A stretch of DNA of 64,000 nucleotides from Methylomonas fluvii (GTDB lineage Bacteria > Pseudomonadota > Gammaproteobacteria > Methylococcales > Methylomonadaceae): the NCBI RefSeq assembly GCF_014850975.1, contig NZ_JACXST010000002.1, positions 124,001-188,000 on the forward strand, written 5' to 3'. Each line of letters starts with the position of its first letter. The first letter of the stretch is position 1. The position numbers were made by a program, and so were the translations under genes. Below are positions 1 through 64,000 of this stretch, piece after piece. The notes under the pieces are model-generated. The model saw only the letters and a program-made list of their open reading frames with translations, did not search any database and had not been told where the DNA came from.

Positions 1-869
1 TTTAAGTTATAACCCAAGTGCGAATAGGTGTACTTATGGTCGTAACCGGCCGGCAAATCGCCTAACTGCCAACCAAATCTCTTTTTACAGGTGTTATCCA
101 CACCGGGAGCGCAATAACAATCTCTTCCCCAATCCCGAAACGACTCGATGATAGTTTTCAGGCGACGACTACTGGTAAATACTGCACCGCCCTCGCCCAT
201 CGTAATGTGGTGAGCCGGGTAGAAACTAAGCGTACCAATATCCCCAAAAGTGCCGACATTGCGGCCCTTGTAGGTTGTGCCTAAGGCATCGCAGCAATCT
301 TCTATCAGCCAAAGATTGTATCTTTTTGCAATTTCGACCACTTGATCCAGGTCAAACGGGTTGCCCAGCGTGTGGGCGATCATGATTGCCTTGGTTTTAG
401 GCGTAATAGCCGCTTCGATTTTACTGGGATCGATGTTATAGGTTGGTATTTCCACATCGACAAATACCGGGACAAGGTCGTAAAGCAGAATGGGATTCAC
501 TGTTGTGGGAAAACCAGCCGCTACGGAAATGACTTCGTCGCCTTTTTGCAAGGCCCGGTCTCCCAGTTTTTCGGATGTCAAACAGGCAAAAGCCAGCAGA
601 TTCGCAGAGGAACCGGAATTGACCGTCAACGCGCTGCTAACGCCAATAAACTCGGCCAATTGCTTTTCAAACTGGTCGTTAAATCGTCCGGTAGTCAACC
701 AACCGTCTAGCGACGCTTCGACCATATAACTAAGTTCTTTGGCCCCGAGAATTTTACCCGACGGCGGCACTACGGACTGTTCCGGAACGAAAGCTTTTTC
801 GGCATAACGTTCGGCGGCGTATTGTTCAACCAAATCCAAAATCTGCGCTTTTAATGTATTTTCTGTCAC
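1..869 (-). CDS. rfbH: CDP-4-keto-6-deoxy-D-glucose 3-dehydrase (E1), partial
   Basis: Leftward gene cut by the window edge; 289 N-terminal residues are visible. E1 is a PMP- and [2Fe-2S]-dependent enzyme that removes the C3 hydroxyl of CDP-4-keto-6-deoxyglucose, the committed step to 3,6-dideoxyhexoses of LPS. The sequence has the diagnostic histidine in place of the usual PLP lysine (PAHH, His220/221) and all four iron-sulphur cysteines with the family's C-x57-C-x1-C-x7-C spacing (Cys193, 251, 253, 261). The start is GTG at 869, because the nearby upstream TTG is out of frame. It lies 25 bp after rfbG in the same operon. The identification is very secure; only the C-terminus is missing. Confidence 0.95.
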
Positions 870-894
870 TGTCTTATCTTTGTGTTCAATAAAA

Positions 895-1977
895 TTAATG
901 TTGATCAGCTGTCAAAAACTGCTCTAACTGCTCCGCGCAGACTTGCTGCATATCCTTGCCTTGTTGATAGGCCAGGTTCCAGTCGACAATCATCGCCAAC
1001 GCTTGGGCCAGAGTCCAACGCGGCACCCAACCCAGAAGGGTCTTGGCTTTGGAGCAATCAAGCTTCAAATAGTGCGCTTCATGCGGCTGCTCACTAGCAT
1101 CGATTTGCCAACTTGCGCCATTGCCCCATAAATCCGCCAGTTTTTCCAATATCCACGATACGGGTTGCGCATCGGCTTCGCTGGGCCCGAAATTCCAACC
1201 CTCCGCGTATCGACTACCTTTTTTGTATAGTTGTTCGGCTAACAGGACATAACCGGTCACCGGCTCCAGTACATGCTGCCAAGGCCTGATGGCTGTCGGG
1301 TTACGAATCGTCACAGCCTCCCCTGCCATGAACGCTTTCATGATGTCTGGAATTAAGCGATCCTGAGCCCAATCCCCGCCGCCAATCACATTGCCGGCAC
1401 GCACCGACGCCACCGCCACCCCGTGCTCAGCGTAGCGTTCGCTGGGAAAAAACGAATTACGATAGCTGGCAGTTACCAGTTCCGAACAGCCTTTGCTATT
1501 GCTGTAAGGATCGAAGCCACCCATCGGCTCATTTTCCCGGTAGCCCCACAACCACTCCTTGTTTTCATAGCATTTGTCGCTGGTGACTATCACAACTGAC
1601 TTTACCGACGCGGTGTGCCTGACAGCCTCCAGTAAATTAACCGTACCCATCACATTGGTGGCGTAGGTTTCCACCGGCTGTTGATAGGAATAACGAACAA
1701 GCGGTTGCGCGGCCAAATGAAACACAAACTCAGGTTGAAAGCTTTGCATTTCCGCCATCACGCTGGTTAAATCCCGAATATCGCCTTCAACGTGCTGCAG
1801 TACCGAAGCAATACCGGCCACTTGGAACAAACTGGGTGTGGTCGGCGCCGGTAACGCATACCCTTTGATCTCCGCACCTAACCGATGCAGATATAACGCC
1901 AACCAACCGCCTTTAAATCCCGTATGCCCGGTTATAAAAACCCGTTTGCCTCGCCAAAAATCGCTATGTTCTACCAT
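895..1977 (-). CDS. rfbG: CDP-glucose 4,6-dehydratase
   Basis: Converts CDP-D-glucose to CDP-4-keto-6-deoxy-D-glucose, feeding RfbH. It is an extended SDR: the N-terminal NAD-binding glycine motif GHTGFKG follows about ten residues after the start, and the catalytic YSNSK (Y-x3-K) sits mid-protein. The 360-residue length fits the family. I chose ATG at 1977, which overlaps the rfbF stop (ATGGTAG) by 7 bp and suggests translational coupling; an upstream in-frame start at 2007 would add ten unconserved residues. It sits between rfbF and rfbH, the classical order for CDP-3,6-dideoxyhexose synthesis. Confidence 0.94.
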
Positions 1978-2738
1978 ATCTTCCACGGTGCTTTTTGCTG
2001 TTGCCAAAGCTGTTCCAAATGCTGCTTATCTCTTAATGTATCCATGGGTTGCCAGAAGCCTTTGTGGAAATAAGCGTGCAGCTGATTGCTGTTCGCCAGA
2101 CGCTCCATCGGTTCTTTTTCCCATAGCGTTTCGTCGCTATCGATTAAATCGAACACTGCCGACGACAACACAAAAAAACCGCCGTTGATCCAGGCGCCGT
2201 CGCCCTGCGGTTTCTCCTGAAAACTTTTGATGCGGCTCCCCACCAATTCCAAGGCGCCAAACCGGCCGGGCGGTTGCACGGCGGTCACAGTTGCGGCGTT
2301 ATTGTGGGAATGATGAAAATCGATCAGCGCATTAATATCGACATCGCCGACCCCATCTCCGTAAGTAAAACAGAATGTTTCATCGCCGATATAATCGCGA
2401 ACTCTTTTTAACCGGCCACCAGTCATCGTTAATTCACCGGTATCTACTAAAGTGACTTTCCATGGCTCTGCATATTTTTGATGCACCTGCATCTCGTTAT
2501 GCTCCATATCGAAGGTCACATCCGACATATGTAGAAAGTAATTAGCAAAATACTCCTTAATAATATAGCCTTTATATCCCAAACATATTATAAATTCGTT
2601 AATTCCATAATGAGAATATAACTTCATTATATGCCATAAAATAGGCCTACCACCTATTTCAATCATCGGTTTAGGCTTCACCGAGGTTTCTTCATTAATA
2701 CGAGTGCCCAACCCACCCGCAAGAATAACCAACTTCAT
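1971..2738 (-). CDS. rfbF: Glucose-1-phosphate cytidylyltransferase
   Basis: Makes CDP-glucose from glucose-1-phosphate and CTP, the first step of the CDP-3,6-dideoxyhexose branch. The nucleotidyltransferase signature LAGGLGTR starts at residue 6 and is followed by the sugar-phosphate loop [16 protein letters not shown]. At 255 residues it matches the family. Transcribed leftward 32 bp after the preceding SDR gene and overlapping rfbG by 7 bp. Together with rfbG and rfbH it gives CDP-4-keto-3,6-dideoxyglucose; the final reductase is probably one of the SDR genes upstream in the operon. Confidence 0.94.
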
Positions 2739-2770
2739 TAATATTTCCTCTTGGTTATAGACACAATCAT

Positions 2771-3772
2771 CTATCCACTACATTTGTTCAAATTACGGAT
2801 ATACTCGGCAGTTTCTAAAATTTGTCGATCTAGGCCGGTTACTGGAAATTCGAACCCTTTTATAATATCTTTAATAGGCTGTTCATTTCCCAAATAGCTA
2901 TCAGATTCCCCATGTATCATATTCGGACGCTCAACTGTTAAGTCAGTAGCATCCAGTAGCTTGCATACTTTTTCAGCCAACTCACCCACTTCCACCGTTT
3001 CATCACCTACGGTGTCGAAACAGACAATTTTTCCGAAACGTTCCGAGAACATCATGCGAATACAGATCAGCAGTAAATCCAGTATGTAAATATAAGACCG
3101 AAACACGGGCTTATTTGCCCGAATTAGCACATTTTCTCGGGCAATGACATTCGCAATAATCGAGGACAAGGCATAAGCATTTAGCTTATTGATATATGGC
3201 CCGCTTAGATTAAATATTCTCGGGATAAGGAGTTTTATATCGGACTTACTGCATATCTCTTGAAAGAGCAACTCATCTTCATATTTTAATCTACCGTACA
3301 GATTTGCAGACTTATCTCTATTGCTATCGTTTAAATAATCGTAGACTGCTCCGGACGACGACAATAGCACAGCTTTTACCTGTGATTGTTTCAATACCTG
3401 TATCACCAAGCCCTGAATATCTCTATTCAAGCGAATATATTCATCGTCTGTATATCCGCCAACCTTATCCTTGGTTAAAAACGCAAAGTGAAACAAATAG
3501 AGATTGTGTTGCGTATGCCGATGGGTAATTTCCGCCAAAGGTCTAACGGATACTGTACGGCCATCCGCCAATACTATCTGCTGTTCACGCGATCCATAGG
3601 CCGATACCCGCTGGTTAAATTCGCCGCCGTACAAAGCGGAAAACAACTCCAGAGTTGCCCGGCCTAACCAGCCGCTGGCGCCCGTCACAGCAATATGAGC
3701 CTGCTTACTCAGCAGACGATCCACAATAAATCGATAATCTGCGCCAAACGCTTTTTCGAAATTAAAAGCCAT
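2771..3772 (-). CDS. NAD-dependent epimerase/dehydratase (extended SDR)
   Basis: A 333-residue extended SDR. The Rossmann motif GASGWLG is near residue 31 and the catalytic Y-x3-K is YGRLK, preceded by an SSSGAVYD serine region. It overlaps the upstream cyclase gene by 1 bp and precedes rfbF by 32 bp, so it is in the polysaccharide operon. Its substrate cannot be read from sequence. It could be the C4 reductase finishing a CDP-3,6-dideoxyhexose (the abequose/paratose-synthase role) or act on the product of the neighbouring cyclase and aldolase. AT-rich compared with the rfbBDAC genes, which suggests separate acquisition of this cassette. Confidence 0.8.
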
Positions 3773-4848
3773 TATTTGTAGCTTTGACTAATAACTGAGC
3801 TAATCGCAGACTTCAAATTGACTATATTTGTCTCGGTTTTATCGATAAATAATCGCTCTAATGCTCCGGAATCATTCACACTGATAATAATAAAATGACT
3901 GGCGGAATGCTTTTTATCGGATATAAAACACTCAAAGACTTTTTCCACATCAATTCGCTGGATAATTTCTTTCAGCATCGGAATTTCATCCAATAAGCCA
4001 ATGACATAATCTTTCAACTGTTGAGTATCCGCCGGAATTTGCTTCAGACCACCGCTCACTTGGGCATAGTTAATGGCAATCAGCATGCCTAATCCAACCG
4101 CTATGCCATGGCTTACTTCAAAATTGGAAGCACCTTCCAAAGCGTGCCCGAAGGTATGACCAAAATTCAACAACAAACGCTCGGCTTTATCAAATTCATC
4201 AATTTCGATAAACCATTTCTTTGCTTTTAAACTTAATTCAATTACATCCGCATACCCTTCTACATTCATATCCATTTGCGGATTTAACTGCATATACTCA
4301 GAAAAACACGAACTTCCTTTGGCATAGCAAATCTTCACGGCCTCGCACAATCCGGCGATTTTCTGTTCCGAGTTGAGGGTTTTTACTAAATTGGGATCAA
4401 TTATAATGGTCTCCGGGGGATGAAAATTTCCAACCAGATTTTTATAACGTCCAACATTGATAGATGACTTACCCCCAATACAAGAATCCACCATACCCAA
4501 TAGAGTGGTGGGAATATAATCCCATTTGATACCGCGCATATAAATAGAAGCACAAAAGGTAGCTATATCCTGCAGACTCCCACCACCAACAGCCGTCAAC
4601 TTAGCTTGCCTTGTTAAAGCTAAATCTCGCATCTTTATAATTATATCGGGAACGGATTTCAAACTTTTGGTTTCTTCATTCGCCGGTACAGCAATAACCT
4701 TGGCATTCCCGGAAAAAGCCGTTTCAAAAAAGTTATCGCATAACACGGCACTATTCTCATTTTGCCGCTGTACTTCGACAAAAGCACCGCTTTCTATTAC
4801 CACGCGATAATTTGCAATACTGGATTGAATATCAAACGATACGGACAT
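3772..4848 (-). CDS. 3-dehydroquinate-synthase-like sugar-phosphate cyclase
   Basis: 358 residues with the full DHQS fold signature: glycine-rich NAD site GGGSLQDIATF, PTTLLGMVDSCIGGK, KNLVGNFHPP, LCEAVK, and the metal-binding LLNFGHTFGHALE and HGIAVG histidines. The family cyclises phosphorylated keto sugars (DHQS in the shikimate pathway; inosose and valiolone synthases in secondary metabolism). The HGIAVG motif differs from the HGEAV of housekeeping AroB, and the gene lies in an O-antigen operon between two SDR genes and an aldolase, so a specialised cyclase is more likely than shikimate synthesis. It overlaps the upstream SDR by 17 bp. Substrate unknown. Confidence 0.82.
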   Translation of the reverse strand: MSVSFDIQSSIANYRVVIESGAFVEVQRQNENSAVLCDNFFETAFSGNAKVIAVPANEETKSLKSVPDIIIKMRDLALTRQAKLTAVGGGSLQDIATFCASIYMRGIKWDYIPTTLLGMVDSCIGGKSSINVGRYKNLVGNFHPPETIIIDPNLVKTLNSEQKIAGLCEAVKICYAKGSSCFSEYMQLNPQMDMNVEGYADVIELSLKAKKWFIEIDEFDKAERLLLNFGHTFGHALEGASNFEVSHGIAVGLGMLIAINYAQVSGGLKQIPADTQQLKDYVIGLLDEIPMLKEIIQRIDVEKVFECFISDKKHSASHFIIISVNDSGALERLFIDKTETNIVNLKSAISSVISQSYK

Positions 4849-5524
4849 GACTAAATCCTAAGTCTGCACTAATAAATTGACCTGTTATACCGGTATTTTC
4901 CGGAGAACACAGAAAATAAACCATATTAGCTACATCCTCCAACGTCGCTAGTCGGTTAAACTTCGTCGCATCGATTATCTTTTTTAGCTGTTCCGGTGCA
5001 AGATTTTGGTGAGTCATTGGCGTATCCAATGCACCAGGCAGAACCGCATTAATTAAATAGCCGTCACGGGCAAGATCGGTTGCCGCGGAAAGCACTAATC
5101 CATTCAATGCGGATTTAGTCATACAATACGATAACTTGTCCTGTCTGGCGATATTTTGCCATATTGAACTAATCACCGCTAAACGCGCTTTTTCAGCCAA
5201 CAAGCCTTCATTTAATAAAATATTTAATGACTTAACAATAAACAAGCAATTGGCTTTATATAACTCAATATTTTTATCTATATCAAATTTATAAATGCTA
5301 TCGTTACAATTCATCCCTTGCGCCCAACATACCGCATTGAATTGGCCTGCTGCTTTAAGCGCGGATAAATTCAAATTGTCATCGAATGGGTCAAATAAAA
5401 TATGCTCAGGAAGCGCGCTTTGCTTTCTGGTCGCTATAACGACCTGCCATCCCTTGGTATCGAATAATTGGCAAACATGTGCACCTATTGTACCGGTACC
5501 GCCGAAGACCAGAATTTTTTGCAT
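4832..5524 (-). CDS. Short-chain dehydrogenase/reductase
   Basis: Classical SDR of about 230 residues. The N-terminal motif is ILVFGGTGTIGAH and the catalytic YCMTK (Y-x3-K) lies mid-protein after VISSI. Start chosen at ATG 5524 because the glycine motif begins only a few residues later; a TTG four codons upstream is possible. It starts 13 bp after the aldolase and overlaps the cyclase gene by 17 bp, indicating coupled expression. It probably reduces or oxidises a keto group on an intermediate made by the adjacent aldolase or cyclase, but the substrate is unknown. Confidence 0.8.
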   Translation of the reverse strand: MQKILVFGGTGTIGAHVCQLFDTKGWQVVIATRKQSALPEHILFDPFDDNLNLSALKAAGQFNAVCWAQGMNCNDSIYKFDIDKNIELYKANCLFIVKSLNILLNEGLLAEKARLAVISSIWQNIARQDKLSYCMTKSALNGLVLSAATDLARDGYLINAVLPGALDTPMTHQNLAPEQLKKIIDATKFNRLATLEDVANMVYFLCSPENTGITGQFISADLGFSHVRIV

Positions 5525-5537
5525 TGCTTCGACCAAA

Positions 5538-6341
5538 TTAATTGCTATCTCTTAATACGTTCCAACGCCCCTCAAGCATCGCTATTCGAGACAGATCTTC
5601 CTTGGCAATAATATCGTAATAATCACGTTTATTCTGTAACCAAAGTAATTCAAAATGCACGGCGTTTAACAAGCCTTTTTCAATATCTGGCTTGTCTAGC
5701 GAATGGCCGGAAAATATGACTTTTCGAGTCTCAAATCGGGTAAGGTGGACCTGGTTAATTTCTTTCAATGCCGGCAACGCATCAATGGAAACACCACCGC
5801 CCACCACAAAGTCCAAACCTTTTTCTTTACACTCTTTGGCAGTGGCAATACAACACTCCGTTACTTGCGGCTGATTAATGGCATCTCTCGAATAGCCACG
5901 TGACAAGGAAAAATCCACACGGCCAAACACCATGCCATCGACGCCGTTATCTTGCCTCGCTTGATCGGCCAGGCTTTGCACCACTTGAAACGCTTGTTCG
6001 GTTTCAATATTGAATAAAAAATCAGTATCTTGCTGCTCGTCTTCCGTGAATACTTTATTCTTCGCGTCTATATATTTAGACAGCGCGTAAGTGCTTTCAA
6101 TCATCGGCGCGATGATATGATCCACACCAATTAATTTACTCTCCAATAAATCGCGCATTGCTTCGCAGCCACCTATCTTCAAACCTACTTTCAGATCCGC
6201 CCTGCGCACAATTTCGATCAATCTCAGCAATTCGTCTGTTCTGGTTCCTTCCGCTTCAAACTCGGCTTTAATGCCTTCGTATCCATACTCCTGCTTTCCC
6301 TTCTTTAGAAGGTCGAGCATTGAGCGTTCTCTTTTATTCAT
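5538..6341 (-). CDS. HpcH/HpaI-type aldolase (citrate-lyase beta-like fold)
   Basis: 267 residues starting at ATG 6341, chosen for the strong ribosome site (gaggaag) 7 bp upstream. It resembles the HpcH/HpaI aldolase superfamily of metal-dependent class II pyruvate aldolases: [30 protein letters not shown] with the metal-ligand glutamate, and [18 protein letters not shown] with the metal-ligand aspartate. Family members form or cleave carbon-carbon bonds using pyruvate enolate. As first gene of the four-gene cassette after rfbC, it may extend a sugar chain before cyclisation; that role is inference. The exact superfamily branch is less certain than the fold. Confidence 0.75.
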
Positions 6342-6436
6342 ATAACTTCCTCTTTTATTGAAATCAAACCAAGCGGCAGCGATAAACTTTATGCTGCAGT
6401 GCAAGCCCGGCGGATATATACATATTAAATGTCAGG

Positions 6437-6976
6437 CTAACAGGCATCCTTGAAAGTTGCGCCCAGCAAATCCTTGCTCGAAAGTTGCGGCACGCCCTCG
6501 AATGGCCAGGCGATTTTCAAATCTGCATCATTCCATATAATGCAACGCTCATATTCGGGTGCATAATAATCAGTGGTTTTATATAAAAACTCAGCTGTTT
6601 CGGACAGCGTTAGAAAACCGTGCGCAAATCCCTCCGGTATCCACATTTGCTGCCGATTTTCCGCAGAAAGTATCTCGCCGACCCACTTTCCAAATGTAGG
6701 GGAACTCTTACGAATGTCCACCGCCACATCGAATACCTCTCCCTGGACCACTCTCACCAACTTGCCTTGCGCCTTAGGCGGCAATTGGTAATGTAATCCG
6801 CGCAACACTCCTTTTTGAGATTTGGAGTGGTTGTCCTGAACAAAATTGACGCTTAAACCTGTCAGCTCCTGAAAGACTTTTTCGTTGAAGCTTTCAAAGA
6901 AAAAACCACGTTCATCACCGAATACTTTTGGTGAAAATAAAATGACATCGGGTATAGCAAGTCTGGTTGCTTGCAT
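6437..6976 (-). CDS. rfbC: dTDP-4-dehydrorhamnose 3,5-epimerase
   Basis: Third step of dTDP-L-rhamnose synthesis. The 179-residue cupin has the family N-terminus (DVILFSPKVFGDERGFFFESF), the substrate/catalytic region QDNHSKSQKGVLRGLHYQ with its catalytic histidine, and the later WIPEGFAHGFLTLSE. It overlaps the rfbA stop by one base. About 95 bp separate it from the next gene, the longest gap in the operon, where the ribosome site of the aldolase lies. Confidence 0.95.
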   Translation of the reverse strand: MQATRLAIPDVILFSPKVFGDERGFFFESFNEKVFQELTGLSVNFVQDNHSKSQKGVLRGLHYQLPPKAQGKLVRVVQGEVFDVAVDIRKSSPTFGKWVGEILSAENRQQMWIPEGFAHGFLTLSETAEFLYKTTDYYAPEYERCIIWNDADLKIAWPFEGVPQLSSKDLLGATFKDAC

Positions 6977-7860
6977 TAAAACACCTGCTTATTCAGTAGG
7001 CCCAGTAAATACTGCCCGTAGCCATTTTTCGCCAATGGCTTGGCCAATTTTTCGATTTGCTCATCTCCAACCCAGCCGCTACGCCAGGCGATTTCTTCCG
7101 GGCAGGCGATTTTCAAACCCTGGCGGGTTTCAATAGTTTCGATGAAATTGCTAGCCTCGATCAAACTGGCATGAGTACCCGTGTCCAACCAGGCATAACC
7201 GCGACCCATGATTTCGACGCTGAGCTGATTTAGGTCCAGATACATTTTATTGACGTCGGTAATCTCCAGCTCGCCGCGCGGCGACGGCTTTAAATTGGCG
7301 GCTATATCGACGACTTGATTGTCGTAAAAATACAAACCGGTCACTGCGTAATTACTTTTTGGCTGAGTCGGTTTTTCCTCTAGCGACGTTGCCCTACCCT
7401 GAGCATCAAAGCTGACGACACCATAGCGCTCCGGGTCATTGACATGATAGGCAAAAACGGTTGCACCTGAGGATTGATCGGTCGCGCGTTTCAATTGAAC
7501 GTGTAAATCGTGGCCGTAAAAAATGTTGTCGCCCAATACCAAAGCGCTGGGCTGTGAACCGACAAAATCCTTACCGATGATAAATGCTTGCGCCAGCCCA
7601 TCGGGACTAGGTTGCACGGCATATTGCAGATTAATACCCCAATCGCTGCCGTCACCCAGCAAATGCTGAAACAACGGCGTATCTTGCGGCGTGGAAATGA
7701 TCAAAATGTCGCGAATCCCGGCTAGCATTAGCGTGCTGAGCGGGTAATAAATCATCGGCTTGTCGTAAATCGGCAGCAGTTGTTTGGAAACCGCTTTCGT
7801 CACCGGATAAAGCCGGGTGCCGGATCCTCCGGCCAGGATTATGCCTTTGCGCTGGTTCAT
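6976..7860 (-). CDS. rfbA: Glucose-1-phosphate thymidylyltransferase
   Basis: First step of dTDP-L-rhamnose synthesis, joining dTTP and glucose-1-phosphate. 294 residues with the N-terminal signature [16 protein letters not shown], followed by [20 protein letters not shown], and [14 protein letters not shown] near the C-terminus. It lies 2 bp after rfbD and overlaps rfbC by one base, so it is tightly coupled within the operon. Confidence 0.96.
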
Positions 7861-7862
7861 AT

Positions 7863-8759
7863 TTACTTTCCGTACAGTTCAGACAATATTCGCTCGACAC
7901 CCTTTTGCCAAGCCGGCAGTTGTAAACCAAACACACTTTGCAACTTCTCGGTGTTCAATCTTGAGTTTAACGGCCGCTTCGCCGGGGTTTGGTAAGCGCT
8001 GGTGGGAATTGCCGTAATCGATTGTTTGTCGGTCTTCAGCTCCAGCCCGGCTTGACGAGCATAGTCAAGCACCAAGTGAGCATAGTCGTACCAACTGGTT
8101 TCGCCGCTAGCGGTTAGATGATAAACGCCAGCCACTTCCGGTGATTTCAATGCATGACGGATAGCATGGGCACTCACATCCGCCAGCAATTCCGCGCCGG
8201 TTGGCGTACCGATTTGATCGTTAATCACCGATAGCTGTTGCCGCTCTTGCGCCAAGCGCAACATGGTTTTGGCAAAGTTATTCCCTCTGGCTGCGTAGAC
8301 CCAACTGGTCCGAAATATTAAATGCCGGCAATCGCTGGCTTGAATTGCTCGCTCCCCAGCCAATTTGGTTTGCCCATAGACATTCAACGGCCCGATCTGA
8401 TCCTCTTCCCGCCAGGGTTTGTCGCCGCTACCGTCGAAAACGTAATCTGTCGAATAGTGCAGCAACCAGGCACCGATACGTTTGGCTTCTGCCGCCAAAA
8501 CTCCCGGCACCACCGCATTGACCGTATTCGCCAAGTCACTTTCCGACTCGGCTTTATCCACTGCGGTGTAGGCAGCGGCATTGACGATGACATCAGGACG
8601 CAGCGCGCGAACCGTTTCTGCAATCCCGTTTGGATTGCTTAAATCGCCGCAATAATGCTGATCTAATCTGTCAAGCGCAGCCAATTCACCCAAAGGCGCC
8701 AAGCTGCGTTGCAGTTCCCAACCCAGCTGACCATTTTTCCCAAACAGTAAAACTTTCAT
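7863..8759 (-). CDS. rfbD: dTDP-4-dehydrorhamnose reductase
   Basis: Last step of dTDP-L-rhamnose synthesis, NAD(P)H-dependent reduction at C4. 298 residues; Rossmann motif [13 protein letters not shown] at the N-terminus, STDYVFDG, catalytic [10 protein letters not shown] (Y-x3-K), and the [13 protein letters not shown] segment typical of RfbD. Located 24 bp after rfbB and 2 bp before rfbA. Confidence 0.95.
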
Positions 8760-8783
8760 TCAATCAACCATGCAAGGCACTGT

Positions 8784-9854
8784 TTACGCAGTGCGCCCGG
8801 CATAGTTTTTATCCAACCAGGACTGGTAATCACCGGATAACACATTGCTAACCCAGGCTTGATTATCCAGATACCACTGCACCGTTTTGCGAATGCCGGT
8901 CTCAAAGGTTTCCGCCGGTTTCCAGCCGAGCTCCCGCTCCAGCTTTCCAGCATCGATGGCATACCGCCTGTCGTGCCCAGGTCGGTCGGTGACATAAGTA
9001 ATTTGTTCGGCATACGACTTACCATCGGAGCGCGGTTGCAGTTCATCAAGAATACTGCACAGCGTGTTGACTACATCCAGATTGGCTTTTTCATTCCACC
9101 CGCCGACGTTATAAACCTCGCCAAGCTCGCCGGCTTCCAGCACCCGGCGAATCGCACTGCAATGATCCTTCACATACAGCCAGTCGCGAATCTGCTGACC
9201 GTCGCCATAAATTGGCAACGGTTTGCCGGATAAAGCATTTTGGATGCACAGGGGGATGAGTTTTTCCGGAAAATGATAAGGACCGTAATTGTTCGAGCAA
9301 TTGGTGGTCAACACCGGCAAACCGTAGGTATGGTGATACGCACGGACCAAATGGTCGCTGGCGGCTTTACTGGCGGAATAAGGGCTATTCGGTTGATACT
9401 GATGGGTTTCGGCAAACGGCGCGTCGGTCTTTTCCAAAGAACCGTAAACCTCGTCGGTAGACACGTGCATTAGACGGAAAGCCTGCTTGGCCGGCTGTTC
9501 CAAGTTGTTCCAGTATTGCCGTACTGCTTCCAACAAACGGAAACTTCCGACGATATTGGTTTGAATAAAATCTTCCGGTCCGTGGATGGAACGATCAACA
9601 TGGGATTCGGCAGCAAAATTGACTACCACCCGAATCTGGTACTTTTGCAGCAAGCTCAGCACCAAGTCGTAATCAGCAATGTCGCCTTGAACAAATATAT
9701 GTCTGTCATCGCCATGTAGCGAAGCCAAATTCTGTAAGTTACCCGCATAGGTCAATTTATCCAGATTGACGAGCAATTCGTCGCTTTGCGCCAACCAATC
9801 CAATACAAAATTGCTGCCGATAAACCCGGCCCCACCGGTGACTAAAATACTCAT
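8784..9854 (-). CDS. rfbB: dTDP-glucose 4,6-dehydratase
   Basis: Second step of dTDP-L-rhamnose synthesis. 356 residues; N-terminal ILVTGGAGFIGSNF, NFAAESHVDRSI, STDEVYG and catalytic YSASKAASDHLVRAY. It is the promoter-proximal gene of the leftward polysaccharide operon; the roughly 110 bp upstream (9855-9964) are AT-rich and probably carry the promoter, although I cannot place the -35 and -10 boxes with confidence. Confidence 0.96.
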   Translation of the reverse strand: MSILVTGGAGFIGSNFVLDWLAQSDELLVNLDKLTYAGNLQNLASLHGDDRHIFVQGDIADYDLVLSLLQKYQIRVVVNFAAESHVDRSIHGPEDFIQTNIVGSFRLLEAVRQYWNNLEQPAKQAFRLMHVSTDEVYGSLEKTDAPFAETHQYQPNSPYSASKAASDHLVRAYHHTYGLPVLTTNCSNNYGPYHFPEKLIPLCIQNALSGKPLPIYGDGQQIRDWLYVKDHCSAIRRVLEAGELGEVYNVGGWNEKANLDVVNTLCSILDELQPRSDGKSYAEQITYVTDRPGHDRRYAIDAGKLERELGWKPAETFETGIRKTVQWYLDNQAWVSNVLSGDYQSWLDKNYAGRTA

Positions 9855-9964
9855 ATTTAAAGTTTTTTTTATTTTTTCTAACCGTCTGCCCGACGAAAAA
9901 CGCTAATTTTATCGGGGCCATTGTACCTTAGTACCATCCTTCAGTCTCTAATGATTCTGAATCC

Positions 9965-10648
9965 TTAAGGCAAAAATAGTTTAAACCTCGCCCCACCCAA
10001 ACGACTTTCGTTATCGATCCGCACAAATCCGTTTTTCCCGGCATTTTTGTGCAGACCGGCCATTACCGACACAAAATACAAACCCAGGCCGGTATTTCCC
10101 GACACCCAGTCCAATTCGGCCGTATCGTTTAAGTCGGCGGTTAAAAAATGGGGCGGATAACCCGCACCGTCGTCTTCGATGGCGATGGTTAAATAGCCAT
10201 CCTCCTCAGCCACGGCAATCAAAACGGTTTTGTGGGTATAGCGCAAAGCATTATTCAAGACAGCTGCCAATGCATTGCTGATGATGGCGTTATCGCAATA
10301 GCACATCTCGTCATCGCCACAATCCACTTGTAGATCGATATTGTGCAATCCAGCCAAGCGTGCCTGTTGATGAATCGCTTCATCGAGAATATCGATCACC
10401 GGACATTCTTCAATATGCAAACTAAATTTTTGCGAATCGACCTTATACATCACCAGCAATTGCATCAGGCTATGATTAATGCGAGCCGCCTCGAATTCCA
10501 ACTGATTTAACTCAGCCGATGGGCCGTCTTGTTTGGCAGCAGTTTGCCTAACCAACTCCAGCAAGGTACCCAATGAATTTTTTATATCGTGAACGGTGGA
10601 CGCGAGAATAGTCGGAAACAAATCGTTGTTTTTAGGATGGGTCTGCAT
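9965..10648 (-). CDS. Soluble sensor histidine kinase
   Basis: 227 residues without membrane segments or an input domain. A phosphoacceptor helix near the N-terminus (STVHDIKNSLGTLLEL, H about residue 20) is followed by a HATPase domain with NNALRYT (N box), IEDDGAGYP (G1) and GNTGLGLYF (G2). It begins 4 bp after the TPR response regulator stop, so the two form a two-gene operon and are probably partners. With no sensory domain it presumably takes its signal from a protein partner, perhaps through the TPR region of the regulator. The output of the pathway is unknown. Confidence 0.85.
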   Translation of the reverse strand: MQTHPKNNDLFPTILASTVHDIKNSLGTLLELVRQTAAKQDGPSAELNQLEFEAARINHSLMQLLVMYKVDSQKFSLHIEECPVIDILDEAIHQQARLAGLHNIDLQVDCGDDEMCYCDNAIISNALAAVLNNALRYTHKTVLIAVAEEDGYLTIAIEDDGAGYPPHFLTADLNDTAELDWVSGNTGLGLYFVSVMAGLHKNAGKNGFVRIDNESRLGGARFKLFLP

Positions 10649-10652
10649 GGTT

Positions 10653-12281
10653 TTAAGCCTTGACCGCTTGAGACTGTCGCAATTTCACATACTCCATTTG
10701 TAATATCCCCAGCTTATGTGGATCAACGCCAATTTGCTTGGCCTTGTTAATTAAAGCCTTGATGCGTTGATTTTTTTCTTCGCAAAACTCATTAACCTTT
10801 AAATCATGGATCATGATCTTCAGCATATTGACGATGATGGTTTTGTTATCCGGCATGGTCTGAATGGCTTGTTCGAACAGGTCCAAGGCCTCCTTGAATT
10901 TGCCTTGCTTATACAAGGCCACCCCCTTGTTGTTGGTCGCGATCAAAGCCTGCTTGGTTTTTTGAATCAGGATTTCCGAGTGATTATCCATGCCAATGCC
11001 GCTTTGCATGCGACGTAAATCATTCAAAAACTGCTCGTCGTCGATATGCGCATGAATCAGATCGTAAAGTATTTCTTCGGCTTTATCGTGTTCATCGCTC
11101 AAGAAACAAGTCTTCACCACCTCCAATTGCAAGTCCCTGGGCGCTTTATTACCCAAGCGACTGCATATATCCACGGCTTTCAGCAAAGCCTTCTGCGACA
11201 ACTCGGCGTTACCCAGGGTTTTATACACATCCGCTTCCACAGTCGAGGCGCGTAATTCCGCCTCGGGATGATTGGCGTATTCCTTGCGCATTTCCTCCAG
11301 CGTTTTCAAAGCTTCGTCGGCGGCATTGGTTTTGGCATACAGCTTGGCCAATCCCGAAAAATCACTGCAGGAACGATGCACAGAATGCTTGCCCAGCTTC
11401 ACCACCGATTTATAGGCTTTTTCGGCGGTTTCCAGATTGCCGTTCTTATCCGCCGCTTCAGCCAATTTTTTTTGCCTGAGTATCGATTGCGGCGACAATT
11501 GCAAAGCCTGCTGCAACACACTTTCGACGTCGCTGTACTGATCCAAAGCTTCGTAGGCCTTGCCCAACCAGTCGTAACACTCCATCAACATCGGATTGTC
11601 AGCCACCAAGCTCTGAAAACCGGCAATCGCTTGTTCGATGTTATTGTTTTGGAAATCAATCACGCCCAAACCTAAGCGCGCCCAGGGCAGTTCTCTATGC
11701 TCCAGAACTTCGTGATATATCTGCCTGGCCTTTTCAAAATCGCCCGCGGAAATCGCCAGTTCGGCACGCATTTTCAGCAAATGCAAATGCATTTTCTTGT
11801 CCCCGGACAGCAGTAAGGCATCGCATAACTGAATGGCTTTAGACAAATCGCCGCCGGCCAGCGCCTTATCGACACTAGCCATAAATTCCTTGCGGGCAAA
11901 ATTACGTGTCAGCCGACTCATCAATTGTTGCGCGTTGAAGGGCTTAGTCAGATACTCATCGGGCTTGCTGTCCATAACACCCAACACCGCGCTGGTAGTC
12001 TGCTCGGCGCTGATCAATACAAATACACAGCGATAATCGATTAAATTCCGGTGTCTGGCTTCCTCCAATACCTGCTGCCCATTCTTACCCACACCCAAGT
12101 TGTAATCGCACAGCACAATATCGAAACTGCTTTTGCTCATGACATTGATCGCGGCAATGCCGTTATCCGCTTCGACGACAGTGACGGCTTGCAAGCTGTA
12201 TAGCATGTCGCGCATGGCTTTGCGGAACACAGGATTGTCCTCGACAATCAGGATACTTTTGCCGGCTAAACTAAAACTCAT
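10653..12281 (-). CDS. Response regulator with TPR repeats
   Basis: 542 residues. Residues 8-125 form a receiver domain: ILIVEDNPVFRKA with acidic pair, phosphoacceptor Asp59 in VLCDYNLG, the LISA threonine/serine position and the conserved lysine in YLTKPF. The rest is alpha-helical with tetratricopeptide-type repeats (ARLGLGVIDFQNNNIEQAIAGF; KGVALYKQGKFKEALDLFEQA). There is no DNA-binding or enzymatic output domain, so signalling is likely by protein-protein contact. It is first in a leftward operon with the soluble kinase and is divergent from htpG. Confidence 0.88.
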   Translation of the reverse strand: MSFSLAGKSILIVEDNPVFRKAMRDMLYSLQAVTVVEADNGIAAINVMSKSSFDIVLCDYNLGVGKNGQQVLEEARHRNLIDYRCVFVLISAEQTTSAVLGVMDSKPDEYLTKPFNAQQLMSRLTRNFARKEFMASVDKALAGGDLSKAIQLCDALLLSGDKKMHLHLLKMRAELAISAGDFEKARQIYHEVLEHRELPWARLGLGVIDFQNNNIEQAIAGFQSLVADNPMLMECYDWLGKAYEALDQYSDVESVLQQALQLSPQSILRQKKLAEAADKNGNLETAEKAYKSVVKLGKHSVHRSCSDFSGLAKLYAKTNAADEALKTLEEMRKEYANHPEAELRASTVEADVYKTLGNAELSQKALLKAVDICSRLGNKAPRDLQLEVVKTCFLSDEHDKAEEILYDLIHAHIDDEQFLNDLRRMQSGIGMDNHSEILIQKTKQALIATNNKGVALYKQGKFKEALDLFEQAIQTMPDNKTIIVNMLKIMIHDLKVNEFCEEKNQRIKALINKAKQIGVDPHKLGILQMEYVKLRQSQAVKA

Positions 12282-12395
12282 GGCAGGAAGGCTAATAAAA
12301 CGCTCAAGAAATCGGCTCCATAAAATCTACGTACCGGGCGGACTTGAAAAATAAAATTATCATCCCCAACTCGCCCGAGTCCACTTTACAACCAA

Positions 12396-14342
12396 ATGAG
12401 TATAGACATGACTGTTGAGGCAAACAAACAAACCCTAGGTTTTCAAACCGAAGTAAAGCATTTACTGCATTTGATGATTCACTCCTTGTACAGCAACAAG
12501 GAAATCTTTTTGCGCGAGTTGATCTCCAACAGCTCCGATGCCGCCGACAAGCTGCGCTTCGAAGCCCTGGCCAACGACAGCCTGTACGAAGGCGATAGCG
12601 AGCTAAAAATCCGCGTCGATTTCGACGAAGCCAAAAAGACCATCACCATCACCGATAATGGCATCGGCATGACCCGCGAAGAAGTGCAGGACCATATCGG
12701 CACTATCGCCAAGTCCGGCACCAAACAATTCTTCGAGCGCCTGACCGGCGACCAGGCCAAAGATAGCGAACTGATCGGCCAATTCGGCGTCGGCTTTTAC
12801 TCCGCGTTCATCGTCGCCGACAAAGTCACGCTGACCACCCGCAAAGCCGGCGCGCCGGTTTCGGAAGCGGTACGTTGGGAATCGGCCGGCGAAGGCGACT
12901 ACACCATCGAGTCGGTCGATAAAGCCACCCGCGGCACCGAAATCGTCCTGCATCTGAAAGAAGGCGAAGAGGAATTTTTGAACAGCTGGAAACTGCGTTC
13001 CATCATCAAGAAATTCTCCGACCATATTTCTCTGCCCATCGTCATGAGCAAGGAAATCCCGGCTGAAAAGGACGAAGAAGGTAACGAAACCGCGCCAGCC
13101 CGCGTCGAAGACGAAACCGTCAACAGCGCATCGGCCCTTTGGACCCAATCGAAAGACTCGATTTCCGAAGAGGAATACGCCGAGTTTTACAAACACGTCT
13201 CGCACGATTTCCAAGACCCGTTAACCCATGTGCATAGCCGCGTGGAAGGCACCAACGAATACAGCCTGCTGTTGTACGTACCCAGCCGCGCGCCGTTTGA
13301 CATGTGGGACCGCGACGCCAAACACGGCGTGAAACTGTACATCAAAAAAGTCTTCATCACCGACGACGCCGAACAACTGATGCCGCGCTTCCTGCGCTTC
13401 GTGCGCGGGGTGATCGATGCCGACAGCTTGCCGCTGAACGTCTCCCGCGAGATATTGCAACAAAGCAAGCAAATCAGCGCGATCAAAACCGGCGCGGTGA
13501 AAAAAGTCCTGGGCATGCTGGAAGACCTGGCCGAAAACGACGCCGAGAAATACCAAAAATTTTGGGAGCAATTCGGTAACGTCATCAAGGAAGGCCCGAT
13601 CGAAGACCACAAAAACAAGGATAGAGTCGCCAAGTTGCTGCGTTTCGCCTCCACCCATACCGACGACAAAACCCAATACGTTTCCTTGGCCGACTATGTC
13701 AGCCGGATGAAAGAAGGCCAGGAGAAAATCTACTACGTCACCGCCGACAGCTTCGCCGCTGCCAAAAACAGCCCGCACCTGGAAATCTTCCGCAAGAAAG
13801 GCATCGAAGTGTTGCTGCTGTCCGACCGCATCGACGAATGGCTGGTATCCAGCTTGACCGACTTCGAAGACAAGCATCTGCAATCCATCGCCAAGGGCGA
13901 ACTGGATCTGGAAAAATTCGATACCGAAGAAGAGAAACTTCACCAGGAAGAAATCAACAAGGATTTCGAATCGGTTCTAAAACAAATCCAGGATGTGCTG
14001 AAAGACAAAGTCAGCGAAGTGAAAGTCAGCCACCGTCTGACCGACTCCCCAGCCTGCTTGGTCACCGGCGCTTACGACATGAGCTTGAACATGGAACGCA
14101 TCATGAAGGAAGCCGGCCAATCGATGAACATGATGGGCATGGGCGGCAGCAAGCCGATCTTCGAGATCAACCCGGACCACGCCATCGTCCAAGCCCTAAA
14201 AAGCGAGCAAGACGATGCACGGTTTGCGGACATCAGCCATATCCTGTTCGACCAGGCTATTTTGAGTGAAGGTGGTCAGTTGGACGATCCTTCAGCGTTT
14301 GTGCATAAGTTGAATGGGTTGTTGCAGGGGTTATTGAAATAA
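12396..14342 (+). CDS. htpG: Molecular chaperone HtpG (Hsp90)
   Basis: Cytosolic ATP-dependent Hsp90 chaperone, 648 residues. N-terminal GHKL ATPase motifs are present: ETLGFQ-like start ([13 protein letters not shown]), [23 protein letters not shown], and [15 protein letters not shown]; the middle domain has PFDMWD and [14 protein letters not shown]; the C-terminal dimerisation region has ACLV and MMGMGG. An internal ATG at 12408 (MTVEANK) fits the usual family N-terminus equally well; neither has a clear ribosome site. Monocistronic, with a terminator directly after the stop. Confidence 0.97.
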
Positions 14343-14358
14343 GCTGTTTGATTTGAGA

Positions 14359-14385
14359 AAGGCCGGGGAAAACCGGCCTTTTTTG
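14359..14385 (+). terminator. Rho-independent terminator of htpG
   Basis: An 8-bp perfect stem (aaggccgg / ccggcctt) with a 6-nt loop is followed by a run of T, 17 bp after the htpG stop codon. Clear intrinsic terminator geometry. Confidence 0.9.
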
Positions 14386-14511
14386 TTATAGTTGGGGGTC
14401 TGTATATCATGTACTTTTGTGAGATATACAGATCTACTTAATTTCTTGTTAGCCACCACTGGCACAAACATGGCCGTCGATGAAACAAGTCAAATTAAAG
14501 CGGGAACATAT

Positions 14512-15339
14512 ATGTATTACCACGTAATAGTTGAAACCACGGACAAGAACAAAAAAGGTGACTATGAACGCTCCTATGAATTGGACTGTAAGAATCTTGA
14601 CGAGATCGTTGATCTGATTATTCGGCCTTATTCAAAAAATGAACAGATTTACATTAACGGCATGTACATCGATCGGCAAAAGGTTCGGTTACTAAAGGTC
14701 AAGTCCTCCGAAAAGCCGCTAGCAGAGTTACGCGATATTGCCCAGAGCACCGTAGGTCGCGGAGTGCTTTTTGTGTATACGGAAATATCTGTTGTAAATA
14801 GCGATAAATACGTAACCGACATCACCAAGGATACACTCAAATCTGTAGGCGAAATTCGGAAATCAACCATCACCGGTGCAACATCAGTCCCGCCAGATAA
14901 AAATAAGGTTTTCATTGTTCATGGCAGAGATGAGCATGCAAAAACAGAGGCGGCACGCTTTGTTGAAAAACTAGGGTTCAGTGCAATTATTCTCCATGAG
15001 CAGGCCAATTCTGGAAAAACAATAATTGAGAAAATAGAGGCACATACAAATGTCGGCTTTGCCATTGTGTTGTATACGCCATGCGACGTTGGGTGCATCG
15101 TTGGCGAGAAGATCACCAAGCCACGAGCCAGGCAAAACGTTGTATTCGAACATGGTTACCTAATCGGGAAATTAGGACGTCATAACGTTTGCGCCTTAGT
15201 AAAAGGTGATGTTGAAATCCCAAACGATATTAGCGGCGTAGTCTATGTTCCGCTTGATAGCCATGGCGCATGGCACTTGGCAGTAGCTAAAGAAATGCGA
15301 AACTCTGGCTATGCCGTTGATATGAACAAAGTAATCTAG
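14512..15339 (+). CDS. TIR-like nucleotide-binding domain protein
   Basis: 275 residues from the ATG at 14512 (MYYHVIVE), which fits the family start I recall; ATG 14470 is an alternative and neither has a strong ribosome site. The N-terminal ~130 residues are an uncharacterised domain. The C-terminal half is a TIR-like domain of the CAP12/Pycsar-effector type: VFIVHGRDEHAKTEAARF, LHEQANSGKTIIEKIE, FAIVLYTPCDVG, then ARQNVVFEHGYLIGKLGR with the probable catalytic glutamate. The usual TPDDVG is TPCDVG here. Such domains often cleave NAD+ as abortive-infection effectors. No cyclase or other partner is adjacent, so it would be stand-alone. Codon use is AT-richer than htpG, consistent with transfer. 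Defence role is inference. Confidence 0.8.
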   Translation: MYYHVIVETTDKNKKGDYERSYELDCKNLDEIVDLIIRPYSKNEQIYINGMYIDRQKVRLLKVKSSEKPLAELRDIAQSTVGRGVLFVYTEISVVNSDKYVTDITKDTLKSVGEIRKSTITGATSVPPDKNKVFIVHGRDEHAKTEAARFVEKLGFSAIILHEQANSGKTIIEKIEAHTNVGFAIVLYTPCDVGCIVGEKITKPRARQNVVFEHGYLIGKLGRHNVCALVKGDVEIPNDISGVVYVPLDSHGAWHLAVAKEMRNSGYAVDMNKVI

Positions 15340-15350
15340 GCTAATCCCTC

Positions 15351-15448
15351 GTTCCCACGCGCCGCGTGGTAATGCAGGGCTTGGCCGCGCTGCGGCACAA
15401 ATGCACCGCAGCGCGGTACATCTGAGTTCCCACGTGACACGTGGGAAC
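15351..15448. repeat. REP-like palindromic repeats
   Basis: Two dyads follow the TIR-like gene. The first (15385-15416) has an 11-bp perfect stem (ccgcgctgcgg / ccgcagcgcgg) with a 10-nt loop. The second (15426-15448) is a 23-bp palindrome of two 11-bp arms (gttcccacgtg) around a central A. The first element is also preceded by gttcccacg at 15351, so the unit gttcccac recurs. This looks like an extragenic repetitive palindrome cluster. Confidence 0.7.
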
Positions 15449-15547
15449 TAGAGCAATTTAGCCCAATTAACGATAAATTCCGGAGTGGAGTCTCTCCCGC
15501 ATGCCGCGCCGAGCACCGGAGCTTTCGGCGGGATCAGCCCGAAGGGG

Positions 15548-15600
15548 TGCGGCATGGATGCCGCACGTTGACGAAGGGGCAGGAAGCCCCTTTCGTCAAC
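15548..15600. repeat. Paired GC-rich hairpins
   Basis: Two adjacent inverted repeats: tgcggca/tgccgca with a short loop (15548-15565), then a 14-bp arm gttgacgaaggggc pairing with gcccctttcgtcaac (15567-15600, one bulge). No gene is supported here; they belong to the same repeat block as the REP-like palindromes upstream and could also end transcription. Confidence 0.55.
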
Positions 15601-15660
15601 CCCCGGCGAAAGCTTCGGAGCGCAGGATATAAGCGGCATCCGGGCCGCCTTTTCTTTGGA

Positions 15661-15690
15661 TACTTTCTTTTGGCGGAGCAAAAGAAAGTA
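15661..15690. repeat. 12-bp perfect inverted repeat
   Basis: tactttcttttg and caaaagaaagta form a perfect 12-bp stem around gcggag. It is the third kind of palindrome in the 15.35-15.70 kb intergenic block. The remaining bases up to nadK at 15820 hold no recognisable gene. Confidence 0.6.
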
Positions 15691-15819
15691 TCGCGCCCGT
15701 CGGTGCGAGAACCGACATTAAAATCAGCCGTCGCGCCAGCGACACAACCAACATCAAAGCTACCGAATAAAAACACAATCCCCTATAATCGAACTTACTC
15801 AAAATTAACCACCCCAACC

Positions 15820-16701
15820 ATGCCAAGCCCCTTCCAGCGTATCGGTATCATCGGCAAATGCGGCGATCCCGGTATTGCCGCGACGCTGAACGAACTTTTC
15901 CGTTACCTAAAAACCCGTGGTCACGACATTGTCGTCGATAGCCAAAGCGCGGAGTTGATAAGCGGTGAAGATATCAACGGCGTGCATATCGAGCGCCTGC
16001 CGGAATTATGCGACTTGATTATCGCCGTGGGCGGTGACGGCACTTTTCTGGCCGCGGCCCGCGCCGCTGCCGATTTTGAAACCCCGCTGCTGGGCGTTAA
16101 CCTGGGCAGGCTGGGTTTTTTGGTGGATATTTCGCCGGAGCAGTTGTCCAGCCGCCTGGATAAAATTTTGGCGGGGGAGTTCAAGAGCGAGCAGCGCCAG
16201 TTACTCAGCACCCATATCATCCGCGACCACGAAATCATCCACCAGCAAACGGCCGTCAATGAGGTGGTAGTGCATCGCTGGGTGACGCCGAGCATGATAG
16301 AAATCGTCACCAGCATCGACGGCGTTTATTTGAATACCCAGCGTTCCGACGGACTGATCGTCGCCACGCCGACTGGCTCGACCGCTTATTCGCTGTCGGC
16401 CGGCGGCCCGATTCTGCATCCTGCTTTGAACGCGCTGGTGTTGGTGCCGTTGAACCCGCATACCCTGTCCAATCGCCCCATCGTCATCGACGACAACGTG
16501 GTCATCGAAATCCGCTTCAGCCAGACCAAACAGATCAATGCCCTAGTGACGTGCGATCACATGGAGATTCCGGACGTGCGGATCAACGACAAAATCGTCA
16601 TCAAAAAAGCCGCCAAACCGATTAAAATTTTGCATCCTGCGGATCACGATTTTTTCCATACCCTAAGAAGCAAACTCAACTGGAGCGGCTACCCCGCCTA
16701 A
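15820..16701 (+). CDS. nadK: NAD kinase
   Basis: ATP-dependent phosphorylation of NAD to NADP. 293 residues from the ATG at 15820, chosen because the family N-terminus (FQRIGIIGKCGDPG) begins just after it; the reading frame stays open upstream only through repeat DNA. Motifs: catalytic GGDGTFL with the DG pair, LGVNLGRLGFL, and TPTGSTAYSLSAGGPI for NAD binding. recN starts 5 bp downstream, so nadK-recN form an operon, a common gammaproteobacterial arrangement. Confidence 0.95.
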   Translation: MPSPFQRIGIIGKCGDPGIAATLNELFRYLKTRGHDIVVDSQSAELISGEDINGVHIERLPELCDLIIAVGGDGTFLAAARAAADFETPLLGVNLGRLGFLVDISPEQLSSRLDKILAGEFKSEQRQLLSTHIIRDHEIIHQQTAVNEVVVHRWVTPSMIEIVTSIDGVYLNTQRSDGLIVATPTGSTAYSLSAGGPILHPALNALVLVPLNPHTLSNRPIVIDDNVVIEIRFSQTKQINALVTCDHMEIPDVRINDKIVIKKAAKPIKILHPADHDFFHTLRSKLNWSGYPA

Positions 16702-16705
16702 GGCC

Positions 16706-18388
16706 ATGCTGTTAAACCTGAACATTATCGACCTAGCCGTCGTCGACGCGCTGGACCTGGACCTTGACCCCGGCATGTCGGTGCTGACCGGCGAAACCGG
16801 CGCCGGTAAATCGATATTACTGACCGCTTTGGGCCTGGCTTTAGGCGACCGCGCGGATTCCGGCTACGTGCGGCCCGGCAGCAAGCGCGCCGAAGTGAAT
16901 ATCGAATTTGATTTAGGCAAAGCGCCGCTGGTCAAGCAATGGCTGATCGATAACGAGTTGGACGATGACGGCCAGTGCATGATCCGCCGCACCATCAGCG
17001 ATGACGGCCGCTCCAAGGCTTATATCAACAACCGCCCGGTCAACCTGCAAACCCTGCAAGGCTTGAGCCGACAGTTGGTGGAAATCCACGGCCAACACGC
17101 GCATTTGACCTTGCTGGACAGCGAAGAACAGCGCCGGCTACTGGATGCCTTCGCCGGCAATCAAGCCTTGCTGGACGATTTGAATACCTGTTACCAAAAC
17201 TGGAAACACGCACACAAGCAACTGCAACAATTGTTAAAAGCCGGCAGCGATCAAGCCGAGCGCGAGGAATTGCTGCGTTATCAACTGGAAGAATTGCAGC
17301 AATTGGATTTGGAAAATTTCGATTACCAAGCCCTGGCCGACGAACATCATAAGCTGGCCAACCTCGGCAAAATTCTCGGCGTCGGCCAACAGCAGCTGGA
17401 TATTTTGTACGACAACGACCAGCAATCGGTGGCTGACCTGCTGGGCCATGTGATTCATGCCATCAACGAACTGGCGCAATATGCCGGCGAGTTGAACGGC
17501 GTTGCCGAGTTATTGAGCGACGCGGAAATCCAGATCGGCGAAGCCACCCAACAATTGCGCCGCTTCCTGGAAAATCAGGAAGCCGATCCGCAACAACTGA
17601 CTTGGCTGGAAAACCAGATCGGCGTGATTCAGTCGCTGAGCCGCAAGCATAAAATCCAGCCGGAAGAATTGCCGGAATTGGCCGCCCGCTTTGCCACAGA
17701 ACTGGATAACCTCAGCCACAGCAGCGAACGCATCGAAAGCCTGAATGCCGATTGCGAGCGGCTATTAAGCCAATACCGCAAACTGGCTGGCGAGTTGTCC
17801 ACCAGCCGCCGCCAAGCCGGCACGGAGTTGCAGCAACGCATTTCCGACGCCATCAAGGAACTGGGCATGCCGCACGGCGAGTTCATCGTCAATCTCCGCA
17901 CGCCGGAAGACGCTGAGCCACAGCGCAACGGCGTCGACAGCATCGAGTTTTTAGTGAGCACCAACCCCGGCCTACCGGCCAAGCCGCTGGCGAAGGTCGC
18001 GTCCGGCGGCGAGTTGTCAAGGATCAGTTTGGCGATTCAAGTCACCACCAGCACTGACAAAACCACGCCAACGATGATCTTCGATGAAGTCGATTCCGGT
18101 ATCGGCGGCGGCATCGCCGAAATCGTCGGTCAGAAATTACGGCGCTTGAGCAAGAACCGGCAGGTCTTATGCGTCACCCATTTACCGCAAGTCGCGTCGC
18201 AAGCCCATCAGCATTTATTCGTCGCCAAGAATCAAAAAGCGGCGGTGACATCGTCCACGGTTCGCCGTTTGAGCGACGACGAACGCGTGCATGAAGTCGC
18301 GCGCATGCTGGGCGGCGTCACCATTACCGAAAACACCTTGGCGCATGCGCGGGAGATGTTGGTATCGGGCGGCTTGGCGCCCGATTAA
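16706..18388 (+). CDS. recN: DNA repair protein RecN
   Basis: SMC-like ATPase of recombinational double-strand break repair. 560 residues: Walker A GETGAGKSI near residue 30, VEIHGQHAHLTLL, a long coiled-coil middle, and a C-terminal ABC ATPase half with signature SGGELSRISLAIQ, Walker B MIFDEVDSGIGG and LCVTHLPQVASQA. Begins 5 bp after nadK. No LexA box was recognised immediately upstream, which fits expression from the nadK promoter. Confidence 0.96.
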   Translation: MLLNLNIIDLAVVDALDLDLDPGMSVLTGETGAGKSILLTALGLALGDRADSGYVRPGSKRAEVNIEFDLGKAPLVKQWLIDNELDDDGQCMIRRTISDDGRSKAYINNRPVNLQTLQGLSRQLVEIHGQHAHLTLLDSEEQRRLLDAFAGNQALLDDLNTCYQNWKHAHKQLQQLLKAGSDQAEREELLRYQLEELQQLDLENFDYQALADEHHKLANLGKILGVGQQQLDILYDNDQQSVADLLGHVIHAINELAQYAGELNGVAELLSDAEIQIGEATQQLRRFLENQEADPQQLTWLENQIGVIQSLSRKHKIQPEELPELAARFATELDNLSHSSERIESLNADCERLLSQYRKLAGELSTSRRQAGTELQQRISDAIKELGMPHGEFIVNLRTPEDAEPQRNGVDSIEFLVSTNPGLPAKPLAKVASGGELSRISLAIQVTTSTDKTTPTMIFDEVDSGIGGGIAEIVGQKLRRLSKNRQVLCVTHLPQVASQAHQHLFVAKNQKAAVTSSTVRRLSDDERVHEVARMLGGVTITENTLAHAREMLVSGGLAPD

Positions 18389-18490
18389 CGGTCCGTCACT
18401 TCCACGACAAACTCAATACTCCGATCATCACCAAGGCCGCCCCGCCTATCTGCGCGGGCGTCAATTCTTCGCCCAACACATAACTGGCCA

Positions 18491-18496
18491 TAAATA
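18491..18496. repeat. Left target-site duplication of the IS
   Basis: TAAATA directly precedes the IS end (gtcgtccctg) and recurs right after the other end at 20014-20019. If the terminal repeats are read one base longer (agtcg/cgact), the duplication would be the 4 bp AAAT. Confidence 0.75.
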
Positions 18497-20013
18497 GTCG
18501 TCCCTGAAAAAGCCGATATTTTCCGAACACCAGCATTCAGGCCGACAATAAAAACGGCGCGCTCAATGGCCGCGCCAAAATCCGACATGGCGGTCTCCAA
18601 AAATGAGGCAAAAAAATCCTCAACTGCCTGAGGATCATACGGATATTGTGACCAGCACCGCATAAGATGGCATGCATGGCATCGCCCAGTTCGCCTTTCA
18701 GGTAATTGCGGCCCAGCAATCCGTCGTTTTTGAGGTGCCCGATGACGGGTTCGATGGCATTGCGGCGTTTGAGGGCGCGTTTGAGTCGCCGGGTGTTTAT
18801 TCCTCTCTTTTGCCGGGCTTTGTAAATGGTCACGTTCGGGACCTCGACACCACGGTATCCTAAATCCACAAAAGCTTCTTTTGCGCGTGTACCGCTTAGA
18901 ATCTCCGCCTGTTCCAGACACGATTCCAGGGTGTGTCCATCGTAGGGATTACCGGAAAAGCTGCGGGCGCCGAGCACAAAATTACTTTTGTTGGTGACGG
19001 TGATGCCCACTTTGACGCCGAATTCATACTTCTTGTGGACTTTGCCTTTGGAAATGCATTCGACTTCCGTGGCGTGGAAACTGTACAGCTTGTTTTTATC
19101 CTGGGGTTGTTGGTTCAAAATCCGTTGGGTTTTCTCTAGCGTCTCTTTAAAAGCCAATTTGACTGCATCGGATTGATCCGTCAATTGGCGCTCGATATCT
19201 CGGTAAACCCGACCCACCAAAGTTTTGAGCTGTTTGAGCATTTTGCGTTTGCGCTTCATTTGCTTGGCATGACTGTACCGGTTCGCCATCATCAGCAAAT
19301 AGGGGGCTTTGCGGTTGTAGTTCTGCCGTAGTGTAATCTCATGCTGCTCAGCCAGACGTACCATGTGCTGGCGACAGCGTTCATACAATTTTCCATCGGT
19401 CGGATACGTGATGGCTTTCTCTTGCACCGTGCTATCAACCGTCACCGATTCAAAATCCTGTTTCTTCACGGTCTTGCTGGCTACGCCAGCCTGGATCGTC
19501 ACCGATAACATCCACTCGCAACCTTCTTCTCCGATCCGTTTTCGCCAATAGGTCAGTGACGTGGGGTGGCAAGGTATCTGGTGTTGGAAATACTCTTCGC
19601 CACAAAAATATTGCCAATAGGGATTTTCAAGCCACTGTGCCACGACCGCTTCGTCCGAGCGTGCAAACGCATGTTTGAGGTAATGAAGCCCGGCAATAAG
19701 ACGCGTTGGCAACGCCGGAGCGCCTTGGTTCTCGGTAAAAAATTCACCGAACGCATCATCCAGTACTTTCCAATCGATCAAATTTGCCAGTTGGTAAAGC
19801 TCATGCTTCGGATTCAACAGGTCGGCCAGTGGTGTGTTGAATAGATCGATTTGGCCGCTACTTTCTTGGGATTTTGGCTTCATTTTCGATAAAAATTTGC
19901 AAGAAATTAATATCTATTTTACTAATTTCTTGCAATTATTGCCCGTCTTTTTCTTCAATTATTTATTGTGTTTCAATGCTTTAGCCGTGAATTTGTGGCT
20001 TTTCAGGGGCGAC
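18497..20013 (-). mobile_element. IS5-like insertion sequence, complete copy
   Basis: About 1517 bp with imperfect terminal inverted repeats: gtcgtccctgaaaaagcc on the left, and gtcgcccctgaaaagcc read inward from the right end. One transposase gene fills the element. It is flanked by TAAATA on both sides and disrupts an EamA transporter gene. A second copy, nearly identical over the visible length, begins at 63027. Confidence 0.9.
18537..19883 (-). CDS. IS5-like DDE transposase
   Basis: 448 residues. An N-terminal DUF772-type region (NPKHELYQLANLIDW, LPTRLIAGLHYLKH) precedes a DDE_Tnp_1-type catalytic domain with VTVDSTVQEKAI (first Asp), AFVDLGYRGV (second Asp) and RRNAIEPVIGHLKNDG (Glu, with the family's x-IEPVIGH context). 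It looks intact and potentially active. Assignment to the IS5 group rather than a relative such as IS1182 is from memory of motifs and should be treated as provisional. Confidence 0.88.
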   Translation of the reverse strand: MKPKSQESSGQIDLFNTPLADLLNPKHELYQLANLIDWKVLDDAFGEFFTENQGAPALPTRLIAGLHYLKHAFARSDEAVVAQWLENPYWQYFCGEEYFQHQIPCHPTSLTYWRKRIGEEGCEWMLSVTIQAGVASKTVKKQDFESVTVDSTVQEKAITYPTDGKLYERCRQHMVRLAEQHEITLRQNYNRKAPYLLMMANRYSHAKQMKRKRKMLKQLKTLVGRVYRDIERQLTDQSDAVKLAFKETLEKTQRILNQQPQDKNKLYSFHATEVECISKGKVHKKYEFGVKVGITVTNKSNFVLGARSFSGNPYDGHTLESCLEQAEILSGTRAKEAFVDLGYRGVEVPNVTIYKARQKRGINTRRLKRALKRRNAIEPVIGHLKNDGLLGRNYLKGELGDAMHAILCGAGHNIRMILRQLRIFLPHFWRPPCRILARPLSAPFLLSA

Positions 20014-20019
20014 TAAATA
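20014..20019. repeat. Right target-site duplication of the IS
   Basis: TAAATA follows the right IS terminus (caggggcgac) and matches the six bases before the left terminus at 18491-18496. Confidence 0.75.
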
Positions 20020-21038
20020 AGGTTGCCACCGGCCCCAGCGAGCCGATCAACGAGGTGTGGCTGGAACCTATCATCTTGATCGCTGCCGACAGCATGAACA
20101 CCGGCAGCACCGTCGAGAAAATCGCCATCAGCAAGCTCAATTGATACACCCGCATCGGCAGCAGCAAAGCCTGCGGCGGATGCGTGAATAAAAATTGCAG
20201 CAGCGTCGCCGCACAAGCCACCAGCATCGCGTAAGCGGTAAAGCGTGAGGCTCCGATGCGGACCACCGTTTCGCCAGTGCCGATCAGATAAGCCGCGTAA
20301 GTCAGGGTGCTGGCAAATACAAAACCGGCTCCCAGCAATAAATGTTCCGACTGAATATTGATTTCATCAAAAAACACCACACCGATACCGGCATAACTGA
20401 GCGCTAGCGCCACGACTTCCTTGCGGCCAAACGGTTTGCCCAGCAGCAACGCCGACAGCACCACGACCATCGTCGGATACAGGAACAGAATCAGGCGCTC
20501 CAGCCCGGCGGAAATGTATTGCAAGCCGATAAAATCAAACAAACTGGACAGGTAGTAACCCAGCAAGCCCAATATTAATAGGGCCAGATAATCTCGCCGG
20601 TTTAATGGCCTCAGATCCTTTTGGCCGGCATGCCGCCACGCAACGATTAGAAAAAACGGCGCGGAAAATAGCATGCGCAGCGCTAATAGCGTCACCGCAT
20701 CCACCGGCTGGTAATACGCCAGTTTTACCAAGATGGCTTTGCCGGAAAAGCCGATAGCCGCCAGGGTTGCCAGGGCAAAGCCCAACAAACGGTTGCGGTT
20801 GAATGCTGCGGTGGATTTAGTCGTTGCCATTGGGCCTCCTGAGTGATGCGGGCCTTAGGCGAGTGGCGAAGCAACTGCGGCAAGACCCGCGGTTGCTTGA
20901 TTGTTTAGAAAAACGCAAACACCACGGCGGTAGGCGATGCCCACAGCCATAGGTGTCTGTTTTTTGTATCGATAGGATTACTCATATGTCGAACTATATA
21001 AGCGGGCTGATGCCACTGTCAATCGCAGCTGAACAAGA

Positions 21039-22646
21039 CTATCGCTTAAACTGACTCACCAACTCATTCAATTGCGCGGCCAATTTCACCAATTCGTTAC
21101 TAGCGGCATTGGTTTGCGCGGCATCCTGCGCGGTACGCTCGGTCAGCTGGCCGATATTGGCAATGCTTTGCCCCACGTGCTGCGCAACGCGGCTTTGGTT
21201 ATCGGCCGCTTGCGACATGCGCGAGTTCAATTGGCGAATCTGCGTCACCCGTTCGGCGATTGCGCTTAAACCCTGGTCGGCGCTTTGCACTTGTTCGCGG
21301 CGCTGCTCGGCGCTGTTTTTGGCATTGTTCATCACCGTCACCGCGTCTTTGGCTTCGCGTTGCAATTGATCGATGATGCTTTGAATTTCCTCGGTTGCCT
21401 TATGCGAACGCGTCGCCAAGGTGCGGACTTCGTCGGCCACCACCGCAAACCCGCGCCCCTGCTCGCCGGCTCTGGCGGCTTCGATGGCGGCATTCAAGGC
21501 CAACAAATTGGTTTGCTCGGCCAAGCCTTTGATCACATCCAACACCGCGCCGACACCGTTACTTTTTTGATCCAGACGTTTGATCACTTCGGCAGCGCGG
21601 TCGATTTCATTCACCAGCTCGTTGATGCCGTTGATGGCATTTTTAGTGGTCGCAGCACCTTGCGCGGCTTCCTGGTCTGCTTCCACGGACGCTTGCGCGG
21701 CACCGGTCGCCCCGCCGCGCACGTCCTGCACTGAATTTTCCAGTTCGTGTATCGCTTGAATCACCGTTTCGGTTTCGCTGCGTTGTTGCGTGGCCGCTTG
21801 CGAGGTTTGCCGAGCCACACCGGATATTTGGTTGGTAGCGGACGCCAATTGCTGGCTGACCGAAGACACCTGCCCCAAGCTACCGGCAAAATTTGCCAAC
21901 ATGGTATTAAACGACTCGCTGACCTGGCCGATTTCATCGCCGGAATCGATTTGCAACCTTTGGCGTAAATCCGACTGTCCGGCTATAGCGTTAACCGTGT
22001 CGCGCATGGCCACTAGTGGATTGACTACAATTTTGCGCATCAACATGTTGACCAGCAACAAACCACCGGCAAACATCACCAAGGAAATAGCCGAAGCAAT
22101 CACCAAATCGCGATTGATCTGCGCATCGAGATTCGCCAACGAAAAACTCACCCGCACTGCGCCCAACACTGTCCCCTCGCTCACCGTGTGACAAGTCAGA
22201 CAGTTAGTGCCGCGAAAATTGGCGCTAGCCTTAACCGGCTCCAACACGGTGATCAAGCGTCCGTTTTTGTCGTTACCCGGTTGAATGATGCTTTCACCGG
22301 CCAGCGCGCGGTCATCCAAATTATCGAGGGGTCTTTGCTCGGTTTTGCCGGGACCATAAAAATCGGTAATCTGCTTGCCGCGAATTAAGCGCACTTCGGT
22401 GACATTGCCATGCGACAGGGCTTTTTCGCGCAATACTTCACCCTGCGCCATCGCGCCGGTCAGCATTAGCGTATTCACGCCGTCGAAATAACTGTTGGCA
22501 ATATCCCGGGCTTTATCGGTCGCCAGAGTTTGTATCATGTCTTTTTGCCTTTCCGCCATGAACAGTGTGCTGACAAACATCAGCAACAAAAATACACTGG
22601 CGATGCTTAGCAATATTTTGGATTGGATTGTGGAGTTCTTGTTCAT
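21039..22646 (-). CDS. Methyl-accepting chemotaxis protein with c-type heme motif
   Basis: 535 residues from ATG 22646, where a hydrophobic signal-anchor starts soon after ([20 protein letters not shown], residues 11-30). The periplasmic domain spans about 31-180 and contains CLTCH (Cys149-x2-Cys152-His153), a covalent heme c binding site. Then come a second membrane helix (182-203), a HAMP domain ([18 protein letters not shown]), and the cytoplasmic signalling hairpin with [20 protein letters not shown]. It probably tunes flagellar motility to redox state or a gas ligand; ligand is inference. Monocistronic and divergent from the DUF2339 gene. Confidence 0.93.
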
Positions 22647-22969
22647 GAGATGAGCCAATGTATTAGAGTGTGTGGTGCTACACCTTGGGTTGTCGGCAGC
22701 TTGTGGAAAATCTATATGTAATCTTAAGCTTACCTTTAAAATCCATGCTTCAAGCATAGAACAAATCCTTACCGCACGAGCCTTATATAGCAATCTGCCC
22801 GACAAGCGGTTATTCTGAATAGTGACGCCGCTCACGAATACGAGTGCTTTTGCCGGTTGACGCTTAACCCAGCGCCTTGCCCGCGTCACGCGGAAGCCCC
22901 GGCCGTAACCTGAAAAGCTTGCTTGATAACCCTAATAACCCGCCGTTTGCCCAGCCTTGGAGAGTTGCC
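22647..22969. other. Divergent intergenic region
   Basis: About 320 bp between the divergent chemoreceptor and DUF2339 genes. I see no further gene; it should carry both promoters. Open frames in it are only upstream extensions of the two genes. Confidence 0.5.
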
Positions 22970-25483
22970 GTGGACGATTTCTTCGGTTTTATCGCTTTTG
23001 TCCTGATTTTGGTACCCATCGTCATCATCGCGATGTTGACCGTTTTAATGGGCCGCCAAAGACGCAACCAGGATGACCTTAATCTGACCTTGCGCAAGAT
23101 AGAAGCAGAGCTGCGCGAAGACCGCAAACTGCTGCGCGAGCTGGCAAAGGCGCCAGTAATGCCCGCCAGCGAAACGCCGCCGCAACCCGCATTATTTGAG
23201 GCGCAAACGCCGGCAACGGCACAGGTGATATTCGATATTACCGACAGCCAACTGCCTGCGGAACCGGCGCCACCGAAACCCGCAACGCCGCCGACACCGG
23301 TTGCAGAGCCACCTCAGGAAAATCCCTGGAGTCAAAACACCTGCCAACCCGCCGAACCCAGCCGTTTCGAATTGGCGGCGCAGAAAATCCTCAAAGAAAT
23401 CTGGAACTGGATCATCGTCGGCGAAGGCCACAGGCCGGAAGGCGTGGCCATGGAATACGCCGTGGCCAGCAATTGGTTGCTGCGCATCGGCGTATTGATT
23501 CTGGTGACCGGCATCGGCTTTTTTCTGAAATATTCCATCGACAACGGCCTGCTCGGCGAACAAGCCCGAGTAGCCTTATCGGTACTGGCCGGTGTCGGCA
23601 TGATTGTCGGCGGCGTGCGTTTGGTCGGCGGCACCTACCATCTGTTCAGCCAGGGTTTGCTGGGCGGCGGCATCGCGGTGTTGTATTTCAGCGTGTTTGC
23701 CGCGCACAGTTTTTACCATCTGCTGGACGTCTACCCGACCTTTGCCTTAATGATTTTGGTAACGGCTTGCGCCGCGTTTTTGGCGATCAAACTGGATTCC
23801 ATGTTGGTGGCCATTTTTGCCATCATCGGCGGCTACTGCACCCCCATCATGCTCTCCACCGGCCAAGTCAATTTCCCAGGCTTATTCAGTTACATGCTCC
23901 TGTTGGGTACCGGCATCCTGGCGATCAACTGGTACAAGCAATGGCATTTATTAAACTTCCTGAGCTTTTTCTTCAATTACCTGTTGTTCTTCGGCTCGAT
24001 GCAAAATTATCAGGTCGAGTATTTCTGGCAGGTCTTGCCGTTCTTGACCGGCTTTTTTGTGCTGTATTCCACCACGGTGTTTCTATTCTGCCTGGTCAAC
24101 CACAGCAAATCGACCCTGCTAGATTTGATTGGCCTGATCGTCAACGCCGCGATCTTCTTCGGCACCGCTTATCATCTAATCGACGAGGCTTACGGCCAGA
24201 TCTGGACCGCCTTACTGACCGTGGCGCTGGCGGCGTTTTATGTGGGCCATGTGTATTACTGTCTGGCAAGAAAAGTGGCCGATAAAGAACTGCTGATCAG
24301 CTTCATCGGCTTGGCGGCATTTTTTGTGACCATCACCCTACCCTTGCTGCTATCCAATCAATGGATCACCGTCAGTTGGTCTTTGCAGGCCTTGGTGATG
24401 CTGTGGATGGCGGGCAAATTGCGCAGCGCGTTTTTACAGCAAGTGGCATATCTGCTGTACGCACTGGTGCTGGTGCGCTTTTGTTTCATGGACTTGCCCG
24501 GCCAATACGGCATGACAATGGACAGCCAGCAATCGTTCGGCGCCTTTTTGCTAGGCTTGCTGGAACGGGTAATCAGCTTCGGTATCCCCATCTTGTCTTT
24601 GGCTTTGGCGTATACGCTAATCGAAAAACCGGCACCCGCTTCGCCGCTGGCTTGCGATGCCGGCAACGATGTGCCGCTGTGGTTGAAAGACAATCTGCTG
24701 TTGCAAATCATCCTGTTGATCGGCGGCGGCCTGCTGTTTGTGGTACTGCAATTGGAGTTGTTCCGCAGCTTTGCCTATCTGTATCCACCCTTGCAATTGC
24801 CGGTGCTGACCCTGGTCTGGCTGGCCTTGTGCTGGCTGTTGTTGAGCCGTTACGTGGCCGGCACGGGCGATTGGCTGCTACAGGCATTAAGACTATTCCT
24901 GATCGGCGTGTTCCTGAAGATGTTGTTGTTCGATCTGCCGTCCTGGGATTTGACGCTGGGCCATATAGCGGCCGGCGACAGTCTCTGGAGCTTGCGTTAC
25001 GGTGGTGCTTATTCCTTCGAACTGGCCTTGATGCGTTTACTCGATTTCGCGGCGACCATAGCCTTTTTGCTGTTCGCCTTACGCCGTCTGGCCGACCACG
25101 AAACCGACAGCGGCACTATCCGCCAGTGGCTGGGCGGCGCGGCGCTGGTGTTGTTATTTACTTTTTTAAGTCTGGAAATCAACTCGCTACTGTATCAATA
25201 TGTGCCGGGTTTGCGTTCCGGCGGCGTGTCGATCTTGTGGTCGATCTTTGCGTTGACGTTGGTGTTCAATGGCATCAAGCGGCAAATTGCCGGGTTGCGT
25301 CTGGTTGGCCTGGCGCTGTTTGCCCTGGTAGCCTGGAAGGTATTTTTCATCGACCTGGCCCGACTGGAGCAAATTTACCGGATCGTCGCTTTTATCGTGC
25401 TGGGTATGCTGGCACTGGGCGGCGCGTTTTTTTACATGCGTTATCAACAAACTTTTATCGGCAATGCCGAAAACAAAACATGA
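22970..25483 (+). CDS. DUF2339 polytopic membrane protein
   Basis: 837 residues from GTG 22970, chosen because ggagag sits 5 bp upstream and the first membrane helix (FFGFIAFVLILVPIVIIAML) begins at once. A short coiled coil (RKIEAELREDRKLLRELAK) and a Pro/Ala-rich linker follow, then more than twenty hydrophobic helices from about residue 165 on (WLLRIGVLILVTGIGFFLKYSIDNGLLGEQARV is the DUF2339 hallmark segment, given here as its key part). Function is unknown for this family. Its stop overlaps the start of the DUF3999 gene (ATGA), a common pairing that suggests a two-protein envelope complex. Confidence 0.88.
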   Translation: MDDFFGFIAFVLILVPIVIIAMLTVLMGRQRRNQDDLNLTLRKIEAELREDRKLLRELAKAPVMPASETPPQPALFEAQTPATAQVIFDITDSQLPAEPAPPKPATPPTPVAEPPQENPWSQNTCQPAEPSRFELAAQKILKEIWNWIIVGEGHRPEGVAMEYAVASNWLLRIGVLILVTGIGFFLKYSIDNGLLGEQARVALSVLAGVGMIVGGVRLVGGTYHLFSQGLLGGGIAVLYFSVFAAHSFYHLLDVYPTFALMILVTACAAFLAIKLDSMLVAIFAIIGGYCTPIMLSTGQVNFPGLFSYMLLLGTGILAINWYKQWHLLNFLSFFFNYLLFFGSMQNYQVEYFWQVLPFLTGFFVLYSTTVFLFCLVNHSKSTLLDLIGLIVNAAIFFGTAYHLIDEAYGQIWTALLTVALAAFYVGHVYYCLARKVADKELLISFIGLAAFFVTITLPLLLSNQWITVSWSLQALVMLWMAGKLRSAFLQQVAYLLYALVLVRFCFMDLPGQYGMTMDSQQSFGAFLLGLLERVISFGIPILSLALAYTLIEKPAPASPLACDAGNDVPLWLKDNLLLQIILLIGGGLLFVVLQLELFRSFAYLYPPLQLPVLTLVWLALCWLLLSRYVAGTGDWLLQALRLFLIGVFLKMLLFDLPSWDLTLGHIAAGDSLWSLRYGGAYSFELALMRLLDFAATIAFLLFALRRLADHETDSGTIRQWLGGAALVLLFTFLSLEINSLLYQYVPGLRSGGVSILWSIFALTLVFNGIKRQIAGLRLVGLALFALVAWKVFFIDLARLEQIYRIVAFIVLGMLALGGAFFYMRYQQTFIGNAENKT

Positions 25484-26868
25484 TCATGATCGCCAAATTT
25501 GCAGTGTTATGCAGCCTGTTTTTGACACAGGCTTGGGCTAACGAAACCCCGGCTTACCGGTTCAGCCGGCCAGTGCTGGCCCAGGATAACGGGCAACAAA
25601 GCTTGCTGGCCGTGCCGCTGGACAGCGCGGTGTATGCCAACACCGCCGCCGATTTTCGCGACTTGCGTCTGATCGATCAAAACGGCGTCGAAACCCCGTA
25701 TTTACTACAAAAAATCGCCAGCCAGAAAACGGTCAGTAAGCGCGTAGCCAGCACCAGCAAGACCATCGATTTGCAAAAATTCGGCGACGAGGACGAAGGC
25801 TTCGTCGTGACCGTGCAACTGGACAAAAATGCCGCCAACGCCAATGGCCTGAGTCTGCTCACCGACCAGCGCGACTTCGAATACGCCTTGCAAATTCACG
25901 GTTCCAACGACGGCGAGAATTGGCAACTTCTGGTCGAGCGCGCGCAGATTTATGATTATTCGCGTTATATGAGTGTCGGTAATCACGATGTCGAGTTGCC
26001 GGCGAATAGCTTCCGGCAATTCAAAATCGTCGTCGCCAAAGCCAGCCAAACCCGGGTTGCCGAACTGTTGGAATTGACCCGTACCGTGCGCGGCGGCGAG
26101 GAATTGCAACGCCAGGAAACCACACAACAAATCAAAGAACCGCTGCATGTCGAGCGTATAGAGCTCTGGCACAACGTAGGTGAAACCGTGGCCGACACCG
26201 ATCAGCCATTTGATTACCCAGCCAGTTTTAAAATCAAACTCGATGCCGCACATAAAGCCACTATCATCGACGTCGACACGCTGCGGCAACCGCTGAACGG
26301 TTTGAAGCTGCAAATCATGACCCCAAATTTCAGCCGCCAAGCCGAAGTACAAATCCCGCTGACGCAAGGCTTGGAAACTCAAATGCAGACCATCGGCAGC
26401 GGCATCCTGGAAGCCCTGCATTATCAAGACATCAATCGCGAACAAACCACCATCGGCTTTCCGGAGCAACGGCAAGCGCGCTACCGCATTGTGATTCGCG
26501 ACCAGGACAACCCGGAACTGCATATCAACACCGTCGCCGGCACTGGCCCCGGCTATCAAATGCTGTTCTTGCCGCAAACCGGCCTGAGCTACCAACTCAA
26601 ATACGGCGCCGAAACCGCCGCCGCGCCGCGCTACGACACGGCACCCATCCAAGAATTATTACGCCGCGGTTACCCAAGCAACCGAGCCGGATTGGGGCCG
26701 GAAACCGAGGCCACAATCGGCGAACAACCTTTCAATGTCGCTAAACTGCTGAACAGCTCGTGGTTTCTGGGTGTTGTCATCACGTTGATGGTGGTCGTGC
26801 TGGCTTGGAGTTTGTTTCGGGTCGGCAAGCGCGTTGCCAATCTATCTGATTCGACTGGGCGGGAATGA
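25480..26868 (+). CDS. DUF3999 periplasmic protein with C-terminal anchor
   Basis: 462 residues. ATG 25480 overlaps the stop of the DUF2339 gene (ATGA); an alternative ATG is two codons later. A Sec signal peptide (AKFAVLCSLFLTQAWA, cleavage before NETPAY) is followed by a long beta-rich periplasmic region with a discoidin-like segment (YALQIHGSNDGENWQLL) and one C-terminal membrane helix (FLGVVITLMVVVLAWSLF). This matches the DUF3999 family, which typically accompanies DUF2339. Function is unknown; translational coupling suggests the two act together. Confidence 0.87.
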   Translation: MIMIAKFAVLCSLFLTQAWANETPAYRFSRPVLAQDNGQQSLLAVPLDSAVYANTAADFRDLRLIDQNGVETPYLLQKIASQKTVSKRVASTSKTIDLQKFGDEDEGFVVTVQLDKNAANANGLSLLTDQRDFEYALQIHGSNDGENWQLLVERAQIYDYSRYMSVGNHDVELPANSFRQFKIVVAKASQTRVAELLELTRTVRGGEELQRQETTQQIKEPLHVERIELWHNVGETVADTDQPFDYPASFKIKLDAAHKATIIDVDTLRQPLNGLKLQIMTPNFSRQAEVQIPLTQGLETQMQTIGSGILEALHYQDINREQTTIGFPEQRQARYRIVIRDQDNPELHINTVAGTGPGYQMLFLPQTGLSYQLKYGAETAAAPRYDTAPIQELLRRGYPSNRAGLGPETEATIGEQPFNVAKLLNSSWFLGVVITLMVVVLAWSLFRVGKRVANLSDSTGRE

Positions 26869-26904
26869 AATTAATGTTATAAACCGGTGATAGAAGTCAC
26901 CGCG

Positions 26905-27080
26905 CTTTGCGAATCGCGGCTGGATTATTGGGCGCCTAAGCTTATAATGCCCGCCGACAGCGCGATGCAGACTATACAGCTGCATTGGCCGAAATGGGAT
27001 GGAACGTGTTAGTGGTCTGGGAGTGTGAAACTAGGCCTCAAGAGCGGTTTAGGGAAACAATACTTGAGTTTCTTGGTTGA
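26905..27080 (+). pseudogene. vsr: Remnant of a vsr very-short-patch repair endonuclease
   Basis: The last ~40 codons of a Vsr-type protein are readable up to the stop at 27078-27080: RRQRDADYTAALAEMGWNVLVVWECETR and onward, whose core GWNVLVVWECE is the conserved Vsr C-terminus. The preceding residues (SRLDYWAPKL, about 26911-26943) are in another frame, so there is a frameshift, and the N-terminal catalytic half is absent. Its place just before a cytosine-5 methyltransferase is where vsr genes usually sit, since Vsr repairs T:G mismatches left by 5-methylcytosine deamination. Confidence 0.8.
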
Positions 27081-27098
27081 GGGCGTCGGGGAGTCGCT

Positions 27099-27152
27099 AT
27101 TTTTGCCGAAAGATTTTTTCGAGCTTCCCAGCAGGAAAAAATCGGCAAAAAT
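27099..27152. repeat. Long inverted repeat downstream of the vsr remnant
   Basis: Left arm (27099-27120) and right arm (27135-27152) pair as atttttgccga...gattttttc with gaaaaaatcggcaaaaat, apart from a 4-base insertion in the left arm. The 14-nt loop is gagcttcccagcag. It may be a repeat family member or a terminator. Confidence 0.6.
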
Positions 27153-27475
27153 CACGCGACCGCTTATGCCTTCGGCGCCCCGATTCGTCCGCGTCACCTC
27201 GTTCCGACCCAACAAGGGGTCGAAACATCGGCTCTCGCATGACTTGACGCCGTGTCGCGTGCCTTGCAGGTTTTCTCCGCTTCGCTGCGAAAACCCGCCC
27301 GGCGCTACGGCTATCGGGGACTAAAAATCTTCACTTCGCTGGCGCTCCGTTTCCAAGATTTTCAGCGACAGTGTTACTTTTGGCTGGGTATTAATCAGAG
27401 CTTTAACCCGTTAAAATATACGCTGTATTTAACAGTCGTTCATAGCGTTGATGCCCCAATACTCCAAGGATTTCC
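27153..27475. other. Intergenic region before the methyltransferase gene
   Basis: About 320 bp without a supported gene. A second inverted repeat (aaaatctt...aagatttt, about 27325-27363) lies in it. The methyltransferase promoter is expected near 27400-27470, where the sequence becomes AT-rich. Confidence 0.45.
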
Positions 27476-28420
27476 ATGCCTAAGGCAGTTTCCCTCTTCT
27501 CCGGATGCGGCGGCTCTGACGCCGGATTGCTTGCGGCAGGGTTTGATGTGCTGATGGCCAACGACATCTTGCCCTATGCCCGAGACGTTTACATTGCCAA
27601 CCATCCCGGCACTGAATATGTGTTGGGCGATGTCAGAAAAATTGAGTTTTTCCCAAAAGCAGAACTGCTCGTAGGCTGTTACCCATGTCAAGGTTTCAGC
27701 CAGGGCGGCGTGCGAGACCCTTCCCGGAAAATCAATACCCTTTACCTTGAGTTTGCACGAGCACTCAACCAAATCAAGCCGAAAGCTTTTATTGTCGAGA
27801 ATGTCTCCGGCATGGTGCGCGCAAACTTCCGCCATTTGCTGGAAGACCAGTTTAAGGTTTTTTCCGAAGCCGGCTACAACGTGAAAACCAAAGTTTTGAA
27901 CGCGGCCGATTACGGTGTCCCGCAAGAACGGAGACGTATCTTTATCGTTGGCCTACGAAACGATTTAGGGTTGGAATATGGGTTCCCATTACCAACGCAT
28001 GGGGAGGGAAGAGCCGAACCGACTGCGACCATAGGCGGTGCGCTTGAGGGAATGCCAGAATGGCCAGAGGGCGAGTTTTACGATTTGGATTTCCATTGGT
28101 ATTACTTGTCCCGCAATCGTTGGCGCGGCTGGGACGAACCGTCAAAAACCATTGTGGCCAACCCGCGCCACATGCCATTGCACCCCATGAGCCCACATTT
28201 GGTGAAGCTTGAACACAATGTTTGGCGCTTTGCCAGTGAAAACAGAGCCAGGCGGTTTAGTTACCGGGAAGCGGCCCGCCTGCAAGGTTTTAAGCGGGGA
28301 ATGGCATTTCCCGATACGCCAGCGGGCAGCTTAAACAACCGCTATACCGTCGTGGGCAACGCGGTACCGCCACCCTTGTTTGAGGCAGTGGCTAGGGCAT
28401 TACCGGCGGTTTGGGATTAA
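27476..28420 (+). CDS. DNA (cytosine-5-)-methyltransferase
   Basis: 314 residues, SAM-dependent C5-cytosine methyltransferase. Motif I is AVSLFSGCGGSDAGL; motif IV has the nucleophile Cys71 in GCYPCQGFS; motif VI is FIVENVSGM; motif VIII is YGVPQERRRIFIVG; motifs IX and X appear as FSYREAARLQGF and VVGNAVPP. The target-recognition region (about residues 165-245) is short, and the site cannot be predicted by eye. The stop overlaps that of the convergent candidate nuclease gene by 4 bp. A vsr remnant precedes it. Likely part of a restriction-modification or related defence island. Confidence 0.94.
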   Translation: MPKAVSLFSGCGGSDAGLLAAGFDVLMANDILPYARDVYIANHPGTEYVLGDVRKIEFFPKAELLVGCYPCQGFSQGGVRDPSRKINTLYLEFARALNQIKPKAFIVENVSGMVRANFRHLLEDQFKVFSEAGYNVKTKVLNAADYGVPQERRRIFIVGLRNDLGLEYGFPLPTHGEGRAEPTATIGGALEGMPEWPEGEFYDLDFHWYYLSRNRWRGWDEPSKTIVANPRHMPLHPMSPHLVKLEHNVWRFASENRARRFSYREAARLQGFKRGMAFPDTPAGSLNNRYTVVGNAVPPPLFEAVARALPAVWD

Positions 28421-29334
28421 GCATATTGAATTTGCAATGCTTCATTTACATAAGGCATATCCGGTAACTTCTGAAATAGGTTGTTCTGTTCGGCAAGTCT
28501 GAGCAACCTTAACCTATCAACAAAAATGGCTTGTCCAAGATCGTTTCTATAAGCCCAATCTCCATCTGGAAAGCGAAGGTCTATAGGCATAAAATAATAA
28601 TTTGCCCATGGATGCATCACAGGAAATTTGGAGCCGTGTTTTGCTAAAGAGGCCTCTAAATGTTTAAATCGCCAATCATCTCTGGAGCAGCCGCATTGGG
28701 CGAAAGCAATAGGCATTCCTGCCCTATCATCTGCCATAGGGTGCCAAGCAATTAGGTCGATACCCCCGTCACCACTATCACGTTGGTTAAAATCCCGCTC
28801 TTTGAAGGTTGGAACACAACGCAGATCCTTAGCGATTGCTTTCATTTTTTCATATAACGTTCCGGTATATACGGCAGTATTACCTCCATTAGCCCAGGTT
28901 GCCCTTACTTCCGAGCCCGGCGGCATTAACGACAAAAAAATTTCAAAACATGTTTCTTCAAAGGCCCTGGCAATTTCAGCTTGCCTATTTCTGGCGATAT
29001 TCCGCATACACGAGGCAATCAGTAAGCCGACATAAGCGATGTGGGGCAAGCCGCCGTCGAATTCAAAATTAATCGTGTCTTGGTCCTGAGAAATACTGAA
29101 AGGGTAAAATTGGTTAAATTCCGCCAGGCGGTTTCCGGAAAAATTCACAATCTCTCGCCATCTTTCCTCAGATTTGAAGCCAGCCATATCTAAGTCGCGG
29201 CAACGCTTTTCTATACCGCTTAAATCTCCTCGGCTAAAACATTTGTCGGGGTGGAGAATTGCCCGTAATTCTGCAAAGTCAGTCCAAATAAAGGAATCGT
29301 TTCCTCTCGGAGGCGTTTCTAAGTTTTCCAACAC
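28417..29334 (-). CDS. Candidate PD-(D/E)XK-type nuclease of the R-M-like island
   Basis: 305 residues with no firm family recognised. The segment DSGDGGIDLIAWHP, followed about 20 residues later by PIAFAQCGCSRDDWRFK, resembles the core of Mrr-like PD-(D/E)XK nucleases (GGIDL aspartate, then a Q-x-K-like strand), though the strict lysine is not in the usual place. It starts 4 bp after the ParB-like gene, so the two are co-transcribed, and it converges on the methyltransferase gene with a 4-bp overlap. A restriction endonuclease role is inference from motif and context. Confidence 0.6.
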   Translation of the reverse strand: MLENLETPPRGNDSFIWTDFAELRAILHPDKCFSRGDLSGIEKRCRDLDMAGFKSEERWREIVNFSGNRLAEFNQFYPFSISQDQDTINFEFDGGLPHIAYVGLLIASCMRNIARNRQAEIARAFEETCFEIFLSLMPPGSEVRATWANGGNTAVYTGTLYEKMKAIAKDLRCVPTFKERDFNQRDSGDGGIDLIAWHPMADDRAGMPIAFAQCGCSRDDWRFKHLEASLAKHGSKFPVMHPWANYYFMPIDLRFPDGDWAYRNDLGQAIFVDRLRLLRLAEQNNLFQKLPDMPYVNEALQIQYA

Positions 29335-29338
29335 TCTT

Positions 29339-30415
29339 TTAATCCTCCAATTTATCCCGAATATAATTCCGGATCGCTTTTACTTGCTCGAAGACATTAT
29401 CCGATTGATCCAAGTTGTCATTGGTTAGTGAATTTGTTTTTGGCAGCATATTCCAAACAACGGCGGTTCGTTTCGAAACTTCTTCTAATGCTTTTTCTAG
29501 CGCGATTTGCGGCCCGTCGGTATAAAGAAACGCCTCAGAAAGTTTGCCGGTGTCCTCGAGAACAGCGATAGCATCTTCACTTGTAACCACCGCCGCTAAC
29601 TCTGAAAGGTTGCGAGATTCGCCAAGAACAGTCCTGCCCAATTGGTCTTTGGAGAACATCCAGCCAAGCGCGCGTTTGAGATTTTCTTCGTTAAGGCTTG
29701 GTATTTCGATATCCGACTTACCTTCCAAACCCAACCATTCAACAATTTTTTTATAACTAAGCGCGGTTGTAATTAATGAAAACGAAACGTCCTTTTGCTC
29801 AATTGGTAACCCGTAAAATTTTGAACTTTCTGCGCGAATATAAAGCGATAACGCGGTTAATAGTTGGGCCACATAATCTGGTTTGCTGCCAATATCATTC
29901 GCTAAAGAGCGTATTTGTTCTGCTTTAGCGAGGCTCGGGTAAAATTCATCTCGAAGTTGGGCTAGATATTTTGCTTTTGAAAGAGAGTCCCATTGTTGAA
30001 CTCCAGTGATATGCCTATAGCCAAGATACCTAAGAATTTCTCGGCGGCTTTTGTAAATCAAGCATGGGAGTTTTTTGGGCGGAGTTACAATAGATTCTGA
30101 CTTGATTGCAGCAACACTGTTTTTTCTTCGGCTTGGTGGCTGTACTTCGCCATTAAGTAGCTTGACGGCGGCAAGTCTACGGTTACCCTCGATTACGGTA
30201 TACCTTTCACCTGTTTTTGTAACCAGTAATGGCTCCCCGTCGAAGTAGTATTTTTGACCAATGGACAACATAAGGTCTTGAACTCTTTCATCATCAAGCA
30301 TTTCTTCAATGACAGCCGCCACTGAGTGGGCATCGTTCAGCCGGTAAAAACGCGGGTTTTCTGGATCAAAATCGATCTGATTGGTATCAATCAATTCGAC
30401 TTGTTGATTTGGCAT
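29339..30415 (-). CDS. ParB/sulfiredoxin-fold N-terminal domain protein
   Basis: 358 residues from ATG 30415, with a ribosome site ggag 8 bp upstream. Residues 1-80 form a ParB/Srx-like domain: FDPENPRFYRL, then EPLLVTKTGERYTVIEGNRRLAAVKLL, where the EGNRR box is the nucleotide-binding motif of ParB-type CTPases and nucleases. A helical region follows (SKAKYLAQLRDEF; IRSLANDIGSKPDYVAQLL looks like a helix-turn-helix). It is first in a two-gene operon with the candidate nuclease. This is not a chromosome-partition ParB: no parA is adjacent. Its context suggests a DNA-modification or defence role. Confidence 0.72.
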   Translation of the reverse strand: MPNQQVELIDTNQIDFDPENPRFYRLNDAHSVAAVIEEMLDDERVQDLMLSIGQKYYFDGEPLLVTKTGERYTVIEGNRRLAAVKLLNGEVQPPSRRKNSVAAIKSESIVTPPKKLPCLIYKSRREILRYLGYRHITGVQQWDSLSKAKYLAQLRDEFYPSLAKAEQIRSLANDIGSKPDYVAQLLTALSLYIRAESSKFYGLPIEQKDVSFSLITTALSYKKIVEWLGLEGKSDIEIPSLNEENLKRALGWMFSKDQLGRTVLGESRNLSELAAVVTSEDAIAVLEDTGKLSEAFLYTDGPQIALEKALEEVSKRTAVVWNMLPKTNSLTNDNLDQSDNVFEQVKAIRNYIRDKLED

Positions 30416-30433
30416 TATTTGCTCCAAATGATG

Positions 30434-30670
30434 TTTAGCGTAAAGCCAACTGTAGCTAAGTATTATCCGTTATCAATCCGTCAGAAAAAAGGCTTTGTTC
30501 TGGACAATTATGTTGACTGGCGCTTCTTGTTGGCACATTTGGCAACCATGCAGGACATCGAGACGAGTCAGACGTCGGTTTCAGTAAATTTCGATGAGTT
30601 GACGTTGGCAGAGATCAACGCGGCCCTAAGCACTTTGAAACGCCACTTCGCCGGCTTCACGTCGCCGTAG
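30434..30670 (+). other. Possible small ORF or gene remnant
   Basis: A 78-codon frame (ending LTLAEINAALSTLKRHFAGFTSP) looks protein-like in composition but matches nothing I recognise. It has no ribosome site and begins only 18 bp from the start of the divergent ParB-like gene, so it may be a fossil or chance frame. Its strand continues downstream in broken frames (about 30690-30900), which favours a decayed gene. Confidence 0.3.
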
Positions 30671-31328
30671 CCCAACCATTGACGGAATATTCTGAAAATG
30701 ACCAAGGCGCAAGCCGATATAGCCAGTCTCGACCAGCTTCGCCCCAGATTACATTGACTACGGGATTTGCTATCGCGCGACGACGATACCTATATGGCAT
30801 TAGGTAGCGATATTTAGAGTTTTTGCCTGGATGCCTACGAATCTTTGAAAATTGCCGGCAAAGGCTCGCGGCAGACTTTTCAGCCGACCACCCGGGCCGA
30901 TCGGCCGCAGCGCCTAGGCCGCTTAGTTTGAATGCTACGATCGCCACGCTTTTTGCTCCTTTCGAATAGCTTTTAGCCTCAACCGGCAGGCGTTTCGGCT
31001 TACCCGCAAACCTCAAAACCATTCGCGCCAGGCAAATCGCTGTAAGCTCAAACCTGCCCAAGTCAACGTGCAAATCAAAGTCCTTCTCAGGAATAGCGAA
31101 TTGCCTTAATCGCCAGCTTAGATAGCCGTATGCACAAGGTAAAAAGCGATTCTGGCAAGCCGAATTGGTTTAATTCCACACCTAAAACCAGCCATTTAAA
31201 CACCACCTTATTCAGCCCAGGGTACGCGATGCGTACCCTGCCGGCATTTCCAAGATGTCGCTCCCAAGATCCATTGGGAACCAGAAAAAGAAGGATTTCA
31301 GACTATTAAAGATCTTTGCCAACGCACC
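30671..31328. other. Gene-poor region
   Basis: About 660 bp with only short, interrupted frames. Translation of 30698-30870 on the plus strand gives protein-like stretches (DLLSRDDDTYMALGSDI) broken by stops, so decayed coding DNA is likely. I see no RNA gene. Confidence 0.4.
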
Positions 31329-31685
31329 TTATTCAGCCATCAATCCGGCGATTTGGGCTTTGGCGTTACATTGGCCGATGGCCTCGTCTATCTGAGACGA
31401 CGTGAGTTTATGTTTGCCGGCAAGCGTGCCGTGCCAATCGAATGCTTGATATTCTTTTTGCGCAAAGGTGGCGATCTGGCATTTTTTAGCGGGCGAGTTT
31501 GCAAACGGCATTGGGCTATCCGGCGGCAGCGAGTCCATGCCTTCCGAGCTAGGTGCGTAAATTAAAAAATCGCCGTTGATCGCCAGGACCGCACGGTATT
31601 GCTGGGCGGTGGTGAAATACAAATCACCGATCTCAATTTCAGCTTCTTTTAGCCACAGATTCTTGTTTTTCTTGCTCTTTTTCAT
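31329..31685 (-). CDS. Hypothetical protein
   Basis: 118 residues from ATG 31685 (MKKSKKNKNLWLKEAE), a lysine-rich start followed by an acidic globular region (IEIGDLYFTTAQQYRAVLAINGDFLIY). No family recognised and no membrane segment or signal peptide. It starts 37 bp after the TerB-like gene and is probably co-transcribed with it. No clear ribosome site, so the start is uncertain. Confidence 0.55.
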   Translation of the reverse strand: MKKSKKNKNLWLKEAEIEIGDLYFTTAQQYRAVLAINGDFLIYAPSSEGMDSLPPDSPMPFANSPAKKCQIATFAQKEYQAFDWHGTLAGKHKLTSSQIDEAIGQCNAKAQIAGLMAE

Positions 31686-31722
31686 GAGTGATTCATTTTG
31701 AAAGGTGTTGGTCCGGCGATAG

Positions 31723-32175
31723 TCAGGGATTGGGATTCGCGCACAGTTTGGCCAGAATAAAATCGGTATGCGAGACGCCAAGAAGGTCGGCAATCTTCCG
31801 CACCATATACTCTTCCTGCGGGTCGATATTGCCGTCCGCATAGGCGATTTGCCAGAGGGATTTAACAAACTTTATTTTTTCCTCAGGACCAAGGCATTGG
31901 TTGATTGTTGAGGTAAATTCATAATAATCAACCGCCTGCTGACGCTTGTGTTCCGCATTGGTCATCAAGGCCTCAGCCTGTTCAGCAGAGAGCGAAAAAC
32001 ACTTTTGCACCAAGGACAGAATCTTGGTCCGTTCGACATCCTGACAGACATCGTCCATGGTCATCATTTCTGTCATTAAGGCCGTCAGGGCCTCCTGAAG
32101 CTTTGCTTCCGCTACAACCTCGGGTGACGGTAAGGACAGGTGTTTTTCAAAAAACAGTTTAATTTGCTCGAGCAT
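31723..32175 (-). CDS. TerB-like (tellurite-resistance-type) domain protein
   Basis: 150 residues, all alpha-helical in character. The C-terminal half has the TerB/DjlA-type signature LWQIAYADGNIDPQEEYMVRKIADLLG, an acidic metal-binding loop (DGNID) between helices. Stand-alone TerB-like proteins of this size are common and their role is poorly known; no other ter genes are adjacent, so tellurite resistance should not be assumed. First gene of a probable two-gene leftward operon. Confidence 0.8.
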   Translation of the reverse strand: MLEQIKLFFEKHLSLPSPEVVAEAKLQEALTALMTEMMTMDDVCQDVERTKILSLVQKCFSLSAEQAEALMTNAEHKRQQAVDYYEFTSTINQCLGPEEKIKFVKSLWQIAYADGNIDPQEEYMVRKIADLLGVSHTDFILAKLCANPNP

Positions 32176-32223
32176 GTTGGTGGGCTTCCTGTATACATTT
32201 CAGACAATTAAATAACCCGTTAA

Positions 32224-32321
32224 GGAGCCTCGGATTAATTCAGTTTTTCAAGAAAAAAAATATGCAAGTCATTGATTTAATTGGCGCAGAAATTCATGTT
32301 AACGAATTAATCAGAGGTTCC
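32224..32321. mobile_element. Probable MITE flanked by TTAA
   Basis: A 98-bp non-coding unit with 18-19-bp terminal inverted repeats: ggagcctcggattaattc at the left, and ggaacctctgattaattc as the reverse complement of the right end (two mismatches). TTAA lies directly outside both ends and could be the target duplication. The interior is AT-rich with no gene. Probably mobilised by a transposase elsewhere. Confidence 0.65.
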
Positions 32322-32325
32322 TTAA

Positions 32326-32889
32326 CCCTATTACACGGCCCCTATTTCGAAGATTGTCATTCCGGCAGGGATTGCCAAAATCCAAGTGCCATGGTTGGTT
32401 AAGGTAGCAATAAGAAACCGGCAATAAAGTGGAGTCTCCCGATATTCACCAGCCTGAACGCAATGAACAGCAAAACCGCCAAAATCGACAATCAGAGAGC
32501 CAAATTGCCGAAAAAACTCTATATCGCAACCGATGGCTCGTTGAAGTCATGCGTTACCGGGCCATTGCTCGAACTACCCATTGATTTTCAGGCGTGGCCA
32601 CCAATGGACACCAGCAACATCGTTTTGTTTGTCAGCAAAGCGGCTTAGAAGGCTGGTGAAAAACTCACGAATATTTCCCCTTACCCGCGGTAACCTTGAT
32701 TTTTTTGCGCTGAAATTGACCACGAAGTCGAGTTTCAGCGGTTATGCCCCCGTTTGGAGAGCTTTTTATTCGCCTGAAGCCGTCTTTGAACGGTTTTCAG
32801 GCGTACTCCACGTAGGTAAATGAGTTTACCGCGCCTCCGATAACCGGCAAAGCCGGCGCTAAGCTTGGGCGACGGCATGCGCCGATATT
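32326..32889. other. Intergenic region without supported genes
   Basis: About 560 bp between the MITE-like unit and the LysR gene. Only short frames are present, none with a ribosome site or recognisable content. A weak hairpin (gcctgaa...ttcaggc, about 32772-32799) may end transcription. Confidence 0.45.
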
Positions 32890-33780
32890 TCAAACATCGC
32901 TTAACAGCGGTCGGCTTAATGTTTGGTACCACCAACCGGCCGCTTCACCTTTATTTGCGGTGCGCATTGCCAGCCACACTGGTTCCGACGGACGTGCTTC
33001 TTCAACCTGCAATTCCATCAGCGATCCGGTTTCTAGCTCGTGGGCGACTAATTGTCGCGGTAAAAAGCCAAAGCCCAACCCGGCCCGTTGAAATTGGATT
33101 TTGGTGTCGATATTCGGAACCGTAATGCGTTTTTGACCGGACAATAAACCTACTGTTTTTGCCGGCAGCGACCGGGCGCTATCGGCGACGGCGATAACGG
33201 TATGTCTATGCAGCATGTTGGTTTTAATTGGCTGATTTGATGCGGCCAACGGGTGGACGGGCGCGACGCAAAATGCAAAATCCACGGTATCGATCTGCCT
33301 GACTTGATAGCCGCTCCAATTCGGACAATCGCCGACGGCGACGACGATATCCGCCCGTTCCTCACGTAATGCCTCCCATACCCCGCTCATCACTTCCGCG
33401 GTGACGCGAATGCGGGTTCCGCATTCCAGGGTATTAAACTCATGCAAATCGTTAATAAACACCCTGCTGGGTATCAGCGAATCAAACACCAGGGTCAGTT
33501 CGGCTTCATATCCGGAAGCGATTTTATATAACCGAGATTCGAGGTCGCCAAAGGCGTGCAATAACAAACGCCCTTCGTTTAACAATGCATTTCCGGCCGG
33601 AGTTAGCGAAAGCTTGGGGCCATTGCGTTCGAATAACTTCAGATTCAATTGTTCTTCCAATTTGCCGACGGCATAGGAAATGGTGGATGGCACGCGATGC
33701 AGCTGTTCCGCCGCGCCCGACATTGATCCGGTGCGGTCGATCGCATCGATAATTTGAATAGCTTCCAGCGATAACTTCAT
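32890..33780 (-). CDS. LysR-family transcriptional regulator
   Basis: 296 residues from ATG 33780, chosen because ggag lies 6 bp upstream and the winged helix-turn-helix starts at once (LEAIQIIDAIDRTGSMSGAAEQLHRVPSTISYAVGKLEEQL). The remainder is a LysR substrate-binding domain of the periplasmic-binding-protein fold. It is divergent from the pirin gene with 165 bp between them, the classical LysR arrangement, so it probably controls the pirin-ABM operon and itself. The inducer is unknown. Confidence 0.92.
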   Translation of the reverse strand: MKLSLEAIQIIDAIDRTGSMSGAAEQLHRVPSTISYAVGKLEEQLNLKLFERNGPKLSLTPAGNALLNEGRLLLHAFGDLESRLYKIASGYEAELTLVFDSLIPSRVFINDLHEFNTLECGTRIRVTAEVMSGVWEALREERADIVVAVGDCPNWSGYQVRQIDTVDFAFCVAPVHPLAASNQPIKTNMLHRHTVIAVADSARSLPAKTVGLLSGQKRITVPNIDTKIQFQRAGLGFGFLPRQLVAHELETGSLMELQVEEARPSEPVWLAMRTANKGEAAGWWYQTLSRPLLSDV

Positions 33781-33798
33781 TCGAACTCCAAAACCACT

Positions 33799-33813
33799 TT
33801 CGAAAAAATCGAA
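33799..33813. promoter_or_regulatory. Candidate LysR operator, dyad 1
   Basis: TTCGAAAAAATCGAA is a perfect 5-bp dyad with a 5-A centre and contains the T-N11-A arrangement of LysR boxes. It lies 18 bp upstream of the LysR start, a position suited to autoregulation. A related dyad is at 33920. Confidence 0.4.
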
Positions 33814-33919
33814 TATTAAAAGCAAAATAACTCGTTTTAAATAAAAAAAATTCGGGAGTATTCTAATTTCACTCGCTTAAAACCCCAATATTCCATACCA
33901 AAGCTGAGTGAATGTTAAT

Positions 33920-33934
33920 TCGAAATTTTTGAAA
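33920..33934. promoter_or_regulatory. Candidate LysR operator, dyad 2
   Basis: TTCGAAATTTTTGAA resembles dyad 1 (33799-33813) in its outer bases and sits just before the pirin ribosome site (ggag, 33936). Binding here could block pirin expression. Confidence 0.35.
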
Positions 33935-33945
33935 GGAGCTCGATC

Positions 33946-34665
33946 ATGCTGGAAATTCGTCCCGCCCACCGCCGAGGTAGCGCTCATTTCGACTGGCTAT
34001 TCTCAAGACACACTTTTTCCTTCGGCAATTACTATGATCCGCAGCAAAGTGGATTTTCCGATTTGTTAGTGATCAACGAAGATATTGTGCAGCCGGGTAA
34101 AGGCTTTGGCACGCATCCGCATCGGGATATGGAAATTTTTACCTATGTCATCGACGGTGCTTTGGCACATAAAGACTCGATGGACAACGGCTCGGTGATC
34201 GAAGCCGGCGACGTTCAGTTAATGACTGCCGGAACCGGCGTGACTCATAGCGAATTTAATCATTCGCAGAGTGAGTTGGTGCATTTTCTGCAAATTTGGC
34301 TGGTGCCGAACAGCAAAGGCGTCGAGCCGCGTTATCAGCAAAGTCATTTTAGCCCCGCGCAAAAACAAGGCCGGCTGGCGCTGATTATTTCGCCGGACGG
34401 TGCGGAAGGATCATTGTCGGTTTACCAGGATGTGCGGGTTTACGCCGGCTGTTTCGATGCTGGCGAACAGGCGCAATTAACGCTTGCGGATAACCGTTAT
34501 GCTTACGTGCATCTGGTAAGCGGCGCCTTGACCGTGAACGGCACCGTATTGCACGCAGGCGATGGCGCCCGCATCCGCGGCGAGAGCCTAATCGACATAC
34601 AACAGGGACACAATGCCGAAGTGTTGGTGTTTGATTTACGCCCGCATGAGAAACCCAGCCGGTAG
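33946..34665 (+). CDS. Pirin-family protein (quercetin-dioxygenase-like bicupin)
   Basis: 239 residues with ggag 6 bp upstream of the ATG. The N-terminal cupin has all four pirin metal ligands: His-x-His in THPHRDMEIFTYV and His-x-Glu in GTGVTHSEF. Further family signatures are RGSAHFDWLFSRHTFSFGNYYDP at the start and LQIWLVPN mid-protein. Bacterial relatives such as E. coli YhhW show quercetinase activity, but natural substrates are unclear. It begins the operon divergent from LysR, with the ABM gene 6 bp downstream. Confidence 0.92.
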   Translation: MLEIRPAHRRGSAHFDWLFSRHTFSFGNYYDPQQSGFSDLLVINEDIVQPGKGFGTHPHRDMEIFTYVIDGALAHKDSMDNGSVIEAGDVQLMTAGTGVTHSEFNHSQSELVHFLQIWLVPNSKGVEPRYQQSHFSPAQKQGRLALIISPDGAEGSLSVYQDVRVYAGCFDAGEQAQLTLADNRYAYVHLVSGALTVNGTVLHAGDGARIRGESLIDIQQGHNAEVLVFDLRPHEKPSR

Positions 34666-34671
34666 TGCGCC

Positions 34672-35250
34672 ATGAACGAAATCAGCCAAACGCCGCTCAA
34701 CAACGAACAAGTTTTTTTTGCCATCCGCCATCGGCTGAAAAAAGGTAAGCGCAACCTTCAGCAATACGAGCGATGGCTAAGCAAAATCATGCCGATTGCG
34801 GCAAGCTTTCCGGGGCATTTGGGGGTACAAGTCGTCCGGCCGCCGGACGGTCACAATGAGTATCTGATCGTGGTGCGTTTTGCCGGTATCCAGGCCTTGG
34901 AATTCTGGCAGCTGTCTCCGGAACGCCAGCAGTTGCTTCAGGAAATTACCGGGATTCTGGACAGCGAAGAAGCGATCGACATCAAAACCGGGATCGATTA
35001 CTGGTTTACCCCGCCGGCGGAGGGTAAGCATCCACGGCGTTGGAAACAATGGCTGGTCACGACGTCGGTGATCTGGCCGTTGACGATGTATGTGCCGCCG
35101 GCGATGGAACCTGTGTTTGAAAAGTATCCGCAGCTGGGGGAGTTCGGCATTCGCCAGGGTGTATTAGCTTTGGTTATCGTCGGTTTGGTGGTGTATTTGA
35201 TTATGCCGCTCTATGTCCGGCTAATCGCGAAATGGTTTTTTAAAAGTTAG
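34672..35250 (+). CDS. ABM-domain membrane protein
   Basis: 192 residues. Residues 15-105 form an antibiotic-biosynthesis-monooxygenase-type ferredoxin-like domain (FPGHLGVQVVRPPDGHNEYLIVVRFAG), followed by two membrane helices near the C-terminus (WLVTTSVIWPLTMYVPPAM and GVLALVIVGLVVYLIMPLYV). Proteins of this layout are widespread but uncharacterised. Starts 6 bp after pirin and shares its operon, which hints at a joint role in oxidative handling of an aromatic or quinone compound; that is inference. Confidence 0.82.
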   Translation: MNEISQTPLNNEQVFFAIRHRLKKGKRNLQQYERWLSKIMPIAASFPGHLGVQVVRPPDGHNEYLIVVRFAGIQALEFWQLSPERQQLLQEITGILDSEEAIDIKTGIDYWFTPPAEGKHPRRWKQWLVTTSVIWPLTMYVPPAMEPVFEKYPQLGEFGIRQGVLALVIVGLVVYLIMPLYVRLIAKWFFKS

Positions 35251-35361
35251 TGTACGGATTATGTCTTGGGCGTAAGTCAACGGCAGCGAACTGTGGCAAT
35301 CGTTACCGCAGTCCTGGTAAAGCTTATTTAAATCACCTTTATTAACGGGACAGATTGAACT

Positions 35362-36186
35362 ATGGGACAAACTACTACCAGCAAAATATTGAACTGGCAG
35401 ATTGAGGGATGTCATTTTTCTCGCTTCGATATATCGCCAGAGCAGTCGGTTTCACTGGAAAAAATCTTTCACGATGAAATTTCCATTATCGGCTTTTCCG
35501 GTGCGGTTTGGAAAAGCCGGCAAAATGGTCAGAACTATCTTGAAACGCCAAATTGTCTAGTGATGCGCGATGCGGGGCAAATATTCTCCCTGAAATCGGC
35601 TTTTATAAACAAGGGCGGTGCAATTTGTCGCGAAATCAAAATAAGTCCTCGGCAACTGGTCGATTTTTGCGAAAAACATGAGTTAAGCAAATTTGTATTG
35701 GATTTTAAAAATCCGATTGTTGATAACCTATATTTAAGAAATTACTTTGCCGATACGCATAGAGTTTTAGAAGCCAGCCAATGCGCTCTGGAGCAATCGA
35801 CTTGTCTGGCTCTATTCGTAAATCGGTTTTTGCAGCAAGTGACAGGCAATCATTACGGTTGCCTGCAACTATTAAAGCCTTGGAAAGTGAAAGTATCCAT
35901 TGAATATTTGCGGACTTTTTATAATCGAAATATTTCGCTGAACGAGCTTTCGGAAGTCACTAAATCGAATCCTTTTGTAATATTAAGAAATTTTAAAAAG
36001 TGCTTGGGAATTACGCCCCACGAATATCTGCAAGCGTATCGAATTATTCAAGCCAAAAAGTTTATTTCTACCGGAGTCGCATTAACCGATGTTGCGATAT
36101 TGTGCGGTTTTGCCGATCAAAGCCATCTAAACCGCGTGTTTAAAAGAAAGGTCGGGGTAACGCCGGGCCAATTTCGAAATGTTTAA
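35362..36186 (+). CDS. AraC-family transcriptional regulator
   Basis: 274 residues. An N-terminal cupin-like sensing region is followed by a C-terminal double helix-turn-helix (SLNELSEVTKSNPFVILRNF and LTDVAILCGFADQSHLNRVFKRKVGVTPGQFR). It precedes the isochorismatase-fold/amidohydrolase/porin genes on the same strand with a 229-bp gap, so it probably controls them. The ligand is unknown. Confidence 0.9.
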   Translation: MGQTTTSKILNWQIEGCHFSRFDISPEQSVSLEKIFHDEISIIGFSGAVWKSRQNGQNYLETPNCLVMRDAGQIFSLKSAFINKGGAICREIKISPRQLVDFCEKHELSKFVLDFKNPIVDNLYLRNYFADTHRVLEASQCALEQSTCLALFVNRFLQQVTGNHYGCLQLLKPWKVKVSIEYLRTFYNRNISLNELSEVTKSNPFVILRNFKKCLGITPHEYLQAYRIIQAKKFISTGVALTDVAILCGFADQSHLNRVFKRKVGVTPGQFRNV

Positions 36187-36415
36187 TCTGGATTGTTTAC
36201 CTGCCGGATTACTGTCATAGGTTTTGTAGCGCTTTTCCTACCGGCTCAGCCATTTTTTGATTTCCATTTTGTTTACAGGAGCGATATTAAACCATTTTAT
36301 TTATACGTTAATTGTTAAGAAAAAGTCAATATTGTTCAATACCCAAGTCTCAGAGCTTGGTCAAATACAAGTCCGTGAATTCTGACTTAATCAATCTGGT
36401 TTAAAGGAGCAATCA

Positions 36416-37081
36416 ATGAGCGCAGCCACCGAAAAACTTATTACCCCCGATAATTGTGCGTTTATATTTATCGACCATCAACCGCAAATGGCTTTTGGCG
36501 TGACTAATATCGACCGCCAATTACTCAAGAACAACGTCGTCGCGATGGCCAAAACGGCCAAGTTGTTCAATATTCCCACCGTGCTCACCGCCGTCGAAAC
36601 CGAATCATTCAGTGGCTATATTTGGCCCGAGTTGATGGATGTGTTGCAGCAAGACCCGATCGAACGTTCCAGCATGAATAGCTGGGAAGACGAGGCCTTC
36701 GTCGCCGCCGTTAAAAAGACCGGACGGAAAAAATTGGTGATGGCCGCGTTATGGACGGAAGCTTGTCTGATTTTCCCAACCATCTGCGCGCTGGCGGAAG
36801 GCTATGAAGTCATCATGAATACCGATGCCTCGGGCGGTACTTCGCTAGAAGCGCACAATGCCGCCATCAGGCGCGCCGAACAACATGGGGCGGAGTCGAT
36901 CACCTCGCTGCAGGTACTCTTGGAATTGCAACGCGATTGGAGTCGTCAAGAAACCTATGTCGGCACAACGGATATTGCCCGCGAACATTTTGGAGCTTAC
37001 GGCATGGGTATCGACTATGCGGCCAGCTTGGTACACGACTATGGGCAACGCGCCAAATATCCACACAAAATCAATCAATAA
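36416..37081 (+). CDS. Isochorismatase-superfamily hydrolase (YcaC-like)
   Basis: 221 residues with a strong ribosome site (aaaggag). The cysteine-hydrolase triad is visible: Asp20 in FIDHQPQM, a lysine in the KKTGRKK region, and a nucleophilic Cys near residue 117 in ALWTEACL. It resembles E. coli YcaC rather than true isochorismatases. Members hydrolyse amides or related bonds; the substrate here is unknown. It starts a probable operon with the amidohydrolase 57 bp downstream. Confidence 0.88.
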   Translation: MSAATEKLITPDNCAFIFIDHQPQMAFGVTNIDRQLLKNNVVAMAKTAKLFNIPTVLTAVETESFSGYIWPELMDVLQQDPIERSSMNSWEDEAFVAAVKKTGRKKLVMAALWTEACLIFPTICALAEGYEVIMNTDASGGTSLEAHNAAIRRAEQHGAESITSLQVLLELQRDWSRQETYVGTTDIAREHFGAYGMGIDYAASLVHDYGQRAKYPHKINQ

Positions 37082-37138
37082 ACGGCGGCGGATTGAATGC
37101 GTTTCCCTGATAAATACATTTGATGAGGTGCGTGGCAT

Positions 37139-39016
37139 ATGAAACCTTATAGCCCGGAGACCATTTTATTTAATGGCAAAATCACGACACTGGATCCAGT
37201 TCAGCCGGAGGTCAGCGCCATCGCCGTCGCCGCCGGCAAAGTCCTTGCGCTGGGCTCGGATGCACAGATCCAGGCGCTGGCGATCGCCGATACCGTCGCC
37301 ATCGATTTGAACGGTAAACGGGTCCTGCCGGGCTTGAACGACTCGCACCTGCATTTGATTCGCGGCGGCCTCAATTACAACATGGAGCTGCGCTGGGAAG
37401 GCGTCGGCAGCATCGCCGATGCCTTGGCGATGCTGCAACTGCAAGCGGCCAGAACGCCGGCACCGCAATGGGTGCGGGTGGTTGGCGGCTGGAGCGAGTT
37501 TCAATTTAAGGAAAGGCGGATGCCGACCCTGGCGGAAATCAACGCGGTTTCCCCTGATACGCCGGTGTTTATCCTGCATTTATACGATCGGGCGTTATTG
37601 AACGGCGCCGCGCTACGCGCGGCCGGCATCGGTAAAGACACGCCCGATCCGCCGGGCGGCAAAATTCAGCGCGATGCCAACGGCAATCCGACCGGGATGT
37701 TGATTGCCGAACCCAATGCGATGATTTTGTATTCGACCTTGGCCAAGGGTCCGAAATTGCCGCTGGACGATCAAATCAACTCCACCCGGCATTTCATGCG
37801 CGAGTTGAATCGTTTGGGCGTGACCAGTTGCATCGATGCCGGCGGCGGTTTTCAAAATTACCCGGAAGACTATCAGGTGATTGAAAGACTGCATGCAGAC
37901 GGACAGATGACCGTGCGCATCGCCTACAACTTGTTTACCCAAAATAAGGGCGGCGAGCTGGCTGATTTTCAGAAATGGGCCGGCGTTGTCAAACCCTACA
38001 GCGGCGACAGTTACTTTCGCCAGAATGGCGCGGGCGAGATGCTGGTGTTTTCCGCCGCCGACTTCGAGGATTTTCTGCAACCTCGCCCGGACATGGCGGC
38101 CAGCATGGAAAAAGAGCTGGGCGACGTGGTTCGGTTTTTGGTGGAGAATCGCTGGCCGTTCCGGCTGCATGCTACTTACGACGAAACCATAGACCGGGCG
38201 CTTGACGTGTTCGAGGCGATTAACCGCGACACCCGTTTCGACGATTTGCGCTGGTTTTTCGACCATGCCGAAACCGTCAGCGAAAAAAATCTGGCGCGGA
38301 TCAAGCACTTGGGCGGGGGCATTGCGGTACAACACCGCATGGCCTTTCAAGGCGAATATTTTGTAGACCGCTACGGTAAAAAGGCAGCCGAGCATACGCC
38401 GCCGCTGCGAAAAATGTTGGAAATGGGCATCCCGGTAGGCGGCGGCACCGATGCCACGCGGGTTGCCAGCTTTAATCCCTGGGTTTCTCTGTATTGGCTG
38501 GTGACAGGCAGAACGGTCGGCGGCTTGCCGCTCTACGGCGAAAGCAATTGCCTGGAACGCGAGGAGGCCTTGCGTCTGTGGACCACCGGTAGCGCGTATA
38601 AATCGAACGAAGAGACCGTAAAAGGCGCCTTGTCGCCAGGCATGTATGCCGACCTGATCGTGACATCGCACGATTTCATGACCGTCGCCGACGAGGCCAT
38701 CAAGGCCATTACTTCGCTGCTGACTATGGTAGGCGGCAGAATCGTTTACGCGGCGGATGATTTCAGCCGGTTCGACACGCCGTTGCCGCCGGCCAGCCCC
38801 GATTGGTCGCCGGTGCGCTATTTCGGCGGCCATCAAACGCCGCAAACGCATTATGCATTACCGGCCGCTTCATGCGCAGCGCACGCCTGTGCGATTCACG
38901 GTCATCACCCAGGCCAAGATGGCAAACTGTCGCGCTGGTTGGGGCTGGATAATGCTGGAAAACAAGTGCAGTTTGAAAATCCGTGGGCTCTGGGCTGCGG
39001 CTGTTTTGCCTACTAA
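37139..39016 (+). CDS. Amidohydrolase (YtcJ/Amidohydrolase_3 type)
   Basis: 625 residues, ribosome site gaggtg. Metal-dependent TIM-barrel hydrolase: the HxH motif in GLNDSHLHLIRGG, later histidines in RLHATYDET and WFFDHAETV, and the terminal aspartate in GGGTDATRV. The beta-sandwich ends (LFNGKITTLDP and the C-terminal ADLIVTSHDFM) are typical. It follows the YcaC-like hydrolase and precedes a porin, suggesting uptake and hydrolysis of an external amide. The C-terminal tail of about 60 residues (rich in Ala, His and Cys, from about 38850) is an unusual extension. Confidence 0.9.
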   Translation: MKPYSPETILFNGKITTLDPVQPEVSAIAVAAGKVLALGSDAQIQALAIADTVAIDLNGKRVLPGLNDSHLHLIRGGLNYNMELRWEGVGSIADALAMLQLQAARTPAPQWVRVVGGWSEFQFKERRMPTLAEINAVSPDTPVFILHLYDRALLNGAALRAAGIGKDTPDPPGGKIQRDANGNPTGMLIAEPNAMILYSTLAKGPKLPLDDQINSTRHFMRELNRLGVTSCIDAGGGFQNYPEDYQVIERLHADGQMTVRIAYNLFTQNKGGELADFQKWAGVVKPYSGDSYFRQNGAGEMLVFSAADFEDFLQPRPDMAASMEKELGDVVRFLVENRWPFRLHATYDETIDRALDVFEAINRDTRFDDLRWFFDHAETVSEKNLARIKHLGGGIAVQHRMAFQGEYFVDRYGKKAAEHTPPLRKMLEMGIPVGGGTDATRVASFNPWVSLYWLVTGRTVGGLPLYGESNCLEREEALRLWTTGSAYKSNEETVKGALSPGMYADLIVTSHDFMTVADEAIKAITSLLTMVGGRIVYAADDFSRFDTPLPPASPDWSPVRYFGGHQTPQTHYALPAASCAAHACAIHGHHPGQDGKLSRWLGLDNAGKQVQFENPWALGCGCFAY

Positions 39017-39060
39017 TAGCGGCTAGCCTTCATGCAAAACCGCGAATGAGGTCATTGCCA

Positions 39061-40419
39061 ATGAAACCCGGACTCATTCCATTGGCCTTATCGCTGGTTA
39101 GCACCGCAGGGATCACGCAAGAGTCCGAGCCGGGTTTTAACAGCAACCGCTGGCAGGAAAATTATCAATACCTTGCCAAGCAAACTCGGCGAAGCAGCTA
39201 CGAATCGCTCAAATACCTGCCGCTGACCGCCGACCGCGAGGACGTGTATTTATCCTTGGGCGGAAATTTTCGGGAACGTTTCAATAGCTACGACAACGAT
39301 TTGTTCGGACTGAAAACGCACACCGACGGCCAGCAATTTTTGCATCGCTTTTTGCTGCACGCCGATCTGCATGCCACCGAACATGTCAGGGCCTTTGTGC
39401 AATTGGCCAGCTATCTATCTAATGACCTGGGTCTGCGGAAAGGGCCGTTGGATAACGATAGCGCGGATTTGCAGCAGGGTTTTATCGATTTGCAGTATCA
39501 AACGTTGACTGCGCGTGTCGGCCGGCAGGAGTTTGCGCTGGGTTCGTCCCGTTTGATCAGCGTACGTGAAGGCCAAAATGCGCGGCGGGCTTTCGATGGC
39601 GTTCGGCTTTCGCTAAAAAACGATTATCTAGATCTGGATGCGTTCGGTTTTGAAGAAGTGGCGATAACACCGGCGAGTTTCGACGACCGGGGAAATACCC
39701 AAGAAAAACTCTGGGGGCTGAACAGCAAATGGTCGTTCAAGCCAACCGATGTCGAGATCTATTACATCGGCCTGCAGCGCAAAGATGCCCAGTATCAAAA
39801 TACGGTCGCCGATGAATCCCGCCATTCGTTCGGCAGCCGCGTCTTCGGCAAGCGGTTCGGCTGGGATTGGAATTTTGAAGGCATTTATCAACTCGGCAGC
39901 TTCGGCCCCTTAACTATCAATGCCTGGACTGCGGCATCCAACACCGGCTATACCTTTGACATTCCGAGCTGGCGCCCCCGGCTAGGTTTAAGCGCTAATG
40001 TTGCCAGTGGCGACAGGAATGCCAAAGATCGGCAGTTGAATACGTTTAATCCCTTATATCCTAATCTGACGTATTTTGAGGAAGCCGCGATACTGGCGCC
40101 GCAGAACTTTTTTAATTTGATGCCGAATCTGTCCTTGCAGCCTCTGCCCAGTGTCAGGCTATCGGTCGATTGGAATTTTTACTGGCGCTTGTCAAACAAC
40201 GATGCAGTTTATGCACGTGGACTTAATCCGTTGGAACAGACGCTAGGCGCCAAAGGTCGATTTGTCACCCAAGCCCTTTCCACCAATATAGAGTGGGAAA
40301 TCGATAAGCATTTTTCGCTTGGCTTTAGTTACAGCCATTTTTTTGCGGAACAGGTGATTACCGAAGCGGGAGGACGGGATACCGACTACGTCCGTACCCA
40401 ATTCAACGCAGTATTCTAA
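39061..40419 (+). CDS. Outer-membrane porin of the alginate-export family
   Basis: 452 residues from ATG 39061, with a short signal peptide (KPGLIPLALSLVSTAGI). The mature protein is aromatic and beta-strand-rich (YLSLGGNFRERFNSYDND; ARVGRQEFALGSSRLISVREGQNARRAFDG, the family's core shown in part) and ends in Phe (AVF), as outer-membrane barrels do. This is the Alginate_exp (AlgE-like) domain. In this setting, 44 bp after the amidohydrolase, it is probably a substrate-uptake channel and not an alginate exporter, since no alg genes are present. Confidence 0.86.
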   Translation: MKPGLIPLALSLVSTAGITQESEPGFNSNRWQENYQYLAKQTRRSSYESLKYLPLTADREDVYLSLGGNFRERFNSYDNDLFGLKTHTDGQQFLHRFLLHADLHATEHVRAFVQLASYLSNDLGLRKGPLDNDSADLQQGFIDLQYQTLTARVGRQEFALGSSRLISVREGQNARRAFDGVRLSLKNDYLDLDAFGFEEVAITPASFDDRGNTQEKLWGLNSKWSFKPTDVEIYYIGLQRKDAQYQNTVADESRHSFGSRVFGKRFGWDWNFEGIYQLGSFGPLTINAWTAASNTGYTFDIPSWRPRLGLSANVASGDRNAKDRQLNTFNPLYPNLTYFEEAAILAPQNFFNLMPNLSLQPLPSVRLSVDWNFYWRLSNNDAVYARGLNPLEQTLGAKGRFVTQALSTNIEWEIDKHFSLGFSYSHFFAEQVITEAGGRDTDYVRTQFNAVF

Positions 40420-40512
40420 AAACAGGTTCCGCTGTGGCTGGTTGATGCAATGGCCGGCGAGTTTGCCCCATAATCGGGGAAATTTCTCCGGCTTTTACGA
40501 CTAAGTTAATTT

Positions 40513-41934
40513 ATGGCTATCGATTCATCCACCTTGCTAACCCAACCATTCCTAATCTTTGAAACGCCAATATTTACGCTGGGTACGCAATCGGTCAATG
40601 TCATTTGGCTGGCTAAATTCACGTTGTGTTTAGGGTTGATGCTGTTGGTCGTCCGCTGGATACGCCATATCCTGAATACGCGCTTGTTGGTCGGCCTGGT
40701 TGTCAACGAAGGCGATCGCAAACTGATCGCCAATCTCGCTGGCTTTACGCTGGTGGCGGTTGGTATCGTAGTGATCATGCAAGTCATGGGCATCAAATTC
40801 GAGACACTGGCGCTCATTTTCGGCGGTCTGGGAGTCGCAGTCGGCTTCGGCTTACAAGACATCACCAAGAACATCGCCAGCGGCATTACCATGATGAGCG
40901 AACGCAAGCTAAAAGTGGGGGATCTTATCTATTTTGCCGGTGGCGAAGGACGCATCCGGGATATTTTTCTACGCTCGACCGTGATTACGTCGTTCCAAGG
41001 TTCGGAACTGATCATTCCCAATGTTCAGCTCACCAACAATATCGTGGAAAAGTGGGGGTATCAAGCCAAGCGTGGGCGGGTTGAAATTCCGGTTGTGGTC
41101 GAGCAGCAGAGCAATCTGGTATTGGTGACCGAGTTGTTATTGAAAGCCGCCAGCCAGGAACCCAGCGTATTAAGCGATCCGGCACCCAAAGCCTTGCTTC
41201 TGGGGTTTGGCGATATCGGATTGAATTTCGAACTTTGGGTTTGGACCGATCATATCGATCAACGTAGCCAGATCAGAAGCGCGTTAAACTTTCGGATTGA
41301 ATACTTATTTCGACGGCACGCTATTAAAATTCCCTATCATCCGACGAATAACCGTAACCTCTACCCTGCCACCGATGCGGCCGCCAACCTGATCAACGGT
41401 TCGCCGGAAGCGGCGAGCATGCCGTCCATACACAATGCTCTCATTGAGCTGCCTTATTTTCAGCATTTCGATGAGCTGGAAATACGCGAACTGATAGAAA
41501 AGGGATCGCCGCGTTATTTCAATCCTGGCGAAATTTTGGTTAAACAGGACGAATACTTTCCATTTTTTTGCGTCATGCTCAAAGGCGAGGTCGATGCGAT
41601 ATTCGAGAATGAGAAAGTCAGTCAGCGTTTGTTTAGCCTGCGACATCGCGATTTTTTCGGCGAACTGCCCTTACTCCTAAAGATTCCCTATCCAACATTG
41701 ATGCGCGCAGTCGGCGAAGTCGTTTTGTTTACAATACCCGAGGATTACTTTGGGGACCTGTTAAGCCGTTATCCGCAAATCAAGGCCGCAGTTAGCGAAG
41801 AAATGCTAAAGCGGCAGGAATACATTCAGCTCTGTCAATCGTCGTTGAAAAAAATGGGTTTGCTCCCCGAAGAATTCGACAATAATCCGGTCACATGGCT
41901 AAAAAGCCGGCTCATGAAGCTGTGGGGGAATTGA
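40513..41934 (+). CDS. MscS-type channel with cyclic-nucleotide-type domain
   Basis: 473 residues. Two to three membrane helices (LAKFTLCLGLMLLVVRWI; FTLVAVGIVVIMQVMG) are followed by the pore-lining MscS TM3 segment (LIFGGLGVAVGFGLQDITKNIASG) and the MscS beta domain (KVGDLIYFAGGEGRIRDIFLRST). The C-terminal ~130 residues are a cNMP-binding-like domain (FNPGEILVKQDEYFPFFCVMLKGEV, FGELPLLLKIPYP). This is the bCNG layout. In the phosphate-binding cassette the usual Arg-Ala is Tyr-Pro, so nucleotide binding may be lost. Confidence 0.9.
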   Translation: MAIDSSTLLTQPFLIFETPIFTLGTQSVNVIWLAKFTLCLGLMLLVVRWIRHILNTRLLVGLVVNEGDRKLIANLAGFTLVAVGIVVIMQVMGIKFETLALIFGGLGVAVGFGLQDITKNIASGITMMSERKLKVGDLIYFAGGEGRIRDIFLRSTVITSFQGSELIIPNVQLTNNIVEKWGYQAKRGRVEIPVVVEQQSNLVLVTELLLKAASQEPSVLSDPAPKALLLGFGDIGLNFELWVWTDHIDQRSQIRSALNFRIEYLFRRHAIKIPYHPTNNRNLYPATDAAANLINGSPEAASMPSIHNALIELPYFQHFDELEIRELIEKGSPRYFNPGEILVKQDEYFPFFCVMLKGEVDAIFENEKVSQRLFSLRHRDFFGELPLLLKIPYPTLMRAVGEVVLFTIPEDYFGDLLSRYPQIKAAVSEEMLKRQEYIQLCQSSLKKMGLLPEEFDNNPVTWLKSRLMKLWGN

Positions 41935-41935
41935 T

Positions 41936-42690
<755 letters not shown>

Positions 42691-42761
42691 GGTATCGTTA
42701 ATAATAAGACGCCTCTATAATCCGCTCTGGCATCCATCGCCCAACCAGCGCCAGCAGCCCT

Positions 42762-44318
42762 TCATTGGCTTGGTTGATCCCGGCGATTCAGCATCAAGTG
42801 AGCAAGGCGATTGCCGGCTTCAATCAAGGGATGGATCACAAAATTGGCGCCCGCTTTTAATAATTGCTGCTCTTCCACACCGTGATAACAAATACTGCTG
42901 ATTTGCCCCGTGAAACCGCGCTTTCTAAGCTGAGCCACCGCGGTTAAGCGCACCTCGAATGCCGGCACCGTGAGGATGATGCCTTTAACCTTATGCAAGG
43001 GTAAACCGCTCCATAACTCAGTGTCCTCGGCGTCGCCGTAGAGCACGCGGCGGCCGGCGGCAAGATGATATTCCAGCACGGTAGGGTCGGCATCCAGGCC
43101 AACCACCCGCTGCTCTTGCTGGCACAGGGTTTTATATACCACGCCACCGGTTCGGCCCATGCCTATCACCAGCCATTCGGCGGCGCCGAACGAATCCGGC
43201 AGGCGGTCCGGATGGTCGGACTTTCTTTCAAAACGCACCAGCAGTGGCTCGACCCAGGAAAACAAGCGATGGGAATAGCGGTTTAACGGTGCGGCAATTG
43301 CCAGCGAACCAGCCACCGCCAAACTGATGATAGCGTTCCATTCCGCTGGCAACAGTTGAGCTTTGACGACCGCACTGGTGGTAATCAGCGAAAATTCGCT
43401 GTAAGTCGTCAAGGCCAAAGACGATACGAAAGCAGTACGCGCCCTGAGTCCGGCGACCACAAATAGACCAAAGAACAGCGCACCTTGCAACGGCAACAAC
43501 GCCAGCAATTGCAAGGCGTCCATGATTTGTGCCTGGTTCGGTAAGTCACTGACACCAATCTGCAAGAAGAACGCCACCAAAAACAGCTCTTTCAAACCCC
43601 AGAGCCTATCGCTTAACTCCTTGATCCTGGGATGATTAGCCAACATCACGCCGGTCAACAAAGCACCAATATCGGCGGCAATACCGACACTTTCCGCGGC
43701 GACGCCGCCGGCCAGCGCCAGCGTTACCCCCAACAGCAATTTCAGTTCCGAAGATCGGCTGACCGACAATACCCGATGCGCTATCGGCCGTAACAGCGGC
43801 ACCAGTAACAGAGCCAATGCCCATGGCGTAGGCTGCCTACCTTCCGCCAGGGCCAGCAAACCGATTGCCACGATGTCCTGCAAAATCAGGATACTCATGA
43901 CATCCCGGCCATGCAGTGACGACAATTCACCGTTATCTTCCAACACCTTAATTGCCAACACCGTGCTGGAAAATGCCAAACTAAGGCCCAGCACCAAGCC
44001 ACCGGTCACTCGCTGCTCTAGCCACAGAAATACCAGCGCCGAAATCAAAGCCATCAACATTAAATGCAAGCCGCCGACGCTAAGCACTTCGCGACGAATC
44101 AGCGAACTGGGCTTGAGTTTTAAACCGACCGAAAACAACAATAATTCAATACCGATCTCCGCCAAATGGTGAAGATCCGGCAATACCGCAATCCCCAAGG
44201 CATGCAATACATAACCAGCGACCAAATAACCGACCAGCGGCGGAAAAGACAGGCGGCTGGCTACCAAACCAGCGATATATGCCGTACTAATCCAGATTAA
44301 TTCCATCATATCTATCAA
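42762..44318 (-). CDS. Kef-type cation:proton antiporter with TrkA-N domain
   Basis: 518 residues. Residues 1-375 form a CPA2 sodium/hydrogen-exchanger domain of about 12 helices (LVGYLVAGYVLHALGI; GIELLLFSVGLKL; LAFSSTVLAIKVLEDNGE; ILILQDIVAIGLLAL). The C-terminal ~140 residues are an RCK/TrkA-N nucleotide-binding domain (WLVIGMGRTGGVVYKTL, GMGRTG). Related to YbaL/RosB and KefB; it probably exchanges potassium or sodium for protons under NAD(H) control. Monocistronic, and only 3 kb from the kdp operon, so potassium homeostasis is a plausible theme. Confidence 0.9.
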   Translation of the reverse strand: MIDMMELIWISTAYIAGLVASRLSFPPLVGYLVAGYVLHALGIAVLPDLHHLAEIGIELLLFSVGLKLKPSSLIRREVLSVGGLHLMLMALISALVFLWLEQRVTGGLVLGLSLAFSSTVLAIKVLEDNGELSSLHGRDVMSILILQDIVAIGLLALAEGRQPTPWALALLLVPLLRPIAHRVLSVSRSSELKLLLGVTLALAGGVAAESVGIAADIGALLTGVMLANHPRIKELSDRLWGLKELFLVAFFLQIGVSDLPNQAQIMDALQLLALLPLQGALFFGLFVVAGLRARTAFVSSLALTTYSEFSLITTSAVVKAQLLPAEWNAIISLAVAGSLAIAAPLNRYSHRLFSWVEPLLVRFERKSDHPDRLPDSFGAAEWLVIGMGRTGGVVYKTLCQQEQRVVGLDADPTVLEYHLAAGRRVLYGDAEDTELWSGLPLHKVKGIILTVPAFEVRLTAVAQLRKRGFTGQISSICYHGVEEQQLLKAGANFVIHPLIEAGNRLAHLMLNRRDQPSQ

Positions 44319-44560
44319 CCAAAATAAAAACGCCGTTTAATATATCGGGATCGTAACCTGTTTTAAAAGGTTACTGGCTAATTTTTAAACAGCTACGCCA
44401 CTTGAGCCTGGAATTGCCGGACGATCACCGTACTACCGTTTTCGCGGACATGGCGAGTTTTTAGCGGCCCGAGCAAGCCCATTATCTGTACAGAAGGTTG
44501 ATAGGCCGATTGTTTTACCGCATCATCCCTACAGATTCGCCCCATTTACCGGTACGCACC

Positions 44561-45688
44561 ATGAAGCATCCAGAATTTCCGTTAACCGACGAGCTGATTT
44601 ATCTCAACCACGCCGCTGTGGCCCCTTGGCCGAAGCGCACAAGTACAGCGGTGATTCAATTTGCCGAACAAAACTGCCAGTTCGGCTCGCATTACTATCT
44701 GGATTGGTTGAAAAAGGAAAATGAAATCCGCCGCCAATTGCAGGCCTTACTGAACGCACCCTCGGCCAACGATATTGCGCTGGTGAAAAACACCTCGGAA
44801 GCCTTGTCGTTTGTGGCATTTGGCTTACCCTGGCAAGCCGGCGACAACATCGTCTCCAGCAACGAGGAATTTCCCTCCAACCGCCTGCCCTGGCAAGCCT
44901 TGACCGAGCGCGGCGTCGAATTTAGAGAAGCCGATTTACGCAGTGCCGCAACCCCGGAAGATGCCTTGTTTGCGCTGGTGGATAGCAACACGCGCTTGCT
45001 GACCATCAGCTCCATCCAATTCGCCTCCGGCCTGCGCATGGATCTGGAACGCATCGGCGAATTTTGCCAGCAGCGCGGCATCCTGTTTTGCATCGACGCG
45101 ATTCAAAGCCTGGGCGCGGTGCAATTTGATGTACAAGCTTATCACGCCGATTTCGTGATGGCCGATGGACATAAATGGCTATTCGGCCCGGAAGGCCTGG
45201 GGGTGTTTTACACCAACCCGGCCGCACGCGACCGGCTTAAGCTCAGCCAATACGGCTGGCACATGATGAAAGACACCCACAACTACGAAAACCTGCCTTG
45301 GGAGATCCATCCCAGCGCCCGCCGCTTCGAATGCGGCAGTCCGAACATGTTGGGGATTCACGCCTTGTCGGCCAGTTTGTCTTTATTGCTGGAAACCGGC
45401 ATGCCGACCGTCGAAGCCCTGGTTCTGGAACGCAGCAACTACCTCCGCGACGCCATCAGCGCCAACGCCGAGCTGATTTTGCTGTCGCAGCGGCACAGCC
45501 GTTTGCAGTCCGGCATCGTCAACTTCAAACACCGATCCATAGACAATGAGGTGCTTTATAAGCATCTGCAAAAAAATGGTGTGGTCTGTGCTTTGCGTGG
45601 CGGCGGGATTCGCTTTTCAGCGCATTTTTACAATACATTGGCGGAACTGGACCGGGCGCTAATACTGGCCGCAGCCGTTTCGGAATAG
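44561..45688 (+). CDS. Class V aminotransferase (PLP-dependent)
   Basis: 375 residues from ATG 44561, where the family N-terminus (YLNHAAVAPWP) begins 15 residues later. The PLP lysine is in MADGHKWLFGPEGLGVFY and the phosphate/ring-stacking region in CIDAIQSLGAVQFD; NTSEALSFVAFGL is the phosphate-binding segment. Substrate class (cysteine desulfurase-like, kynureninase-like or isopenicillin epimerase-like) is unclear, but without a cysteine-desulfurase loop an ordinary transaminase or lyase is favoured. Stands alone between the antiporter and the CTERM gene. Confidence 0.87.
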   Translation: MKHPEFPLTDELIYLNHAAVAPWPKRTSTAVIQFAEQNCQFGSHYYLDWLKKENEIRRQLQALLNAPSANDIALVKNTSEALSFVAFGLPWQAGDNIVSSNEEFPSNRLPWQALTERGVEFREADLRSAATPEDALFALVDSNTRLLTISSIQFASGLRMDLERIGEFCQQRGILFCIDAIQSLGAVQFDVQAYHADFVMADGHKWLFGPEGLGVFYTNPAARDRLKLSQYGWHMMKDTHNYENLPWEIHPSARRFECGSPNMLGIHALSASLSLLLETGMPTVEALVLERSNYLRDAISANAELILLSQRHSRLQSGIVNFKHRSIDNEVLYKHLQKNGVVCALRGGGIRFSAHFYNTLAELDRALILAAAVSE

Positions 45689-46302
45689 CATTCGCCGAAC
45701 TGTATTTGTACGAATATTCTCGCTAACTTTTGCCTGATTAAACGGGCCGAAGGCATAGATGGCCGCTTTGCCCAGACTTCCATAGCACCCGTGCGAGTTT
45801 CCGGCCGCTGCGAGGGCATCCTAAAAAGTCCCGGCGGCATATAAAATTCTCTCGCCCACGTCCCCCAATATCCCGAATACACATCCGGCGGCCGCGAAGA
45901 CACCGCCAACCGGTTCGGCGGTGCCGCTACAAGAACCGGCTGCACCGCTGGACATCTCGAGATTGCCCTCCGAATGTTTTTACAAGCCAACGGCGCCCTT
46001 TAAGATGCGGTTGCAGCCGCGGGAAGTGCGGTCTAAGTCATTTGATGAACACGCCGCGGTCGATTGCCCCAACTATTGGATGACGGCTGCTAGAACAAAG
46101 GTTTTGTTACGGCGCAGGACCCGCTCCTGATTTTTTTTGTATAAAAATCGGCTGATGCGCTTGATCAATGGGCAGATTCTGCTTGACCGGCATCATCGGT
46201 TCTACCTTTCCCCTACCCCTTTGTGCAGTTTTCGCATGTTATCGGCTTCGTTAAACTCAGCCCTTAATGCAGTCCCCCCCAAAAAACAATTAGGAGAATT
46301 GA
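45689..46302. other. Intergenic region without supported genes
   Basis: About 610 bp. Short frames on both strands have proline/arginine-rich random composition and no ribosome sites. A T-rich stretch at 46130-46142 precedes the CTERM gene, whose promoter probably lies in this segment. Confidence 0.45.
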
Positions 46303-46959
46303 ATGAAAAAGACACTGTTTCCGGCTATCGGAATGTTGCTTGCCGGTTTGGCAAACTCGGGCCACGCTGCCGTCACCACCATCGACTTCAACAGCATTGC
46401 TTTGCATCCCACTAACCATGAGATTTCAGTGCCCAAACCCTATCTGGAAGACGGCTTCAAGTTGACAACGCTGGCCGGGGTATCATTCCAGTTAAGCGGT
46501 GGAACCCTCTACGCGATCATGCCTTCCAGCCCTTATTGGACCGGTAGTGTCGGCTTATATTCCGGAGTGGTCACCAATCACGGTAGCGCCTTTTTGCTGG
46601 AAAAACAGGATGGCGGTTCGTTTGACTTGCTCAGTATGGACGCCGCGTCGTTTTGGACAATTGCCAGCGGCCGGCAGTTCTCGGTTTATGGCTACCCGCA
46701 AGCAGGCGGTTCCGTCAGCCAGTCATTCCTGCTTGACGCGACCACAAATACGCTGGAAACCCTTTATTTCAACGATTCCTTCAAAAACCTGAATAAAATT
46801 ATCTTCAGCTCGACCTATGCCCAGGTTGACAACATCAAACTGGGCCTTCCTTCGCCGATTTCGGCCGTACCAGTTCCCAGCGCGGCATGGCTGCTGCTGA
46901 GCGGCTTAGGCTTCATCAGTCGACGTAATATGGCCAAGGCATTACGCTGGTCCCGTTAA
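46303..46959 (+). CDS. Exported protein with VPxPxA/PEP-CTERM-type sorting signal
   Basis: 218 residues with aggag 6 bp upstream. A Sec signal peptide (KKTLFPAIGMLLAGLANSGHA) leads into a beta-rich domain of unknown family. The C-terminus is a textbook exosortase sorting signal: the VPVPSAAWLLLSGLGF motif plus hydrophobic helix, then a basic tail (ISRRN and further). Such proteins are cleaved by an exosortase and placed on the surface or in the exopolysaccharide matrix. No exosortase gene lies in the window. Confidence 0.88.
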   Translation: MKKTLFPAIGMLLAGLANSGHAAVTTIDFNSIALHPTNHEISVPKPYLEDGFKLTTLAGVSFQLSGGTLYAIMPSSPYWTGSVGLYSGVVTNHGSAFLLEKQDGGSFDLLSMDAASFWTIASGRQFSVYGYPQAGGSVSQSFLLDATTNTLETLYFNDSFKNLNKIIFSSTYAQVDNIKLGLPSPISAVPVPSAAWLLLSGLGFISRRNMAKALRWSR

Positions 46960-47386
46960 ACTCGACTGTATATACGACTGATTAATTGGTCGTATTTCAA
47001 GACCGTAAGGCTAAATCTACAGGGCGGCAATAGACAAAGGCATATTTCGCCCTATGACAGCGGTTTACATGCGGCGCAATACCGTCAGGCTATTGCGCCC
47101 TTGACAACGAACCACCATCAATCGGCAAAACAATCCAGCCATCAATCCCGGATTAATCCAGCCAAAGCAATAGCAAGTCTCCCAACAGAAAAGCCTTCTT
47201 GATCAACAAATTCGATTGAGCTTTATGTTTTCTTAACGAATATCCCAAGAATTTTTACGACATTTTTACCCACCAATCTGTAGATTAAGACTCAGGCGAT
47301 CAGCGGCAAAACCGCCAAAAATCTTGGACTGTTTGCCGTATTCGCCTCGTCTAAAAAATGCTTAAGCATCTTTGCAAGAGGTCTAT
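46960..47386. other. Region upstream of kdp
   Basis: About 430 bp. It contains no supported gene. The stretch 47215-47280 is AT-rich and holds tandem T-rich repeats that may be KdpE sites. I could not fix the promoter boxes with confidence. Confidence 0.45.
47251..47269 (+). promoter_or_regulatory. Candidate KdpE operator upstream of kdpF
   Basis: Two direct copies of ATTTTTAC start 11 bp apart (47251 and 47262), one helical turn, about 120 bp before kdpF. The run resembles the T-rich E. coli KdpE site (TTTATA/TTTTTACAC type), recalled from memory. The operon encodes its own KdpDE, which would bind here under potassium limitation. Confidence 0.45.
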
Positions 47387-47476
47387 ATGAGCGGGATTTA
47401 TCTATTAAGCGGCGGCTTGGCGCTGCTGGTGTTTATCTATCTGGTGGTCGCTTTGTTTTATCCGGAGAAATTCTGA
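47387..47476 (+). CDS. kdpF: Potassium-transporting ATPase small subunit KdpF
   Basis: 29 residues, a single membrane helix ([21 protein letters not shown]) followed by PEKF, the normal KdpF size and ending. It stabilises the KdpABC complex in the membrane. The gene is easily missed because of its length. Its stop shares one base with the kdpA start (TGATG), and gcaagaggtc just upstream offers a ribosome site. Confidence 0.9.
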
Positions 47477-49284
47477 TGAACGAAACCGGCTTTCTACAAA
47501 TTTTTATCTATCTTTTAGCCTTACTCCTGCTGAGCAAGCCATTGGGAGCTTACATGGCACGGGTGTATCAAGACGAATCCATCGTCGCCAACACCTGGTT
47601 CGCCGTGATTGAACGCGGGCTATATCGGCTCTGTGGCATCCAGGCCGAGCAAGATATGCGCTGGCAGCAATACGCAGGAGCATTGCTAGTCTTTAACTTG
47701 CTGGGTTTACTGGTGGTTTATGCCTTGCAAACCTGCCAAGACCTGTTGCCACTCAATCCGCAGGCCCTGCCGGCCATCAGCACTGACTCAGCTTTAAATA
47801 CCGCCATCAGTTTTGCCACCAACACCAATTGGCAAGGTTATGCCGGTGAAGCCAGCATGAGTTACCTCACGCAAATGCTGGGTTTAACTGTGCAGAACTT
47901 TTTGTCGGCAGCCAGCGGTATGGCGGTGTTGGTGGCGCTGATACGCGGTTTCAGCCGGCGTAACACCAATAGCATTGGCAATTTCTGGGTGGATATGACC
48001 CGCTCGACCTTGTATATCTTACTGCCATTGTCGTTGCTACTGGCCGTCGTCCTGGTGGGGCAAGGCGTGGTGCAAACCTTTGATCGCTACGCTACCGTCA
48101 AGCTACAAGAACCGCAGACTTACTCGGCGCCAGCGCTTGACGCGGATGGACACGCTGTGCTGGATGCACAAGGCCAACCCCTCACTCAAACCCAACAAAG
48201 CCAGGAACAAACCCTGGCCTTGGGTCCCGCGGCCTCGCAAATCGCCATCAAGCAGCTCGGCACGAACGGCGGCGGATTTTTTAATGCCAATTCGGCTCAC
48301 CCTTACGAAAATCCCACCCCGCTGAGCAATTTTTTGGAAATGCTCGCCATCCTGTTAATCCCCGCCGCACTTTGCCATACCTTTGGCTTTCTGGTCGGCG
48401 ATAGCCGGCAAGGCTGGACGCTATTGGCGGCGATGACCTTGGTGTTTGTGGCTTTGATTTTCGTGACTGTGCCTGCAGAACAACACGGCAATCCGGCACT
48501 GACCAGCTTGGGTGTGGATCAAGCCGCCTCCAATCAACAGCCTGGCGGCAATATGGAAGGTAAGGAAGCTCGCCTCGGCATCGTCAATTCCGCACTATGG
48601 GCGGTAGCAACCACCGCCGCCTCCAACGGCTCCGTGAACGCGATGCACGACTCGTTCACCCCCATCGGCGGCATGATACCGATGTGGTTGATACAGCTCG
48701 GCGAAGTGATCTTCGGCGGCGTCGGCTCCGGCCTATACGGCATGCTGGTGTTCGCGCTGGTCGCCGTGTTTATCGCCGGTTTGATGATAGGCCGCACCCC
48801 GGAATATTTAGGCAAAAAAATCGAAGCCTTCGAGATGCAGATGGCGGCGGTGATTATTTTGATTCCCCCGCTCCTAGTGCTGGGCGGCACGGCATTGGCG
48901 GTGATGACCGAGGCCGGGAAAGCCTCCATCCTCAATCCCGGTGCCCACGGTTTCAGCGAAGTGTTGTATGCCTTGTCGTCTGCCGGCAATAACAACGGCA
49001 GCGCCTTCGCCGGCCTGTCGGCCAATGTGCCGTTTTATAACTACTTGCTGGGCCTGGCTATGCTGGTATCGCGTTATGGGTTGATGATCCCGGTATTAGC
49101 CATCGCCGGTTCGCTGGCCGCCAAAAAACACGTGCCGGTCGGCCCCGGCACCTTACCCACCCATACGCCCTTGTTCGCGGTATTGCTGATTATCACGGTG
49201 TTAATGGTCGGTGCGTTGACCTTTGTTCCCGCACTGGCCTTGGGCCCTATCGTTGAGCAGTTACACATGCACGCTCATCCTTGA
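47476..49284 (+). CDS. kdpA: Potassium-transporting ATPase subunit A
   Basis: 602 residues; the potassium-binding and -translocating subunit of the high-affinity Kdp P-type ATPase, related to SKT channels. Ten or so membrane helices. The filter-like glycine segments are visible ([77 protein letters not shown]). Its start overlaps the kdpF stop; kdpB follows 19 bp downstream. Confidence 0.97.
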
Positions 49285-49303
49285 TTTCCAAACAGGTAAG
49301 CAT

Positions 49304-51376
49304 ATGACTCACAAAGCGCTCTCTTCTTCTTTATTCGACCCTGACCTGCTCAAGCAAGCGGTTTGGGAAGCCTTTAAAAAGCTAACACCGCAACAACAGT
49401 GGAAAAATCCGGTGATGTTTGTGGTGTATCTGGGCAGTTTGTTAACCACGCTGTTGTGGCTGCAAGCCTTGGCCGGTGATAGCGAAGAACCGGCTGGATT
49501 TATTTTAACCATCACTATCTGGTTATGGTTTACCGTGCTGTTCGCCAATTTCGCCGAAGCCGCCGCGGAAGGTCGCAGCAAGGCGCAGGCGGCCTTTCTG
49601 CGCACCGCCAAGCGTGATATTGCCGCCAAGAAGCTGGATGACCCGCGTTATGGCAGCAACTACACCAAAATCGCCGGCTCCAATTTGGTAAAAGGCGATG
49701 TGGTGCTGATCGAAGCCGGGGATTTCGTCCCTGGCGATGGCGATGTCATCGAAGGCGTGGCCTCGGTGGACGAGAGCGCCATCACCGGCGAAAGCGCGCC
49801 GGTGATCCGCGAATCCGGCGGCGATTTCAGCTCGGTCACCGGCGGCACCCGGGTATTATCGGATTGGCTGGTGGTGCGGATTTCCGCTAACCCCGGCGAG
49901 ACCTTTCTGGACCGGATGATTTCCATGGTGGAAGGTGCGAAACGGCAGAAAACCCCGAATGAAATTGCCTTGACCATCTTGCTGGTAGCGCTAACCTTAG
50001 TGTTTTTAATGGCCACAGCAACCTTGCTGCCCTTCTCGCTGTACAGCGTGGAAACGTCTGGTGCGGGCCGCCCAATTTCGATCACCGTGCTAGTGGCCTT
50101 ATTGGTGTGCTTAATTCCGACCACTATCGGCGGCTTGTTGTCCGCAATCGGCGTGGCCGGGATAGGGCGGATGATGCAGAAAAATGTCATTGCCACCTCC
50201 GGACGCGCGGTGGAAGCGGCCGGCGATGTCGATGTGTTGTTGTTGGATAAAACCGGCACCATTACTTTGGGTAATCGGCAGGCCGCGGCATTCATCCCCG
50301 CCAAGGGCATCAGCGAAAAACAGCTGGCCGATGCCGCGCAACTGGCCTCGTTGACCGACGAAACCCCGGAAGGCCGCAGCATCGTCGTGCTGGCCAAACA
50401 AAAGTTTGGTTTGCGCGAGCGCGACGTGCAATCCTTGGGCGCCACCTTTATCCACTTCAGCGCCCAGACCCGGATGAGCGGCGTCAATTTGCAAGGCCGG
50501 CAAATCCGCAAGGGTGCCGAAGATGCGATTAAGCAGTATGTGACCGAGCAAGGCGGCCGCTTTCCCGACGAAATCCAGAAAATGGTTGTCGACGTGGCCC
50601 GGCGCGGCAGTACGCCGCTGGTGGTAGCCGACGGCAAACAGGCCCTGGGCGTGATCGAATTAAAAGACATCGTCAAAGGCGGCATCAAGGAACGCTTCAT
50701 CGAACTGCGGCAAATGGGCATCAAAACCATCATGATCACCGGCGATAATCGCTTGACCGCTGCGGCGATTGCCGCCGAAGCCGGCGTCGACGACTTTTTG
50801 GCCGAAGCCACGCCGGAAGCCAAGCTGGCTTTGATTAGGCAGCATCAAGCGGATGGACGCTTGGTAGCCATGACCGGCGACGGCACCAATGACGCACCGG
50901 CGCTGGCACAAGCCGATGTCGCGGTGGCAATGAATAGCGGCACCCAGGCCGCCAAGGAAGCCGGGAATATGGTCGATCTGGATTCCAACCCGACTAAACT
51001 GATCGAGATCGTCGAGACCGGCAAACAAATGCTGATGACCCGTGGAGCGCTGACTACCTTTAGCGTGGCTAACGATGTAGCGAAATATTTCGCCATCATC
51101 CCCGCAGCCTTTGCCACCACCTATCCGGCGTTGAACGTGCTGAACGTCATGGGCTTGGCGACACCGGCCAGCGCGATCTTATCGGCGGTAATATTCAATG
51201 CGTTGATTATCATTGCCCTGATCCCGCTGGCTTTAAAAGGCATTAAATACCGGCCGCTCGGCGCCGAAAAGCTATTGCAAAACAATTTGCTGGTCTACGG
51301 TGTCGGCGGCTTACTGGTACCGTTTATCGGCATCAAGGCGATTGATTTAGTCCTAGTAACGATGAATCTGGTTTAG
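49304..51376 (+). CDS. kdpB: Potassium-transporting ATPase subunit B
   Basis: 690 residues from ATG 49304 (MTHKALSSS), with aggtaag upstream; an upstream in-frame start would only translate the kdpA end. P-type ATPase catalytic subunit: phosphorylated Asp315 in [12 protein letters not shown], the TGES motif in ITGESAPV, and [17 protein letters not shown] in the hinge. It powers potassium uptake through KdpA. kdpC begins 10 bp downstream. Confidence 0.97.
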
Positions 51377-51386
51377 GGAGAACAAC

Positions 51387-51977
51387 ATGACAAGCTATTT
51401 CAGACCTGCTGCCACCCTACTGCTGTTAATGACCCTCCTCACCGGTGGCCTTTATCCGGCGCTGGTCACTTTACTGGCGCAAAGCATTTTTCCAGCCCAA
51501 GCCAACGGTAGCCTGATACAAGACAAACAAGGCCAAGCCATCGGCTCTGCTTTAATCGGTCAAAGCTTCAGCCAGGCCCGCTATTTTTGGGGCCGGCCGT
51601 CGGCAACCGCGCCCTACCCTTACAATGCGGCGGCGTCGGGCGGCTCCAATCTCGGCCCCACCAATCCGGCTTTAAGCGATGCGGTCGCCCAGCGCATTCA
51701 GGCCTTGCAGCAACTTGACCCTGACAATCATGCGCAGGTGCCGGTGGATTTGGTTACCGCATCAGCTAGCGGCTTGGATCCGCACATCAGTATTGCGGCG
51801 GCCCATTACCAAATCAAGCGCGTGGCCAAAGCGCGCAAGTTGCCGGAAAGCGTCGTGATAGCATTGGTCGAATCGCATAGCGAGCCAAGGCAATGGCGGG
51901 TATTCGGCGAACCCAGGGTGAATGTCTTAGGCTTAAATCTGGCTTTGGACGCCGCTGCGCAAACTGCTCAACCATGA
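51387..51977 (+). CDS. kdpC: Potassium-transporting ATPase subunit C
   Basis: 196 residues. One N-terminal membrane helix ([26 protein letters not shown]) and a periplasmic domain with [29 protein letters not shown], of which the [11 protein letters not shown] core is diagnostic. KdpC assists potassium capture and ATP-driven cycling. Its stop overlaps the kdpD start (ATGA). Confidence 0.96.
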
Positions 51978-54712
51978 ACGAACCACGCCTGGACCCCGAC
52001 CAACTACTGGCCCGCGTCGAACGCGACAAAGCCAAGGCCAAGCGCGGCCGCCTGAAGATTTTTTTCGGCGCGGCGGCCGGGGTCGGTAAAAGCTATGCCA
52101 TGTTGCTGGCGGCGCGCGAACGCCGCGCGGAAAATCTCGATGTGATTGTCGGCCTGGTGGAAACCCATGGTCGCGCGGACACCGAAGCGCTTTTGGCGGG
52201 CTTGGAAATCCTCCCAACCCGCAAGATCGACTACAAAGGCGCCGTGTTGCAGGAGTTTGATATTGATGCGGCCTTAAAACGCCGGCCGGCCATCATTCTG
52301 GTTGACGAACTGGCGCACACCAACGCCCCCGGCTCGCGCCACCCGAAACGCTGGCAAGATATTCGCGAATTGTTGGAAGCCGGGATTGATGTGTATACCG
52401 CGCTGAACGTGCAACATCTGGAAAGCCTGAACGACGATGTCGGCCAAATTGCCGGCGTCCGCATCTGGGAAACCGTGCCGGACACGGTATTCGAGGATGC
52501 CGACGAAGTCGAACTGGTGGATTTGCCGCCGGATGAATTGCTGCTACGCCTGCGAGAAGGCAAAGTTTATCTGCCGCAACAAGCCCAACACGCAATTCAG
52601 AATTTTTTCCGCAAAGGCAATCTGATTGCCCTGCGCGAACTGGCCTTGCGGCAAACCACCAATCGCGTCGATGCGCAAATGCTGGATTACCGGGAAGACA
52701 ATGCCATCCGCGAAGTCTGGCAGGTCAACGAACGGCTGATGGTGTGCATAGGCCCGAATGTGCTGGCCGAGCGCCTGGTCAGAGCCGGCAAGCGCTTGGC
52801 AACCAGCCTGCGTTCAGCGTGGATTGTGGTGTATGTGGAAACCCCAGAACTGGCGCGCTTGCCCGCCGAAAAGCGCGACGGCATTTTGCGGGTATTACGG
52901 CTGGCGGAACAGCTTGGCGCCGAGACGGTGACGCTCAGCGCGCCGGAGATGAGCGAAGCGCTGATCCGTTTTGCCCGCGAGCGCAATATCAACAAAATCG
53001 TGGTCGGTAAACCCAGCCGGCGCGGCTGGCGACGCTGGCTGTTGGGTTCGGTGGTGGATGTATTGATCAGCCACGCCCACAATATCAATATTTACCTGCT
53101 GGGCAGCCCGCAACTGGGCGAACGCGAGGAACTGGAAGCCGAGCTGTCTTTATTCAAGAAAACCCCGCTGCCCGGCCTGCGGCAACGCATTCCCAGTAAG
53201 ACTCGCCGACGCTATCGCGGCTATCTGTGGGCGATGGCGGTGACCTTGCTCTGCACCGCCGTGGGTAAAATGTTGTTCGGCAAGGTGGAACTAGCCAATG
53301 TGGTGATGGTGTATTTACTCGGTGTGGTGTTTGTCGCCACCCACTTCGGGCGCGGGCCGTCGGTGTTGGCGTCATTACTCAGCGTCGGCGTATTCGATGT
53401 GCTGTTCGTGCAGCCTTTCTATAGTTTGTCGGTAGCCGATAGCCAGTATTTGATCACTTTACTGGCCATGCTGGTGGTGGCTATTGTCATCAGCAATCTG
53501 ATGGTCAATGTCCGCGCGCAAGCCAAGGTTGCCGCGCATCGCGAACGCCGCGCCGCGGCCTTATACGCGATGAGTAAGGAGCTGGCGGTGGCGCAAAGCG
53601 AACGGCAAATCGTCGCGACCGCCGTTAAACATTTATACGCCGAATTCAGCAGCCGCAATGTCATTTTATTTGCCAACCCGGCCGGACGTTTGATCTATCC
53701 CAAACAACACAGCCTGCCTCAATCATTGCGCGGCGCCGATTTGAGCGTGGCGCAGTGGGTCTACGATCACAACGAAATGGCCGGACACGGCACCCATACC
53801 TTACCTGGCAGCGCGGCGATTTATTTCCCAATTCAAGACGAAGACAAAGCCATCGGCGTTTTGGCGCTGTTACCGGTCAATTTACGCCGGGTGTTTTTGC
53901 CGGAACAACAAAAATTGCTGGAAACCTTTTTGCGGCAGATCGGCCAAGCCGTCGCCCGTTTACGCTTTGCCGAACAGGCCAAGTCGACGCAATTGCAAAT
54001 TGAGGCCGAACGATTGCGCAACTCCTTACTCAGCGCGATTTCTCACGATTTACGCACCCCGTTATCGACGATTATCGGCTCGGCCAGCGCCTTGGTTGAG
54101 GACGACGGCCATTTACAGGCCCAGCATCGGCTGGAACTCGGCCGTGCCATCTATGATGAAGCCGAACGCATGGCCAATTTGGTGAACAACATTCTGGACA
54201 TGGCCAGACTCGACGCCGGTGTGGTGGAATTAAACAAACAGTGGCATCCTGTCGAAGAAATCATCGGCACCGTGCTGACGCGTTTGCAAAAACACCTGGC
54301 CCGACGAAAGGTCAGCGTCAGCTTGCCGCCCGGGATTCCGCTGGTGTTTGTCGATGCGGTGATGATCGAGCAAGTGCTGATCAATTTATTGGAGAACGCC
54401 GTGCGCTATACCGCTGCAGGCTCCGAACTTGAAGTGTTTGCCCAAAACGTCGGCAATACCATGGAAATATCGGTCGCCGATCACGGCCCCGGTATTCCCA
54501 AAGGTCTGGAGGATAAATTGTTCGAAAAATTTTACCAAGCCCGCCATGAATCGGCACAAAGCGGCGTCGGCTTGGGGCTGGCGATTTGCCGGGCCATTGT
54601 TGAAGTGCATGGCGGCCGGATTCGTGCCAGCAATAAGCCCAGTGGCGGGGCCATATTTACCTTAACGCTACCCAACGACGAATCGCCGCCCCTTATGGAG
54701 CCGGAGGAATGA
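51974..54712 (+). CDS. kdpD: Sensor histidine kinase KdpD
   Basis: 912 residues from ATG 51974, overlapping the kdpC stop. Order: N-terminal KdpD domain with Walker A ([14 protein letters not shown]) and [18 protein letters not shown]; a universal-stress-protein-like domain (about 250-370); four short membrane helices (about 415-510); a GAF-like segment; HisKA with [18 protein letters not shown]; HATPase with [18 protein letters not shown] and [13 protein letters not shown]. It senses low potassium or turgor and phosphorylates KdpE. Full length and apparently intact. Confidence 0.96.
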
Positions 54713-54736
54713 ACGCAACCCCACTGGATTTGGGCC

Positions 54737-55435
54737 ATGGCTAAAACGCATCCCGTCATTGTCGTGATCGAAGACGATCCGCCGATACGGCGCTTTTTGC
54801 GTACCAGTCTGGCAACGCACAATTTTGCGGTATTCGAAGCGGAGACCGGCAAACAAGGCCTGATTGAAGCCGGCGTGCGTAAACCGGATTTGCTGATTCT
54901 GGATTTAGGCTTGCCGGATATGGATGGCGTCGAGGTGATCAAGAGCGTGCGCGGCTGGTCGGCCATGCCTATCATCGTGCTGTCGGCTCGCAGTAACGAA
55001 CAGCAAAAAATCGACGCCTTGGACGCCGGCGCGGACGATTATCTAACCAAGCCGTTTGGATTTGGCGAACTGTTGGCGCGTATCCGGGTAGCCTTGCGGC
55101 ATGCCAGCCGGCCTGCGGAGCATACACAAGACGAAGTGTTTATCGTCGATGCACTGAAAGTGGACTTACGCAACCGGGTAGTCAGCGTTGATGGCAATGA
55201 AATTCATCTGACGCCGATTCAATACCGCTTGCTCTGCGTGCTGATTAAGCATGCCGGCAAAGTTTTGACGCATCAGCAAATTTTGAAGGAAGTTTGGGGG
55301 CCGTCGTATCAGGAAAATCCGCATTATTTGCGGATTTACATGAGCCAATTGCGGCAAAAGCTGGAAAGCGATCCGACTCAGCCGAAATACCTGCTGACTG
55401 AGTCGGGCGTGGGGTATCGATTTAAAGTGGGTTAA
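54737..55435 (+). CDS. kdpE: Response regulator KdpE
   Basis: 232 residues, OmpR/PhoB type. Receiver domain with VIEDDPPIRRFL, phosphoacceptor in LLILDLGLPDMDG and the YLTKPF lysine; C-terminal winged helix with LTPIQYRLLCVLIKHAGKVL and YLRIYMSQLRQKLE. Activates kdp transcription when phosphorylated by KdpD. ATG at 54737 is 24 bp after kdpD. A nearer ATG (54709) with a good ribosome site is out of frame. The last gene of the kdpFABCDE operon. Confidence 0.95.
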   Translation: MAKTHPVIVVIEDDPPIRRFLRTSLATHNFAVFEAETGKQGLIEAGVRKPDLLILDLGLPDMDGVEVIKSVRGWSAMPIIVLSARSNEQQKIDALDAGADDYLTKPFGFGELLARIRVALRHASRPAEHTQDEVFIVDALKVDLRNRVVSVDGNEIHLTPIQYRLLCVLIKHAGKVLTHQQILKEVWGPSYQENPHYLRIYMSQLRQKLESDPTQPKYLLTESGVGYRFKVG

Positions 55436-55475
55436 GCGAATATCGCCGTCTGATGGCCGCAGTGCGAAAGCCGAA

Positions 55476-56363
55476 TCAATATCCCACTTCTACCCGGTTT
55501 CTACCGCGTTGTTTTGCTTGATACATCGCAGCGTCGGCACGTTTGATCAAGGATTCCGGGCTATCGCTACCTTTTAAGGCAGCAACGCCCAAACTGGCGG
55601 TCAGATTCAACACATCCATGCCATAGGCCAAGGTATGCGATTCAATATCTGCGCGGATGCGTTCGCCTATGACCATCGCACCGTCGATGTCGGTATCGCT
55701 CAGCAAGATCACAAACTCCTCGCCGCCGTAACGAAACACCGCATCACTGCCCCGCACCATATCTTTCAACCAGCCGGCCAATGAGGACAGAGCCAAGTCG
55801 CCGCAAGCATGCCCGTAATCGTCGTTGATATGCTTGAAGTGATCGACATCCACAAAAATCACCGACAAATGCTGCGAGTTGCGATGCGCACGTTTGATTT
55901 CGCGCAGCAAACAGTCGTTAAACGCCGTGCGGTTGTTGGTTTTGGTTAATGGATCGGTAAACGCCATTTTCAATGCTTGTTGGAACAAGGTGGCATTTCT
56001 TAGTGGGTAAATCAGGCAGCACAACAGGCTTTCCAGCATTTTCAGCTCATCTTTGCTGAAGCGATTGCTGCGGGTTAGTTTCAACTCGCCCAGCTGCTGC
56101 TCTTCGACTTTCAAGGCATAATTGCAAGAATGACGGGCCATCACGCCGCGTTTGAACTCCAAATCAAACTCTTCGTTGATGTATTCAACGCCGTTGTGCG
56201 GAATAGTGTTTTGAATTTTATTGCAGAAAATACTGATCAGCTCGTTGAATTCCAATGAAGTCTGCAAGGCACTACTGATATCGTAGTGATGCAAATTGAC
56301 AGCGGTGGACGCTTCAAAGGTTTTGTTACTGACTATCGCTAAATCGGCTGCTTTATCTCTCAT
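55476..56363 (-). CDS. Diguanylate cyclase (GGDEF)
   Basis: 295 residues, soluble. An N-terminal GAF-like sensing region (about 1-125) precedes a GGDEF domain: TDPLTKTNNRTAF, VDVDHFKHINDDYGHACGD with the metal aspartates, and active RYGGEEFVILL. An RGSD inhibitory I-site is spaced five residues before GGEEF, so product feedback by c-di-GMP is expected. Makes c-di-GMP, which typically promotes sessile growth. Convergent with kdpE, 40 bp apart. Confidence 0.93.
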   Translation of the reverse strand: MRDKAADLAIVSNKTFEASTAVNLHHYDISSALQTSLEFNELISIFCNKIQNTIPHNGVEYINEEFDLEFKRGVMARHSCNYALKVEEQQLGELKLTRSNRFSKDELKMLESLLCCLIYPLRNATLFQQALKMAFTDPLTKTNNRTAFNDCLLREIKRAHRNSQHLSVIFVDVDHFKHINDDYGHACGDLALSSLAGWLKDMVRGSDAVFRYGGEEFVILLSDTDIDGAMVIGERIRADIESHTLAYGMDVLNLTASLGVAALKGSDSPESLIKRADAAMYQAKQRGRNRVEVGY

Positions 56364-56530
56364 GACGGTTCCCCGAGTCTTGAATCAAACTTCAAGGAGA
56401 ATAAAGCCAAGAGCGTGCCAATTATTTTAATACGATAAAATACAATAACTTAACAACAAACAATTGCAAAATATCTCAGCAAGCGGCAATTTTCCGCCGC
56501 TTAGCTGCCGCCAACTACCTTTGCCGACTT

Positions 56531-57079
56531 TTAAAACAAACCCAACTGCACTTGCGCGACTTCTGACATCATTTCCCGCGACCAGGGCGGGTCTAACACC
56601 ACTTCGACATCAACCGAACTGACGCCGGGCAAGGCGCGGATGCATTTCTCGACATCGCTTTGGATCACCGGACCCATACCGCATCCGGGCGCAGTCAAGG
56701 TCATCTGAATATGCACATTGTTACCGCCATCGGCGTTGGGCTTGGCGCTGCAATGGTAAACCAAACCCAAATCGACGATATTGACCGGAATTTCCGGGTC
56801 GTAGACGGTTTTCATCACTTCCCAGCAATTCTTTTCGACGGCTTTGCTGTCGGTTTCCGAGACCAAGGTATGCAGATGTTGGGTTTCCTTGCCCAAGGCA
56901 TCGGCATCGATACCGGCAATCCGCACCATATGGCCGTAATCGGTCACCACGGTGTAATTGCTGCCCAAAGCCTGGTGTATCGTGACTTCCTGGCCTTTAC
57001 TCAAGGTGCCGTGGTTACCGTCCGGAATAGTGACGATGTTGACGTCGCGGGTTAAAAATACAACTTCTCTGTCTGCCAT
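56531..57079 (-). CDS. sufT: Putative Fe-S cluster assembly protein SufT
   Basis: 182 residues from ATG 57079; the frame extends 27 codons upstream over the yciK end, which is not conserved coding. The C-terminal DUF59/MIP18 domain has VYDPEIPVNIVDLGLVY, LTAPGCGMGPVI with the reactive cysteine, and DPPWSREMMSEVAQ. The N-terminal ~75 residues are the SufT extension. It helps mature Fe-S proteins. It lies 7 bp after yciK in the leftward housekeeping cluster. Confidence 0.92.
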   Translation of the reverse strand: MADREVVFLTRDVNIVTIPDGNHGTLSKGQEVTIHQALGSNYTVVTDYGHMVRIAGIDADALGKETQHLHTLVSETDSKAVEKNCWEVMKTVYDPEIPVNIVDLGLVYHCSAKPNADGGNNVHIQMTLTAPGCGMGPVIQSDVEKCIRALPGVSSVDVEVVLDPPWSREMMSEVAQVQLGLF

Positions 57080-57086
57080 AAGTTTC

Positions 57087-57815
57087 TTAAGGTTTAAAAG
57101 TTTGGGCGTCAATAATTTGACCGGTCTTGCCGATACTGGCGTCGCTAAATAGGTAAACATACAGCGGGTCCAGACTGCTCATGCTCGGCAGTCTGGTTTT
57201 ATCTTCGGCTGGGAAAGCTTTCTTCCGCAACGGTGAATCCACCGGTCCCGGTACCAAAGTATTAACACGGATTTTTCCTGCTGCTTCCAGTTCCGCGGCC
57301 AGAATACCTGCTAAGCCTTCCAGCGCAATTTTCGCTACGCCGTAGGCACCGGAATAGGCCTGGACTTTACGCGCCGAGGAATCGGAGATAAACACGATGG
57401 AAGCATGCTCGCTGCGTTGCAGCAAAGGCAACAACACCCGGCACAGCAGGAAAGGCGCACTGAGGTTGACGTTTAAGGCATGTCCCCAATCCTTGGTTTT
57501 GTAGTTGGCGATGGGGCTGTAGGCGCTGAATTCCACCGCCCCATGCAATACGCCATGCAAAGCACCATAGCGTTGTTCGATTGCCTCGGCCATTTCTTCG
57601 TATTGCGCTTCACTGGCGCCGGCCAAATCAAAGGGGTACATCACCGGTTCCGGACCGCCGGCAGCCACGATCGCATCGTAGATTTTTTCCAGCTTGGGAA
57701 TGCTTTTATCCAGCAAAATGATTTGCGCGCCCTGGCCGGCTAAAGCCAGCGCCGCCGTGCCGCCCAGACCGCCGCCGGCACCGGTGATGAGTAAAACCTT
57801 ATTGCTTAATGACAT
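57087..57815 (-). CDS. yciK: YciK-family short-chain dehydrogenase
   Basis: 242 residues. Rossmann motif LLITGAGGGLGGTAAL, NVNLSAPF, catalytic YSGAYGVAK (Y-x3-K) and VNTLVPGPVDSPLR. This is the YciK type, of unknown substrate. It overlaps the upstream phosphatase gene by 10 bp, part of the ubiG-HAD-yciK gene order seen in Pseudomonas relatives. Confidence 0.9.
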   Translation of the reverse strand: MSLSNKVLLITGAGGGLGGTAALALAGQGAQIILLDKSIPKLEKIYDAIVAAGGPEPVMYPFDLAGASEAQYEEMAEAIEQRYGALHGVLHGAVEFSAYSPIANYKTKDWGHALNVNLSAPFLLCRVLLPLLQRSEHASIVFISDSSARKVQAYSGAYGVAKIALEGLAGILAAELEAAGKIRVNTLVPGPVDSPLRKKAFPAEDKTRLPSMSSLDPLYVYLFSDASIGKTGQIIDAQTFKP

Positions 57816-58477
57816 AAATTAGCGTGTATCCATTCCATCAATTGTGGCGGCTGTTCGATCAGCGCGTCGGCACCCCAGGTGTAGGGTTGGTCGTCGCTTT
57901 GCAAATAGCCGTACAAGGCCGCCAGAGTTTTCATATTCGCGCGCTTGCCGGCGGTAATGTCGTGTATCGCGTCGCCGATATACACGCAATTTTCCGGCGC
58001 CACGCTGGCCTGCCGACACCCGGCCAACATCGGTTCGGGATGCGGCTTGCTATTGGCGGTGGTATCACCGCTGATAATGCAGGCGGCCCGTTCCGTAAGC
58101 TGCATCGCGTCCATCAACGGCACGGTAAAACGGGATCTCTTGTTGGTCACCACACCCCATTTCAAGCCCAGTTGTTCGATCGCCGTCAGGCTTTCGGCTA
58201 TACCTTGAAAGAAGCGGCTGTGTTCGGCGATATTCTGCTCGTAGCTGTCCAGCATAAAAGCCAGCATCCGCTGCGCCAGACTCTCGTCCACGCTCACGCA
58301 ATGCTTGATCATCGGCATGGCGCCATGGGAAATGAAGGGCCGCACTGACTCTGTCGGCGCTTCCGGAAAACCATGGGCCAGCAGCGTCTTATTCAAACAG
58401 GCGATCAGATCGGGCGCGGTATCGACCAAAGTACCGTCCAGATCGAACAATACGCAATCCAGTTTAAATCCGCTCAT
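57806..58477 (-). CDS. mupP: HAD phosphatase, MupP/Gph-like
   Basis: 223 residues. HAD motifs: nucleophile in VLFDLDGTLVDTAPD, WGVVTNK (motif II), NSKPHPEP with the lysine (motif III), and YIGDAIHDITAG (motif IV). Automatic naming would give phosphoglycolate phosphatase. The neighbourhood (ubiG upstream, yciK downstream) and segments such as WGVVTNK and NSKP.PEP match the Pseudomonas N-acetylmuramate 6-phosphate phosphatase MupP, which works in peptidoglycan recycling. I favour MupP; this rests on gene order and remembered motifs, and no amgK/murU lie in the window to test it. Confidence 0.72.
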   Translation of the reverse strand: MSGFKLDCVLFDLDGTLVDTAPDLIACLNKTLLAHGFPEAPTESVRPFISHGAMPMIKHCVSVDESLAQRMLAFMLDSYEQNIAEHSRFFQGIAESLTAIEQLGLKWGVVTNKRSRFTVPLMDAMQLTERAACIISGDTTANSKPHPEPMLAGCRQASVAPENCVYIGDAIHDITAGKRANMKTLAALYGYLQSDDQPYTWGADALIEQPPQLMEWIHANLCH

Positions 58478-58483
58478 GCCGCC

Positions 58484-59191
58484 TTACTCAGGACGCTGAA
58501 ACGCAGCGATGTAATTGACGCCGATGTCTTTACCCAAACTAAAACGCTTGCTGAATGGGCTGTATTCAATACCGACCATGCCTTGTAACTCAAGCCCTAC
58601 GCTTCTGGCCATCTGCCCCAATTCGGAAGGTTTGATAAAGGTTTTGTACTCGTGTGTGCCTTTGGGTACCATTTTCAGCACATGCTCGGCGGCGACGATT
58701 GCCAGCAACCAGGCTTTGGGGACCCGGTTCAAAGTCGAGAAAAACACCATGCCGCCCGGCTTAACCAGCGTTGCGCAAGCGGCGATGACGGATGCGGGGT
58801 CTGGTACGTGTTCCAGCATTTCCATACAGGTGACATGGTCGAAGCCGGCCGGTTGTTCATCGGCGAGTTGTTCTGCACTGATTTTCCGGTAACTCGCATT
58901 CACACCGGTTTCCAAGCCATGCAAATCGGCAATATCCAGCAAGTCTTCACTTAAATCCACACCCAAAGCATCCGCACCAGCTTTTGCCAAACCTTCGGTA
59001 AGAATCCCACCGCCGCAACCGACATCCACCACCCGCTTCCCAGGCAAATCAGCGTATTGCTGAATAAACTGCAAGCGCAAAGGATTGACGTCATGCAAGG
59101 TTTTAAACTCGCCGTTTGGATCCCACCAACGCTCGGCTTGCGAGCCGAACTTATGAATTTCATGGGGATGTACGTTTTCTGTCGCTGTCAT
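58484..59191 (-). CDS. ubiG: Ubiquinone biosynthesis O-methyltransferase UbiG
   Basis: 235 residues. SAM-binding motif RVVDVGCGGGILTEGLAKAGADALGVDLS, then the UbiG signature CMEMLEHVPDP and GGMVFFSTLNR. Performs both O-methylations of ubiquinone synthesis at the membrane. Transcribed leftward ahead of the HAD gene, 6 bp apart. Confidence 0.95.
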   Translation of the reverse strand: MTATENVHPHEIHKFGSQAERWWDPNGEFKTLHDVNPLRLQFIQQYADLPGKRVVDVGCGGGILTEGLAKAGADALGVDLSEDLLDIADLHGLETGVNASYRKISAEQLADEQPAGFDHVTCMEMLEHVPDPASVIAACATLVKPGGMVFFSTLNRVPKAWLLAIVAAEHVLKMVPKGTHEYKTFIKPSELGQMARSVGLELQGMVGIEYSPFSKRFSLGKDIGVNYIAAFQRPE

Positions 59192-59293
59192 AATGCCAAC
59201 CTGTTCATAGGGCTATAGTTTACTGTATTACTAGGTTATTCGTCATGCGCCAACTTCCGACCCTGATTTTGAATTCAGTACCACGGCTTAAAT

Positions 59294-59309
59294 GGCCTTT
59301 AACAAGGCC
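59294..59309 (-). terminator. Possible terminator of mtaD
   Basis: A small 6-bp hairpin (ggcctt / aaggcc, 4-nt loop) lies 25 bp beyond the mtaD stop in its direction of transcription. There is no proper T-run after it, so efficiency is doubtful. Confidence 0.3.
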
Positions 59310-59333
59310 TCTCGGCGACTTCCAAAAAAGCTG

Positions 59334-60656
59334 TTAATTCGCTGGATGTTCTTGCAAGCGTTCTTGCCAAAGTGTGATTTTTTGTCGCAAAGCCGGAACA
59401 TCAAACGAAGTCAATTCGCGCTTACGCAGTAATTGTTTGCCGTTAACCCAGACATCAGTCACCTGATGCCGGCCGGCGGCATAGACGATCTGCGCCAGCG
59501 GATTGAACAAGGGTTGAGTTTCCAGCTCGCTCAGATCTATAGCCACCACGTCGGCCGCTTTGCCGATAACGAGTGAACCGATTTCGGCGTCCAAACCCAA
59601 GGCCTTGGCGCCGTTAATGGTCGCCATTTCAAGCGCTGTCGTCGCCGATACCGCGCTGGCATCACCCGCTACGCCCTTACCCAGCAAGGCGGCGGTGCGC
59701 ATTTCCGACAGCATATCCAGATCGTTATTGCTGGCCGCACCGTCGGTGCCCAAGGCCACATTGATGCCTGCCGCCAGACACTCTGCCACCGGACAAAAGC
59801 CGCTAGCCAATTTCAAATTGGATTCCGGGCAATGCACGATGTGACCGCCGGTCTGCGCGTAAAACAGGATGTCTTCACTAGATAGTTGCGTCATATGCAC
59901 CGCGATGAACGACGGCGTCAGCAAACCCAATTCATGCAAACGTTGTAGCGGCGTTTGGCCGCTTTTGGCTTTTTGCTCGTCGACTTCGTGCGCGGTTTCG
60001 TGCAGGTGCATGTGCACGGTCAGATTCATCTCGTCGGCATAGGTGATGACATTACGTAACGGTCCGTCCGACACGGTGTATGGCGCATGCGGCGCAAACG
60101 AGGTGCTGATCAAGGTTTCATGCCGGAGTTGCTCATGCAGCGCCAAACCCTTGGTCAGATAGGCGTCCGCGTTTTCCGCCCAGACGGTCGGAAAATCGAA
60201 CACGATCAAACCAATATTGGCACGAATGCCGTGCTGTACGGCTTGTTGCGCGACAATTTCCGGGAAAAAATACATATCATTGAAACAGGTCGTGCCACAA
60301 CGCAGCATTTCGGCAATCGCCAGATCGGTACCATCCCTGACAAACGTCTCGCTGACCCATTTTTGCTCAGCCGGCCAGATATGATTTTGCAGCCAGTCCA
60401 TTAGATGCAGATCGTCGGCAATTCCGCGCAGCAATGACATCGCGGCATGGGTATGGCAGTTAATCAAACCCGGAATCAGCGCATGCCGGTCCAACACTTC
60501 GACCTGTCGCGCTTGGTACTTTGACATAGCCTGCTCGATCGGTAACAAATCGACAATTCTGCCGTCATCTATCACAAGACTGGCATGCTCATGGATTGCG
60601 GAGGCCGGCTCAACCGGTATAATCCAACGGGCTTGAATGAGAAGGTCGACCAGCAT
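59334..60656 (-). CDS. mtaD: 5-methylthioadenosine/S-adenosylhomocysteine deaminase
   Basis: 440 residues from ATG 60656 (MLVDLLIQARWIIPVEP). TRZ/ATZ amidohydrolase with the HxH motif in NCHTHAAMSLLRGIADD, EMLRCGTTCFNDMYFF, HMHLHETAHEV and LGTDGAASNNDLDMLSEMRTAALL. It deaminates MTA or SAH. mtnA, a methionine-salvage gene, lies across a short divergent gap, supporting the MTA role. Confidence 0.9.
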   Translation of the reverse strand: MLVDLLIQARWIIPVEPASAIHEHASLVIDDGRIVDLLPIEQAMSKYQARQVEVLDRHALIPGLINCHTHAAMSLLRGIADDLHLMDWLQNHIWPAEQKWVSETFVRDGTDLAIAEMLRCGTTCFNDMYFFPEIVAQQAVQHGIRANIGLIVFDFPTVWAENADAYLTKGLALHEQLRHETLISTSFAPHAPYTVSDGPLRNVITYADEMNLTVHMHLHETAHEVDEQKAKSGQTPLQRLHELGLLTPSFIAVHMTQLSSEDILFYAQTGGHIVHCPESNLKLASGFCPVAECLAAGINVALGTDGAASNNDLDMLSEMRTAALLGKGVAGDASAVSATTALEMATINGAKALGLDAEIGSLVIGKAADVVAIDLSELETQPLFNPLAQIVYAAGRHQVTDVWVNGKQLLRKRELTSFDVPALRQKITLWQERLQEHPAN

Positions 60657-60772
60657 GGGTTCTCCCGATATGCAAAGCGGCAATTATACCTCGTAAGCCG
60701 GCTTGCTCGCCTGCGGAGAAACTTGTTGTGGCCCAGGCTATTCATCAGCAACCTATGGACGGCCAGATCTTT

Positions 60773-61090
60773 ATGAGCAGCAACCAAACTGTCGCACCTG
60801 CGACTATCCTGATTGTGGACGACACGCCGGAAAATATCACGACCCTTGGCGATCTCCTTAAGCCCTACTGTAACGTGCGTGTTGCCATCAATGGTCCGCG
60901 CGCGCTGGCCTTAGCCAACGCCGATCCACATCCCGATTTGATTTTACTGGACGTCATGATGCCGGAAATGGACGGTTACACGGTGCTGTCTCGCCTACGC
61001 AAAAACCCTGCGCCCCGCCATCGTGTTGGCACGGATTCGCAGCCAACGGGAAGTAAATATCCCCCGGCAGTAAGCGCAAAAACACCTTAA
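60773..61090 (+). pseudogene. Truncated response-regulator receiver domain
   Basis: The first ~80 residues of a CheY-like receiver are clear: ILIVDDTPENITTLGDLL, phosphoacceptor in LILLDVMMPEMDGYTVLSRLRKNP. After about 61008 the homology stops: the conserved alpha4-beta5 region with its lysine is missing and the frame continues as unrelated Arg/Pro-rich residues to a stop at 61090. A remnant of a longer regulator gene. The remaining gap to mtnA holds nothing recognisable. Confidence 0.75.
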
Positions 61091-61246
61091 AATAGCTCCC
61101 GTATACCGGACTGCCGCCGCATCTGATTTGCCTTTTCAACGCAAATTGGCCACGCTTTTACCCCAAGCGCATTCGGAGAAGTATCAATTGCCGAGCATTT
61201 CAGTGCCTCCTCAAAACTTTATTCTTTAGATTTAGACGACATCATC

Positions 61247-62284
61247 ATGACTACAACCCAAAAACTTTCCGTGCAAGCGTTGCAATGGAGCGGACATAGT
61301 TTAAAAGTGCTGGATCAACGCTTGCTGCCAGAAACCATCGCCTACGACGAATACAGCGACGCCGCCGGCGTTACCGAGGCCATTGCCTCGATGCGGGTAC
61401 GCGGCGCCCCGGCCATCGGCATCGCCGCTGCTTACGGCGTAGTGCTATCGGCGATGCGGCATTATCCGCAAGCCGATTGGCAAGCTGCCGTCGCCGAAGA
61501 CATTCAACAACTCGCCGCATCCCGGCCGACGGCGGTCAATCTGTTCTGGGCTCTGGATAAGATGCGCAATCTGTTAGCGCAAAATCCACCAGAACCCATC
61601 GCGGCGCTGAGTCAATTGGCCGAGCAAATTCACGCCGAAGACATCGCCGCTAATCACGCCATGGGCGAACGCGGCGCCGATGTGATCGGCAACGCCAAGG
61701 CGGTGTTGACCCACTGCAACGCCGGCGCGCTGGCCACCGGCGGTTACGGCACCGCGCTGGGGGTGATTCGCAGCTTACACAAGCGCGGCCAATTGCAAAA
61801 CGTCTACGCCGACGAAACCCGGCCTTGGCTGCAAGGCGCTCGTCTGACCGTTTGGGAGCTGGCGCAAGACGGCATCCCTGCCACGCTGATCGCCGATTCG
61901 GCAGCGGCCTGGCTGATGAAATCCGGCAAAATCGACTGGATCATCGTCGGCGCCGACCGGATCGCCGCCAATGGCGACGTCGCCAACAAGATCGGCACGT
62001 ATTCGCTGGCGGTGTTGGCTAAACAGCACGGGGTAAAAATGATGGTCGCTGCGCCCTCTTCCACCTTCGATTTCAGTATGGAAAATGGCGAAAGCATTGA
62101 AATAGAACAACGCAATCCCAAAGAATTGCTTCCAGATTGTTACTTAGAGGAAGGCTCGTTGGTGAACGCCTGGAACCCGGTATTCGACGTCACCCCAGCC
62201 GCCCTGATTAGCGCCATCGTCACCGAACGCGGCGTAGTTATCGATCCCGGCCTGCACGGGGTAAGGAGTTTGGCACCATGTTAA
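61247..62284 (+). CDS. mtnA: Methylthioribose-1-phosphate isomerase
   Basis: 345 residues. Converts methylthioribose-1-phosphate to methylthioribulose-1-phosphate in methionine salvage. Family landmarks: MRVRGAPAIGIAAAYGV, THCNAGALATGGYGTALG, DETRPWLQGARLTVWEL with ETRP, IIVGADRIAANGDVANKIGTY with the catalytic aspartate, and ENGESIEIEQRNPKE. It overlaps the cysZ start by 7 bp. Confidence 0.95.
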   Translation: MTTTQKLSVQALQWSGHSLKVLDQRLLPETIAYDEYSDAAGVTEAIASMRVRGAPAIGIAAAYGVVLSAMRHYPQADWQAAVAEDIQQLAASRPTAVNLFWALDKMRNLLAQNPPEPIAALSQLAEQIHAEDIAANHAMGERGADVIGNAKAVLTHCNAGALATGGYGTALGVIRSLHKRGQLQNVYADETRPWLQGARLTVWELAQDGIPATLIADSAAAWLMKSGKIDWIIVGADRIAANGDVANKIGTYSLAVLAKQHGVKMMVAAPSSTFDFSMENGESIEIEQRNPKELLPDCYLEEGSLVNAWNPVFDVTPAALISAIVTERGVVIDPGLHGVRSLAPC

Positions 62285-63027
62285 ATTTACCGCGCGGCAA
62301 TAACCCTGTCTTTGCGCTGAACTGCTTGTGGCAGGGCGTGAAAATGCTCACCCACCCCGAACTGCGCAAATACCTGTTGATACCCTTGTTCATCAATATG
62401 GTGTTGTACACCGGCGCCTTCGTGCTGGGCTACCATTCGGTATCGGCTTTGATTCATTCCTTTATCCCGGACTGGTTGTCCTGGCTGAACTGGATTTTAT
62501 GGCCACTGTTTTTTATCAGCTTTTTGGTGATCGGCTTCTTCACCTTCACCCTGTTTGCCAATCTGATCGCCGCGCCGTATTACAGCCAGTTAGCGGCGAA
62601 GACGCTGCAACTGATCAGCGGCGGCAGTGTCGTCAAAGCCGATTTACCTTGGGATAAGGTGTTTTTCGGGGAATTGCGCAGGGTCGGATATCTGTTGTTG
62701 CGGGTACTGCCCGTGCTGCTGCTGTTTTTAATTCCGGTGGTCAATTTGATCGCACCCTTCATATGGGCGGTATTTGCCGCCTGGGGCATCGCCATGGAAT
62801 TTTTAGCCTACCCGCTGGAAGAACGCGGCCTGCCGTTTCCTGAGCAAAAACAATTCATGCAGCAAACCCGTTGGGGAGTATTAAGCTTTGGTGGTTTGAC
62901 TGGCTTGGGCTTGACGCTGCCTATCGTCAATTTAGTGATGGGCCAAGCGGCTGTGATAGGTGCAACGATTTACGTGTACCGGCTAGCGGAAACCGAATCC
63001 CCAGCAGCAGAGCAACCGATTACTTAG
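62278..63027 (+). CDS. cysZ: CysZ/EI24-family membrane protein
   Basis: 249 residues with four or more helices (YLLIPLFINMVLYTGAFVLG; LNWILWPLFFISFLVIGFFTFTLFANLIAAP; LLLRVLPVLLLFLIPVVNLIAPF). E. coli CysZ imports sulfate. EI24 family and the N-terminal LPRGNNPVFALNCLWQGVKML match. It starts inside the mtnA end. Its stop TAG is formed at the junction with the IS copy: the last base belongs to the IS (63027), so the natural C-terminus may have been altered by a few residues. Confidence 0.87.
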   Translation: MLNLPRGNNPVFALNCLWQGVKMLTHPELRKYLLIPLFINMVLYTGAFVLGYHSVSALIHSFIPDWLSWLNWILWPLFFISFLVIGFFTFTLFANLIAAPYYSQLAAKTLQLISGGSVVKADLPWDKVFFGELRRVGYLLLRVLPVLLLFLIPVVNLIAPFIWAVFAAWGIAMEFLAYPLEERGLPFPEQKQFMQQTRWGVLSFGGLTGLGLTLPIVNLVMGQAAVIGATIYVYRLAETESPAAEQPIT

Positions 63028-64000
63028 TCGTCCCTGAAAAAGCCGATATTTTCCGAACACCAGCATTCAGGCCGACAATAAAAACGGCGCGCTCAATGGC
63101 CGCGCCAAAATCCGACATGGCGGTCTCCAAAAATGAGGCAAAAAAATCCTCAACTGCCTGAGGATCATACGGATATTGTGGCCAGCACCGCATAAGATGG
63201 CATGCATGGCATCGCCCAGTTCGCCTTTCAGGTAATTGCGGCCCAGCAATCCGTCGTTTTTGAGGTGCCCGATGACGGGTTCGATGGCATTGCGGCGTTT
63301 GAGGGCGCGTTTGAGTCGCCGGGTGTTTATTCCTCTCTTTTGCCGGGCTTTGTAAATGGTCACGTTCGGGACCTCGACACCACGGTATCCTAAATCCACA
63401 AAAGCTTCTTTTGCGCGTGTACCGCTTAGAATCTCCGCCTGTTCCAGACACGATTCCAGGGTGTGTCCATCGTAGGGATTACCGGAAAAGCTGCGGGCGC
63501 CGAGCACAAAATTACTTTTGTTGGTGACGGTGATGCCCACTTTGACGCCGAATTCATACTTCTTGTGGACTTTGCCTTTGGAAATGCATTCGACTTCCGT
63601 GGCGTGGAAACTGTACAGCTTGTTTTTATCCTGGGGTTGTTGGTTCAAAATCCGTTGGGTTTTCTCTAGCGTCTCTTTAAAAGCCAATTTGACTGCATCG
63701 GATTGATCCGTCAATTGGCGCTCGATATCTCGGTAAACCCGACCCACCAAAGTTTTGAGCTGTTTGAGCATTTTGCGTTTGCGCTTCATTTGCTTGGCAT
63801 GACTGTACCGGTTCGCCATCATCAGCAAATAGGGGGCTTTGCGGTTGTAGTTCTGCCGTAGTGTAATCTCATGCTGCTCAGCCAGACGTACCATGTGCTG
63901 GCGACAGCGTTCATACAATTTTCCATCGGTCGGATACGTGATGGCTTTCTCTTGCACCGTGCTATCAACCGTCACCGATTCAAAATCCTGTTTCTTCACG
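63027..64000 (-). mobile_element. IS5-like insertion sequence, second copy, partial
   Basis: Begins with gtcgtccctgaaaaagcc, the same terminus as the element at 18497, and runs past the window end. Over about 970 visible bases I see a single difference from the first copy (A at 18651, G at 63181), synonymous in the transposase. Same orientation as copy 1. The right end and its target duplication are not in the window. Confidence 0.92.
63067..64000 (-). CDS. IS5-like DDE transposase, partial
   Basis: C-terminal about 310 residues of the same transposase as at 18537-19883, identical in protein sequence over the visible part. It includes VTVDSTVQEKAI, AFVDLGYRGV and RRNAIEPVIGHLKNDG, the catalytic acidic residues. 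The N-terminus lies beyond the window. Confidence 0.9.
   Translation of the reverse strand, partial: VKKQDFESVTVDSTVQEKAITYPTDGKLYERCRQHMVRLAEQHEITLRQNYNRKAPYLLMMANRYSHAKQMKRKRKMLKQLKTLVGRVYRDIERQLTDQSDAVKLAFKETLEKTQRILNQQPQDKNKLYSFHATEVECISKGKVHKKYEFGVKVGITVTNKSNFVLGARSFSGNPYDGHTLESCLEQAEILSGTRAKEAFVDLGYRGVEVPNVTIYKARQKRGINTRRLKRALKRRNAIEPVIGHLKNDGLLGRNYLKGELGDAMHAILCGAGHNIRMILRQLRIFLPHFWRPPCRILARPLSAPFLLSA

What the first reader, a model, noticed from the sequence alone, without database searches (positions are those of the whole stretch)
2771..6341. Cyclase-aldolase-SDR cassette inside an O-antigen operon: possible carbocyclic or branched sugar pathway
Seen: an HpcH/HpaI-like aldolase, an SDR, a DHQS-like cyclase with intact metal and NAD motifs (HGIAVG instead of HGEAV), and an extended SDR lie, tightly coupled, between the dTDP-rhamnose genes and rfbFGH. 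Known: DHQS relatives make carbocycles; rare bacterial O-antigens contain carbocyclic monosaccharides (bradyrhizose, caryose). Inference: the cassette could extend a sugar by pyruvate addition and close a carbocyclic ring, giving an unusual LPS residue. An alternative is an unrelated cofactor or an aminocyclitol.
Basis: partly seen in the sequence, partly recalled or inferred. Interest (0 to 1): 0.82.

Follow-up and report, generated by a model that had tools for sequence, protein, structure and literature searches.

The report
Branched-sugar cassette shared with phages
A methane-eating bacterium carries a gene set, also found on uncultivated phage contigs, that most likely builds an unusual side-branched sugar for its surface, with a relative of a well-known ring-forming enzyme doing an unexpected job in it.

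Summary
In detail: between rmlBDAC and rfbFGH of a Methylomonas O-antigen locus lie an aldolase-like gene (ALD), an SDR, a dehydroquinate-synthase-like gene (CYC) and an extended SDR. The host has a separate true aroB. ALD, SDR, CYC and a ThDP enzyme occur together in 11 of 11 bacterial loci with ALD at 59% identity or more, and on viral contigs, some bearing a T4-type capsid gene. There ALD can be replaced by a second aldolase or a NeuB-like synthase, families that make 2-keto acids. CYC+SDR behaves as an optional pair on that core. Best reading: the cassette makes the branch donor of a caryophyllose-type C4-branched 3,6-dideoxyhexose, CYC+SDR turning the phosphate end into CHOH-CH3. No chemistry was shown.

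The parts
5538..6341 (-). ALD: divergent HpcH/HpaI-like pyruvate-barrel protein; proposed 3-deoxy-2-ulosonate-phosphate synthase
4832..5536 (-). SDR: short-chain reductase, proposed to reduce the ketone left by CYC
   Evidence: adh_short_C2; PDB SDRs; next to CYC in the bacterial CYC loci listed; SDR present in 45 of 46 CYC+ and 3 of 34 CYC- viral ThDP loci
3772..4848 (-). CYC: dehydroquinate-synthase-fold enzyme, own subfamily; proposed phosphate-eliminating step on the branch donor
   Evidence: TIGR04425 272.6 (cut-off 400), TIGR01357 245.6 (cut-off 305); clade 100/100, sister of two TIGR04425 members; 13 DHQS positions kept in 120 of 120 listed best homologues
2771..3772 (-). extended SDR, proposed reductase or epimerase of the branched nucleotide sugar
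   Evidence: Epimerase family; present in 9 of 9 bacterial loci that have the window-type ThDP enzyme and rfbH; PDB GalE-1 only weakly, E 2.9e-5
1971..2738 (-). rfbF, glucose-1-phosphate cytidylyltransferase
   Evidence: TIGR02623 473.5 > 300
895..2007 (-). rfbG, CDP-glucose 4,6-dehydratase
   Evidence: TIGR02622 504.9 > 278
3..869 (-). rfbH (part in the window; continues to about -444); the ThDP enzyme of the pathway lies beyond it at about -460 to -2241 (L003:17759-19540, minus strand)
   Evidence: RfbH NF011936 523.6 > 423, motif [14 protein letters not shown]; ThDP enzyme best PDB match 8rph, named JanthE in PMC12188165 (passage)

Best explanation
The cassette makes the branch donor for a YerE/ErwE-like ThDP enzyme, giving a caryophyllose-type C4-branched 3,6-dideoxyhexose for the O-antigen. 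Proposed steps: (1) RfbF, RfbG and RfbH make CDP-4-keto-3,6-dideoxyglucose. (2) ALD joins pyruvate to a tetrose phosphate (erythrose 4-phosphate fits best), giving a 3-deoxy-2-heptulosonate 7-phosphate that differs from ordinary DAHP. (3) CYC uses DHQS chemistry (oxidise C5, eliminate the C7 phosphate, reduce C5) but stops open-chain, leaving CH3-C(=O)-. (4) SDR reduces that ketone, giving 3,7-dideoxy-2-heptulosonate. (5) The ThDP enzyme decarboxylates it onto C4 of the CDP sugar, adding a six-carbon branch. (6) The extended SDR reduces the branch ketone. Shown: gene identities, conservation, co-occurrence and residue patterns. Inferred: every reaction of ALD, CYC, SDR, extSDR and of this ThDP enzyme, their substrates, their order and the product.
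For: ThDP enzyme after rfbH, best PDB match JanthE; related enzymes add 2-keto-acid branches to CDP-4-keto-3,6-dideoxyglucose, and ErwE prefers 4-hydroxy-2-oxo acids (PMC12247030, section 2.1 read). In 398 same-phylum genomes all 7 with ALD (E 1e-40) are among the 10 with the ThDP enzyme (E 1e-95) (Fisher 4e-13). Three donor-synthase families stand beside the ThDP enzyme: ALD, ALD2 or NeuB in 46 of 47 viral loci with CYC and ThDP. CYC-less viral ThDP loci keep a donor synthase (29 of 34) and the epimerase EPI2 (28 of 34) but mostly lack SDR (3 of 34 have it). CYC keeps K250 and R264, which I recall as the carboxylate site, in 120 of 120 and 65 of 65 relatives, as a free-acid substrate would need; the two sedoheptulose cyclases compared differ at both and the one DOIS at R264. 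Caryophyllose is 3,6-dideoxy-4-C-(D-altro-1,3,4,5-tetrahydroxyhexyl)-D-xylo-hexose (PMC5706390 passage): its branch is what a decarboxylated 3,7-dideoxyheptulosonate would give on the RfbFGH base.
Against: No DHQS-fold enzyme that stops before ring closure is known to me; in DHQS the aldol step is thought (recalled) to follow almost by itself. I could not test whether any known caryophyllose producer has ALD or CYC, because no such genome was reachable by name. CYC also occurs without a ThDP gene in 18 of 65 viral loci, beside CMP-transferase-like and SIS genes, so its substrate need not be the same everywhere. Seven of the 11 bacterial loci came from CYC searches or are the window itself, so CYC there is by construction; the 4 found through ALD have CYC 4 of 4. 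In the stereochemistry only branch carbon 4' is an independent match to erythrose 4-phosphate, a one-in-two chance. Novosphingobium L241 has rfbF-rfbG-ALD (55%) with no CYC, SDR or ThDP gene found within 9 kb, and G914 and G1119 have a lone 46% ALD. The structure search cannot separate aldolases from pyruvate kinases (Z within 1). EPI2 and dehydratase labels are best hits at 24-37% identity within broad families.
Confidence: 0.45

Rival explanations
1. Carbocyclic branch. ALD makes the phosphorylated 3-deoxy-2-keto acid, the ThDP enzyme adds it to C4 of the CDP sugar, and CYC then closes the branch by phosphate elimination and attack on the branch ketone; SDR reduces the ring ketone. The product is a carbocycle-bearing branched sugar. 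This is the nearest to the first reader's idea.
For: All 13 DHQS positions are kept in 120 of 120 relatives and, apart from K197, in 65 of 65 viral CYC; ring closure is the normal outcome of that chemistry. CYC+SDR is an optional pair on a donor-synthase + ThDP core, as a tailoring step would be.
Against: The retained K250/R264 pattern suggests a free carboxylate, which the ThDP step removes. EPI2 is kept when CYC is present (45 of 46 viral ThDP loci), although a branch ketone for it to reduce would be gone. I know of no sugar that matches.
Confidence: 0.3
2. Two independent products: ALD, CYC and SDR make a free dehydroquinate/quinate-like carbocyclic acid, while the ThDP enzyme uses pyruvate to make a yersiniose-like sugar.
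For: K250/R264 kept; an HpcH/HpaI-like aldolase, SDR and CYC occur without a ThDP gene in view in L024; a KDO8P-synthase-like gene accompanies CYC in L112.
Against: No gene seen that could activate such an acid: CMP-transferase-like genes in 0 of 47 ThDP+ viral CYC loci. Donor synthase and ThDP enzyme stay together where CYC is absent.
Confidence: 0.12
3. The CYC gene is a redundant or imported aroB paralogue and the cassette has no joint function.
For: DHQS fold and residues.
Against: Separate clade, true aroB elsewhere in the genome, repeated co-occurrence of the set in bacteria and viral contigs.
Confidence: 0.03

Closest known systems
YerE/ErwE/JanthE-type C4-branched sugar pathways (yersiniose, erwiniose, caryophyllose, ropiose, aurantose)
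   Same: rfbFGH supply of CDP-4-keto-3,6-dideoxyglucose and a ThDP enzyme of the YerE-like decarboxylase type (PMC12247030 section 2.1)
   Different: ALD, a DHQS-fold CYC and an SDR are added; the section and passages read do not mention such genes. Krug 2024, Steitz 2022 and Lanza 2024 are not held and might.
3-Dehydroquinate synthase AroB (TIGR01357)
   Same: fold and catalytic residues
   Different: below the cut-off (245.6 < 305), separate clade, HG[I/V] instead of HGE in 117 of 120, extra host copy of aroB
TIGR04425, AroB-related putative sugar phosphate phospholyase (cyclizing)
   Same: sister clade, joined at 98/98; its two members here also stand beside an aldolase and an SDR (L024, L025)
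   Different: the five window-type members scored give 266-296 against a cut-off of 400, while L024 and L025 pass
HpcH/HpaI class II pyruvate aldolases
   Different: about 15% identity, no significant PDB relative by sequence, Pfam score just under the cut-off

Membership tests
AroB (TIGR01357) | score over the curated cut-off | tested here: not met
   245.6 < 305
AroB (TIGR01357) | falls in the AroB clade | tested here: not met
   44-row tree, window-type clade 100/100 outside the five AroB rows
AroB (TIGR01357) | catalytic residues | tested here: met
   13 of 13 positions (numbering recalled from A. nidulans DHQS)
TIGR04425 | score over the curated cut-off | tested here: not met
   272.6 < 400; sister clade
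Sedoheptulose-7-phosphate cyclases / DOIS | changed residues at K250, R264, N268 or H275 | tested here: not met
   window keeps K, R, N, H; two annotated SH7P cyclases differ at all four, one annotated DOIS at R264 and N268
HpcH/HpaI aldolase (PF03328) | Pfam gathering score | tested here: inconclusive
   288-aa ORF 23.1 < 25; the 267-aa entry P0121, identical to the window protein, is listed with PF03328
HpcH/HpaI aldolase (PF03328) | fold | tested here: met
HpcH/HpaI aldolase (PF03328) | pyruvate aldolase activity | not testable with these tools
   needs an enzyme assay
YerE-like ThDP enzyme | nearest solved structure is YerE-like; not an acetolactate synthase equivalog | tested here: met
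   8rph 291 bits, named JanthE in PMC12188165; AHAS NF006524 269.6 < 738
YerE-like ThDP enzyme | carboligation to CDP-4-keto-3,6-dideoxyglucose | not testable with these tools
   needs an enzyme assay
Caryophyllose pathway | CDP-4-keto-3,6-dideoxyglucose supply | tested here: met
   RfbF, RfbG, RfbH over their cut-offs
Caryophyllose pathway | same ALD/SDR/CYC genes in a proven producer | not tested
   no named producer genome was reachable

The most novel reading that the evidence does not exclude
Bacteria and T4-type phages share a modular pathway in which a dehydroquinate-synthase-fold enzyme closes a carbocycle on the branch of a CDP-linked sugar, making a class of carbocycle-branched sugars that I have not found described.
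Probability: 0.28. Interest if true: 0.85.

Novelty: new variant of a known kind. Interest (0 to 1): 0.68.

Why it matters
Where the long, deoxy-ended branch of sugars such as caryophyllose comes from is not explained in the passages I read. This cassette offers a concrete, testable route and a new use of the dehydroquinate-synthase fold, either open-chain phosphate elimination or carbocycle formation on a sugar branch. Viral contigs carry the same kit with three exchangeable donor synthases; one (L126) carries the CDP-glucose genes as well. That suggests phages can install unusual branched sugars, perhaps on the host surface or the virion. Database entries that name CYC relatives mostly call them '3-dehydroquinate synthase', so the pathway is easily overlooked.

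Tried and rejected
Sedoheptulose-type cyclase (EEVS/DOIS-like): rejected on residue pattern. Housekeeping AroB: rejected. Plasmid relatives of the window CYC at E 1e-50: none. Named phages: no ALD match at E 1e-10; the phage-contig CYC and ThDP queries gave 14 and 41 records, all listed rows (14 and 40) under 40% identity and, where annotated, named aroB, 3-dehydroquinate synthase or acetolactate synthase. Link to bradyrhizose: PMC4743980 (sections 15 and 19 read) reports an 11-gene cluster with a 4,6-dehydratase, but no Bradyrhizobium genome could be reached to compare. Caryose and bradyrhizose as products: both appear, from names I recall, to carry oxygen where DHQS chemistry would leave CH2, so I did not pursue them. 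No held paper joining these genes turned up in searches. PMC4403928, PMC13354803 and PMC4703794 (term searches, passages only) gave nothing on aldolases; the word dehydroquinate was looked for only in PMC13354803, PMC5706390, PMC4743980 and PMC12188165, with no occurrence. I spent the single genome-contig scan on one protein, which limited named relatives to four loci. CMP-transferase and SIS references for one search came mostly from the ThDP-less loci themselves, so 17 of 18 there is partly by construction; the 0 of 47 is not.
Full report
WHAT IS THERE. On the minus strand, in transcription order: rmlB, rmlD, rmlA, rmlC, ALD (6341-5538), SDR (5536-4832), CYC (4848-3772), extended SDR (3772-2771), rfbF, rfbG, rfbH. 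rfbH leaves the window; reading on into the host genome gives a 593-residue ThDP enzyme, a GT2 and further surface-polysaccharide genes. The host is taken to be a Methylomonas: the nearest CYC is 96% identical in Methylomonas sp. 11b, and Methylomonas sp. LW13 is syntenic. Of the 12 same-genus genomes listed, 3 including this one carry CYC, as expected of a variable O-antigen locus. GC of ALD, SDR, CYC and extSDR is 43.7, 40.3, 39.4 and 42.2% against 51.3% for the window.

CYC IS NOT HOUSEKEEPING AROB. It scores 245.6 on TIGR01357 (cut-off 305) and 272.6 on TIGR04425 (cut-off 400). The host's own aroB scores 389.8 on another contig. In a 44-row tree the 28 window-type rows form one clade (100/100), sister to two TIGR04425 members and apart from the five AroB rows (the program flags long branches and uneven composition). 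The 13 DHQS active-site positions, numbered from recall, are kept in 120 of 120 listed best homologues, a similarity-ranked and not independent sample; the E of HGE is I or V in 117 of 120. Two annotated sedoheptulose-7-phosphate cyclases and one annotated DOIS differ at several of these positions. In viral relatives the HGE position is E again in 16 of 47, so that residue alone decides nothing.

THE PARTNER OUTSIDE THE WINDOW. The ThDP enzyme's best PDB match is 8rph, identified as JanthE in PMC12188165 (passage). The review PMC12247030 (section 2.1 read in full) says YerE adds a pyruvate-derived branch to CDP-4-keto-3,6-dideoxyglucose, ErwE prefers 4-hydroxy-2-oxo acids and makes erwiniose, and related enzymes are known or assumed to act in caryophyllose, ropiose and aurantose formation. 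RfbF, RfbG and RfbH make exactly that acceptor.

BACTERIAL NEIGHBOURHOODS. In 11 of 11 loci with ALD at 59% identity or more, SDR and CYC are present, with a window-type ThDP enzyme in 9 and a second type (TPP2) in 2. Four of the eleven are Methylomonas, so about eight lineages. Seven of the eleven are the window or were found through CYC; the four found through ALD (G814, G853, G663, G1171) all have CYC. G405, almost the same as WSC-7, was left out of the table. A CYC search also found G166, which has no ALD but an HpcH/HpaI-like gene, SDR and a TIGR04425-type cyclase, and no ThDP gene in view. The extended SDR goes with rfbH and the window-type ThDP enzyme (9 of 9). In a draw of 398 same-phylum genomes all 7 ALD-positive genomes (E 1e-40) are among the 10 ThDP-positive ones (E 1e-95) (Fisher 4e-13). 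Three Magnetococcales loci (named through proteins whose contig lengths agree) pair a second aldolase (ALD2, about 40%) with TPP2, a NagD-like phosphatase and radical-SAM genes and have no CYC in view. Two others (G519, G685) have a NeuB-family gene (PF03102) directly before TPP2 instead of an aldolase. Exceptions: G622 has TPP2 and neither synthase in view; G914 and G1119 have a lone 46% ALD; Novosphingobium L241 has rfbF-rfbG-ALD (55%) without the rest within 9 kb. The set is sparse: ALD in 5 of 385 genomes of G853's class and 1 of 60 of G814's family.

VIRAL CONTIGS. A scan of IMG/VR with ALD gave 17 contigs, some near-duplicates; all 17 carry CYC, SDR, TPP2-like, RfbH-like and dehydratase-like genes. 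A scan with CYC gave 65 loci, 16 of them with ALD; the 17th ALD contig was not recovered by that scan. 47 of the 65 have the ThDP gene and 46 of those have ALD, ALD2 or NeuB; the exception is a 6-kb fragment. Merged at 90% CYC identity, 34 of 34 ThDP-positive groups have a donor synthase and an SDR. The other 18 loci mostly have CMP-transferase-like and SIS-like genes (17 of 18 each, with references taken mostly from those loci; 0 of 47 in the ThDP set). A scan with TPP2 kept the best 80 of 198 loci: 46 with CYC and 34 without. A donor synthase is present in 43 of 46 and 29 of 34, EPI2 in 45 of 46 and 28 of 34, SDR in 45 of 46 but only 3 of 34. Merged at 90% ThDP identity: SDR in 28 of 29 CYC+ and 2 of 27 CYC- groups, donor synthase in 29 of 29 and 23 of 27. 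So CYC+SDR looks like an optional pair on a core of dehydratase, RfbH, donor synthase, ThDP enzyme and epimerase. The loci are related to one another, so p-values are only indicative, and the gene labels are best hits to a small reference set at E 1e-8. A T4-type major capsid gene lies on 6 of the 17 ALD contigs and on 5 of 42 further CYC contigs tested, 42 of 49; nine of those eleven carry the ThDP gene. A terminase match was found in 5 of 17. For the other contigs, and for those of the ThDP scan, viral origin rests on IMG/VR's classification. L126 has rfbF-rfbG-EPI2-TPP2-ALD2-SDR-CYC-rfbH in one run, with RfbF, RfbG and RfbH over their cut-offs; no capsid gene was found on its 47-kb contig. 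No record of the named phage collection matches ALD at E 1e-10.

MECHANISM. The donor-synthase families ALD, ALD2 and NeuB have one thing in common: their known relatives make 2-keto acids with a CH2 next to the keto group (established knowledge; not assayed here). In CYC-less loci that acid should go straight to the ThDP enzyme. Where CYC is added, either it acts before the ThDP step without destroying the 2-keto acid, or it acts after. Caryophyllose is 3,6-dideoxy-4-C-(D-altro-1,3,4,5-tetrahydroxyhexyl)-D-xylo-hexose (PMC5706390, passage), with a hydroxylated C6 chain on C4 (PMC7821131, passage). That branch, CHOH-CH2-CHOH-CHOH-CHOH-CH3, is what decarboxylative transfer of a 3,7-dideoxy-2-heptulosonate would give, and that acid is what DHQS redox/elimination chemistry on a 3-deoxy-2-heptulosonate 7-phosphate, followed by one reduction, would give if the ring were not closed. 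By my own reading of the D-altro prefix, carbons 4' and 5' have the configuration of D-erythrose and 3' is opposite to DAHP, which would explain a dedicated aldolase; only 4' is an independent check. Against it, DHQS chemistry normally ends in a ring. The ring-closing version, after ThDP transfer, is the main rival and would give a new carbocycle-branched sugar. Loci without rfbH in view (G663, G440, both at contig ends) could make a 3-hydroxy version such as ropiose; this is speculation.

LIMITS. No reaction was tested; no producer of a known branched sugar could be compared; Krug 2024, Steitz 2022 and Lanza 2024 (seen only in a reference list) are not held and may describe part of this. Absence from print is claimed only for the searches named under Tried and rejected.

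Noticed in passing
L126:1066-9317: Viral contig (IMG/VR) with rfbF-rfbG-epimerase-ThDP-ALD2-SDR-CYC-rfbH in one run, i.e. the CDP-glucose branch as well.
   Followed up: partly
L111-L124, L127, L150, L155, L156: Second viral context of CYC: CMP-transferase-like and SIS-domain genes in 17 of these 18 ThDP-less loci (not L124), KDO8P-synthase-like gene in 2; in L112, L114, L123 and L127 a DegT-like aminotransferase gene, not an SDR, lies directly before CYC.
   Followed up: partly
L046:9210-10004, L047:9433-10227: A lone ALD relative (46%) directly after genes that look like waaA and lpxK (read from sequence, no family call made) in two genomes of one genus.
   Followed up: no
L241:7037-9807: Novosphingobium humi plasmid with rfbF-rfbG-ALD (55%) but no CYC, SDR or ThDP gene found within 9 kb.
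   Followed up: no
L061:7637-9157, L063:7605-9182: NeuB-family synthase with a C-terminal cupin domain immediately before a YerE-like ThDP gene.
   Followed up: partly
L024: TIGR04425-type cyclase beside an HpcH/HpaI-like gene (by eye), SDR, 2-hydroxyacid dehydrogenase and CMP-transferase-family gene, without a ThDP gene in view.
   Followed up: no
L242:9001-9774: Ilyobacter polytropus plasmid: an ALD relative (34%) in what looks like a hydroxy-acid catabolic cluster (aconitase, 2-hydroxyacid dehydrogenase), so not every relative serves surface sugars.
   Followed up: no
L007:4717-5746: In Methylomonas sp. WSC-7 two extra ORFs, one nucleotidyltransferase-like by eye, interrupt rmlA-rmlC.
   Followed up: no
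window 14392-15339 +: ORF that looks by eye like a TIR-type nucleotide-binding protein next to an htpG-like gene; no family search was run.
   Followed up: no
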